NCBI GenBank assembly: GCA_016208585.1
Contig: JACQXR010000133.1
Span: 1 to 35,514, forward strand
DNA from: a candidate division TA06 bacterium
GTDB lineage: Bacteria > Edwardsbacteria > AC1 > EtOH8
Direction of reading: 5' to 3'
DNA: 35,514 nt
Positions 1 to 35,514 of the stretch are shown here, in pieces (positions within the stretch are counted from its first letter, which is position 1; each line of letters starts with the position of its first letter). A model generated the notes under the pieces. That model was not told the origin of the DNA, made no database searches, and saw nothing but the letters and a program-made list of their open reading frames with translations. A program made the translations under genes and the position numbers.

Positions 1-69
1 ACCATGGCCGGCCGGGCAGCCCTCGGCTTCCCCTTCGTTTTTTCGGCCGGGCTTGATTTCAAATTCTAA
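1..69 (+). CDS. C-terminus of an outer-membrane beta-barrel protein (partial)
   Basis: The window opens inside a reading frame that ends with TAA at 67-69. The last residues read GFPFVFSAGLDFKF: alternating hydrophobic positions ending in phenylalanine, which is the usual last strand and BAM-recognition signal of outer-membrane beta-barrels. A strong terminator follows 12 bases later, which supports a real gene end here. Only about 22 residues are visible, so the family cannot be named. A chance open frame is possible, but the terminal aromatic pattern plus the terminator make an outer-membrane protein the best reading. Confidence 0.5.
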   Translation, partial: TMAGRAALGFPFVFSAGLDFKF

Positions 70-81
70 TCAGATGTCTTT

Positions 82-112
82 AAAACGCCCCGTTCATGCG
101 GGGCGTTTTTTG
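82..112 (+). terminator. Rho-independent terminator
   Basis: An 11-bp perfect stem (82-92 with 99-109) with a six-base loop, rich in GC at its core and running into a T tract. It closes the partial outer-membrane protein gene. Because it lies inside the longer upstream extension of the sigma-factor frame, it argues that the sigma factor does not start before it. Confidence 0.9.
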
Positions 113-166
113 TTTATCAAAAATAAACCTTTTTCCGGCAACGGCAGTCTAATACCATGTAAGCAG

Positions 167-682
167 ATGATCGATCAGACAGCTCAAAAAATACGTTCCG
201 GACCTCAAACCTATGATATCAAAGAGGTTATAACATCCAACAGTCAGGCTATCTACCGTCTGGCATACCGGCTGACCGGCAATGTGGAGGATGCCAAGGA
301 CCTTACCCAGGAAGTGTTCATCAGGGCTTACAAGGGATTAGATAACTTTAAAGGACAGTCCGAGATCAAGACCTGGCTGTACCGGATAGCCATAAACCTG
401 GGGTCAAGCTGGCGCAAAAAGGAAATTTTTAGTTTGATCTCCCTGGACGAGATCTCGGAACCCCCGGCCCCCGACAGCCAGGACAGCGATACGGTCAGGG
501 CGGTAAAAAAGGCGGTCAGCGGACTGCCTTACAGACAAAGAATGGTCTTTGTGATGCGCCAGTACGAGGGATTTAAGCACGAGGAAATTGCCAGGATAAC
601 CGGAAGGACCGAAGGCAGCGTCAAGGCCAACTACCACCAGGCGGTGGAAAAACTGAAAACAAGTTTAAAAGATCTGATCTGA
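167..682 (+). CDS. ECF-family RNA polymerase sigma factor
   Basis: A 171-aa sigma-70-family protein of the extracytoplasmic function type. Region 2 spans about residues 20-85 (LTGNVEDAKDLTQEVFIRAY, then FKGQSEIKTWLYRIAIN). An acidic linker follows (SEPPAPDSQDSD), then region 4 at about 112-165 (LPYRQRMVFVMRQYEGF, HEEIARITGRTEGSVKANY), the helix-turn-helix that reads the -35 box. The frame stays open upstream to 53, but that extension crosses the terminator at 82-112, so the ATG at 167 is chosen; no strong ribosome binding site is visible. The next gene starts nine bases after the stop and encodes a one-TM protein, the usual arrangement for a sigma/anti-sigma pair. The regulon is unknown; the two downstream Spy-like genes are the obvious candidates. 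Confidence 0.92.
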   Translation: MIDQTAQKIRSGPQTYDIKEVITSNSQAIYRLAYRLTGNVEDAKDLTQEVFIRAYKGLDNFKGQSEIKTWLYRIAINLGSSWRKKEIFSLISLDEISEPPAPDSQDSDTVRAVKKAVSGLPYRQRMVFVMRQYEGFKHEEIARITGRTEGSVKANYHQAVEKLKTSLKDLI

Positions 683-691
683 AAATAAAAA

Positions 692-1207
692 ATGAAAAAC
701 GACAACAATATAAATAATCAGGACCGCACCACCCAAAAACTGCTGCAGCTGGTCGGGAGTTGGCAAGTAGAGATGCCCGAAGACAGGTTCTTCATCAACC
801 TTCCGGTGATGGTAGAAGAAAAAGTTAAGGAGCGGCCGTCCTCCTGGTGGCAGAAGGGCTGGATCTACTGGGGAGCCCTTTCCGGGGCCATGACCGCGGC
901 GGTGCTTTTGTTTGCCTGGCAATTGGGGACAGGTATCAGTGCCGACGGCAGGCTAGCCAGGGCCGCCTCGGAATGGGGCCTGGACGACTACGGCTGGGAA
1001 AGGGTGGACGAGGTCTTGGTCCAGTCTGGTCAAGTGGCCCAGCAGCAGAACCAGCTTTCAGCCAGCTTCCAGACCTACGGCAGCGAAGTTCTGATGGAAT
1101 ACAGCGTCAGCGAACAGGACGATTATCAGAGCGCCACTCAGGACCTTTCCGATGAAGAGTGGCAGGATGTCTTGGAACAAATATCAGCCAAAGAAAGGAC
1201 CATATAA
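692..1207 (+). CDS. Single-pass membrane protein, putative anti-sigma factor
   Basis: A 171-aa protein with a polar N-terminal domain (residues 1-56, probably cytoplasmic), one transmembrane segment at about 57-81 (starting WIYWGALSGAMTAAVLLFAW) and a polar C-terminal domain of about 90 residues, probably periplasmic. No HxxxCxxC zinc anti-sigma motif is visible, so this is not a classical ZAS protein. The anti-sigma call rests on position (immediately after an ECF sigma gene, with the next start directly after its stop) and on topology. It would hold the sigma factor at the membrane and release it on an envelope signal, perhaps sensed together with the Spy-like proteins encoded next. The sequence itself is not a family I recognise. 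Confidence 0.55.
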   Translation: MKNDNNINNQDRTTQKLLQLVGSWQVEMPEDRFFINLPVMVEEKVKERPSSWWQKGWIYWGALSGAMTAAVLLFAWQLGTGISADGRLARAASEWGLDDYGWERVDEVLVQSGQVAQQQNQLSASFQTYGSEVLMEYSVSEQDDYQSATQDLSDEEWQDVLEQISAKERTI

Positions 1208-1759
1208 ATGAAGAGGATAAATTTGATCCCGGCAGCCGTGATCCTGCTCATATCAGCCTTGGCCTGGGCCCAGCCTGGCCCGCAGGGCGGAGTGATGTCT
1301 CCCCCGCCAGGCATGATGGACGGAGGCGGTCCGGGAGCCTGCGAGGATCCCTGCCCCCGTGACAAGGACCGCAAAATGCTGGAGGCGGTGCGGATCGCCA
1401 GGATGACCGAGGCTTTGGAGCTTTCCGACCGACAGATCGCCGAATTCTTTCCCAAGCTCAAGCAGATGGAAGACGGCTTGATGGAACTGGGGAAAGCCAG
1501 ACAAAAATATATCGGCCAGTTAGACAGCCTGCTGAATGCCGGAGCCAGGGAGCAGGAACTGAAAGCCAAGATGGACCAGATCGAAAACAACGAGGTCGAA
1601 AGATGGCAGCGGATGAAGACCTTTAAAACAAAAATCGACGGGATCCTGACGGTCAAACAGCAGGCCAGGATGCTGGTGTTCATCCAGAAATTTGACGAGG
1701 AAATTAGGGACATGGTGCGGGATATCAGGCAAAAAAAGATGAAGCATTTCCGGCAATAA
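1208..1759 (+). CDS. Periplasmic Spy/CpxP-like protein (first of two)
   Basis: A 183-aa protein with a clear signal peptide (MKRINLIPAAVILLISALAWA, likely cleaved after AWA). The segment behind it is rich in Gly, Pro and Met and contains two cysteines (ACEDPC). The rest is highly charged and predicted helical, with ALELSDRQIAEFFPKL and ILTVKQQARMLVF resembling the two LTxxQ signatures of the Spy/CpxP/ZraP/CnrX group. Members of that group are periplasmic chaperones or metal sensors of envelope-stress circuits. The start codon directly follows the stop of the putative anti-sigma gene, so the two are probably translationally coupled. Being next to an ECF system suggests a CnrX-like sensor or a stress-induced chaperone; the sequence alone does not decide between them. 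Confidence 0.7.
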   Translation: MKRINLIPAAVILLISALAWAQPGPQGGVMSPPPGMMDGGGPGACEDPCPRDKDRKMLEAVRIARMTEALELSDRQIAEFFPKLKQMEDGLMELGKARQKYIGQLDSLLNAGAREQELKAKMDQIENNEVERWQRMKTFKTKIDGILTVKQQARMLVFIQKFDEEIRDMVRDIRQKKMKHFRQ

Positions 1760-1794
1760 TCAATAATAACCAAAATTAAAAGGAGGAAAGCAAA

Positions 1795-2307
1795 ATGAAA
1801 AAGGCGATCACCCTGGCGGTCATGCTGCTGGCAACGGTCGGTCTGGCCCTGGCCCAGTGCCCCATGGGGCCGGGCGAAGGCGATGGACCAATGATGGAAC
1901 ATGGCGGAATGAAGGATTGCGGAAATCCCGGAATGGGGATGGGAAGAGGCCAATGGTGGGAGAATCCCGAAGTAATTCAAAAGCTTAGCCTGACCGCCGA
2001 GCAGACCGAAAAAATCGACCAGCTGGCCTTAAAACACCGCAAGGAGATGGTCAAACTGGAAGCCGATATGAAGATCGCCAGGATGGAGTATCAGGACCTG
2101 CTGGAAAGCAACGCCACCGACAGCGAGATCCGCAAAAAATCCGGCGAGATGAAATCATTGATGAACAAACTGCACGACGCCAGGACCGAGCATATGCTGG
2201 AAGTGCGCAAGGTACTCACCGCCGATCAGCAGAAGAAACTGAAGGCCGAAAAAACCGGGATGCGCCGCCAGATGAAGAATAACCCCGGTTGTCAAGACAA
2301 AGATTAA
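1795..2307 (+). CDS. Periplasmic Spy/CpxP-like protein with a Met/His-rich N-terminus
   Basis: A 170-aa secreted protein: signal peptide MKKAITLAVMLLATVGLALA, then a segment rich in Met, His, Gly and Cys (MMEHGGMKDCGNPGMGMG) that could bind soft metals. A helical core with two LTxxQ motifs follows (LSLTAEQTEKIDQL and KVLTADQQKKLKAE). This is the Spy/CpxP/ZraP fold family of periplasmic chaperones and metal-responsive proteins. A strong Shine-Dalgarno (AAGGAGG) sits just ahead of the ATG, unlike the genes upstream, so this product is probably the most abundant of the operon. A terminator follows 30 bases later. Relation to the preceding gene: same family, distant paralogue. Confidence 0.85.
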   Translation: MKKAITLAVMLLATVGLALAQCPMGPGEGDGPMMEHGGMKDCGNPGMGMGRGQWWENPEVIQKLSLTAEQTEKIDQLALKHRKEMVKLEADMKIARMEYQDLLESNATDSEIRKKSGEMKSLMNKLHDARTEHMLEVRKVLTADQQKKLKAEKTGMRRQMKNNPGCQDKD

Positions 2308-2336
2308 AAAAGCAGCCCAATATTTTTGCTCCCAAC

Positions 2337-2370
2337 AAAGCGCCGTTTTTAATGAAGCGGCGCTTTTAGT
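2337..2370 (+). terminator. Rho-independent terminator of the ECF operon
   Basis: A 9-bp perfect stem (2337-2345 with 2358-2366, core GCGCCG) with a 12-base loop and a short T run. It lies between the second Spy-like gene and the promoter of the sigma-54 activator. Confidence 0.8.
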
Positions 2371-2387
2371 ATTTCTAAAAATTCCCG

Positions 2388-2416
2388 TTGACACCGGAAA
2401 ATTGTTATGGTAGACT
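2388..2416 (+). promoter_or_regulatory. Sigma-70 promoter of the sigma-54 activator gene
   Basis: TTGACA (2388-2393), a 17-base spacer, then TAGACT (2411-2416). The expected transcription start is at about 2423-2424, at or next to the A of the ATG at 2424, so the message should have no 5' leader. The TTG of the -35 box could be mistaken for a start codon in frame with the gene; the promoter reading excludes that. Confidence 0.8.
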
Positions 2417-2423
2417 ATTACCC

Positions 2424-4694
2424 ATGAGTAACAGATGGCAGAGATACGAGTTGGAGACCAAGCTGGCCGGCTTTTTGATAGTGCTGGTGCTTTTGGTGAT
2501 CAATCTGTCCGGCATTTGGCTGGTTTATAAAACCAAATCCCGGATGGACTCGATTCAACTCAGCCATATGGAATTGTTGGGCGGCTTGGCCCAAGCCGAA
2601 ATGGAAAAAGCCAAGGATCTGCCGAAAGATTCCCTTTGGTCATCCTGGCAGCGCCTGGCCCAAAGGACCGGCTTGGTTGGCATCGGCCTTTTAGACGGAA
2701 ACGGCAGGTGGGTTATCAAATACGACAAATACAGGCCCTGGAACCTGACGCCCGAAAATTACGAAAAACCGTTAACCGCTATGCCGCCATCCGCCTCTTT
2801 CAGTGAGAACGGTTTGGCCATTTCCCCCGCCTATGGCAGGCTGGGGCTTTTCTATTTTACGGCTTTTTACAAAGCAGGCCAAGGTCAAAGCATCCTGGCC
2901 CTGGAATACCCGGCCGGCGAAGAAGCGGCCATTGCCCGGGCGGCCAATATCCAGGTATTGACCGGAGCGATAGGATTCGGCCTGATCAGCATCATCGGGC
3001 TGTTTTACCTGAGGAACATCTTTTCGCCTTTCCGGCAGATGGCCCGGAGCGCCAGGAGCAAAATGGGCGAAGCATCTTCTGACCGGGCGGATTCCGACGT
3101 GGACCTGGTGGTGAAAACCTACGATCAAATGATAGAGCAGCTTAAGGCCAAGGGTCAAACCCTGCAACAGCTTTACGACAACGCGTTGGACCGGGCCGAG
3201 CAGAGCGAGCTGATAAAAAAACAGATCGTGGACAGCATAGACAAGGCCCTGATCACCATCGGCAAAAACGGGGAAGTAACCTCGTTCAACCGGGCCGCGG
3301 CCCAACTGGCCGGCGGGGAAGAGGCCGCGCAGATTTCCCGCTGGCTGAAAGAAAACAATCTTTTGGGCCTGATAGAAAACAAAAAGCCATGGGTGTGGGA
3401 AGCCAAACACCCCAAATACGGCCTGAGGTACCTGCAGGCCGAACTGTATAATCTGGCCGACCCTGCGGGACAGAACACAGGCAGCATCATAGCGGTGACG
3501 GACATCACGGAGGCCAAAAACATGGAAGAACAGGCCCGGCTGTATGACGGCGCCCTGCTGATGGCCCAGGCTTCCCAAAAACTTTTGGAGAGGATCAAGC
3601 CGGAAATTGCGGCCCTGAAAGATCCGGCAAACGCCGCTTTAGCCCAGCCCGGACTCTGGCAAAAGCGCCTGTCCGAAATTGAGCGGGCGGTGGAAGACCT
3701 GGGCCAGTATCTGACCTACCAGCCGGCCGGAATCCCGGAAACATCGGGTTCGGAGATCATCCATGTCTCTAAAGGAATGTCCGATGCGCTGGAGATGGCC
3801 CAAAAGGTGGCCAAGACGGAAAGCACGGCGCTTTTAACCGGGGAATCCGGCACCGGCAAGGAGCTGGTGGCCCGGGCCATTCACCGCCAAAGCCCCAGGA
3901 ACAAGGGGCCGTTCGTATCCATCAATTGCGGGGCTTTGCCGGAAACGCTTTTGGAGTCGGAGCTTTTCGGCTACTTAAAGGGAGCCTTTACCGGGGCCTA
4001 CAAGGACAAGCCGGGGCTGTTGAAGGCGGCCGAGGGCGGCACTTTCTTTTTGGACGAGATCGGCGAACTGCCTCTTTCGCTGCAGGTAAAACTTTTGCGG
4101 GCGCTGCAGGAGCGCGAAGCCACCCCGGTGGGCGGCGCCAGGCCCTTCAAAGTTGATGTCCGGTTCATAGCGGCCACTAATCAGAATCCGGAACAATTGG
4201 TGAAATCGGGAAAATTCAGGCAGGATCTCTATTTCAGGCTTAACGTCTTTCCCATAGAACTGCCCCCGCTGCGCCAAAGGCCGGAGGACATCATCCTGTT
4301 GGCCGAGCATTTTGCGGAAAAACACTGCCGGAAAGTTAAAACTCCGGTCAAGCATTTTACCAGGGACAGCCTGGAAATTTTAACCGGCTATCAATGGCCG
4401 GGCAATGTCCGGGAACTGGAGAATGCGGTGGAGCGGGCGGTGGTGATGGCCGAGGGAAATCTGATCAAACCGGAGCACCTGAATATAACAGAAGGAAAAG
4501 TTCCAAACGATCCAAAGGTTGAAAAGGATTTGGGTTTACTGGAAGTTTCGGCCAGGGCGGCGGCCGCCTCCGAGGCCCAAATGATCAAAGAGATGTTGAA
4601 GGAGACCGGGGGGAACAAAAGCGAAGCTTCCCGTAGGCTAAAGATCAGCTACCGGGTGATGCTTAAGAAGATAAAAGATTATCAGCTGGAATAA
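2424..4694 (+). CDS. Membrane-bound sigma-54-dependent activator (PAS, AAA+, Fis-type HTH)
   Basis: A 756-aa regulator. The N-terminus carries TM1 (about 15-35), an extracytoplasmic sensor of about 140 residues and TM2 (about 176-196). A coiled linker and a PAS domain follow (about 266-365, [15 protein letters not shown] at its end). Residues 375-435 are a helical stretch in the place a histidine-kinase dimerisation domain would occupy, but no H-box or ATPase domain follows. The sigma-54 AAA+ module (about 445-680) is complete: Walker A GESGTGKE (473-480), GAFTGA (520-525), Walker B FFLDEI (541-546) and [14 protein letters not shown] Fis-type HTH ends the protein ([15 protein letters not shown]). 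It thus combines the sensor of PilS with the output of PilR and should hydrolyse ATP to open sigma-54 promoters. One such promoter lies 254 bases downstream, ahead of the pilin operon. There is no receiver domain. Confidence 0.93.
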
Positions 4695-4947
4695 ATGCAC
4701 CTATCTTTTTATTTTAGGAAAGACAGGATTAACATGATTTACATTTTATGACTACACGGAGGCTGGTTTCAAATTTGGTTTTTGAGGGGTATTATTTAGG
4801 TGGAGTTTGGTTGTTACTCAAAAATGACCCGAAGCGACCAAGTATTACTTTTGGGTAACACTAAAAGGTGGTTTATTTGGGGATCCAATTTTAAACATAA
4901 TTTCATAAGCTATTGCCCAACAATAAGATAATCGGTTAATTTTAACA
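4695..4947 (+). other. Intergenic regulatory region upstream of the pilin operon
   Basis: An AT-rich gene-free stretch. At 4716-4750 is a fragment of a dispersed repeat (AGACAGGATTAACATGATTT) of a kind common in environmental genomes. TTTTTGAG (4779-4786) and CTCAAAAA (4817-4824) form an inverted pair that could be binding sites for the upstream activator; this is weak evidence. No terminator with a clear T tract is visible after the activator gene. Confidence 0.4.
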
Positions 4948-4963
4948 TGGTATAAACATTGCA
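4948..4963 (+). promoter_or_regulatory. Sigma-54 (-24/-12) promoter of the pilin operon
   Basis: TGGTATAAACATTGCA: the GG and GC doublets are exactly ten bases apart, with TGG and TTGCA as in the consensus TGGCAC-N5-TTGCA. The start site should fall near 4973, just ahead of the CGGAGG ribosome binding site (4976-4981) of the first pilin gene. The gene immediately upstream encodes a sigma-54 activator with an intact GAFTGA motif, which makes this the likely target. Confidence 0.75.
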
Positions 4964-4989
4964 TATTTATCATAACGGAGGTAAAAGTA

Positions 4990-5442
4990 ATGAAAGAAAA
5001 AGGGTTTACGTTAATAGAGCTGATGGTGGTGATTATAGTAATGGGCATCATGATGGCGATCGCCATCCCGAACCTTACCCGCAATCTCCCATATCGGAAC
5101 TTGATTAACGGGCGTGATCAGGTGAGGATTGACCTTTCTGCAGTCCGGCAACGCGCCATTACCCAGGACAGTGCCTACGGTCTTTACTCCCCCGCTGGTA
5201 GTCTCAATCAATATTCCCTGTTCCTCGACCGCAACAAGGACGGCACCTTTACTGGCGGGGAACCGGCTCTAAAAACCATGAAACTTCCCAATGGTATCAC
5301 CTTCACCCAGGGCTGGAACCTAAGTTTCCTCTCCAGCGGCCAGTTGCCCGGAGGCATGGGCGCCGTTACCGTCACGTTGACCAACACCAAGGGCATGCGC
5401 GATTCTATTCTCGTCATGTTGTCCGGTGCCGTCTTTCACTAA
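4990..5442 (+). CDS. FimT/GspH-like minor pseudopilin
   Basis: A 150-aa type IV prepilin. The leader and N-methylation site read MKEKG/FTLIELMVVIIVMGIMMAIAI-type, with glycine at -1, phenylalanine at +1 and glutamate at +5, followed by the hydrophobic assembly helix. The globular part is short, contains NKDGTFTGGEPALK and resembles FimT/GspH pseudopilins in length. A good Shine-Dalgarno (CGGAGG) precedes the ATG. It is the first gene behind the sigma-54 promoter and is followed by three more prepilin-type genes. It would be processed by a PilD-type peptidase (not in the window) and sit in or prime the pilus tip. Confidence 0.85.
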   Translation: MKEKGFTLIELMVVIIVMGIMMAIAIPNLTRNLPYRNLINGRDQVRIDLSAVRQRAITQDSAYGLYSPAGSLNQYSLFLDRNKDGTFTGGEPALKTMKLPNGITFTQGWNLSFLSSGQLPGGMGAVTVTLTNTKGMRDSILVMLSGAVFH

Positions 5443-5474
5443 AACTAATTTTAACCTTCAACGGTGGTACGGCC

Positions 5475-5864
5475 ATGCGCACAATATCTAAACAAACCGG
5501 GTTCTCAATAATCGAGCTGTTGGTGGCCATCACAATCCTGGCGATTGTGGTCATGGGCATCGGCTCGCTGTTTGCTTCCGGGATGCGGGCCAGCACCCAG
5601 GTCAGGCTTCATAGCCGCGCGACCAGCCTGGCCGAAGCCACAATCGAGGAGTTGGAGCGGCTGCCAAGAACGGCCGCCGAACTGAGCGCCGGCAATCACG
5701 GCCCTGAGATCATTGATGGCATTTTCGTACGCAGTTGGAACGTCACGGTCAACTCACCGATCCGGGACATGCGGTCCGTTACCTTAAACGTGTCGTTCCG
5801 AAACATCGCGCGGAGCGACAGCACGAGGATCTCATTAACCATGTATCTGAGACCACGTATCTGA
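5475..5864 (+). CDS. PilV-like minor pilin
   Basis: A 129-aa prepilin with leader MRTISKQTG, cleavage before F10, and the segment FSIIELLVAITILAIVVMGI with glutamate at +5. The pattern of a helix, a region rich in SLAEATIEELE and a short beta-rich end is typical of PilV/GspI minor pilins. The last codons lie in a 14-bp tandem duplication (5844-5871): the second copy shifts frame and supplies the TGA stop, so the original C-terminus may have been longer or different. It lies 32 bases after the FimT-like gene. A repeat element separates it from the next pilin gene. Confidence 0.8.
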   Translation: MRTISKQTGFSIIELLVAITILAIVVMGIGSLFASGMRASTQVRLHSRATSLAEATIEELERLPRTAAELSAGNHGPEIIDGIFVRSWNVTVNSPIRDMRSVTLNVSFRNIARSDSTRISLTMYLRPRI

Positions 5865-5871
5865 GACCGCG
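5844..5871 (+). repeat. 14-bp tandem duplication at the end of the PilV-like gene
   Basis: Two adjacent 14-base units starting TATCTGAGACC (5844-5857 and 5858-5871) differ at one base. Because 14 is not a multiple of three, the duplication changes the reading frame; the PilV-like stop codon (5862-5864) lies in the second copy. Confidence 0.85.
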
Positions 5872-5890
5872 ATGGGATGCCTGCCTTTCC

Positions 5891-6096
5891 GGCTGGCCGT
5901 TGAGTATCCCACCTGGCCTCGATGCTTCGATACATTCACCACAAGTCTAGCTGGACCACTCGGCCAACCTGTCCGCCCCCGTTCACATAAACGGGGCAGG
6001 CTCCGCGCTGGCGAAGGAGGACGGCGGGGCGTACTTGTGCTGAACCCTTCGGTACCGCTCAGGATAAACTCCGTTGAAGCATCGAAACGGCCAGCC
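5891..6096. repeat. Inverted-repeat-bounded dispersed element in the pilin operon
   Basis: The 345-base gap between the PilV-like and PilW-like genes has nested inverted repeats at its ends: GGCTGGCCGTT (5891-5901) with its complement at 6086-6096, and CGATGCTTC (5920-5928) with its complement at 6076-6084. Inside are motifs such as GTGCTGAACCCTTCGG and CTCAGGATAAACTCCG, common in non-coding dispersed repeats of environmental bacteria. No convincing gene is present. The rest of the gap to 6209 is AT-rich and ends in the GGAGG ribosome binding site of the next gene. Confidence 0.6.
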
Positions 6097-6209
6097 AACT
6101 CAATGTCCGTAGGCCGTATTTTCCAATAGTGAATATTTGCCAAAGAGATATAACTGAGATCCGAGTTGCAAAAAATTTCAAAAGCTCAGACTGAGCTGAC
6201 GGAGGAACT

Positions 6210-9200
6210 ATGAAACGCAAGGGATTTACCCTAATCGAGTTGATGGTGGCGGTCACCGTGCTCGGCATCGTGATGGCCGCGATCATGGTGGTGGTCAACA
6301 ACGCGAACCGGGCCAAACGCGATAACGACCTGGTGATGGAGGCCCAGCAGCAGGCGCGGGCCGGCCTGGACATGGTGGTGCGCGACGTTAGGACCATTGG
6401 CTACGACATTCCGTTCGCCGGCAGCCAGCTCAGGGTCGTCTACGCGCGGCCGTTCGAGTGCATATTCAACAGCAATATCAGTCCCTACCCGGACAGCCAG
6501 AACATCAGGCAGCAGCCGCTGTGTTACGATCCGGCGATTTCGCCGACATGCCCCAATGCTTTGAACATCGCAGTGTTCTTTACCACCGGCGCCGAGACCT
6601 ACCGCTACACCATCGACTCCGACAACGATGGCGATTATTTCTCGGGCGCCGACAAGAGCGACGACGCGATCGAGCGGGGCACCACAAACCCCAACGACTA
6701 CGTGCTGGTGCGGCAGGCCTACGGCAAGATGATCTCGGGCACATACAGCGGGACCAACAACATCTATCCCGCGCTCAACCAGCCGGTGGCCCTGATCCGG
6801 GGGCCGGCCAACAGCACCGACTATACGGTAGAGCCGTTGTTCCAGTACTGGTACCGCCCGGCAGGGAGCGATACGTTGCGGCTATATGGCGACGCAAACG
6901 GCGACAAAACGCTGACTGGTGCCGAGCGAAATTTCGCCAACCCCTCGGCCGACATCCTGGCCAGCATCGAGGAGATCACGACCACCGTAACGGCGGAGAC
7001 CCGCAACCAGATCCGCGGCGTTTATAGGCAGGTGGTGGTGACAACCCGGACCAACCTGAACAATGTGCCGATCTCGTCCACCCGCTATACGGTCAGCGGC
7101 AGCTACACATATCCCGAAGCCGGCTCCAGCCCGGTCCCCGACGCCAATGTCTATATCAGCTCGGGCACGATGCAGACCACGAACTCGGCCGGAGCCTATT
7201 CGTTCACGGTGGACCCCGGCACCTACACCGTTACTCCGGAGAAGCTGATTGACGGAACAGGGTACTATTATCTGCTGAGGCATCCGCAGGACACGCTGGC
7301 CGACGCCTCGTCCGCGAGCGTCGCTAACCTGAACTTCAAATACGAGGCCATCCCCGACGGCGAGATGTGCCACATCACCGGCGAGGTGTACAACGACACC
7401 ATCGCGCCAATCGGCCTGCCGGCCATGCCGACCGCCGGCGAGCGCCGCATCGGCGGGGTGACCGTCACGGCCACCGGCTTCTCGTCCATAGCGGGTACGG
7501 AATCAACGATCATCTCGGTGAGCAAGATCACCAATTCCAGCGGCCAGTACGAGCTCATCGTTCCGATTGGAACCTACACCGTGACCGAGTACGATTCGGC
7601 AGGCTACTTCTCGACCACGCCGAACGACACCGTCATCACCATGGCGGCTATAGGGACGACCATTACCAAGAACTTCGGCGACACCAAGCTCCCGGGCGGC
7701 TTCATCAAGATCACGGTCTGGGCGGATACGAACAAGAATTTTCTCCAGAACGCGGGCGAGCCGCTCATTCCCAATGTCAAGTGCTACGTTACCAGGGGGG
7801 GCGCGCAGGACATCCCGGTCGCCAACGGGCTAACCGACGCCAACGGACAGGTATTGCTCCAAGTGCCCGCGGACACTGTGCTCTCGATCATCGAGGTCGA
7901 CCTGGACTCGATGTATTCTACCTGCGCCATCAGGCTGGGATACACGGCCGGATTAGACTCGGCGAACTACGACACCTTAAAACCACGGAGCCGGCTTGAC
8001 AGCATCATCGTGCTTAGGGACTCAACCTACCGGGTGAAATTCGGGGATGTTACCGGCTTTGTTACCCTCAACCTGGGGACCACCGAGCGGGTGCTTTCTT
8101 TGATTACCCCCAACCTGGGCGAGACCGTGGATCCCCCCGGCTCCAATGACAACAGCTACGGGAACGACCCCGATTTGGTGCTGGGCACGGTCAGCGGGGG
8201 CACCTCCAACCTGTACGTCTGGTACAACCGCTACAAGAGCGCCACCACGTCATTTAACTCTATCTTCCCGTCCGGCGGCGGCGGGGTGGCCGTCCCCGAC
8301 CGCTCCATTGACCTAGGCAATGACATCTGCGCAATAACCGCAGCCAATTTCAACCCCAACGTGTCCAGCGACTACGGCACCAGCGATCTGGTCTGCGGGC
8401 TGGGCAAAAACGCCACCAGCAACATCAAGTGGGAGCCGTCTGTGGACGGCAACCCCGCCAAGAATCAGGGCGATCTGACCGCGTTCATCGGCTTCGCCAC
8501 CGCCACCGAAGTCCTGAACACCGACGTTACCAGCGCCGATGCCGCCATCATCGTCAATGACACCACCTGCGATTTCGTGATCGGGACCAACGACAACGTC
8601 AACCAAGGCCATCTGGAGGTGTGGCGGAACTACCGGACCAAGAATGTTACGCCCCAATTCGTGCGGGACAGCGCCTACTACAAAGCCGATTTCGCCGGTA
8701 CCGTCGACTTTGGCGAGATCCGGACCATCGTGCTGGCCGACGTGGTGGACAGCTTGGGCACCGGCACCGGAGCGGGTTCCAAGGATGGGCTCCTGGACAT
8801 CATCGTCGGCACCAAGACCAGCGGCACCTGGCCCAACTACAGCGGCCAGTTGGTTATCCTAAGGCGGGCCGGCCAGCAGAAGCGGTTCGTGGTGGACACC
8901 TGCGTTGCCACCGCCGGCGCCTACATCAATGCCATTGCCACTTACAACCACGGCAATTACAAGGACCTGGCCATCGGTTTTCGACTGCCGGGGGCCACTA
9001 GTACCGACTATGCCGGCGCCCTGTCATTGCTGCACAACAACGCCAACGGCACCTTTACCCAGACCGCCAAAGTAGCCATAGCCGGCGAGGTAACCTCGGT
9101 GGCCACCGGCCGGATCGACATCGACAACATTCCCGACGTGGTCTGCGGCGTTAAGACCGGCCTGAACACCGGCAAAACCCTGGTCTTCTACCAGAGCCCC

Positions 9201-9383
9201 ACCGACTACCTGCCGTCGTCCGGCAACGATCCCTCGGGCGGCGCCTTCGGCGGCGAGGTGATAGCGGTGCGGACCGTCGCGTTCCGGCCGGTACCCGGCA
9301 AGACCGATATCGTGGTAGGCGAGCGGTTCGACCAAAGCGGTGTCAGCAAGGGCCGGATCGTAATCTATTTCAACAAGAATTAA
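6210..9383 (+). CDS. Giant PilW-like minor pilin with adhesin-type domains
   Basis: A 1057-aa prepilin. The N-terminus is MKRKG/FTLIELMVAVTVLG, with Glu at +5, and residues up to about 290 resemble PilW (LDMVVRDVRTIGYDIPF). Beta-sandwich domains of the carboxypeptidase-regulatory/Cna-B type follow: about 293-350 (NSAGAYSFTVDPGTYTVTPE), 387-480 (NSSGQYELIVPIGTYTVTEY) and an SdrD-B-like unit at about 494-590 (VWADTNKNFLQNAGEPLIPN). The C-terminal 400 residues (about 648-1057) carry FG-GAP/VCBS-like repeats (DLVLGTVSGGTSNLYVWYN, DIIVGTKTSGTWPNYSGQL, DIVVGERFDQ), suggesting a beta-propeller. PilW proteins are usually 250-350 aa, so about 700 residues of surface-exposed domain are added. It probably sits at the pilus tip and binds a surface or ligand, a role played elsewhere by PilY1. 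A strong Shine-Dalgarno (GGAGG) precedes the ATG. Confidence 0.85.
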   Translation: MKRKGFTLIELMVAVTVLGIVMAAIMVVVNNANRAKRDNDLVMEAQQQARAGLDMVVRDVRTIGYDIPFAGSQLRVVYARPFECIFNSNISPYPDSQNIRQQPLCYDPAISPTCPNALNIAVFFTTGAETYRYTIDSDNDGDYFSGADKSDDAIERGTTNPNDYVLVRQAYGKMISGTYSGTNNIYPALNQPVALIRGPANSTDYTVEPLFQYWYRPAGSDTLRLYGDANGDKTLTGAERNFANPSADILASIEEITTTVTAETRNQIRGVYRQVVVTTRTNLNNVPISSTRYTVSGSYTYPEAGSSPVPDANVYISSGTMQTTNSAGAYSFTVDPGTYTVTPEKLIDGTGYYYLLRHPQDTLADASSASVANLNFKYEAIPDGEMCHITGEVYNDTIAPIGLPAMPTAGERRIGGVTVTATGFSSIAGTESTIISVSKITNSSGQYELIVPIGTYTVTEYDSAGYFSTTPNDTVITMAAIGTTITKNFGDTKLPGGFIKITVWADTNKNFLQNAGEPLIPNVKCYVTRGGAQDIPVANGLTDANGQVLLQVPADTVLSIIEVDLDSMYSTCAIRLGYTAGLDSANYDTLKPRSRLDSIIVLRDSTYRVKFGDVTGFVTLNLGTTERVLSLITPNLGETVDPPGSNDNSYGNDPDLVLGTVSGGTSNLYVWYNRYKSATTSFNSIFPSGGGGVAVPDRSIDLGNDICAITAANFNPNVSSDYGTSDLVCGLGKNATSNIKWEPSVDGNPAKNQGDLTAFIGFATATEVLNTDVTSADAAIIVNDTTCDFVIGTNDNVNQGHLEVWRNYRTKNVTPQFVRDSAYYKADFAGTVDFGEIRTIVLADVVDSLGTGTGAGSKDGLLDIIVGTKTSGTWPNYSGQLVILRRAGQQKRFVVDTCVATAGAYINAIATYNHGNYKDLAIGFRLPGATSTDYAGALSLLHNNANGTFTQTAKVAIAGEVTSVATGRIDIDNIPDVVCGVKTGLNTGKTLVFYQSPTDYLPSSGNDPSGGAFGGEVIAVRTVAFRPVPGKTDIVVGERFDQSGVSKGRIVIYFNKN

Positions 9384-9439
9384 TGCGCAATGCGATCGCA
9401 GGGTCGGAGATCCGCCTGCGGCGGGAAAGGAAGGCTGAA

Positions 9440-10786
9440 ATGAAAAACCTGAAAAACCAGAAGGGCATAGCCTTGGTCATGGCGCTGATGATCGTTTTGC
9501 TGTTGTCGGTGATGGCGGCCGGCCTGATGTACACCGTAATCAGCGAAAAGCAGATCAACAGCAGCCGGCAGAGGAACGCCGAGGCGCTCTACGTAACCAA
9601 GGCCGGAACCTACGAGGCGATCGGCCGGATCGGGTACGGGTATAGTGTGGGCAGCGAGACGACCATCACCGAGGATCTGAATGCCGCCTCCGGCATAACC
9701 CCGAACTGGTGCTGTTACATCTTCCTCAACCCCACGCTAACAGGCATCTATTGCAAACGTTCGATGCAAAGCGGGACGATTTTGCCGTACACGGTTACAG
9801 GCACGACCCTTGCCGACACTGCCCAGGCTCTGGTGGTGACATATAAAACCTACGACGCCGACGGCAACGGGACTCTCGGTAAGGAAGAGGTATATTATTA
9901 CAACAACAGGACCCGGCAGATAACTTTGGGGCATACCGGCGGAACTCCGGCGGATGCCTACCCGGTGTTTCAAATCATCGCCCGCGGGCGGCAAGGCACG
10001 GCGCGTAAGACCATGATCACCGAGTTGGTCGTCACCTCGGCCAATTCCAACGTCAAAGCCGCGATCCGCAGCTATGCGCCGATAGTCTCCAGCGGAACGG
10101 TCAACATCTGCGCGCACAACCACCTGGCCACCACGCCTACCGGCCTCAATCCACCGAATTGCTATACGGCCAGGGCTGATACCGGATGGCATACGAAGAA
10201 TAAAGCGGTGCATGGCGACCTGTACCAGCATTGCACGGTCTGGGGAGATTCGTTTGCAACCAAAAATGTTAATTCATACTGCACCGAATGCGGCTGCCTG
10301 CCGGGATCGGAATCGAACAGCACGATAGATTACCACGGCTCGTCGACGAAATCCCGCGGGAACCCGGACGATATCACGGATTCACCGGCCCCCATGCCCA
10401 CACTGCGCGACATGTTGGGCCTGAGCGTCACGGACTATAACAGCATTACATGGAACAGCAATACCAACCCGGTGTCGGGATTTACCAAGGTGACAGGCGA
10501 TCTGTCCATCACCGGCGGTTTCGCGGACGGCGAGGGCGTGTTGTATGTGACGGGCGACTGTAAGATCGTGGGCAATTACAATTTCCGGGGGCTGATATAC
10601 TGCGAGGGCCAGTTCACAAACTCCGGCACCAGCTGGATCCTCGGCGCGGTGGCGGCCGCAGGAGGCATAGAGACAAAAGTATCCGGCAACACCACCATTA
10701 TGTATTCCCGGGAAATGATATCGCGGGTAATTCAAAAAGCTATGGGCGGCGGGGCGACCATCATCATGCAACGCGAAGTCGATTAG
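9440..10786 (+). CDS. PilX-like minor pilin with an extended C-terminal domain
   Basis: A 448-aa protein. The N-terminus is MKNLKNQKG/IALVMALMIVLLLSVM, followed by INSSRQRNAEALYVTKAG, the PilX N-terminal signature. Like PilX and GspK it lacks the glutamate at +5. The C-terminal 250 residues are unusual: a Cys-rich stretch (YCTECGCLPG) and a beta-rich end (LYVTGDCKIVGNYNFRGLIY, then SWILGAVAAAGGIETKVSG) like polymer-forming or beta-helical domains. The ATG at 9440 is preferred because AAGGAAGG lies at the right distance and the leader then has normal length. An upstream ATG at 9383 overlaps the PilW-like stop (TAATG) and would add 19 charged residues. Last gene of the operon; a terminator follows. 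Confidence 0.8.
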   Translation: MKNLKNQKGIALVMALMIVLLLSVMAAGLMYTVISEKQINSSRQRNAEALYVTKAGTYEAIGRIGYGYSVGSETTITEDLNAASGITPNWCCYIFLNPTLTGIYCKRSMQSGTILPYTVTGTTLADTAQALVVTYKTYDADGNGTLGKEEVYYYNNRTRQITLGHTGGTPADAYPVFQIIARGRQGTARKTMITELVVTSANSNVKAAIRSYAPIVSSGTVNICAHNHLATTPTGLNPPNCYTARADTGWHTKNKAVHGDLYQHCTVWGDSFATKNVNSYCTECGCLPGSESNSTIDYHGSSTKSRGNPDDITDSPAPMPTLRDMLGLSVTDYNSITWNSNTNPVSGFTKVTGDLSITGGFADGEGVLYVTGDCKIVGNYNFRGLIYCEGQFTNSGTSWILGAVAAAGGIETKVSGNTTIMYSREMISRVIQKAMGGGATIIMQREVD

Positions 10787-10813
10787 ACAGGTGTTCGGGT
10801 GAAAGTAAAATGG

Positions 10814-10846
10814 GCCGTGCCGGATTTTTCCGGGGCGGCTTTTTTG
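10814..10846 (+). terminator. Rho-independent terminator of the pilin operon
   Basis: A GC-rich stem (10814-10823 with 10830-10839, with a wobble and one mismatch in the middle), a six-base loop and a run of six T, located 27 bases after the PilX-like stop. Confidence 0.8.
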
Positions 10847-10903
10847 TTTGACTTTTGGCTGTTTGACTTTTGGCTTGACTTGCCGGGTAAAATCCATTAT
10901 CAT
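10846..10903 (+). promoter_or_regulatory. Sigma-70 promoter upstream of tRNA-Thr, with duplicated -35 boxes
   Basis: TTGACT (10875-10880), 17 bases, TATCAT (10898-10903) form a good promoter with a start near 10910. A 15-base unit, GTTTGACTTTTGGCT, is repeated in tandem (10846-10860 and 10861-10875), adding two more TTGACT boxes upstream that are not correctly spaced. The 140-base leader to the tRNA holds an imperfect hairpin (AGCGATACC with GGATATCGCT) and no gene I can recognise. Confidence 0.6.
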
Positions 10904-11048
10904 TAAAGGTCATTGAGTATTTGCAGAAGGGTTAAAGATTTTTTTCATATCAGCGATACCCTGAAGGATATCGCTAGAAAACATCAAGGCTTGCACTGAG
11001 CGGTGCCAAAGCGCCTCTGAGGAGGCCTCCAAAGGTATAAATCCATAT

Positions 11049-11124
11049 GCCGCTGTAGCTCAGTTGGTAGAGCGACGCTCTCGTAAAGCGTAGGTCACCG
11101 GTTCGATTCCGGTCAGCGGCTCCA
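11049..11124 (+). tRNA. tRNA-Thr (anticodon CGT)
   Basis: A complete 76-base cloverleaf: acceptor GCCGCTG pairs with CAGCGGC, D arm GCTCAGTTGGTAGAGC, anticodon stem ACGCT/AGCGT with loop CTCGTAA (anticodon CGT, reading ACG codons), T arm ACCGGTTCGATTCCGGT, discriminator T and an encoded CCA. Its last 12 bases are repeated twice downstream in a tandem array. Confidence 0.97.
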
Positions 11125-11313
11125 GGCTTGGCATAGGCTCGTCCGCCCCTTTGTCTGCAAAGCATGCGGTTATTCTCAGGGCAAGCTCCGCTTTAGCGTT
11201 GGGGGATCAGCGGCTCCAGACTTGGCTTTTAGCTCGTCCTCCCCTTTGTCTGCAAAGCATGCGGTTATTCTCAGGGCAAGCTCCGCTTTAGCGTTGGGGG
11301 ATCAGCGGCTCCA
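11113..11313 (+). repeat. Tandem 94/95-bp repeat that carries the tRNA-Thr 3' end
   Basis: The sequence TCAGCGGCTCCA, the 3' end of tRNA-Thr including CCA, occurs at 11113-11124, 11207-11218 and 11302-11313. The two units between them (11113-11206 and 11207-11301) are nearly identical, differing only in about 20 bases after the CCA; both contain CTTTGTCTGCAAAGCATGCG and CAAGCTCCGCTTTAGCG. No tRNA body is present in the second and third copies. This occupies most of the 255-base gap between the tRNA and glmM; the remainder (11314-11379) is AT-rich and contains TAATAT (11364-11369), a possible -10 box for glmM without a clear -35. Confidence 0.95.
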
Positions 11314-11379
11314 TGCTGGACATTTTTCTGGTTTCCTTATAAAAATCGTTTCCACGCCTTCTGTAATATTAGAAAAGAC

Positions 11380-12720
11380 ATGAAGCATAATAACAAACTA
11401 ATGATCAACGTGGCCGGCATCCGCGGGGTGGTGGGCCAAAGCCTGACCCCGGAGAACACCGCCGGGTTCGCCGCGGCCTTTGGAACCTTCTGCGGCCAGG
11501 GCCGGGTCGTGCTGGGGCGCGATTCCCGTCATTCCGGGCCCATGCTGGAACTGGCGGTGGAGGCGGCCCTGCAGGCAGTGGGCTGCGATGTGGTCAAGAT
11601 CGGGATAGTGCCCACCCCCACGGTCCAGCTGATGGTCAGGGAACTCGGCGCCAAAGGCGGAATCGCCATCACCGCCAGCCACAACCCGCCCCAGTGGAAC
11701 GCGCTCAAGTTCGTCACTGCAGAAGGCATCTTCCTGAACAAAATGCAGGGACAGAAAGTGATCACGATCTATGAGCGCAAACTGCAGAGATACGTCGGAT
11801 CCGGCGACCTGGGCTTTTCATTCCGCTACCAAAACGCCATTGAGGACCATGTTCAAAGGATCCTGGCCCTGCCGTTCCTGGACGTAGCCCTGATAAAAAA
11901 ACAAAGATATAAGGTGGTCACCGATACCTGCCACGGAGCCGGCGGGCCGATATTCAAATTGCTGCTGAAGAAACTCGGCTGCCATGTGGCGTCGCTTTAT
12001 TCCGAACCCAACGGGAATTTCCCCCGGCCCATCGAGCCCCAAGCCAGGAACCTGAAGGCGCTGGAAGCCGCCGTCAAAAAGTACAAAGCCGACATCGGCT
12101 TTGCCACCGATGCCGACGTGGACCGATTGTCCATAGTCTCGGACAAGGAAAAAGCCCTGGGTGAGGAATATTCCCTGGCCCTGGCCGCGATGTTCATGCT
12201 CCAAAACAAAAAAGGCCCGATGGTGACCAATCTTTCCAGCAGCCGGATGGTGGATGACGTCGCCGGAAGATACGGGGCCAAGGTGATCCGCACCGCCATC
12301 GGCGAAGCCAACGTGGTCCAGGCCATGAAGAAATTCCGGGCGGTGATAGGCGGAGAGGGCAACGGCGGAATAATAATCCCCAAACTCAACTACGGCCGGG
12401 ACGCCACCGTCGGAATGGCCTTGATGCTTCAGTTGATGGCCAAGAGCGACCAGAGCATTTCCCAGCTGGCCGGGGAACTGCCGAAGTATTCGACGATCAA
12501 AGAAACGTTGGAAGTGAAGGATCCATCTAAATTGCTGGTCTTGGTTAAAAAGAAATACGCCGGACAGAAAATGGATGCCCGCGACGGGGTTAAGGTGATC
12601 TTCAAGGATTCCTGGGTGCATGTCAGGTCTTCGGGAACCGAGCCAATAGTTAGGGTGATTGCGGAGGCCAAGGACGGAAAGACAGCGCAAGAACTGGTCA
12701 ACAGTATTAAGAAACTTTAA
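11380..12720 (+). CDS. glmM: Phosphoglucosamine mutase
   Basis: A 446-aa alpha-D-phosphohexomutase that interconverts glucosamine-6-phosphate and glucosamine-1-phosphate on the way to UDP-GlcNAc for peptidoglycan and lipopolysaccharide. The four family motifs are present in order: the phosphoserine loop TASHNPPQWNALK (about residues 97-110), the Mg-binding loop DADVDRLS (about 246-253), the sugar-binding GEGNGG (about 326-331) and the phosphate-binding loop RSSGTEPIVRV near the C-terminus. Length matches the family. The next gene is glmS, which makes the substrate, supporting GlmM rather than a phosphomannomutase. The start at 11380 has no Shine-Dalgarno and lies 10 bases after a possible -10 box, so its leader may be very short. 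Confidence 0.9.
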   Translation: MKHNNKLMINVAGIRGVVGQSLTPENTAGFAAAFGTFCGQGRVVLGRDSRHSGPMLELAVEAALQAVGCDVVKIGIVPTPTVQLMVRELGAKGGIAITASHNPPQWNALKFVTAEGIFLNKMQGQKVITIYERKLQRYVGSGDLGFSFRYQNAIEDHVQRILALPFLDVALIKKQRYKVVTDTCHGAGGPIFKLLLKKLGCHVASLYSEPNGNFPRPIEPQARNLKALEAAVKKYKADIGFATDADVDRLSIVSDKEKALGEEYSLALAAMFMLQNKKGPMVTNLSSSRMVDDVAGRYGAKVIRTAIGEANVVQAMKKFRAVIGGEGNGGIIIPKLNYGRDATVGMALMLQLMAKSDQSISQLAGELPKYSTIKETLEVKDPSKLLVLVKKKYAGQKMDARDGVKVIFKDSWVHVRSSGTEPIVRVIAEAKDGKTAQELVNSIKKL

Positions 12721-12862
12721 CCCGCCATCAGCGGTGTTGATTGACTAAGGCAGACGCCCGGAATTTGTTGTGAATGACACTATTTAGTTTGTCGGGTTCA
12801 GCAAATTCAGTCCGCCAGATATTCTGACATCGGAGCACCGCTGGGCGGTAAAGATTTCTTTG

Positions 12863-12890
12863 GTTACTTTCTTGGTCGCAAGAAAGTAAC
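12863..12890. repeat. Perfect 12-bp inverted repeat between glmM and glmS
   Basis: GTTACTTTCTTG (12863-12874) and its exact complement (12879-12890) enclose a four-base loop. No T tract follows, so it is a poor terminator. Sequences of this type (TTTGGTTACTTTCTTG) are widespread as dispersed palindromic repeats. It lies in a 225-base gap in which no gene is convincing. Confidence 0.8.
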
Positions 12891-12896
12891 ATCAAG

Positions 12897-12925
12897 TTGA
12901 TAGAAATATTCTGAAACATTATTAA
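12897..12925 (+). promoter_or_regulatory. Probable sigma-70 promoter of glmS
   Basis: TTGATA (12897-12902), a 17-base spacer and TATTAA (12920-12925); the start would be near 12932, giving a 14-base leader. It lies just downstream of the palindrome at 12863-12890. No glmS ribozyme-like sequence fits in so short a leader. Confidence 0.45.
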
Positions 12926-12945
12926 TCTGGAAACTAAAAAAGATT

Positions 12946-14778
12946 ATGTGCGGAATAGTAGGATATATTGGCGGGGGGAAAGCCCTGCCGGTTTTGCTGG
13001 AAGGCCTAAAGCGCCTGGAGTACCGGGGCTACGACTCGGCCGGGGTCGTTCTGATCAAGGATAGCCGCCTGATTGTCAAGAAGAAGGCCGGCAAGGTCTC
13101 CGACCTGGAGCAGCTGCTGCAAGGCCAGGACCTGGACTCCGGGCTGGGCATCGGCCATACCCGCTGGGCCACCCACGGCGAGCCCAGCGACCTCAACGCC
13201 CATCCCCATGTGGATTGCAGCGGCACCATCGCCCTGATCCACAACGGCATCATCGAGAACTACGCCACGGTCAAGAAGAAACTGCTGCAGGACGGGCATG
13301 TCATCAAGACTGTCACCGACACCGAAGTGCTGGTGCATCTGATCGAGGAAATGCTCAAGAAGACCGGAGACCTGTTTACTGCGGTGCGCTACGCCCTGCT
13401 GGAGGTGGAAGGAACCTACGGCATCTTAGTGATCTCCCAAAAGGAGCCCGACAGGATCATCGCCGCCCGCAAAGGCAGCCCCATCGTGATCGGCCTGGGC
13501 GAGGGACAGAATTTCATCGCCTCAGACGCCTCGGCCCTGGTGGAGCACACCCGGCAGGTGGTCTACTTGAACGACGACGAGATCGCCTGCATCACCAAGG
13601 GCGGGTACACCGCCAAGACCATCCGGGACCAGGAGGTGGTGAAACAGGTGGAACAGATCACTTTGTCTTTGGCTCAGATCGAGAAGGCCGGTTATGCCCA
13701 TTTCATGCTTAAGGAAATATACGAACAGCCGGAATCCATTTTGAACTGTCTGAGGGGGCGTTTGCGGACCGAAGAGGGCGATGCCCATCTGGGAGGCCTG
13801 TTGCCGGTGATGAACCGGCTGCTGGATGCCAAGAGGATCATCATCACCGCCTGCGGCACATCCTGGCATGCGGCCCTGGTCGGAAAATACATGCTGGAGC
13901 AGATGGCTAAGGTACCGGTGGAAGTGGACTATGCCTCGGAATTCCGCTACCGCAACCCGGTGATCGGCCCGGACGACGCCCTGTTCGTGATCAGCCAGAG
14001 CGGCGAAACCGCCGACACTTTGGGAGCGTTACGAGAGGCCAAGCAGAAGGGCGCGGCCGCGCTCGGCATCGTGAACGTGGTGGGCAGCGCCATCCCCCGG
14101 GAGACCGAGGCCGGGATCTACATCCACGCCGGGCCGGAGATCGGGGTGGCATCCACCAAAGCCTTTACCTCGCAGATCGCCGGACTGGCGCTGATCTCCA
14201 TCATGCTGGCCCGCCGCAAGGGCATGGGACAGACCCGGGGAAAAGCATTAGCCGTAGAACTTGCTTCCATCCCGGACAAGGTGCGCAAAGTGTTGGAACT
14301 GGATAAACAGATAAAGCAGCTGGCCGAGGAATTCAAGAACGTCCGCAACTTCCTGTATCTAGGCCGGGGCAGCAATTTCCCCACCGCTCTGGAGGGAGCG
14401 CTGAAGCTCAAAGAGATATCCTACATCCACGCCGAGGGATACCCGGCGGCCGAGATGAAGCACGGGCCCATCGCTCTGATAGACGAGAACATGCCGGTGG
14501 TCGTTGTTGCCCCCAAGGATGCCCTGTATAACAAGGTGATCAGCAACATTCAGGAGGTGCGGGCCCGCAAGGGCCGGGTGATCGCCATCGCCAACGAGGA
14601 CGATAACGAGATCAACAGTCTGGCCGAGTTCGTGATCCGGGTGCCGCGGGCGGTCAGCTACTTCGGGCCGATGGTCAACGTGGTGCCGCTGCAGCTGCTT
14701 TCGTATTATATGGCGGTGGCAAGGGGGTGCAATGTGGACCAGCCGAGGAATCTGGCCAAGAGCGTGACGGTGGAATAG
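12946..14778 (+). CDS. glmS: Glutamine-fructose-6-phosphate aminotransferase (isomerising)
   Basis: A 610-aa enzyme making glucosamine-6-phosphate from fructose-6-phosphate and glutamine, the first committed step to UDP-GlcNAc. The N-terminal glutaminase domain begins [10 protein letters not shown], with Cys2 as the nucleophile, and has [11 protein letters not shown] and HNGIIENY. Two SIS isomerase domains follow ([17 protein letters not shown], then [22 protein letters not shown]). The C-terminus LAKSVTVE is the conserved end that closes over the active site. Length equals the E. coli enzyme (609 aa). It follows glmM by 225 bases with its own probable promoter and is closed by a strong terminator. 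Confidence 0.97.
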
Positions 14779-14782
14779 CAAG

Positions 14783-14814
14783 AAGCCCCGATGCGAAAGC
14801 ATCGGGGCTTTGTT
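14783..14814 (+). terminator. Rho-independent terminator after glmS
   Basis: A 12-bp perfect stem (14783-14794 with 14799-14810) capped by a GAAA tetraloop and followed by a short T-rich run, four bases after the glmS stop. Confidence 0.88.
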
Positions 14815-14832
14815 GACTGCCCCAAGCTTTGG

Positions 14833-14870
14833 ACCTAACCCCTGCCCCTTCCCATTGGGAAGGGTTAGGT
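14833..14870. repeat. Dispersed inverted-repeat element (copy 1)
   Basis: ACCTAACCC (14833-14841) pairs with GGGTTAGGT (14862-14870), and inside it CCTTCCC pairs with GGGAAGG around a three-base loop. A related sequence, also starting GACCTAACCCC and containing GGGAAGG, occurs at about 35155-35197. It lies in an intergenic region between two terminators and does not code. Confidence 0.7.
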
Positions 14871-14880
14871 TCAAAACTAA

Positions 14881-14909
14881 AACCCCGCCTTGCGGCGGGG
14901 TTCTGTTTT
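14881..14909 (+). terminator. Second terminator-like hairpin upstream of uvrB
   Basis: A 9-bp perfect stem (14881-14889 with 14894-14902) with a four-base loop and a T-rich tail, immediately before the uvrB promoter. It isolates uvrB from upstream transcription. Confidence 0.75.
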
Positions 14910-14912
14910 ACA

Positions 14913-14941
14913 TTGACACTGATTATCTCTTATGCTACAAT
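14913..14941 (+). promoter_or_regulatory. Sigma-70 promoter of uvrB (leaderless geometry)
   Basis: TTGACA (14913-14918), 17 bases, TACAAT (14936-14941): close to consensus. The expected start, seven bases after the -10 box, is 14948, exactly the A of the uvrB ATG. There is no room for a ribosome binding site. No obvious LexA box overlaps it. Confidence 0.88.
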
Positions 14942-14947
14942 AATTTC

Positions 14948-17026
14948 ATGAACCAGTTCAAACTCGAATCCACCTACAAACCCACCGGGGACCAGCCCCA
15001 GGCCATTCAGCAGCTGCTGGAGGGCATCAATTCCGGGGTCAAGGACCAGGTGCTGCTGGGCGTCACCGGCAGCGGCAAGACCTTTGCCATGGCCAACGTC
15101 ATCGCCCAGCTCAACCGGCCCACCCTGATCATCTCCCACAACAAGACCCTGGCCGCCCAGCTTTACGGCGAGTTCAAGGGCTTCTTTCCCCGCAATGCGG
15201 TGGAATATTTCATTTCCTATTACGACTACTACCAGCCCGAAGCCTATATCCCCTCCAGCGACACCTACATCGAAAAGGACGCCTCCAAGAACGACGACAT
15301 CGACCGCTTAAGGCTGAAGTCCACCGCGGCTTTGCTGGAGCGGCGCGACGTGATCATCGTGGCCTCGGTCTCCTGCATCTATTCCCTGGGCTCGCCCGAC
15401 GAGTGGAAGGAGTACGTCCTGCTGCTGGAGCAGGGCCAGCCGGCCGACTGGGAGCAGATCATGAAGCAGCTGGTGAAAATCCAGTATTCCCGCAATGACG
15501 TGTCTTTTGAGCGGGCCACTTTTAGAGTACGCGGAAATTTCATCGAGGTCCATCCCGGCGACGAGAACATCGGGATCCGGATAGAGTTGGACGATCAGAA
15601 GGTAGTAAAGCTTTCCCAGTTTGATCCCTTGACCGGCACGGTGATGGAATCGCGGGACCGGGTGGCCATCTATCCCACCAAGCATTTCGTGGTTTCCCAG
15701 CCCCGGCTGGAAACGGCCTTTCAGGGCATTGAGGAAGAATTGAAATGGCGGGTGGCCGACCTGACCAATAACGGAAAACTGCTGGAGGCCCAGCGCATCC
15801 AGCAGCGCACCAAGTACGACCTGGAGCTGATCAAGGAGCTGGGCTACTGTTCCGGCATCGAGAACTATTCCCGCTATCTCTCCGGCCGCCAGGAGGGCGA
15901 GAGGCCCTTCTGTCTGCTGGACTTTTTTCCCAAGGATTACCTGCTGATAGTGGACGAGTCCCACGTCACCATTCCCCAGATCGGCGGGATGTACGCCGGG
16001 GACCGTTCCCGCAAGGAGACTTTGGTGGAGTTCGGCTTCCGCCTGCCCTCGGCCCTGGACAACCGGCCCTTAAGGTTCCCGGAATTTGAGTCCCTGATAA
16101 ACCAGGTTATTTACACCTCGGCCACCCCGGCCGACTATGAACTCAACCGGTCCAAGGGAAGAGTAATCGAGCAGATCATCCGGCCTACCGGGCTGGTGGA
16201 CCCCGAGGTGGAGGTGAAACCCATCGCCGGGCAGATAGACGATCTTTTGGAACAGATAAGGCAGCGGGTGGAGCGGAAGGAACGGGTGTTGGTCACCACC
16301 CTGACCAAGAAGATGTCTGAGGACCTTTCGGAATATTTGGAGCAGGCCGGAGTCCGGGTGCGCTACATGCATTCCGAGATCAACGCCATCGAGCGGGTGG
16401 AGATATTGAGGGGCCTGCGGCTGGGCGAGTTTGACGTGCTGGTAGGCATCAATCTTCTGCGCGAAGGCCTGGATCTGCCGGAAGTATCTCTGGTCGCAAT
16501 ATTAGACGCGGACAAGGAAGGATTCCTGCGCTCCGAGCGCTCGCTGATCCAGGTTTCGGGCCGGGCCGCCCGGCATGTCCAGGGCCAGGTCATCATGTAC
16601 GCCGACCGGATCACAGATTCCATGAAAAAAGCCCTGGACGAGATGAACCGCCGCCGCACCGTCCAACTGGCCTATAACCAGAAGCACTGCATCACGCCGT
16701 TGTCCATCATCAAGTCCATCGAAGAGGTGATGATGGCCACCTCGGTGGCCGACTCCAAGCAGCAGGCGGTGAAGGAGGAACTGGCGGCCTACCAGGTCTC
16801 CGGCCTGTCCAATGAAGAGATCATGGCCCAGTTGGAGAAGGCCATGTTTGAAGCGGCCGCGGCCATGGATTTCGAGCGGGCGGCCGTGATCAGAGACCAG
16901 ATCAAAGAACTCAAGGGCGACGAGGCCCCGGGAAAGCCCAAGCGCACCGGTGGGATTAAGGCCAAGCCTGATTTCGGGGTGAAAAACATCAAAAACAATA
17001 AAAAAGGAAGGTCAAAAAAACAATGA
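14948..17026 (+). CDS. uvrB: Excinuclease ABC subunit B
   Basis: A 692-aa DNA-damage recognition helicase of nucleotide excision repair, loaded by UvrA and recruiting UvrC. Visible motifs: Walker A GVTGSGKT, the damage-probing beta-hairpin region ([20 protein letters not shown]), Walker B/DEAH-type VDESH, helicase domain 2 with [13 protein letters not shown] and QVSGRAARH, and a C-terminal UVR motif ([20 protein letters not shown]) that binds UvrC. The tail is Lys-rich. The frame stays open upstream to 14810 across a terminator and the promoter, so those residues are not translated; the ATG at 14948 fits the family start ([14 protein letters not shown]). Single-gene transcription unit with its own promoter. 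Confidence 0.97.
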
Positions 17027-17176
17027 TTTCAAACCAGTAGCGTCCGGTTGTTTTTACAAGAAAATTGTAGAATGCAGATGGGGCAATGGTCTTAGAGGTT
17101 TCATCATGTAATCGATTTGAATTCAGGCTCAAAAATCACCCATTGATTCGCAAGGACTTATACCACGAAAACAGTA

Positions 17177-19306
17177 GTGATTTCAAACTTGAAAAAATGC
17201 GCGACGGCAACCAGCCTGCTTCTTCTTATGTCGTTGTATGCTTGTAACGCTTGGGCCGTGCCGGCTTATGACGGAAAAGGGCCTGAACCGCGGCTGGCCA
17301 AGAACGGAATGTGGCTTAATCAGGCCAATCCGCAGATGAAGGGCAAAAAGATTATCGGCAGTTGGAAGGCTTTGATCATTCTGATAGACTTTCCCGATTA
17401 CCGCTGGGATCACCAAGCCGACACCAATTTCGTGAACGACAGCCTGTATTATACTACGAACCATTACGACAGCCTGGCCAACAGCCTGGGCACCTTCCGG
17501 CATCCCGGGTGCGTCAGCAACGTCACCGGCAGCATCAGGGACTTTTATATTGAAAATTCCTACGGGCTATTTGATGTGGTGTCGGCCACCACGATATGGT
17601 ATACCGCTCCGGACACGTTCAACTATTACTGCAATACCGATGGGATTGCCGGGACAGATGACGATTACGGTTTTGGGTATTATCCCAATAACGCACAAAA
17701 GTTGGTGGAGGATGCGGTGGCCGCTGCGGACCCCGGTGTGGACTTTTCGCAATACGACAACGACCTCGACGGATATGTGGATGCATTGTACGTGGTCCAT
17801 GCCGGCCCCGGGGCCGAGGCGTTGTCCTACCCTACCAGGGCCAACTACATCTGGTCGCATGCCTGGGGCATAGACACCCAGACCCGGGACGGGGTTAACA
17901 TATCAAGCTATTCCATGGAGCCGGAGGACGGCAAGGTGGGAGTATTCTGCCACGAGTTCGGCCATGTCATCGGCCTGCCCGACCTGTACGACTATACCTA
18001 TCTTTCCAGCGGAGTGGGAGAGTGGTGCGCCATGGCCGGCGGCAGCTGGGGCCACCGGGATTCGGCCGATCTCCGAGGAACAGCTCCCACCCATTTTTCG
18101 GCTTGGTGCAAGCAAGAACTGGGCTGGGTCAACCCCGTCAACCTGACCCACAACCTGCTGGGCCAGACGATCCCGCCGGCCGAGCTCAGTCCGGTCGTCT
18201 ACCGGCTCTGGGACGATGGCGACTCCACCAGCAGCCAGTATTTTCTGGTGGAGAACCGCCAGAACATAGGGTTCGACAGCGGGCTTACCCGCCGGCAATT
18301 GGACTACGGGCTTCCCCGGGGCCACGGCCTTTTGATCTGGCATGTGGACGAATTGGTATACGGCAATGACGACCGCACCCACAAAATGGTGGACCTGGAG
18401 GAATCCAGCCCGGTAAACATAAACGGTTTTTATCTGGAACACTTAGATACAGTGCGGACCCTTCCCCTGGATAAATACTTGTACAATGGAAACCGGGGTG
18501 ATGATGGAGATCCCTGGCCCGGTTACTGGTTGACGGATTCCGATTCCGTTCACTATAGCGGAAGCAGGGATAAATGCGACTTCAATCAGTTTTCCGTTCC
18601 TTCATCCAAAAACTATGCCGGGGCCAATACACTGGCGGGCGCTGAAAATATAACGGAGAACGGGGTCAACATCACGGCCGATCTTTTTGTGACTATAGAC
18701 GCATCGGTGGCCTTTCCAGGTCTGGGCGATACCTTGGACCAGGCTGATAGCGTGAATATTATCTGGCGCTCTTCGGCGGCCGGCGGTGTGGCCTGCGACA
18801 GCCTGTACTTCAGCAGCGACAGCGGCAGCGCCTGGAGCCTGATCGGTTTTGCGAATAGCGGTGACACCTTGTACCCGTGGACTGCCCCCGCTATCAGCTC
18901 AGGCCGTTGTTTCATCAGGGTCGTTACTATAACTAATGCAGGGATCAAGGCCAACCATTTAAGCGATATGTTCGCCATAGGCCTGACCGGTGTGGCAGGA
19001 AATACGAATGAAAATCTCAAGGACTTGAAATACCGTCTGCTGCCGGCCCGGCCCAACCCTGCTCTTGGCGGCATAATCACCGTTTCTTTTGAGATTCCCA
19101 AGCCTCAAAAAATCGAACTGAGGGTCTACAATATTGTGGGGCAAACGGTCAAAGTCCTGGCCGGCGGGTTTTTTCAGGCCGGACGCCACGAAATCAAGTG
19201 GGATGGCAGGAACGAAAAGGGAATGAAATCCGCTCCCGGGATCTATTTGTATCAGTTGAAGACTCCGGACTTCAGTAAAATAAACAAGCTGGTCATCGTC
19301 AAATAA
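17177..19306 (+). CDS. Secreted M6-family zinc metalloprotease with C-terminal sorting domain
   Basis: A 709-aa secreted endopeptidase. The N-terminus is a signal peptide (ATSLLLLMSLYACNAWA, cleaved near residue 28). The start is uncertain: GTG at 17177 as given, or TTG at 17189. The catalytic domain carries the M6 zinc motif HEFGHVIGLPDLYD (His259, Glu260, His263) and a Met-turn (EWCAMAGGSWG). Immune inhibitor A of Bacillus is the best-known relative. Residues about 510-600 form a beta-sandwich-like region. The last 90 residues (FEIPKPQKIELRVYNIVGQ, then APGIYLYQLKT) are a FlgD-Ig-like C-terminal domain of the kind used for sorting to the cell surface in FCB-group bacteria. The 150 bases upstream hold no clear promoter. 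It likely degrades extracellular protein for nutrition. Confidence 0.9.
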   Translation: MISNLKKCATATSLLLLMSLYACNAWAVPAYDGKGPEPRLAKNGMWLNQANPQMKGKKIIGSWKALIILIDFPDYRWDHQADTNFVNDSLYYTTNHYDSLANSLGTFRHPGCVSNVTGSIRDFYIENSYGLFDVVSATTIWYTAPDTFNYYCNTDGIAGTDDDYGFGYYPNNAQKLVEDAVAAADPGVDFSQYDNDLDGYVDALYVVHAGPGAEALSYPTRANYIWSHAWGIDTQTRDGVNISSYSMEPEDGKVGVFCHEFGHVIGLPDLYDYTYLSSGVGEWCAMAGGSWGHRDSADLRGTAPTHFSAWCKQELGWVNPVNLTHNLLGQTIPPAELSPVVYRLWDDGDSTSSQYFLVENRQNIGFDSGLTRRQLDYGLPRGHGLLIWHVDELVYGNDDRTHKMVDLEESSPVNINGFYLEHLDTVRTLPLDKYLYNGNRGDDGDPWPGYWLTDSDSVHYSGSRDKCDFNQFSVPSSKNYAGANTLAGAENITENGVNITADLFVTIDASVAFPGLGDTLDQADSVNIIWRSSAAGGVACDSLYFSSDSGSAWSLIGFANSGDTLYPWTAPAISSGRCFIRVVTITNAGIKANHLSDMFAIGLTGVAGNTNENLKDLKYRLLPARPNPALGGIITVSFEIPKPQKIELRVYNIVGQTVKVLAGGFFQAGRHEIKWDGRNEKGMKSAPGIYLYQLKTPDFSKINKLVIVK

Positions 19307-19322
19307 TCTTTGATCAAGAACC

Positions 19323-20186
19323 ATGAAGCTCGATCTAAAAAAAGTCAATCCCCTGATCAGGCAAGCCCTCAAGGAGGACATCGGCAAGGGGGATATCACC
19401 ACCGCCTGCGCCGTAACGGATGAGGCCTGCGGCCTGGCCCTGATCCTGAACAAGCAGGAGGGAGTGCTGGCCGGGATCGAGGTCTGCCGTCAGGTGTTCC
19501 TGTCAGTGGACGAGGAACTTATAGCCGAGGCCAAAATGCCCGACGGCACCGCGCTGGAATACGGCCAGGTAGCGCTGACCATCCAGGGCAGGACCAAAAG
19601 CATTTTGACGGCTGAGCGCACCGCCTTGAACTTTATTCAGCATCTTTCCGGCGTGGCCACCGCAACCAACAATTTCGTCAAAGCAGTGGAGGGCACCCGG
19701 GCCAGGATACTGGATACCCGCAAGACCATTCCCGGCCTGCGTTATCTGGAAAAGTACGCGGTGGCCTGCGGTGGCGGCCAGAACCACCGAATGGGCCTGT
19801 ATGACATGGCGCTGATCAAGGACAATCACATCGAAGCCGCCGGGGGCGTGTCTGCGGCCATCGAACAGGTCCGGCAAAAGAACAAAAAAATGAAGATAGA
19901 GATCGAGGTTCAAAGCCTGAGCCAGTTGGAAGAGGCGGCCCGGCTGGAGCCGGACATCATCATGCTGGACAACATGAAGCCCGAGGCGATGGCCGAGGCC
20001 TGCCGGATAGTCTTTTCCCTGCCGGCCCGGGATGCCGGGAAGCTCAAACTGGAGGCCTCGGGCAACGTTACTATAGATAACGTGCGGCAGATAGCCGAGT
20101 GCGGGGTGGATTACATCTCGGTGGGGGCCATCACCCATTCCGCTCCGGCGTTGGATTTTTCCCTGGGGTTAAAGTCGCTGGGCTGA
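19323..20186 (+). CDS. nadC: Nicotinate-nucleotide pyrophosphorylase (carboxylating)
   Basis: A 287-aa quinolinate phosphoribosyltransferase: quinolinate plus PRPP gives nicotinate mononucleotide, CO2 and pyrophosphate in de novo NAD synthesis. Conserved segments include EDIGKGDITT at the N-terminus, ERTALNFIQHLSGVAT, DTRKTIPGLRYLEKYAV, GGGQNHRMGLYDMALIKDNH (PRPP and quinolinate binding) and EASGNVTIDNV plus GVDYISVGAITHS at the phosphate site. Length is typical. It begins 17 bases after the protease stop, without a clear Shine-Dalgarno, and is closed by a terminator. No nadA or nadB is nearby. Confidence 0.97.
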   Translation: MKLDLKKVNPLIRQALKEDIGKGDITTACAVTDEACGLALILNKQEGVLAGIEVCRQVFLSVDEELIAEAKMPDGTALEYGQVALTIQGRTKSILTAERTALNFIQHLSGVATATNNFVKAVEGTRARILDTRKTIPGLRYLEKYAVACGGGQNHRMGLYDMALIKDNHIEAAGGVSAAIEQVRQKNKKMKIEIEVQSLSQLEEAARLEPDIIMLDNMKPEAMAEACRIVFSLPARDAGKLKLEASGNVTIDNVRQIAECGVDYISVGAITHSAPALDFSLGLKSLG

Positions 20187-20201
20187 ATGCTAAAAAACAA
20201 G

Positions 20202-20234
20202 ACCGCTTTTACTTTCATAAAGGCGGTTTTTTCT
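20202..20234 (+). terminator. Rho-independent terminator after nadC
   Basis: Stem ACCGC-TTT (20202-20209) against AAAGGCGGT with a one-base bulge and a nine-base loop, followed by six T. The tail runs into the birA promoter. Confidence 0.8.
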
Positions 20235-20262
20235 TGAATTGTCAATCTTTCTAAGGTATCAT
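20234..20262 (+). promoter_or_regulatory. Sigma-70 promoter of birA-coaX (leaderless geometry)
   Basis: TTGAAT (20234-20239), 17 bases, TATCAT (20257-20262). The start is predicted at 20269, exactly the A of the birA ATG; no ribosome binding site is present. Weaker -35 than the uvrB promoter but the same spacing to the start codon. Confidence 0.65.
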
Positions 20263-20268
20263 TACATC

Positions 20269-21063
20269 ATGCAGTTGTTGTTAATAGATTACATAAAGGA
20301 AAACCTGAAAACCGCCGGCTTCGGCCAAAACCTTTATTACTTTGAAAAGCTGGGATCAACAAGCGATCAGCTTAAGGAGTTGGCCGAAAGCAATGCGCCG
20401 GAAGGAACAATTGTCATCGCCGAAGAACAGAAGACGGGGCGGGGCCGTTCCGGCAATTTATGGTATTCGCCGCCGGGAGCGGGATTGTATTTTTCCCTGT
20501 TGCTCCGTCCCTGCGCCAGCTCCATCAAACTGCAGGGGCTGACCCTGGCTCTGGGCTGCTCGGCTGCCAGAACCCTGGAGGGTGCCGCGGGGATGCCGGT
20601 GGAGATAAAATGGCCCAACGACATTTACTGCAAGGGGCGCAAGCTGGGAGGCATTTTGACCGAGTCCAAACTGCGGGCCAGTTTAGTCGACACTGTTGTG
20701 GTCGGGATGGGTTTGAACCTGAACAACCAAATGCTTCCGCTGGAGCTTTGCGAAACGGCCACTTCGCTGGAATTGGAATCCGGAAAGCATATCTTTAGAG
20801 AAGGCCTTTTGACAGACCTGCTGACAAACTTGGAGCGGGATTATCTGAGATTCAAGGAGCATGGTTTTTCGACCTTCGCCGAAGAACTGCGCCCCAGATT
20901 CTTTCTGAACCAGAAATGGGTGATGGTGTCAAGCGATGACGGGCAATACCAGAAGGGCGTGGTTACCGGGTTTGACGCCCAGGGCGCATTGCTGTTGCTG
21001 GATGGTGAAGGACGGAACAGATGCTGCAGTTCCGGCACCGTGGCGGAGATCGGCCAAGAATGA
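20269..21063 (+). CDS. birA: Biotin-[acetyl-CoA-carboxylase] ligase, catalytic type
   Basis: A 264-aa enzyme that activates biotin with ATP and attaches it to the carboxylase carrier protein. It starts directly with the catalytic domain and lacks the N-terminal DNA-binding HTH of E. coli BirA, so it is a ligase without repressor function. Motifs: STSDQ near residue 30, the biotinyl-AMP loop GRGRSGNLW, PGAGLYFSLLLRP, KWPNDIYCKGRKLGGILTE, GMGLNLN, and a short C-terminal SH3-like domain. An in-frame upstream TTG (20239) lies within the promoter and is rejected. The stop overlaps the coaX start by four bases (ATGA). Confidence 0.93.
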   Translation: MQLLLIDYIKENLKTAGFGQNLYYFEKLGSTSDQLKELAESNAPEGTIVIAEEQKTGRGRSGNLWYSPPGAGLYFSLLLRPCASSIKLQGLTLALGCSAARTLEGAAGMPVEIKWPNDIYCKGRKLGGILTESKLRASLVDTVVVGMGLNLNNQMLPLELCETATSLELESGKHIFREGLLTDLLTNLERDYLRFKEHGFSTFAEELRPRFFLNQKWVMVSSDDGQYQKGVVTGFDAQGALLLLDGEGRNRCCSSGTVAEIGQE

Positions 21064-21821
21064 GACTGCTGATAGACATCGGCAACAGCAAACTGGGGCT
21101 GGCGGTTTTTTCCAATAATAAATGCGTCCGCCAGGCCAGGCTGGAACATAGCGGACAGCCGAACTACGACCGGATCTATAATTTTCTGAACAAGGCCATT
21201 GGCGTTAAATCCATCAAGGCCGCCGCCATCTGCTCGGTGGCGCCGGAGATAACCCAGCCTACCGTTGCGGCCGTCAAGCAGCTGCTGGAAATAAGCCCCC
21301 TGTTGGTTGACGGCTCCGCCCTGAAAGGTTTCAAGACCTTGTACCGGTCGCCCCGTCAGCTGGGATGCGACCGGATGGTAAATTCTTACGCCGCCGCCAG
21401 ACTTTACGGAAAGCCGGTCATAGTAGTGGGTATCGGCACCGCCGTCACCTGGGACGCAGTGGATTTTTTAGGGCGGCATTTGGGCGGAGCCATTGCCCCT
21501 GGCCCTTTAACCATGTCCAGAGCCTTAAACGACAAAACCGCCCTGCTGCCGTTGATCCCTTTCAAACGGGCCAAAACCGGCATCGGGCGCGACACCGCCG
21601 GAGCTATAGAGTCCGGAATTTACTGGGGAACCATAGGGATGGTAAAAGAACTTGTCTCAGTCATATCTGCCGAGATGAAGGAACGGCCCAAGATAGTGAT
21701 CACCGGAGGCCTGGCCGGAATAGCCGGGCCGCACATTAAAAATTCAATAACCGACCAACTGCTGATCTACAAGGGATTGAACCTGGCGCTGCAGGAAAAA
21801 GAGGGAGCTCCGGTGCGCTAA
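21060..21821 (+). CDS. coaX: Type III pantothenate kinase
   Basis: A 253-aa kinase of the first step of coenzyme A synthesis (pantothenate to 4'-phosphopantothenate). Family motifs: N-terminal phosphate-binding LLIDIGNSKLGLAVF, then LGCDRMVNSYAA, VVVGIGTAVTWDAVD and GGAIAPGPLTMSRAL. The ATG at 21060 overlaps the birA stop (ATGA), a typical translational coupling, and gives the conserved N-terminus; an upstream in-frame ATG at 21021 lies within birA and is not needed. The birA-coaX pairing is common in bacteria. Confidence 0.93.
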   Translation: MRLLIDIGNSKLGLAVFSNNKCVRQARLEHSGQPNYDRIYNFLNKAIGVKSIKAAAICSVAPEITQPTVAAVKQLLEISPLLVDGSALKGFKTLYRSPRQLGCDRMVNSYAAARLYGKPVIVVGIGTAVTWDAVDFLGRHLGGAIAPGPLTMSRALNDKTALLPLIPFKRAKTGIGRDTAGAIESGIYWGTIGMVKELVSVISAEMKERPKIVITGGLAGIAGPHIKNSITDQLLIYKGLNLALQEKEGAPVR

Positions 21822-21883
21822 CCAAGGCCTGCGTGCTATAACTACGGAGTGGCCGGGGGATGAGTTCGGGAGAAGAATATGAA

Positions 21884-21991
21884 GGCCGTGTCTGTGCGCC
21901 TGCCTATGCCGAAGCTTGCCTACGCTGAAGCTTCGCGCAAGCAGGCGGCTACGCGCAGGCAGGCCTGTCCGCCGCACAAGCGTGAACGGCC
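21884..21991. repeat. Nested palindromic repeat element between coaX and the RNase gene
   Basis: GGCCGT (21884-21889) pairs with ACGGCC (21986-21991); inside lie GCCTGCC/GGCAGGC and AAGCTTGCC-type inverted repeats, so the whole unit of about 108 bases can fold on itself. It fills part of the 350-base gap 21822-22171, which holds no supportable gene. Confidence 0.65.
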
Positions 21992-22011
21992 TGGGATGAC
22001 TGGATTTACAT

Positions 22012-22045
22012 TCCTTAGCCCAGCCGTTAACGGCTGGGCTAAGGA
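22012..22045. repeat. 34-bp perfect palindrome
   Basis: Each arm is 17 bases (outermost TCCTTAGCCC, centre CCGTTAACGG) with no loop. No T tract follows. It resembles dispersed palindromic repeats around TTAGCCCAGCC seen in other environmental genomes and lies 130 bases before the RNase gene. Confidence 0.88.
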
Positions 22046-22171
22046 TGGATGCCACAGCTAACAAAGGCCATTCATGGTCTTACAGCGCGGCGGCTGGCAG
22101 TCAGCAAGGATAAACGCTGCCGCCGGGGGGAAACAACCAATTTTGGTAAGAAGAAGAGAGGTAAGCTTTAC

Positions 22172-23665
22172 ATGGCCATTGACATCATCATAAACGCCAC
22201 CGACCGCGAGATGCGGATCGCGGTGCTGGAGGACGAGGGCAAGCTCTCCGAGTTTTGGGTGGAACGGCCCCAGGAAACGCTGTCGGTGGGCGACATTTAC
22301 AAAGGGGTGGTGGAAAAGGTGTTGCCGGGGCTTAACGCCGCCTTCGTCAACATCGGCGCCTATAAAAGCGGCTTCCTGTCGCTGGACGACGCCATCTTCG
22401 ACCTGAGCGATCTGGCGGATGAGGAAACCAGCCGTCCCGCCTTCAAGCCCCAGAAGGCCGCCTTAAAGGCCGGACAGCAGATAATGGTCCAGATATCAAA
22501 AGAACCGATGGGCAGCAAGGGACCCCGGCTGACTTCCTATGTTTCTTTTCCCGGCCGCTTTTGCGTGCTGGTGCCCAATCAGGGCGGAATCGGCATCTCC
22601 CGGAAGATCGAGAACCGGGAGGAGCGTTCCAGGCTGCGCAAGGCGCTGCAAGCCTCGTTGCCCAAGGGATCCGGCCTGATCGTTCGGACCGCCGCCGCCG
22701 GCGAGGACCAAAAGACCCTGGAACGCGACGTCAAGGAACTGGCCAAGGATTGGCAGCAGGTTCAGAAGCAATACGCCCGGACCAAAGCCCCGTTCCGGGT
22801 GCACGCCCAGCCGCCCTTCATCGTCAGCCTGCTAAATGATCTGGCCTCCTACGACATTCACAGCATTGTAACCGACCACCGGGAGACCTATAATCAGATC
22901 GCCGGTTATCTGAAAGGGGCCGATGACGGGCTTAAGAAAAAACTGCTGTGGTACCGGGAGGAACTGCCGCTGTTTGAGGCTTATCAGGTGGAGTCCCAGG
23001 TGGAGAAGGCGCTGAACCGCCGAATCTGGCTGAAAAGCGGAGGCTACATCGCCATCGACCAGACCGAGGCCCTGACCGCGGTGGACGTCAACTCCGGAAA
23101 ATTCACCGGCAAGAAGGACGCCGAGACCATGGGGCTGAAAGTGAACCTGGAGGCGGCCCAGGAGATCGCCCGCCAGGTGCGCTTAAGGGACATCGGCGGG
23201 ATCATCGTGGTGGATTTCATCGACATGAAATACTCCCAACACCGCAACCGGGTGCTGCAGGAATTCACCCTAGCGGTCAAGTCTGACCGCTCCAAACCCA
23301 ATGTTTACGCCATTTCGCCGCTGGGCCTGGTGGAGATGAGCCGCAAGCGGATCAAGCCCAGCCTCTGGCAGTCTTTGACCGAGACCTGTCCGGCCTGCCA
23401 GGGGGCGGGAAGGATTTTTACCGCTTATACCAGCGCCCAGATGCTGGAACGCAAGGTGCTCTCTTTAAAACCGGAGTTGAGAAGACGCAAGTTGTCCATC
23501 AAGACCGGCAACCTTTTATTCGACTATCTCTCCGGCCCCGGCCAGGCCATAATCAAAGCGCTTAACCGGGAGCTTAAAACGGAATTAAGGATCTCTTCCG
23601 ACCGCAAGATGCCGGTAAATTCTTTTAAGATCATTAATTTGGAGAATGAACAGGAGATAGCCTGA
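22172..23665 (+). CDS. rng: Ribonuclease E/G family endoribonuclease
   Basis: A 497-aa single-strand-specific endoribonuclease, close in length to RNase G (489 aa in E. coli) and lacking the long C-terminal scaffold of RNase E. Domains in order: a split RNase-H-like start (MAIDIIINATDREMRIAVLE), an S1 RNA-binding domain (VGDIYKGVVEKVLPGLNAAF), a 5'-sensor region, and the DNase-I-like catalytic centre with DVNSGKF and VVDFIDM, whose aspartates bind Mg. The Zn-link CPACQGAG joins dimers. The start at 22172 follows GAGAGG at good spacing; the frame is open further upstream through repeat sequence, which is rejected. Role: rRNA maturation and mRNA decay. A terminator follows. Confidence 0.93.
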   Translation: MAIDIIINATDREMRIAVLEDEGKLSEFWVERPQETLSVGDIYKGVVEKVLPGLNAAFVNIGAYKSGFLSLDDAIFDLSDLADEETSRPAFKPQKAALKAGQQIMVQISKEPMGSKGPRLTSYVSFPGRFCVLVPNQGGIGISRKIENREERSRLRKALQASLPKGSGLIVRTAAAGEDQKTLERDVKELAKDWQQVQKQYARTKAPFRVHAQPPFIVSLLNDLASYDIHSIVTDHRETYNQIAGYLKGADDGLKKKLLWYREELPLFEAYQVESQVEKALNRRIWLKSGGYIAIDQTEALTAVDVNSGKFTGKKDAETMGLKVNLEAAQEIARQVRLRDIGGIIVVDFIDMKYSQHRNRVLQEFTLAVKSDRSKPNVYAISPLGLVEMSRKRIKPSLWQSLTETCPACQGAGRIFTAYTSAQMLERKVLSLKPELRRRKLSIKTGNLLFDYLSGPGQAIIKALNRELKTELRISSDRKMPVNSFKIINLENEQEIA

Positions 23666-23688
23666 CGCAGATTTTTCCCGTCAAAGCT

Positions 23689-23716
23689 AAAAAGCGAGAG
23701 TTGATCTCGCTTTTTT
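23689..23716 (+). terminator. Rho-independent terminator after the RNase gene
   Basis: An 11-bp stem (AAAAAGCGAGA with TCTCGCTTTTT) with a five-base loop and six T, 24 bases after the stop. Confidence 0.88.
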
Positions 23717-23769
23717 ATTGATAAAAATATGCATATTCACTGCATTTTAGCTTAAAACGATATTTAGTA

Positions 23770-23798
23770 TTGACAGCCGGTTAAGTTTGTTATAAAAT
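23770..23798 (+). promoter_or_regulatory. Sigma-70 promoter of tRNA-Leu
   Basis: TTGACA (23770-23775), 17 bases, TAAAAT (23793-23798). The start is expected at about 23805, 39 bases before the mature tRNA 5' end. Confidence 0.75.
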
Positions 23799-23843
23799 AT
23801 TAGACTTACATGGTTTAAAACGATAGTTTGGGCTCTAAAAATT

Positions 23844-23928
23844 GCCGGGATGGTGAAACTGGTAGACACGTACGTTTGAGGTGCGTATGGCGCAAGCCTT
23901 GTGGGTTCAACTCCCACTCCCGGCACCA
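23844..23928 (+). tRNA. tRNA-Leu (anticodon GAG)
   Basis: An 85-base class II tRNA with a long variable arm. The acceptor GCCGGGA pairs with TCCCGGC, followed by A and an encoded CCA. The anticodon stem TACGT/GCGTA encloses TTGAGGT (anticodon GAG, reading CUY codons). The T arm is GTGGGTTCAACTCCCAC. The 140 bases to the next gene hold short repeats (CCGTAGG) and no gene. Confidence 0.96.
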
Positions 23929-24069
23929 TTATTGCTCCTTGCCGGACGATAGTCCGCCGTAGGCTGATGGGAAATACCAGCCGTAGGAGGACACCATTCC
24001 GAAAAATGTCGGACATAAAACGCCGTTCACTCTTGCATTCTTCTAAACTCCAATGAAAGGCCTTGAGTT

Positions 24070-25035
24070 ATGGTGTTCGTCAAACATATCTTTGACCAGC
24101 ATTGCGCCCACCAGATGTTAAAGCTGTCCATCAATGCCTTCAACCAGGGCGATTACCAGACGGCCATAGATCATCTTACCGTGATCCGCTCGCACGAAAG
24201 TTCGGTGAGGAGGCGGTGCAGCGAGGTGGTCCTTTTTTATTTGATAGAATCACACACAGCTTTGGGGAAAATATACTGGCAGCGGGGCAGCTTGGAAGAC
24301 GCCATAGAGGAATACCATACCGCCCTGGGCCTGGCCCCCAAATACGCCGACCTGTATTTCACTCTGGGCAAGATATATTCCGAACATAAAGAGCCGGCCA
24401 AGGCCAGGCAGGCGTTGGAACAGGCCTTGTTGATCAATCCCAATTACAACGAAGCCAAGCTGAATCTGGCCTTTCTGGAGGCCCAGGCTGGAAACAACAA
24501 ACGGGCCATGGAGATATTCCAGGGGCTGTCACAGACCGACAGTTTTTACGACCAGGTGCTTTACGACAAGGCCCTGTCCCAGGCCGCCAGATCCGACTAC
24601 CGCTCGGCTTTCAAGTTACTGGCCCAGGCCTTCCGGATAATTCCCGACCGGTCACGCTCGCTTTGCGCCATGGGCCAAGATGCCCACCGGGAATGCCGTT
24701 ACGAAGAGGCCATCAAATATTACCATCAGGCCAAGAAACTGCAGCCCAAATACGCCGATGTTTACAATCTTTTGGGGGTCTGCCTGGCCCAGAAGGGACA
24801 GAACAAGCGGGCTATCGCTCAGTTCCAAAAAGCGGTAAAGCTGGCGCCTCGTTTCAGCCGGGCCTGGCTGAACCTGGCCTATGCCTGGGATCAGATGGGA
24901 CAGGCGGCCAAGACAAAAACAGCGCTGGCTAAGGTGCTGGTCATAGATCCCAACAACCGCCTAGCCAACCAGCTGGCCAGAAAAATGATGACTGAAGCTG
25001 CCGCCAAGAGAGGCAAAGGCGATGTCCGAAAGTAG
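24070..25035 (+). CDS. Tetratricopeptide-repeat protein
   Basis: A 321-aa protein of about eight helical TPR units (for example YWQRGSLEDAIEEYHTALGL, FTLGKIYSEHKEPAKARQAL and NLLGVCLAQKGQNKRAIAQF). No signal peptide or membrane segment is visible, so it is probably cytoplasmic. TPR arrays bind protein partners; the partner cannot be read from the sequence. Its last 14 bases overlap the start of the next gene, a J-domain protein that also has TPRs, so the two are almost certainly co-translated and may act together. Confidence 0.88.
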   Translation: MVFVKHIFDQHCAHQMLKLSINAFNQGDYQTAIDHLTVIRSHESSVRRRCSEVVLFYLIESHTALGKIYWQRGSLEDAIEEYHTALGLAPKYADLYFTLGKIYSEHKEPAKARQALEQALLINPNYNEAKLNLAFLEAQAGNNKRAMEIFQGLSQTDSFYDQVLYDKALSQAARSDYRSAFKLLAQAFRIIPDRSRSLCAMGQDAHRECRYEEAIKYYHQAKKLQPKYADVYNLLGVCLAQKGQNKRAIAQFQKAVKLAPRFSRAWLNLAYAWDQMGQAAKTKTALAKVLVIDPNNRLANQLARKMMTEAAAKRGKGDVRK

Positions 25036-25678
25036 GGATTATTACGGCATCCTGGGCGTGGACCGGATGGCGGGGGAGAACGATATCAAAAATGCTTACC
25101 GCAAGCTGGCCTTGAAATACCATCCCGACCGCAACTCCGGAGAATCCAAAGCCGGCTTGGCCAGCACCTCTTTTCAGGCTGTTAACGAAGCTTATCACAC
25201 CCTGATTGACAAGGAAAAAAGGGCCAAGTACAACAAGGCTCTTTCCGACAAATCCGCCGGAGTGGAAGGGGCCACGATTCAGTCCAATCAGGCCGAGATG
25301 TCCTACCGCTACGGGCTGGAGGCCTATAAAGCAGGCCAGTTCAAACGGGCGGTGGAATATTTTAGGGTGGCGGTAAAGCTTAATCCCAAAAAAGCCATCT
25401 ATTTCAATCGTTTAGGACTGTCCGTAATCAAAGCTAACGGGCCGTTGGAAGAGGCCAGGGCCAACTGCGAGCGGGCCATCCAGATCGAGATGTATAATCC
25501 GGATCACTACCTCAGCCTGGGGATAGTGTACCAGACTGCCGGAATGAACGACCAGGCCCGGGATCAGTTTAAAGAGGCTTTAAAATGGGATCCCAAGAAC
25601 GTCCAGGCCCAGAAACGGCTGGAGATGGTGGGCAAGGGCGACAAGGGTTTTCTGGGAGGCCTTTTCGGCAAAAAATAA
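25022..25678 (+). CDS. J-domain (DnaJ-like) protein with C-terminal TPRs
   Basis: A 218-aa protein. The N-terminal J domain (about residues 4-70: DYYGILGVDRMAGENDIKNA, with the HPD motif in KYHPDRNSGES) would stimulate an Hsp70 (DnaK). Residues about 90-200 are TPR-like (YRYGLEAYKAGQFKRAVEYF and LSLGIVYQTAGMNDQARDQF). The glycine/phenylalanine and zinc-finger parts of true DnaJ are absent, so it is a specialised co-chaperone. It overlaps the preceding TPR gene by 14 bases. Confidence 0.9.
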   Translation: MSESRDYYGILGVDRMAGENDIKNAYRKLALKYHPDRNSGESKAGLASTSFQAVNEAYHTLIDKEKRAKYNKALSDKSAGVEGATIQSNQAEMSYRYGLEAYKAGQFKRAVEYFRVAVKLNPKKAIYFNRLGLSVIKANGPLEEARANCERAIQIEMYNPDHYLSLGIVYQTAGMNDQARDQFKEALKWDPKNVQAQKRLEMVGKGDKGFLGGLFGKK

Positions 25679-25752
25679 TCCAGGCAGGCGCCAGTCCAAT
25701 TATGCATTAACTGTTCTGAAAAATTTAAAAAATAAAGTTTTGAGGTGATCAT

Positions 25753-26130
25753 ATGGATTCGGCCAGCAGCAATTATGAAAAACTGTTGAAGGAATTGACC
25801 GATCTCATCCCCGGAGCGGTCTCGGCCAACCTGACCGGCGTTGACGGGATCGGCATCGCCTTCTACAACATCGACCCGGCCTTTGACCCCACCCTGGCCG
25901 ACGCCGAGTTTGCCACTATGCTGGCCGCCGCCAACCGGGCGGCCCAGAACCTGACGGTGGGGGACATTTCGGAACTTATCTTTACCACCGGAAAAATCAC
26001 CATCATCCTCAGGATGGTGGGGATTGATTTTTATCTGGGGGTGGGCCTGCAGGCGGGAGTGGGCAACATCGGGATGGCCCGGCTGCAGATGAGAAGGGCG
26101 GTGGAGGCCTTCGTCAGGGCGCTGTATTGA
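25753..26130 (+). CDS. Roadblock/LC7-domain protein
   Basis: A 125-aa single-domain protein: an N-terminal helix (NYEKLLKELTDLIPGAVSAN), beta strands around GVDGIGIAFYNI, a central helix (EFATMLAAANRAAQNL), strands LIFTTGKITIILRMVG and FYLGVGLQAG, and a final helix. This is the Roadblock/LC7 (MglB-like) pattern. In bacteria these proteins often regulate small Ras-like GTPases of the MglA type; no such GTPase is visible here. A good Shine-Dalgarno (GAGGTGAT) precedes the ATG. It follows the J-domain gene by 74 bases. Confidence 0.8.
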   Translation: MDSASSNYEKLLKELTDLIPGAVSANLTGVDGIGIAFYNIDPAFDPTLADAEFATMLAAANRAAQNLTVGDISELIFTTGKITIILRMVGIDFYLGVGLQAGVGNIGMARLQMRRAVEAFVRALY

Positions 26131-26150
26131 TTTAACAATAAAACTTTTAA

Positions 26151-26291
26151 ACGGTAAAAGCCACCAAAGAAGCCTATCAAGAACTGACCTCGGCACAGGT
26201 TGACGCCATAGTGGGTACTTTTGGGAAAAACAGCCCGCTTTCGCAAAAAATCAAGAAAATGCGATTCTATGTTCAAAGTGGCTCTATATAG
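26151..26291 (+). pseudogene. Coding-like remnant without a start codon
   Basis: After a stop at 26148-26150, one frame reads without interruption to TAG at 26289-26291 (KATKEAYQELTSAQVDAIV, then QKIKKMRFYVQSGSI). Its composition looks protein-like, but there is no ATG, GTG or TTG start near its beginning and the codons directly follow a stop. The start vaguely resembles the N-terminus of aldehyde/alcohol dehydrogenases, which is too weak for a name. It is probably a decayed gene end; chance is not excluded. Confidence 0.3.
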
Positions 26292-26313
26292 GCAGTAAAA
26301 AAGCCCCTAAATA

Positions 26314-26517
26314 GTGTCCATTTATAGACTGCCGGATTGTCATTCCCGTGCTTGCGCCCCGCCAGGGCGGGACTTCAGCGCGCAGGCGTGAAATTTGTCC
26401 TCGTGAAAACGGGGAACGGGAATCCAGTAGTTTCAATAGGTTTTGGATTTCTGCTGGAGTTTATGCCGAAGCTATGAGGTGCAGGAATGACGGAAAAAGG
26501 ACTTTATAAACAGACAC
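26314..26517. mobile_element. MITE-like element with terminal inverted repeats
   Basis: The left end (GTGTCCATTTATA... GTCATTCC, 26314-26346) and the complement of the right end (GTGTCTGTTTATA... GTCATTCC, from 26517 inward) match over about 33 bases with a variable middle. The element is about 204 bases long and flanked on both sides by TAAATA (26308-26313 and 26518-26523), as expected of a target-site duplication. Internal palindromes (CCGCCAGGGCGG) are present and there is no transposase gene. It would be moved in trans. Confidence 0.7.
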
Positions 26518-26540
26518 TAAATAGCGGTTTTTGCAGAAAA

Positions 26541-26771
26541 ACCAAGGTTATAAAGGTTGTAACCCAGGTTAGGAAGGTTATAACCAAGGTTACAAGGGCT
26601 GTAACCAAAGTCGGAATGGTTATTACCCAGGTAAGAACCTTTCTTACCAAGGTCAGAATGGTTCTTACCAAGAACAGAAGGCTTATAGCCCAAGTTACAA
26701 GGGCTGTAACCAAGGGCAGAAAGCTTATAACCTAAGTTTTAAGGGGTATAACCAAGGTCAAAAAGTTAAAT
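26541..26771. repeat. Eleven-unit degenerate tandem repeat, 21-bp period
   Basis: Units start at 26541 and every 21 bases to 26751; the typical unit is ACCAAGGTTATAAAGGTTGT plus A. Phase is kept throughout although bases diverge. Units often contain GGTTATAACC-like dyads across their junctions. One + frame reads as heptads of the form TKVxxVI (TQVRKVI, TKVTRAV, TKVGMVI), and the - strand is also open, so coding cannot be told from simple periodicity. It begins 24 bases after the MITE-like element. Confidence 0.9.
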
Positions 26772-26910
26772 CTATATTCCTCTAAGCTTGCTTTGAGGTT
26801 ACCTTATAAGGGAAAGTTTGAAAACCGTAAGGTTTTCATTTAGATCAAAATTTCCTTGAGATACCTCGCAGCTTGCTGCGAGGAGATTCATTAACCGGAG
26901 AAAAAGAAAA
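26772..26910 (+). other. Hairpin-rich leader region of the ATPase operon
   Basis: Contains AAAACC-GTAA-GGTTTT (26821-26836) and a near-perfect palindrome CCTCGCAGC-TT-GCTGCGAGG (26864-26883), a type often seen as a dispersed repeat. A TTGAAA (26818-26823) and TAGATC (26841-26846) pair with a 17-base spacer is a weak promoter candidate for the ATPase genes. No gene is seen. Confidence 0.4.
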
Positions 26911-27261
26911 TTGCCAAGCCACAACCAAAACCATCCCGACCAGGCCGGCCAGGTGATAGAAAGCATCGCCCTAAGGGAGCAGGAACTTCAGGTCATGCTG
27001 AACCAAGCCCGGGCCGAAGCCGACCGGATTATAACCGAGGCCAGAACTCAGGCCGATCAATTGTTGAAAACGGCCGGCCAGGAACTGTTGCGGCAGGCCG
27101 AGCAGCAGAAAAAGGAGGCGGCCCAGGAGTCGGCCGATCTCAGGGAACAGCGGATGAGCCAGGCCCGAAAAGAAGTGGAAAACCTTCAACAAAAATCCCA
27201 GGCCCGTCGCCGGCAGGCGGTAGAGGCAGTGGTGCAGATGGTTCTGCCGGAGGAGCGATAA
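26911..27261 (+). CDS. V/A-type ATPase peripheral-stalk subunit H/G-like
   Basis: A 116-aa protein that is almost entirely an amphipathic, Ala/Glu/Gln/Arg-rich helix (ALREQELQVMLNQARAEADR, AAQESADLREQRMSQARKEV), as in the H (archaeal) or G (bacterial) peripheral-stalk subunits that pair with subunit E. The start is a TTG preceded by CGGAG; no ATG lies near. It is the first gene of the ATPase cluster and four bases separate it from subunit I. The name follows from composition and position; the sequence itself has low complexity. Confidence 0.75.
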   Translation: MPSHNQNHPDQAGQVIESIALREQELQVMLNQARAEADRIITEARTQADQLLKTAGQELLRQAEQQKKEAAQESADLREQRMSQARKEVENLQQKSQARRRQAVEAVVQMVLPEER

Positions 27262-27265
27262 CAGC

Positions 27266-29158
27266 ATGATTGTGGCGATGGCCAAAGCCCTGATAATCGG
27301 CCCTAAAAATCTGCAATCCCAGGTTATCAAAACATTGCAAGCTATGGGGCGGGTCCATCTATCGGGCCTTGATTGGGATCGGCATAATTTAAAATCCTAT
27401 ACTCTCAGCCTGGAACAGCAGACCCGCAAACAATGGTTGGAGAAGATCAATTCCGAGATAGATCAATTTTTGGTACTGACCGGCTTCCAGGGCAAACCGG
27501 ACAGGCTGGTCAATCCGGACTGGGACGGCCTGCCGGACCTGATCTCCGGGTATCAGCAAAGGGCCAAAGCGCTGGCCCGGGAGAAAATGGAGTTGGAGGA
27601 CGAGCTTTCCTTGGTGGAAAGCTACCGCGGAGCATACCAGGCCCTGGCCCCGCTGATGTCCAAACTGGAGAACAGCCATAAGGTCAAAGCCTTCGGTTTT
27701 TTGCTCAAAGGCAATGATGTCAAAGCAGTGAAGGCGCTGGCCCTCCAGCTTAGCAAGATCACCTCCGGCCGCTGCGAGGTCTACAGTCATTCCTTGAACG
27801 ACGGCCGGAGCGCGGCCCTGGCGGCTTATCACAGCTCCGATAGCGAAAAGATAAAGGGCTTCTTCTCCAAGGCCGGCATCAGCGAACTGAGACTGCCGGC
27901 GGCCATGGAGGCCCGGCCCATGACCGAAGTGGTGGCTTTGCTCAAGGAAAAGGCCTCGGCCCTGCCAAAAAGATTGGAAGAGATCGGACGGGAGCTGGCT
28001 GAATTGTCGCGTTCGTCAGGTCCCGTTTTGCTGGGATACCGGGAGCTGATGGCTGACGAGCTTTCCCGCTTCGGGGCCTCGGCCCAGACCGGTCGGGGAA
28101 GTTTGACCTTCGTGGTGCAGGGATACCTGCCTCAGAGCCAGGTGGAGGAATTAAAAGACCTGCTGCGGAAGGAGTACCAGGACCAGGTCACCGTGCAGAT
28201 AGTGGAGATAGACCATCACCAGGCGGACAAGGTCCCGGTGATCCTCAAAAACCGCAGCCTGATCAAACCATTTGAATTGTTGCTCTCCATCTTCAGCCCG
28301 CCCCAATATGGAACGGTTGACCCCACGCCTTTTATAGCATTTTTCTTTCCCCTGTTCTTCGGTTTTATAGTCGGCGATATAGGATATGGTGTTGTAATGT
28401 TGGTTGCCTCTATCCTGGTTATGATCAAACTTAAGCATAATGCCCTGGCCAAATCGCTTTCCACTATTTTCCTGTTCTGCGCTGTATGGACCACTGTTTT
28501 CGGGGTCATCTTCGGGGAACTATTCGGAGATTTCGGCGAGCACATGCACTGGATCAAACCGATGGCCGAAAACCTCAACCGCCTGAGCAGCGAATCCATC
28601 ATGACCCTTCTTAAAATGGCGATACTGATCGGCGTGATCCAGGTCTATGTGGGTTTTGGCATCATGTTATACATCGGCATCAAGCATCGGAACCTGCATC
28701 ACATCCTGGAACCGGTGGCCTTTGCCCTGGGAGTGTTGGGCGTTTTCGGGATATTTTTTACCATGATGCTCAAACTGCTGCCGGCTTCGTTGCTGTGGCC
28801 GTCGATAGTTCTGACCGGGGCCAGCGCCGCTACCCTGGGCATACTGGCCGGGGTGGCCGGTCCCATTGAAATATTCGGCGCCGTCGGCAATATCCTGTCC
28901 TATGCCCGTCTGTTCGCCATCGGGCTTTCGGCGGCCTACCTGGCTTACGCCGCCAACCTGATCGGCCGCACCATCGGGGGCCTGCCCGGATTTTTGGTGG
29001 CGGCCTTGGTAGTACACCCGCTGTTCTTTGCCTTGGGCCTGATCAGTCCCATTATGCAGCCTTTTCGTCTTCAGGTGGTGGAGTTCCTAACCAAGTTCAA
29101 ATACCACGATTATCCAGGCAAACAATATAAACCATTAAAAACAATAGGAGGTAAGTAA
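27266..29158 (+). CDS. V/A-type ATPase subunit I (membrane a-type subunit)
   Basis: A 630-aa ion-channel stator subunit. The N-terminal half (about 1-330) is cytoplasmic, with long coiled arms that anchor the E/H stalks. The C-terminal half has about seven or eight membrane helices beginning TPFIAFFFPLFFGFIVGDIG. The motif LSYARLFAIGLSAAYLAY carries the essential arginine (Arg548) that faces the c-ring carboxylate. A Shine-Dalgarno (GGAGGAG) precedes the start. The stop is directly followed by the ATG of subunit K, whose ribosome binding site is inside this gene. Confidence 0.95.
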   Translation: MIVAMAKALIIGPKNLQSQVIKTLQAMGRVHLSGLDWDRHNLKSYTLSLEQQTRKQWLEKINSEIDQFLVLTGFQGKPDRLVNPDWDGLPDLISGYQQRAKALAREKMELEDELSLVESYRGAYQALAPLMSKLENSHKVKAFGFLLKGNDVKAVKALALQLSKITSGRCEVYSHSLNDGRSAALAAYHSSDSEKIKGFFSKAGISELRLPAAMEARPMTEVVALLKEKASALPKRLEEIGRELAELSRSSGPVLLGYRELMADELSRFGASAQTGRGSLTFVVQGYLPQSQVEELKDLLRKEYQDQVTVQIVEIDHHQADKVPVILKNRSLIKPFELLLSIFSPPQYGTVDPTPFIAFFFPLFFGFIVGDIGYGVVMLVASILVMIKLKHNALAKSLSTIFLFCAVWTTVFGVIFGELFGDFGEHMHWIKPMAENLNRLSSESIMTLLKMAILIGVIQVYVGFGIMLYIGIKHRNLHHILEPVAFALGVLGVFGIFFTMMLKLLPASLLWPSIVLTGASAATLGILAGVAGPIEIFGAVGNILSYARLFAIGLSAAYLAYAANLIGRTIGGLPGFLVAALVVHPLFFALGLISPIMQPFRLQVVEFLTKFKYHDYPGKQYKPLKTIGGK

Positions 29159-29506
29159 ATGCGGAAACTTTTGGTTTTGGTACTGTTATCCCTGATCCTG
29201 CTGCCCCTGGCTTCAATTGCTTTGGCCCAGGAGCACGGCCAGGCCCCAGCCACCGAAGCCCAGCCGGCCGCCCCGGCCGCCAACAACAACAGCATAGTAA
29301 TCTGGAAGGCCCTGGGAGCCGCCCTGGCCATCGGCGTGTCGGCCTTTGCCACCGCCTGGGCCCAGAGCCGGATCGGTTCGGCCGCGGCCGGCGCCATGGC
29401 CGAGAAGCCGGAGATCGGCGGCGTGATGATCGTGCTGGAGGCCCTGCCCGAGACCATCATCATCCTGGGGTTCGTGATCGCCATCATGATAGTGGGGATC
29501 AAGTAG
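29159..29506 (+). CDS. V/A-type ATPase subunit K (c-ring proteolipid)
   Basis: A 115-aa rotor-ring subunit. Residues 1-23 look like a signal peptide (LLVLVLLSLILLPLASIALA) and are followed by an Ala/Pro-rich linker. A two-helix hairpin follows: helix 1 (about 46-68) and helix 2 (about 88-112). So one hairpin per subunit, not the duplicated form of eukaryotic and Enterococcus proteolipids. The ion-binding carboxylate is Glu98 in LPETIIILGF. Gln69 in helix 1 and Thr99 occupy the places of the Na-ligating residues in Na-translocating rings. A strong Shine-Dalgarno (AGGAGG) lies seven bases upstream of the ATG, consistent with the need for many copies. A hairpin follows the stop. Confidence 0.92.
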   Translation: MRKLLVLVLLSLILLPLASIALAQEHGQAPATEAQPAAPAANNNSIVIWKALGAALAIGVSAFATAWAQSRIGSAAAGAMAEKPEIGGVMIVLEALPETIIILGFVIAIMIVGIK

Positions 29507-29523
29507 TTATTTTCGGAGGTTTC

Positions 29524-29563
29524 TTTGACGGGCGCTGCCGGGTAAAAAGCGGCGCCTGTCAAA
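29524..29563 (+). other. Intra-operon RNA hairpin between subunits K and E
   Basis: A 15-bp stem (29524-29538 with 29549-29563, TTTGAC...GTCAAA outermost, GC-rich inside, two G-U pairs) with a ten-base loop. No T tract follows directly (AGCTTTTC). It could stabilise the 3' end of the K message or partly end transcription, giving more K than E. Confidence 0.7.
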
Positions 29564-29638
29564 AGCTTTTCTTTAGCTAAAGTGCCCCGGCCCTTTAATT
29601 CGCAATTGATGAAATCAAATTTAAATATAGAACTCAAT

Positions 29639-30211
29639 ATGGAATCGGAACTTTTAAAAGTAATAGAAAATGAAGCCCAGGCCGAACGGCAGAGGATCCT
29701 GAACACTGCCCGGCAGGGCGCCAAAGAAATCCAGGAAAAAACCCTGGCTCAGGCCGCTCAGCTGAAGCAGGCGCAGGAAGCTTTAATTCTATCTGAAAAC
29801 AACATTTCCCGGGCCAAGGCTCAAAGCGCCGCTCACCTGGAGGCCTCGGCTTTGATTTTATCCGCCAAAGACCAAATCATCAGCGGCATTTTTGCCGAAG
29901 CGGCCCAGGAGCTCAATTTGCTGAGCGGGGCCCCGCTGAAGAAGGCTCTTAAAAGCCTGATGGCCGAAGCCTGTTCCCAGTTCGGTTCCGGCATGGTGGT
30001 GACGGTGAAAAAAGAAGATCTGTCATTAGCCCAGCAGATAGCCAAGGAACTGAAATTAGACGCCAAGTTGGAAGCGGACCCTCTGGTCAAAGACGGGGTA
30101 ATCGTCTCCAATCCTGACAGAACCGCAGTGGTGCTGAACCGCTTTGCCGACCGGATGGCCCGGGCCAAACCAGCTTTAACCTCGTCATTAGCGCAAATAT
30201 TGTGGGATTGA
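29639..30211 (+). CDS. V/A-type ATPase subunit E (peripheral stalk)
   Basis: A 190-aa protein with a long N-terminal helix (ESELLKVIENEAQAERQRIL, TLAQAAQLKQAQEALILSEN) and a C-terminal alpha/beta domain (GMVVTVKKEDLSLAQQIAKE, LVKDGVIVSNPDRTAVVLNR), the standard E-subunit layout. The start is uncertain: ATG 29639, ATG 29609 or GTG 29582 are in frame and none has a Shine-Dalgarno. The chosen start gives the usual length. The lack of a good ribosome site here, against the strong one of subunit K, fits lower need (two copies per complex). It is followed after four bases by subunit C. Confidence 0.85.
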   Translation: MESELLKVIENEAQAERQRILNTARQGAKEIQEKTLAQAAQLKQAQEALILSENNISRAKAQSAAHLEASALILSAKDQIISGIFAEAAQELNLLSGAPLKKALKSLMAEACSQFGSGMVVTVKKEDLSLAQQIAKELKLDAKLEADPLVKDGVIVSNPDRTAVVLNRFADRMARAKPALTSSLAQILWD

Positions 30212-30215
30212 TATA

Positions 30216-31253
30216 ATGCCGTCGGATTATGGTTACATAAATGCCAGGATCAGGGGGCAGCACAGCCACCTTTTGAAGCCGGTGGCATATGAAGAACTTT
30301 TAGCCCTGCCCGGATACCAGCCGCTGGAAAAATGGATGGAGTCCAGCCCTTATTCCAAGCAGTGGCAGCTGGCCAAGGCCCGCTATCATGGGATAGAGGC
30401 GCTGGAGTGGTCTCTGGAAAAAAACTTTTGCCAGGCCACAGAACTGCTTTTGAAAATAGCCGAAGGACAGCCGCGCGATCTGATCACCATCATCTTAAGG
30501 CGCTGGGACCTTTCCAACCTGATCGCGGTGGCCCGCGGCATTCACGGCAGTTGGTCGTCAGTCGAAATCCTTAAAAGCATATTGCCGGCCGGCGGCATCA
30601 GCGAAGTGAAATTACAGGAACTGGCTAACCAACCGGATATGGCCGGCCTGACCGATACCCTTTATACCTGGGGAGATGATTTTCATCAGCCCTTTAAACA
30701 CGCGCTGGAAGAATACCAAAAGGAAAAGGGCCTGGCTCCGGTGGAACTGGAGTTATACAAATATTATTATTCGTGGGTCTTTAAAAAACTCCCGCTATGG
30801 GGGGACGATTCCGCATCCCTGAAAGTTCTTTTCCAGCGGGAGATAGACATCCTTAACGCCAAGGCCCTGAAAAGGCTTAAAGAAAAAAAAGATCTGGCGG
30901 CAGAATCAATTCCCAAATATTATATTCCCGGAGGAACTCTCCTGACCAAAGAATGGTTCATAAAATATTTCGACCGCAAGGAGGGCCCCAAGGTCCTGTC
31001 CTCGCTGAAGGGGACGCGTTATTACGAATACCTGTTCCGGCCGGGCCGCGACCTAAAATCGGAAGAGAAGCTGGAGCAAGAGCATTTCCGGGAATTGTCC
31101 CGACGTTACCAGGGGAACCCGCTGGGAATTGATCTGGCGCTGGGCTTCCTCTGGCAGAAATATTACGAGGTCATCAACCTGCGGCTTCTGGCCCGGGGCA
31201 AATTTTACGGTATAACCGGCGATCAGATCAGGGATCAGCTGTTGCTGTGGTAA
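30216..31253 (+). CDS. V/A-type ATPase subunit C (central-stalk socket)
   Basis: A 345-aa protein of the C/AC39 family, which joins the central rotor shaft to the proteolipid ring. It is helical throughout; diagnostic stretches include GYINARIRGQHSHLL at the N-terminus, RDLITIILRRWDLSNLIAVA in the first repeat and NPLGIDLALGFLWQKYYEVI with NLRLLARGK near the C-terminus, the family's typical end. The start is four bases after the E stop. Subunits F and A would be expected next, but an unrelated membrane module follows 42 bases later. Confidence 0.92.
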   Translation: MPSDYGYINARIRGQHSHLLKPVAYEELLALPGYQPLEKWMESSPYSKQWQLAKARYHGIEALEWSLEKNFCQATELLLKIAEGQPRDLITIILRRWDLSNLIAVARGIHGSWSSVEILKSILPAGGISEVKLQELANQPDMAGLTDTLYTWGDDFHQPFKHALEEYQKEKGLAPVELELYKYYYSWVFKKLPLWGDDSASLKVLFQREIDILNAKALKRLKEKKDLAAESIPKYYIPGGTLLTKEWFIKYFDRKEGPKVLSSLKGTRYYEYLFRPGRDLKSEEKLEQEHFRELSRRYQGNPLGIDLALGFLWQKYYEVINLRLLARGKFYGITGDQIRDQLLLW

Positions 31254-31295
31254 CCATTCAAAAGACTGCTAACAAACAGGTAAAAGGGTTTCGGG

Positions 31296-32450
31296 ATGAA
31301 AAAATATTGGATGTTGCTTCTGGCGGCCGGCCTGGCGTTTCCGGCCTTGGCCGTGGATCCGCCGGCCAACCTGAAGGTCTGCGATGCTCCCAATGACGAC
31401 GGCCGTTCGGTGACAATAACCTGGAATAAATCAGCTGCCGAAACCGCCGATCCGGTTTCGTTTAAAGGGTACCGGGTTTTGCGGGCCGAATCGGCAAGCG
31501 GGCCTTATGCCGAAGCGGGTTTTGCGTTCCCGGGCAGCGTCGAGTTCGCCGATAACGCCGTCGCTCCCGGCGTTCAGTACTATTACAAGCTCAACGCCGT
31601 CACTTTTTCCGACTCCGCCCAAACAGAGCCCGCCGGTCCGGTAATCTCCAGCGCCCAGTGGTTCAACGTCGCCCGGGTCAATATTCTGATAGCTTTTCTG
31701 GCCTTTACCGGGCTGATTCTGCTGTATATTTACAAGGCCCGGCACGGCGCCGACCTTTTTGTGAGGCGCATCGCCGGCCTTCAGGCGGTGGATGAAGCCA
31801 TCGGCCGGGCCACTGAAATGGGGAGGCCCATCCTCTATCTGCCATCGGGCGGCCTTTCGGCGGTGTCTGACATTCAGACCCTGGCCAGCCTGGTGATACT
31901 GGGCCGGGTGGCCAATAAGGCGGCCGAATACGACACTCCGCTTTTAGTGCCCTGCTCCGATCCCCTGGTGATGACATTGGCCCAGGAGATCGTGAAATCC
32001 GGCTATATGAACGCCGGCCGGCCCGACGCCTACCGGGCGGAAAACATCCGCTACCTGACCAACGAGCAGTTTGCCTACACCGCCGGGGTGGACGGGATGA
32101 TGGTGCGCGAGAAGCCGGCCGCCAATTTCATGATCGGGACATTTTACGCCGAATCGCTGATACTGGCCGAGACCGGCTATTCCACCGGGGCCATCCAGAT
32201 CGCCGGCACCGCCATGATCACCCAGCTGCCGTTCTTTGTGGCGGCCTGCGACTACACTTTGATCGGCGAGGAGATTTACGCCGCCTCGGCCTATCTCTCC
32301 AAAGAGCCGGTGCTTTTGGGCACCATCAAGGCCCAGGACTGGGGCAAGGCGGCGGTGATATTTTTGATCCTGGCCGGAGTTCTGCTGCAAACTTTGGCCT
32401 TAAAATTCCCGTCGCTGGGTTTCTTTTCTCGCTGGCTGATGCCGCGGTAA
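31296..32450 (+). CDS. Membrane protein with fibronectin-like and DUF6754-like domains (module gene 1)
   Basis: A 384-aa protein with a signal peptide (MKKYWMLLLAAGLAFPALA), a fibronectin-type-III-like domain (about 22-110: NLKVCDAPNDDGRSVTITWN, YYYKLNAVTFSDSAQ) and a TM at about 130-148. A 200-residue alpha/beta domain follows (GRPILYLPSGGLSAVSDIQT, DTPLLVPCSDPLVMTLAQEI, TGAIQIAGTAMITQLPFFVA) and a C-terminal TM at about 350-370. The last domain looks like the family named DUF6754, from memory; its function is unknown. With the signal sequence cleaved, the fibronectin part would be outside and the alpha/beta part inside. It is the first of four membrane genes that separate ATPase subunits C and F. 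Confidence 0.7.
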   Translation: MKKYWMLLLAAGLAFPALAVDPPANLKVCDAPNDDGRSVTITWNKSAAETADPVSFKGYRVLRAESASGPYAEAGFAFPGSVEFADNAVAPGVQYYYKLNAVTFSDSAQTEPAGPVISSAQWFNVARVNILIAFLAFTGLILLYIYKARHGADLFVRRIAGLQAVDEAIGRATEMGRPILYLPSGGLSAVSDIQTLASLVILGRVANKAAEYDTPLLVPCSDPLVMTLAQEIVKSGYMNAGRPDAYRAENIRYLTNEQFAYTAGVDGMMVREKPAANFMIGTFYAESLILAETGYSTGAIQIAGTAMITQLPFFVAACDYTLIGEEIYAASAYLSKEPVLLGTIKAQDWGKAAVIFLILAGVLLQTLALKFPSLGFFSRWLMPR

Positions 32451-32470
32451 TAGTTTAACAACCTTTTCAA

Positions 32471-32510
32471 TCCGCAGATTACACAGATTTTCGCAGAAAT
32501 ATACAAAGAT
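32471..32510. repeat. Fragment of a dispersed repeat
   Basis: TCCGCAGATTACACAGATTT followed by a variant second copy; this CCGCAGATTACACAGATT type is scattered through many environmental genomes. It lies in the 152-base gap between module genes 1 and 2, which has no other feature. Confidence 0.55.
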
Positions 32511-32602
32511 TGTTTTGTTCGGTTAAACTGGGGATAAAATACTTTTCAGGTTAGATAGTCCTATGAAACAAAACATCCGGCGCTAATTGCGGGAGACATA
32601 AA

Positions 32603-33262
32603 ATGAAAAAAACCATTCCCTTAGTGATCACCTTTCTGATAGGATTTTACATGATCCTGGCCTTCTTCGTGCCGCATCCTATGGTGGCCAATTCGGCCCA
32701 GGAGATGCAGTCCTGGGAGATAATCATCGTGGCCTTTACCCTGGTGCTGGGAATCGGCAACCTGGTGTTCGTCCATGCCGAAAAGATCCAGCGCCGCCGC
32801 CAGGGCTGGTTTTACAGCCTGACCCTGCTGATCTGCCTGGGCGCCATGATGGCGCTGGGATTGTTCGGGGGCATCAAGGAAGGCACATCTTATTACTGGC
32901 TATATGACAATGTGATGGCTCCGTTGTCCTCGGCCATGTTCTCGCTGCTGGCTTTTTTCATCGCTTCGGCGGCCTACCGGGCTTTCCGGGCCCGCAACAA
33001 GGAGGCCACACTATTGCTGATCGCTGCGGCCATCATCATGATCGGGAGGGTGCCGCTGGGAAGCTGGCTGTGGCAGCATATCCCGCTCTTGGGCGCCAAG
33101 TTTCCCATCCTGCTGGACCAGGTGACCCGGTGGGTGATGGAGGTTCCCAATACGGCCGGCCAGAGGGGCATCAAGATAGGAGCCGCCCTGGGCGCGGTCT
33201 CCATGGCCCTGCGGATGCTTTTGGGCATAGAGCGTTCCTACCTGACCACCGGCGGCAATTAG
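32603..33262 (+). CDS. Polytopic membrane protein (module gene 2)
   Basis: A 219-aa protein with about six hydrophobic segments (LVITFLIGFYMILAFFVP, IIIVAFTLVLGIGNLVFVH, LTLLICLGAMMALGLFGG, APLSSAMFSLLAFFIASAA, LLLIAAAIIMIGRVPLG, ALGAVSMALRMLLG). A conserved-looking loop (AEKIQRRRQGW) lies between the second and third. No named family is recognised. GGGAGA precedes the start. It is in the same direction as, and 152 bases behind, module gene 1; the next gene begins 16 bases after its stop. Confidence 0.75.
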   Translation: MKKTIPLVITFLIGFYMILAFFVPHPMVANSAQEMQSWEIIIVAFTLVLGIGNLVFVHAEKIQRRRQGWFYSLTLLICLGAMMALGLFGGIKEGTSYYWLYDNVMAPLSSAMFSLLAFFIASAAYRAFRARNKEATLLLIAAAIIMIGRVPLGSWLWQHIPLLGAKFPILLDQVTRWVMEVPNTAGQRGIKIGAALGAVSMALRMLLGIERSYLTTGGN

Positions 33263-33278
33263 AAGGAGGATGGCAAAC

Positions 33279-34115
33279 ATGCGCAATTTCCTGGAAAGAC
33301 TAACCCGGATAGACCGGCGCTGGATATTTTTGGCCCTGGGCCTGACCGTGGCCCTGGCTCTGCTGATCAATGTCAAGCTGCCAATGACCGTTTCCGGCGA
33401 CGTGCGGCAGGCCTACGATCTGCTGGAGAAACTGCCCGAGGGAAGCCCGGTGCTGTTCTCCTGGGATTACGATCCCGGCTCCATGCCCGAGCTCTATCCG
33501 CTGTCGGCCGCCATGCTGCGCCATGCCATGCGCAGGAATCTTAAGGTAGTGATGATGGGCCACTGGGTCACCGGGATCCCGCTGATCGAGAAACAGGTGT
33601 CCGAGGTGATCCGGGTTGAATTCCCCGATAAAGTTTACGGACGCGATTACGTCAATCTGGGCTATAAATCCGGGCAGGCGGTGCTGGTGGTAACCATGGC
33701 CAAAAGCATTGCCGACGCCTTTCCCCAGGATTATTACAAGAACAAGACCGACACCCTGGAGCTGATGAGATCGGTCAAGTCGCTCAAGGACATGGGGGCG
33801 GTGGTCTCCTTCTCGGCCGGCGATCCCGGGCTGATAATGTGGATCCAGTTCGCCTGGCAACGTTTCGGGGTGCCGGTTACCGGGGGCTGCACCGCGGTCT
33901 CGGCCCCGGAGTTTTCGGCCTACCTGCAGTCGGGGCAGCTGATGGGCCTGATGGGAGGGATGCGGGGCGCAGCCGAATACGAGGCGCTGGTCAAGCATCC
34001 GGGCGCGGCCTCCACCGGGATGTCGGCCCAGAGCCTGGCCCATTTTCTGATCGTCGGTTTCATCCTGATCGGCAACCTAGCTTATTTCCTGACCCGCAAA
34101 AAGGAGGACAAGTAA
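33279..34115 (+). CDS. Membrane-anchored alpha/beta protein (module gene 3)
   Basis: A 278-aa protein with an N-terminal TM (WIFLALGLTVALALLIN, about 15-31), an alpha/beta domain (SPVLFSWDYDPGSMPELYPL, LKVVMMGHWVTGIPLIEKQV, GQAVLVVTMAKSIADAFPQD) and a C-terminal TM (LAHFLIVGFILIGNLAYFL). The ATG at 33279 is preferred: AAGGAGG at 33263-33269 is nine bases upstream, whereas the in-frame ATG at 33270 abuts it. The layout recalls module gene 1: alpha/beta domain, a Cys/Ala loop (GGCTAVSAPEFSAY beside ACDYTLIGEEIYAASAY) and a terminal TM. The two may be distant paralogues. No function is known to me. Confidence 0.7.
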   Translation: MRNFLERLTRIDRRWIFLALGLTVALALLINVKLPMTVSGDVRQAYDLLEKLPEGSPVLFSWDYDPGSMPELYPLSAAMLRHAMRRNLKVVMMGHWVTGIPLIEKQVSEVIRVEFPDKVYGRDYVNLGYKSGQAVLVVTMAKSIADAFPQDYYKNKTDTLELMRSVKSLKDMGAVVSFSAGDPGLIMWIQFAWQRFGVPVTGGCTAVSAPEFSAYLQSGQLMGLMGGMRGAAEYEALVKHPGAASTGMSAQSLAHFLIVGFILIGNLAYFLTRKKEDK

Positions 34116-34116
34116 A

Positions 34117-34722
34117 ATGGCGCTGTTTGGAATATGGCTGGCCGCGCTTTTAACGCTTTGCATTTACAGCTTTCTGTACAAGGACAATCCCCTGTACAAG
34201 TTTGCCGAGCATGTCTATGTGGGGATTTCGGCCGGTTACTTCGTGGCGGCCGAGTTCCATAACGTGGTATTGCCCAACCTCTGGATCCCGCTGACCACGA
34301 ATTTCGCCCACAAATATTACCTGATCATCCCGGGAGTGATGGGTCTGCTGGTATTCTTCGCCTTCTCCCGCAAATACAACTGGCTGTTGCGTTTTCCGAT
34401 TTCGATGGTGGTGGGGATGGGCGCCGGGCTTTCTGTGACCGCCTTTTTATCCACCGATGTCCTGGCCCAGACCCAGGCTACTTTGATCCCGATGAACAGC
34501 CTCAACAATTTCCTGCTGGTGCTGGGGGTGCTGGCCACCCTGGTTTATTTCTTCTTTTCGGCCGAGCACAAGGGTTTTGTGGGGGCCGGGGCTAAGCTGG
34601 GGGTTTGGTACCTGATGATCGCCTTCGGCGCGGCTTTTGGATATACGGTGATGGCCCGGATATCGCTTTTGATCGGGCGGATGCAGTTTTTACTGGGCGA
34701 CTGGCTGCACATACTCAAGTAG
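34117..34722 (+). CDS. Polytopic membrane protein (module gene 4)
   Basis: A 201-aa protein with about six hydrophobic segments (ALFGIWLAALLTLCIYSFL, VYVGISAGYFVAAEF, YYLIIPGVMGLLVFFAF, FPISMVVGMGAGLSVTAFL, NNFLLVLGVLATLVYFFFS, YLMIAFGAAFGYTVMARISL). A strong Shine-Dalgarno (AAGGAGG) lies in the end of gene 3 and only one base separates the two genes, so they are translationally coupled. No named family is recognised. Confidence 0.75.
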   Translation: MALFGIWLAALLTLCIYSFLYKDNPLYKFAEHVYVGISAGYFVAAEFHNVVLPNLWIPLTTNFAHKYYLIIPGVMGLLVFFAFSRKYNWLLRFPISMVVGMGAGLSVTAFLSTDVLAQTQATLIPMNSLNNFLLVLGVLATLVYFFFSAEHKGFVGAGAKLGVWYLMIAFGAAFGYTVMARISLLIGRMQFLLGDWLHILK

Positions 34723-34733
34723 AAAAGCCCTTT

Positions 34734-34795
34734 AGCCACAAAGGCACTGCTTTTGTTAATTGTTAATCGTGGTTGTATCTTAGTGTGCTGTGGCT
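34734..34795. repeat. Inverted-repeat remnant upstream of subunit F
   Basis: AGCCACA (34734-34740) with TGTGGCT (34789-34795), together with CACAAAGGCAC and TTAGTGTGCTGTGGC, resemble the dispersed AGCCACAAAGGCACAAAG repeat of environmental genomes. It fills the 107-base gap before subunit F. Confidence 0.45.
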
Positions 34796-34829
34796 TGGTG
34801 TGAGAAAGTAAAAATATAGTAAAGGACTA

Positions 34830-35153
34830 ATGAACCGTTTAGCCATAATAACCGACAGCGGCACGGCCACCGGGTTCCGGTTGGCCGGGGCTGAGACCTT
34901 TGAGGTCAAAGACAACCGGGAGATGCAGGAGAAGGTGCTGGAACTGATCAACACCGAAAGCTACGGGCTGATCGCGGTCAACGACCAGCTGGCCGGGGAC
35001 TTGGGCGAGGACGTGGCCCGGGCCCTTAAAAACAAGGCCCTGCCGGTGGTGCTGCCGTTCCCGGTGCCCAGGGAGGGACAGGTGATCAGCGGGGAGCAGT
35101 ATCTGGCCAAATTGGTGAAGGACGCCATAGGGTTTTATGTTAAGTTGAAATGA
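34830..35153 (+). CDS. V/A-type ATPase subunit F
   Basis: A 107-aa central-shaft subunit. The N-terminus (LAIITDSGTATGFRLAGAET) shows the family's nucleotide-like Rossmann start and the GFRLAG motif. Then come YGLIAVNDQLAGDL and PVVLPFPVPREGQVISGEQY, a helical tail following the proline-rich strand. Length is typical. A Shine-Dalgarno (AAAGGA) lies close to the ATG. It belongs with the ATPase genes upstream but is separated from subunit C by four unrelated genes, and the catalytic subunits A, B and the rotor subunit D do not follow. Confidence 0.88.
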   Translation: MNRLAIITDSGTATGFRLAGAETFEVKDNREMQEKVLELINTESYGLIAVNDQLAGDLGEDVARALKNKALPVVLPFPVPREGQVISGEQYLAKLVKDAIGFYVKLK

Positions 35154-35154
35154 A

Positions 35155-35217
35155 CGACCTAACCCCCGGCCCCTGCCCGTGGCGGGAAGGGGTGTAGGGA
35201 CACGATGTGTCGTGTCC
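35155..35217. repeat. Dispersed repeat (copy 2) fused to a second palindrome
   Basis: GACCTAACCCCCGGCC... GGGAAGGG (about 35155-35191) is related to the element at 14833-14870. It is directly followed by GGACACGA (35198-35205) and its complement (35210-35217) around four bases, another common dispersed palindrome. Non-coding gap of 107 bases. Confidence 0.65.
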
Positions 35218-35260
35218 GGTGTAATATTAAGGCAACCAAAATTAAAACAGGAGGTCTGCC

Positions 35261-35514
35261 ATGCTGCGCAAAGTCTTTCTAAGTGCTGTGTGCCTGCTTT
35301 TGGCAACAGCCGCGTTTGCCCAAACTCCGCGCAAGACCACTTTGGCTGTAATGGATCTGTCCACTACCGGCATTTCCAAGAGCGACGGGGCCATCTTGAC
35401 CGACGCGTTGCTTTCGTATCTGGTCAATACCAATTATTACGAGATCGTGGAGCGTTCCAAGCGGGACGAAATATTAAAGGAACAGGGCTTTGCCCAAAGC
35501 GGGGCCTGCAACGA
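35261..35514 (+). CDS. Secreted CsgG/LpoB-like protein (partial, runs off the window)
   Basis: 84 residues are visible before the window ends. The signal peptide MLRKVFLSAVCLLLATAAFA is followed by RKTTLAVMDLSTTGISKSDG, LLSYLVNTNYYEIVERSKRD and ILKEQGFAQSG. This is the start of the CsgG/HfaB/LpoB-type fold (a strand with AVMDL, a helix, then the YEIVER strand and an EI-rich helix), present in outer-membrane-associated lipoproteins and secreted proteins of many lineages. There is no lipobox cysteine at the cleavage site, so it is probably soluble. A strong Shine-Dalgarno (AGGAGG) precedes the ATG. Not part of the ATPase by sequence. Confidence 0.75.
   Translation, partial: MLRKVFLSAVCLLLATAAFAQTPRKTTLAVMDLSTTGISKSDGAILTDALLSYLVNTNYYEIVERSKRDEILKEQGFAQSGACN

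Follow-up and report, generated by a model that had tools for sequence, protein, structure and literature searches.

A giant minor pilin with a putative FG-GAP-type propeller may stand in for PilY1 at the type IVa pilus tip of a candidate division TA06 bacterium and its relatives

The 35,514-nucleotide window analyzed here (contig JACQXR010000133.1 of assembly GCA_016208585.1, from a candidate division TA06 bacterium) contains at positions 6210 to 9383 an open reading frame of 1057 residues, the giant pilin P0001, which is the third gene of a fimU-pilV-pilW-pilX operon. PilY1 is regarded as a core part of the type IVa pilus tip that primes assembly, binds surfaces, and signals. Our preferred reading, to which we assign a probability of roughly 0.7, is that the giant pilin is a modular pilin that takes over the propeller role of PilY1 at the pilus tip, and that it does so as part of an interchangeable tip cassette that is replaced as a unit. 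The reading draws on features legible in the DNA, namely the domain string of the giant pilin, its operon, the failure to find PilY1, the alternation of the two proteins among relatives, the mosaic boundaries of the cassette, and the PilB, PilT, PilC, and secretin genes of the same genome.

The giant pilin begins with the prepilin leader MKRKG (6210 to 6224, forward strand, as are all genes described here), after which the predicted mature protein starts FTLIE, with Glu at +5 (E10), and the N_methyl domain PF07963 is matched above the Pfam cut-off at residues 2 to 25 (E 9.4e-9). The leader sets P0001 apart from PilY1, a secreted non-pilin protein, and PF05567 (T4P_PilY1) gave no match to it at E up to 1. 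The pilin module, residues 1 to 290 (6210–7079), is bounded by homologue alignment and is PilW-like by operon position; no PilW family model in Pfam or NCBIfam matched P0001 at the thresholds used, and a profile of these residues matches relatives in four outside families and in UBP1. Three SdrD_B/Cna-B-like domains follow. The first, at approximately residues 291 to 384 (7080–7361), is placed by alignment and by the SdrD_B match at 298 to 373 in homologue L019, and the second, at approximately 385 to 490 (7362–7679), by the SdrD_B match at 404 to 471 in homologue L016, with a trace of SpaA in P0001 itself at 437 to 491 (E 0.41). The third, at approximately 491 to 613 (7680–8048), contains the best SdrD_B match in P0001, at 502 to 547, with 30.3 bits against a cut-off of 29.7. 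The remaining residues, 614 to 1057 (8049–9380), are assigned to an FG-GAP-type propeller from above-cut-off FG-GAP_3 and FG-GAP matches in homologues, seven sequence motifs, and low-confidence fold matches.

The propeller call is weak on P0001 alone, where FG-GAP_3 matches residues 935 to 978 below the cut-off (E 0.004), and it is settled by the firm domain matches of the homologues. All eight aligned members of the family have N_methyl and all eight have SdrD_B (best E 2.9e-35), with FG-GAP_3 in six (best E 6.9e-16) and FG-GAP in three; the SdrD_B score reaches 121 bits in the UBA4783 homologue, and several homologues also contain PF13620, a carbohydrate-binding-like fold. The trait that marks modular pilins, an additional C-terminal domain foreign to pilus biology, is thus present, as SdrD_B in 8/8 and FG-GAP_3 in 6/8. 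The initial annotation had given the same coordinates and length, which the sequence confirms, and its domain string holds, as do both of its labels, "Cna-B/SdrD-like" and "FG-GAP/VCBS-like", in the Pfam matches of P0001 and its homologues.

Seven blade motifs recur with regular spacing in P0001, at residues 655, 726, 788, 863, 919, 976, and 1033, with one further, off-register match at residue 772. None of 10,000 shuffles of the P0001 tail attained seven motifs, and the other members have five to seven, with none of 2000 shuffles of each reaching its count; the pattern was composed after viewing P0001, so the test is biased for that protein and less so for the others. FG-GAP and integrin-alpha-type propellers contain calcium-binding DxDxDG-type loops, of which a crude pattern found three in UBA4783, four in G143, and none in the P0001 tail. 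An AlphaFold2 model of residues 604 to 1057 from three sequences was of low confidence (pLDDT 47.9, pTM 0.54), and the Foldseek list for it consists mostly of beta-propellers, with the top TMq among the matches listed, 0.50, going to CRTAC1, an FG-GAP protein; VIA-align of the same low-confidence model gave Z 24.8 over 304 residues against a WD40 propeller. A prediction of the whole UBA4783 tail (691 residues, with two further rows) reached only pLDDT 31.4 and pTM 0.26 and was discarded. Profile searches against solved structures linked the stalk to SdrD (1.9e-14) and the propeller weakly to integrin-type structures (E 0.008 and 0.037). A tail that lacks discrete domains is hard to square with the sequence-family matches and with the propellers found by fold comparison.

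The placement in a minor-pilin operon, also made in the initial annotation, is borne out by the neighbors. A fimU/gspH-like minor pilin (4990–5442; N_methyl and GspH) and a pilV/gspI-like minor pilin (5475–5864; N_methyl, and PilV TIGR02523 at E 8.5e-7, below the cut-off) precede the giant pilin, and a long PilX of 467 residues as an open reading frame (9383–10786; PilX_N above the cut-off) follows it. A long PilX adjoins every propeller-pilin gene whose downstream region is completely sequenced. Upstream of the cassette lies a sigma-54 activator (2388–4694; Sigma54_activat, E 4.6e-70). The same genome also has three PilB-like ATPases (656–671 bits, just below the PilB cut-off of 675.65), a PilT (479 bits against a cut-off of 319), a PilC-like protein, and a secretin.

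The absence of PilY1 from the operon had been pointed out from the window, with an intact pilY1 in the same genome named as one observation that would refute a pilin-borne adhesin; neither PF05567 nor a same-family PilY1 protein found one in the available contigs of this genome, and the search can be considered sensitive because it detects PilY1 in three sister genomes. Within the phylum sample, ten genomes that are not independent of one another, the giant pilin is present in seven (G000 to G004, G007, and G008), all without PilY1 and without any PF05567 match, and PilY1 is present in the other three (G005, G006, and G009), none of which has the giant pilin (7/0 against 0/3; Fisher p 0.008). 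A search that started from a PilY1 protein confirmed this, matching 3/16 genomes and 0/13 of those with the giant pilin. In G005, the one PilY1 genome in which the flanks of the locus are visible on the contig, the order is that of the giant-pilin locus, an ECF sigma factor, two further genes, and the regulator, which is the sigma-54 activator, kept at 43% identity over 758 residues, and after it come fimU, pilV, a pilW of normal size (321 residues), a short pilX, and pilY1. That relatives have the giant pilin or PilY1, and never both, suggests two interchangeable designs of pilus tip. Neither the alternative occupancy by giant pilin and PilY1 nor the long PilX partner figured in the initial annotation.

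The cassette itself appears to be mobile between lineages. The giant-pilin genes form two deeply diverged classes, at approximately 30% tail identity, whose members do not follow the genera, and in the giant-pilin tree genus clades are rejected (p-AU 5.6e-5 and 2.0e-6). By blastn, the window is approximately 80% identical to its congeners until position 5031 (G007) and 5045 (G008), near codons 14 to 18 of fimU, after which only short weak matches are found; similarity to G008 returns at 76% over the 93 bases just after pilX (10814–10906). Abrupt DNA boundaries are likewise seen on both sides of the cassette between congeners G002 and G004. The two classes across genus lines and the sharp boundaries point to exchange of the tip cassette as a unit.

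A search of related genomes for fusions of pilin and propeller, proposed with the initial annotation, found them in the phylum and in outside families. Four additional families and UBP1 metagenome-assembled genomes share the architecture, again together with a long PilX; the five proteins of G216, G203 (two), G143, and G181 all have SdrD_B and FG-GAP, four of the five have N_methyl, and in all five cases pilV precedes and a long PilX follows. Some match to the family profile occurs in 83 of 290 genomes. Counting only proteins in which pilin and propeller share one frame, at least 11 genomes qualify, including the seven of the phylum, a lower bound since scoring was limited to the top two candidates of each genome; the remaining genomes match chiefly in the leader of the pilin or in a segment resembling Cna-B. 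Large pilins of G163, G189, G228, and G086 match in the pilin module, gave no propeller match, and were not accepted. The viral contigs scanned with the profile contained no relative. Across the 290 genomes PF05567 has a match in 45 and none in 245, and PilY1 is found in 0/11 propeller-pilin genomes against 45/279 others, a difference that is not significant alone (p 0.22).

That last distribution bears on the alternative that PilY1's place is empty, or is taken by an unrelated protein whose gene lies elsewhere, with the propeller-pilin as an added adhesin. A pilus without a recognizable PilY1 may be common if 245 of 290 genomes have no PF05567 match, and the propellers of PilY1 and the giant pilin have no sequence relation detectable with that model at E up to 1, yet the alternation in the phylum is strict, it occurs at one locus where this is visible, and the propeller-pilin is tied in its operon to a long PilX, and we consider this account unlikely, though deserving of some weight. 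The operon might instead encode the tip of a pseudopilus resembling that of type II secretion, in which the propeller of the giant subunit would recruit or expel substrates rather than adhere. Weak models do name FimU as GspH-like and PilV as GspI-like, two more prepilin genes lie elsewhere on contig C27, and the PilB-like ATPases score for GspE as well; however, PilT-type retraction ATPases and PilX_N on the fourth pilin are both above cut-off, and PilY1, a protein of type IVa pili, occupies the same locus in G005, making a pseudopilus improbable.

An old duplication with differential loss, rather than exchange between lineages, could account for the deep divergence of the two sequence classes; it would have to be reconciled with a single cassette per locus between the same flanks, with the two-sided boundaries in G002 and G004, and with the rejected genus clades, and we judge the odds to be rather poor. 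As for an artefact of gene fusion or assembly, the source assembly does consist of 167 contigs, but uninterrupted full-length homologues in six other phylum genomes and in outside families refute it for practical purposes.

Under the preferred reading of PilY1 replacement, a PilW-type pilin module would bear a seven-bladed FG-GAP-type propeller on a stalk of approximately three SdrD_B/Cna-B-like domains. Prepilin peptidase would process the giant pilin, which would then join FimU, PilV, and the long PilX in a type IVa priming complex that would end up at the pilus tip, and there the propeller, in place of a separate PilY1, would be the exposed module that touches surfaces or partners. In models from other species the subunit order is PilA, FimU, PilW, PilV, PilX, PilY1 (PMC13190605), and as PilW is not outermost in these published models, the stalk would need to extend beyond PilX. 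At least two interchangeable cassettes, a propeller-pilin with long PilX or a PilW with short PilX and PilY1, would share one locus and regulator, and recombination would replace the cassette as a unit. The broader idea, for which we put the chances at about even, is that type IVa pili have two evolutionarily separate tip solutions, the PilY1 complex and a PilW-fused propeller that primes and arms together with a long PilX, and that these are allelic cassettes at one locus across genera.

Several described systems resemble parts of this picture. PilB and PilC of Streptococcus sanguinis are modular pilins with grafted vWA and lectin-like modules (PMC8179133, PMC9934059), argued to be tip-exposed and adhesive (PMC8179133), and the same report counts 264 modular pilin architectures in InterPro, with PF13620 among the frequent modules. 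The giant pilin likewise joins a pilin module to a grafted non-pilus module, but its graft is a multi-domain stalk with an FG-GAP propeller, a module not named in the main text of PMC8179133, and it sits in the fimU-pilV-pilW-pilX operon of a secretin-bearing type IVa machine, in PilY1's usual place. PilY1/PilC has a C-terminal seven-bladed propeller, is encoded with fimU, pilV, pilW, and pilX, and is proposed to lie at the tip (PMC7541494, PMC13190605), and in Myxococcus xanthus its loss is reported to cause piliation to fail (PMC7541494); PilY1 is encoded apart from the pilins, is not itself a pilin, and has PF05567 and in many cases vWA, whereas the giant pilin has FG-GAP-type blades behind its leader. 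At the Acinetobacter comC/fimU/pilV locus, the tip adhesin and the minor pilins occur as linked variants that are exchanged by recombination (PMC10374093), a comparable exchange of a tip-gene set, although the variants described are all PilY1-type (ComC), whereas here the choice is between a tip built on PilY1 and one with the propeller fused to a pilin, the latter in two deep classes. The Kil/Tad pilus of M. xanthus has a large tip pilin with an extra C-terminal domain and several interchangeable tip gene sets (PMC12075869), both of which find parallels here, but its pilins are Tad-type, the extra domain resembles no known structure, and a propeller is not mentioned in the available text of that report.

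Modular pilins and the recombination of tip cassettes are already known. In the open-licence literature we found in print neither the giant-pilin architecture, though the bare architecture may be among the 264 of PMC8179133, nor the PilY1/propeller-pilin alternation, nor any report of FG-GAP on minor pilins or type IV pilus adhesins. A pilin-borne propeller of another family in PilY1's place would help to tell the essential element of the tip, a propeller atop four minor pilins, from features owed to history, and the PilY1-bearing sister genomes are a ready natural experiment. Several deep bacterial lineages would have carried the PilY1-free design unnoticed, because searches for PilY1 miss it, and a genome without PilY1 need not be without a tip adhesin. 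An allelic swap of cassettes would change the specificity of the pilus tip in a single recombination step, and the exchange of cassettes illustrates a way in which bacteria that have no cultivated relatives may redirect their pili to new targets.

The 1057-residue giant pilin encoded at 6210-9383 on the forward strand begins with MKRKGFTLIEL and sits between pilV and pilX, in a genome (G000; 2.51 Mb in 167 contigs) that is 95.8% complete. Upstream lie genes for an ECF-like sigma factor (53-682, with Sigma70_r2 and r4), two proteins that match no family firmly, an LTXXQ protein (1795-2307), a sigma-54 activator (2388-4694), and fimU/gspH-like (4990-5442) and pilV/gspI-like (5475-5864) minor pilins. 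Downstream is the fourth pilin, a PilX_N protein that we call long PilX (9383-10786), in which the Glu at +5 is absent; PilX proteins are reported to lack this residue (PMC7541494). By eye, long PilX and its homologue in UBA4783, a MAG named UBP1, have similar Cys/His-bearing stretches, perhaps a metal or disulphide site. In the window 345 bases (5865-6209) separate pilV from the giant pilin gene, against roughly 0 to 40 bases in relatives; this stretch contains an 85-aa ORF without family match and is possibly an inserted repeat.

The initial annotation proposed that an adhesin is covalently built into this minor pilin, with a prepilin leader followed by SdrD-like and FG-GAP-like domains. From the window's sequence alone this domain string is plausible but thin, with Pfam placing N_methyl at residues 2-25, SdrD_B at 502-547 narrowly above cut-off, and FG-GAP_3 at 935-978 under cut-off; it is the domain matches in homologues that make it firm. 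Among eight aligned giant pilins, N_methyl and SdrD_B are found in all, FG-GAP_3 in six and FG-GAP in three, and in the UBA4783 protein SdrD_B matches three stretches (121 bits) and FG-GAP_3 four (59 bits). A profile derived from the alignment, searched against solved structures, matched SdrD (1.9e-14).

The C-terminal region has seven DIVVG-type blade motifs between residues 655 and 1033 (steps of 71, 62, 75, 56, 57 and 57), a count that omits one off-register match at residue 772. AlphaFold2 prediction of the propeller (three sequences) was of low confidence (pLDDT 47.9, pTM 0.54), yet the Foldseek matches to this model were mostly propeller proteins, and VIA-align superposed it on a WD40 propeller with a Z of 24.8 and an rmsd of 3.2 over 304 residues. 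The matches support a propeller fold for the tail of the giant pilin, though they are not proof. A crude calcium-loop pattern had no match in the window's propeller versus 3-4 in those of UBA4783 and three genomes of other families (G143, G216 and G181), and calcium control as in PilY1 is therefore not to be assumed.

In the window's phylum, sampled as 10 genomes of a single family, PilY1 and the giant pilin are mutually exclusive. The giant pilin gene (1042 to 1087 residues) is present in seven genomes, the window's own included, and none of these matched PF05567, whereas exactly the other three (G005, G006 and G009) did, and in these no giant pilin was found. An intact pilY1, which would speak against the proposal, was not found in G000 with a model that does detect PilY1 in three sister genomes. 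The whole PilY1 proteins of these three (1191-1193 aa) score above the PF05567 cut-off (36.5, 43.9 and 64.1 bits), and the G005 PilY1 as query matched 3 of 16 genomes, none of them among the 13 with a giant pilin. Fisher's test on the phylum counts gives 0.008, treating related genomes as independent; completeness is just 88-89% for two of the three genomes with PilY1. The PilY1 genomes are not one clade in the RpoB tree and require two changes, the deciding fork having a support of 92/87 and not being starred. Across all 290 genomes, to which the PF05567 search was extended (45 matched), PilY1 occurs in 0 of 11 propeller-pilin genomes and 45 of 279 others, which is not significant (p 0.22).

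In G005 the PilY1 design is found at the locus that holds the giant-pilin design in the window. Upstream, the sigma gene, another two genes and the regulator keep the window's order (the sigma-54 regulator being 43% identical over 758 aa), and after them come fimU, pilV, a 321-aa stand-alone pilW, then a short pilX and finally pilY1. PilY1 in G005 thus occupies the exact place where seven other genomes have only giant PilW and long PilX. Short pilX followed by pilY1 is also found in G006, where the pilX is cut by the contig end, and in G009; both contigs stop before the upstream flank.

The search for pilin-plus-propeller fusions in relatives was productive beyond the seven genomes of the phylum. 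In a second collection, two UBP1 MAGs, UBA4783 and UBA4771, have the giant pilin, the UBA4771 copy holding a run of N, and in a family-profile search of 290 genomes, with the two best candidates of each genome scored, at least four genomes from other families (G216, G203 at two loci, G143 and G181) proved to encode pilin and propeller in a single frame. All five of these proteins match separate profiles of pilin, stalk and propeller, and score above cut-off for SdrD_B and for one or more of the FG-GAP models; N_methyl is found in four, the exception being G181. In the seven loci outside the phylum pilV is always upstream, and fimU is upstream in five, with a downstream match in G181 and none convincingly found at the second G203 locus. 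The long-PilX profile matches the gene directly 3' of the giant pilin in all five loci of G216, G203, G143 and G181 and in UBA4783, so that with the phylum long PilX adjoins the giant pilin in 13 of 14 propeller-pilin loci, the sequence of the fourteenth (UBA4771) ending after the PilX start. Against the PilY1 operons this profile gave no match beyond a weak trace in G006, and propeller-PilW and long PilX are therefore a conserved pair. Other large pilins (944-1199 aa ORFs in G163, G189, G228 and G086; loci L089, L090, L091 and L092) have a related pilin module, with no propeller recognizable in profile or domain searches.

Sequence comparisons indicate that the four-gene tip cassette is exchanged across lineages. 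RpoB (95-96%) and the regulator (82%) place G000 with its congeners G007 and G008, whereas its giant-pilin tail is 43-44% identical to those of G001-G003, of another genus, and 28-31% to those of the congeners; PilX, PilV, FimU and the pilin module rank the relatives likewise. Conversely, the pilin genes of G004, from the genus of G001-G003, group with G007 and G008. Each of the two classes has 100/100 support in a tree built from 13 giant pilins, with genus-based clades being rejected (p-AU 5.6e-5 and 2.0e-6). At the DNA level the window is about 80% identical to G007 up to 5031, in the first codons of fimU, with only short weak matches beyond, and its identity to G008 stops at 5045, 93 bases matching again at 10814-10906, right after pilX. 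Between G002 and G004, identity is 82-91% in the main stretches of the upstream flank and 84-90% in the downstream flank, but nothing matches from 8632 to 14259 (fimU to pilX); G002 and G003, which belong to one class, can be aligned over the whole cassette. The two cases differ in their left boundary because the sigma-54 regulator of G004 (L018, 6132-8390) is also unusually divergent, at 50% to congeners despite an RpoB of 96-97%, and it may have been exchanged too.

One contig of G000 has three PilB-like ATPases with PilT and a PilC-like protein, a second PilT-family gene is on a different contig, and a secretin gene is present; the genome therefore appears to code for a retractile type IVa pilus machine. 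PF00437 was matched in all 14 genomes searched, and a secretin in nine of 10 genomes, G001 being the exception. The ATPases lie in tandem on contig C68 (L142, 2306-8029), followed by PilT and the PilC-like protein, and each has an MshE-type c-di-GMP motif above cut-off. G000 also codes for the type IX secretion sortase PorU (L143, 409-4338; 597 bits against a cut-off of 420), and the window for an M6 peptidase with a FlgD_ig tail (17177-19306), which may be a cargo.

Recombination that swaps linked tip genes has been described at the Acinetobacter tip locus (PMC10374093), and pilins with a grafted functional module are known from Streptococcus sanguinis (PMC8179133); a pilin with an FG-GAP propeller, or PilY1 replaced by one, was found neither in these accounts nor in searches of the open-licence literature. 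In other species, according to two reports (PMC7541494, PMC13190605), the pilus is primed by the minor pilins together with PilY1, and these depart with it at the tip; PilX stabilizes PilY1, and models place the subunits in the order PilA, FimU, PilW, PilV, PilX, PilY1. By analogy, PilW itself would here bear the propeller, raised on approximately three Ig-like domains as a stalk that would be long enough to reach beyond PilX, and the enlarged PilX would pack with propeller-PilW, giving the propeller-pilin a putative role in binding and priming at a putative tip position.

Follow-up and report, generated by a model that had tools for sequence, protein, structure and literature searches.

The usual bacterial V/A-ATPase operon runs I-K-E-C-F-A-B-D. 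In the window, by which we mean the whole 35,514-nucleotide stretch analysed here, the ATPase locus shares with this operon the subunit order G/H, I, K, E, C and then F, but it adds four genes between C and F; relatives have two more, together with others between F and A. Described protein families also bear on this locus. DUF6754 (PF20539), to which the first of the four genes belongs, spans just an alpha/beta domain and its transmembrane segment (TM) and carries no functional assignment, and a search of the non-subscription literature returned no paper on it. With respect to the roadblock/LC7 proteins MglC and MglB, the family of the gene at 25753-26130 is MglC-like.

Four genes between subunits C and F

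The genes of the window locus are, in order:

25753-26130, + strand: MglC-like roadblock/LC7 protein at the head of the ATPase operon (family profile)
26911-27261, + strand: V/A-ATPase G/H-like gene (PF16999, Pfam scan)
27266-29158, + strand: V/A-ATPase subunit I (PF01496/PF18670)
29159-29506, + strand: V/A-ATPase subunit K (PF00137)
29582-30211, + strand: V/A-ATPase subunit E (PF01991)
30216-31253, + strand: V/A-ATPase subunit C, which bounds the slot on its upstream side (PF01992, E 1e-54)
31296-32450, + strand: D1, with signal peptide, Fn3-like domain and PF20539 (DUF6754, E 6e-118)
32603-33262, + strand: D2, polytopic membrane protein
33279-34115, + strand: D3, TM-alpha/beta-TM protein (a start at 33270 is also open)
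34117-34722, + strand: D4, polytopic membrane protein
34830-35153, + strand: V/A-ATPase subunit F, which bounds the slot on its downstream side (PF01990, E 5e-17)

The window contig stops before the genes for A, B and D are reached; relatives have A and B further downstream of F, with other genes intervening.

The open reading frame list and a Pfam scan place the four same-strand genes D1 to D4 in a 3.5-kb break between C and F. D1 and D2 are separated by 152 nt. The ribosome site AGAAGGAGG places the start of D3 at 33279, which follows it by 9 nt, and not at 33270, which it touches. With this start, the D2-D3 and D3-D4 gaps are 16 nt and 1 nt, respectively, and D4 is preceded by the ribosome site AAAGGAGG. 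An initial annotation of this DNA had described four same-strand membrane-protein genes between C and F, with gaps of these two sizes and ribosome sites; the open reading frames, Pfam matches and topology confirm the arrangement, and the gaps hold with the D3 start at 33279.

We examined ten genomes of the window's phylum, drawn from one family and four genera. DUF6754 is present in all ten, at two to five copies each, and every genome carries one V-ATPase C gene. A D cassette lies between C and F in nine of the nine genomes in which the slot is readable, across the four genera; in the tenth (G008), the contig stops at C (L245). Specifically, another genome of the window's genus, assembled in 20 contigs (L070), has the window arrangement, with D1 88% and D4 98% identical. 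One order in nine genomes of four genera reflects neither chance nor misassembly, and a local accident or misassembly was rejected on this basis. The earlier suggestion that the genes are an insertion that became fixed is well supported.

Protein families, structure and predicted topology

D1 is a clear PF20539 member, scoring 393 bits against a Pfam gathering score of 27. It comprises an extracytoplasmic Fn3-like domain with a titin-like Fn3 match, a TM at 128-146, the DUF6754 alpha/beta domain and a second TM at 353-371, and its AlphaFold2 model has a pLDDT of 86.7. On the DUF6754 side, the positive-inside count next to the membrane is 7.1 K+R. The AlphaFold2 model of D3 (pLDDT 95.2) has one TM on either side of an alpha/beta domain. 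Family-wide charge counts predict that this domain lies outside and that the DUF6754 domain of D1 is cytoplasmic. By hydropathy and charge, D2 and D4 are each predicted to have about six TMs, with the N-terminus in for D2 (family alignment of 30 sequences) and out for D4 (23 sequences); the topology comes from a simple hydropathy scan, which detected five of the likely six TMs in both proteins.

Searches of Pfam and NCBIfam assigned D2, D3 and D4 to no family above cut-off. The sole sub-cut-off match of D4, to Hol_Tox (20.3 vs 23.3 bits), is best taken as chance. None of the four proteins matched a known ATPase subunit, whether as a family or as a solved structure, in Pfam, NCBIfam and profile searches. 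A fold search with D3 found no close PDB fold, returning weak Rossmann-like matches with TM-scores below 0.4 and a value of 0.23 for F1 gamma; the corresponding search with D1 was swamped by its Fn3 domain. Recent duplication was rejected as the origin of the D1/D3 and D2/D4 pairs, profile similarity being absent from both (prob 1.7 and 1.2, respectively). The models of D1 (after Fn3) and D3 have a matching order of secondary-structure elements, as judged by eye from strings and not by superposition.

A cassette independent of the ATPase

Homologues were collected from named genomes of WOR-3/Stahlbacteria, Poribacteria, Latescibacterota, Planctomycetota, Brocadiia and Oligoflexia. In addition, we sampled 294 Planctomycetota genomes and 147 genomes of the WOR-3 phylum, of which 76 and 140, respectively, contain DUF6754. 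The order D1-D2-D3-D4 recurs in WOR-3, Planctomycetota, Poribacteria, Latescibacterota and Bdellovibrionota. It is complete at 135 of the 163 D1-bearing places, and the view of the initial annotation that the four genes are a module is well supported. The cassette is often tandem, in two or three copies. At about 20 places the cassette is incomplete for a reason other than a contig end, so D2-D4 do not always lie beside D1.

Co-occurrence also indicates one unit. Among the 294 Planctomycetota, D1 is found in 76 genomes, D4 in 73 and both in 72 (Fisher p 1e-62, a value inflated by genome relatedness), leaving four genomes with D1 but not D4 and one with D4 but not D1. The gene c4 is found in 70 of these genomes, 68 of them with D1 (p 7e-55, inflated in the same way). 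At least five genomes (G137, G056, G224, G168 and G119) have D1 adjoining c4 without D2-D4, while D4 lies elsewhere in the genome; these split cassettes are less subject to the weakness of relatedness than the p-values are.

Outside the window's phylum, an ATPase gene lies within 3 kb of none of the 133 D1-bearing places. We tested 79 module-bearing genomes for the V-ATPase C gene, which was present in 30 of 39 WOR-3 genomes and in 2 of 40 Planctomycetota, and was not found in the other 38 Planctomycetota. In other phyla that possess a V-ATPase, the gene next after C is F or A, with no D genes between. Since cassettes elsewhere lack ATPase neighbours or ATPase genes, the D1-D4 cassette is not an ATPase part by family. 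A stator or general ATPase subunit was rejected as the family role on the 133 places and the 38 Planctomycetota; the stator or partner subunit put forward in the initial annotation, taken as a general role, fails on the same counts and on the C-then-F or C-then-A order of other phyla. The annotation had also raised the prospect that homologues might lie mostly away from ATPase genes and away from each other; the former is the case and the latter is not.

The cassette occurs instead within a wider locus of the order c30-MutL-like ATPase-c4-[D1-D4]x1-3-LplA-DUF4388-roadblock-c26-c42-c43. The genes for c30, the MutL-like ATPase and c4 precede D1 in Latescibacterota, Bdellovibrionota (Oligoflexia), many Planctomycetota, WOR-3 and the window's phylum, where the MutL-c4 locus is present in ten of ten genomes. 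After D4, in WOR-3 and the window's phylum, come LplA, DUF4388, a roadblock-type gene, c26/c47, and c42 and c43, which are two small membrane proteins. The full order with two cassettes, c30-MutL-c4-[D1-D4]x2-LplA-DUF4388-Robl-c26-c42-c43, was read in the WOR-3 loci L196 and L197; the WOR-3 locus L201 shows it from MutL on, and the extended operon also occurs in the window's phylum (L071-L074). Thus, D1-D4 is the core of a larger system that has no earlier description.

The ATPase gene located before c4 and D1 falls, like GlmL/MutL (PF13941, TIGR01319), in PF13941 (ASKHA), but it falls short of every NCBIfam cut-off for GlmL, the accessory protein of methylaspartate mutase (227 vs 475 and 172 vs 204 bits), and the neighbours read included no recognisable mutase gene. 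The protein c30 is a small helical protein of about 110-150 aa. The c4 protein is soluble and about 373 aa long, most members open with M-A/G-H-A/S-Y-T-P-G, and profile searches assigned it no family. To our knowledge, there is no reported function, structure or experiment for D2-D4, c4 or c30. Relatedness to Rnf/Nqr A-E was considered because D2 and D4 are about 200 aa long with opposite topology and c4 is weakly RnfC_N-like (E 0.04, 14.4 bits vs a cut-off of 25.6); it was rejected, D2 and D4 having no Rnf-Nqr Pfam match up to E 1. GcvPB often lies upstream of the wider operon in WOR-3 and the window's phylum. A lipoate/glycine-cleavage function, suggested by LplA and GcvPB, was set aside and is recorded as a note only, because LplA and GcvPB do not adjoin the module in the Planctomycetota loci that were read.

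Two cassette lineages in one slot and their interpretation

We constructed a tree of concatenated D1-D4, which was repeated with IQ-TREE. The ATPase-nested cassettes split into two distant clades, M and N, each with full support and about 45-52% identical to the other in protein. Type N cassettes fill the slot in L076-L080, L083 and L084 (genera g2-g4), where Robl and/or c26 lie between them and F, and they group with the second cassettes of WOR-3 operons, those preceding LplA. Type M is found in the slot of two genomes only, the window and L070 (genus g1), the third g1 genome being the one whose contig stops at C (L245), and its sister group is formed by the cassettes in the MutL-c4-[ ]-LplA locus of G001, G002, G004 and G005 (L071-L074). 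The g1 genomes retain the MutL-c4-LplA locus, but it contains no D cassette (L239, L240 and L244). MutL-locus M copies were also lost, without relocation, in G003, G006 and G009 (L241-L243). Most simply, the cassette of the MutL locus displaced type N and Robl-c26 in the ATPase operon of g1; alternatively, this operon may once have contained both M and N, with different losses afterwards. Two lineages in one slot indicate that it was filled or refilled at least twice, beyond a single fossil insertion, and keep a link with the ATPase plausible within this phylum.

Together, these observations lead us to favour, as a reasonably likely explanation, that D1-D4 form an independent hetero-oligomeric inner-membrane complex, the membrane core of a wider system with the MutL-like ATPase, c4 and c30 (and, in two phyla, DUF4388, roadblock and two small membrane proteins), which in the window's phylum is probably linked to an ion gradient. 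There, the complex is probably co-expressed with the ATPase and functionally tied to it; operon sharing alone is no proof of functional coupling. We infer that the four proteins associate physically, that the complex is gated and that it is coupled to the ion gradient. In such a scheme, D2 and D4 would make a membrane channel or scaffold, and D1 and D3 would present similarly laid-out alpha/beta domains on opposite membrane faces. The MutL-like ATPase and roadblock proteins might gate the complex from the cytoplasm, with c4 and the MutL-like ATPase acting on the D1 face. Placement in the ATPase operon would match the amount of complex to the ion pump, whose gradient it would probably use or report on. 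Searches with D2, D3, D4 and c4 found no homologue whose function is established or whose structure is solved, so a transport or sensing role is a guess. As for its history, the cassette may have first entered the C-F slot as type N with a roadblock tail, this copy then being replaced, in the window's genus, by type M from the MutL locus.

D1-D4 might instead be accessory or regulatory V/A-ATPase subunits (an extra stator, a peripheral lipid or ion module, or a brake) that the phylum drew from the wider family and that now bind the enzyme. Such recruitment would agree with a slot that is occupied in all readable genomes and by two separate lineages, with the MglC-like roadblock gene at the operon head and with Robl and c26 between D4 and F in g2-g4. 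However, most module-bearing Planctomycetota use the family without any V-ATPase, and D1-D4 match no known ATPase subunits. Moreover, the type M sister serves the MutL locus, so type M has not long been specialised for the ATPase, and we consider enzyme-bound subunits rather unlikely. Neutral accident, in which one early type N insertion underwent homologous exchange with M in one genus and co-transcription was inherited without functional coupling, draws on the frequent movement and duplication of this cassette family; recombination between M and N is conceivable, since they are homologous over their whole length. The level of protein identity between them, however, makes them a poor substrate for homologous exchange, and the slot has been kept over four genera while several MutL-locus M copies were lost. 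We regard this history, too, as unlikely.

The preferred complex could also be set beside the eukaryotic Ragulator on the lysosomal V-ATPase, a likeness by analogy and not membership. The family at 25753-26130 (seven genomes) matches MglC (7ct3, E 2.6e-17); a homologue in L080 passes the Robl_LC7 cut-off (27.5 vs 23 bits), and the window protein alone falls below it (14.7 bits). Roadblock-type genes accompany both ATPase-nested and MutL-linked cassettes. MglA-like GTPase genes, identified by eye, lie elsewhere in two genomes of the phylum, and no GTPase gene was recognised within these operons. The roadblock and MglA-like genes could possibly make a regulatory hub. By extension, and as quite an improbable reading, the V/A-ATPase would have a built-in hub, made of D1-D4, roadblock/LC7 proteins and an MglA-like GTPase from another locus, that reports or controls the state of the pump; it would be convergent with V-ATPase-Ragulator-Rag and built from a membrane system run elsewhere with a MutL-like ATPase. 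No evidence for a Rag-like complex was seen, and we know of no Ragulator counterpart of D1-D4. The search of the non-subscription literature found no paper on roadblock proteins in a bacterial V-ATPase operon.

The D1 gene of this module is carried by 140 of 147 genomes of one phylum, by about a quarter of the sampled Planctomycetota and by all ten genomes of the window's phylum. The putative four-subunit membrane complex has no assigned function or solved structure, and the literature searched holds no paper under its family name. The extended operon points to likely partners, namely the MutL-like ATPase, c4 and the roadblock proteins. Among the Planctomycetota that carry the module, several have genomes of 4-8 Mb assembled into a single large contig or a few, suggesting that cultured, genetically tractable members are likely to exist. 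The ATPase-nested copies, in turn, offer a natural test of a tie to ion pumping.

Roadblock gene and repeats in the window

At the head of the V/A-ATPase operon, the G/H-like gene lies immediately 3' of a gene for a roadblock/LC7 protein whose family matches Myxococcus MglC, and at least seven of the phylum's genomes keep this arrangement.

25753-26130, +: MglC-like roadblock/LC7 protein
26540-26765: ACCAAGGTTACAAAGG-like repeats of 21/42 bp, tandem and imperfect, in the interval that separates the ATPase operon from the roadblock gene
11049-11124: tRNA-Thr gene, its 3' end overlapping the start of the direct repeats
11113-11313: two direct repeats of 95 bp each (94%), starting inside the tRNA-Thr gene, within its 3' end

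An 82-aa ORF at 26487-26735 is spurious, a product of the tandem repeats. The direct repeats at the tRNA-Thr 3' end resemble a scar of the kind left by integration or duplication.

Neighbours of the MutL locus

The system formed by the MutL-like ATPase, the family c4 protein and the four membrane proteins D1-D4 is embedded amid glycine-cleavage-related genes. GcvPB (glycine dehydrogenase) precedes the locus and LplA (lipoate ligase) follows it in two phyla: WOR-3 (loci L196 and L197) and that of the window (L240-L242, L071-L073). When sequences from L073 and other loci were compared by eye, the DUF4388 and roadblock-type proteins encoded there appear to have a C-terminal domain in common.

In the window's own genome (G000), the MutL locus on contig C62 carries an additional gene, which is absent at the corresponding position in two other loci of the genus (L240 and L244).

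L239:5010-6410: P-loop NTPase-like gene, 466 aa, between the DUF4388 and roadblock genes

ExbB-ExbD-ExbD genes are close to the module in WOR-3 as well as in one planctomycete, on opposite sides (3' of family c43 in L039 and L194; 5' of family c30 in L132).

Solitary D1 genes in WOR-3

Some WOR-3 genes for D1, the DUF6754 protein, have no adjoining D2-D4 or c4 (L010, L011, L013, L015, L016, L190 and L203). These are D1 paralogues whose role may be separate.
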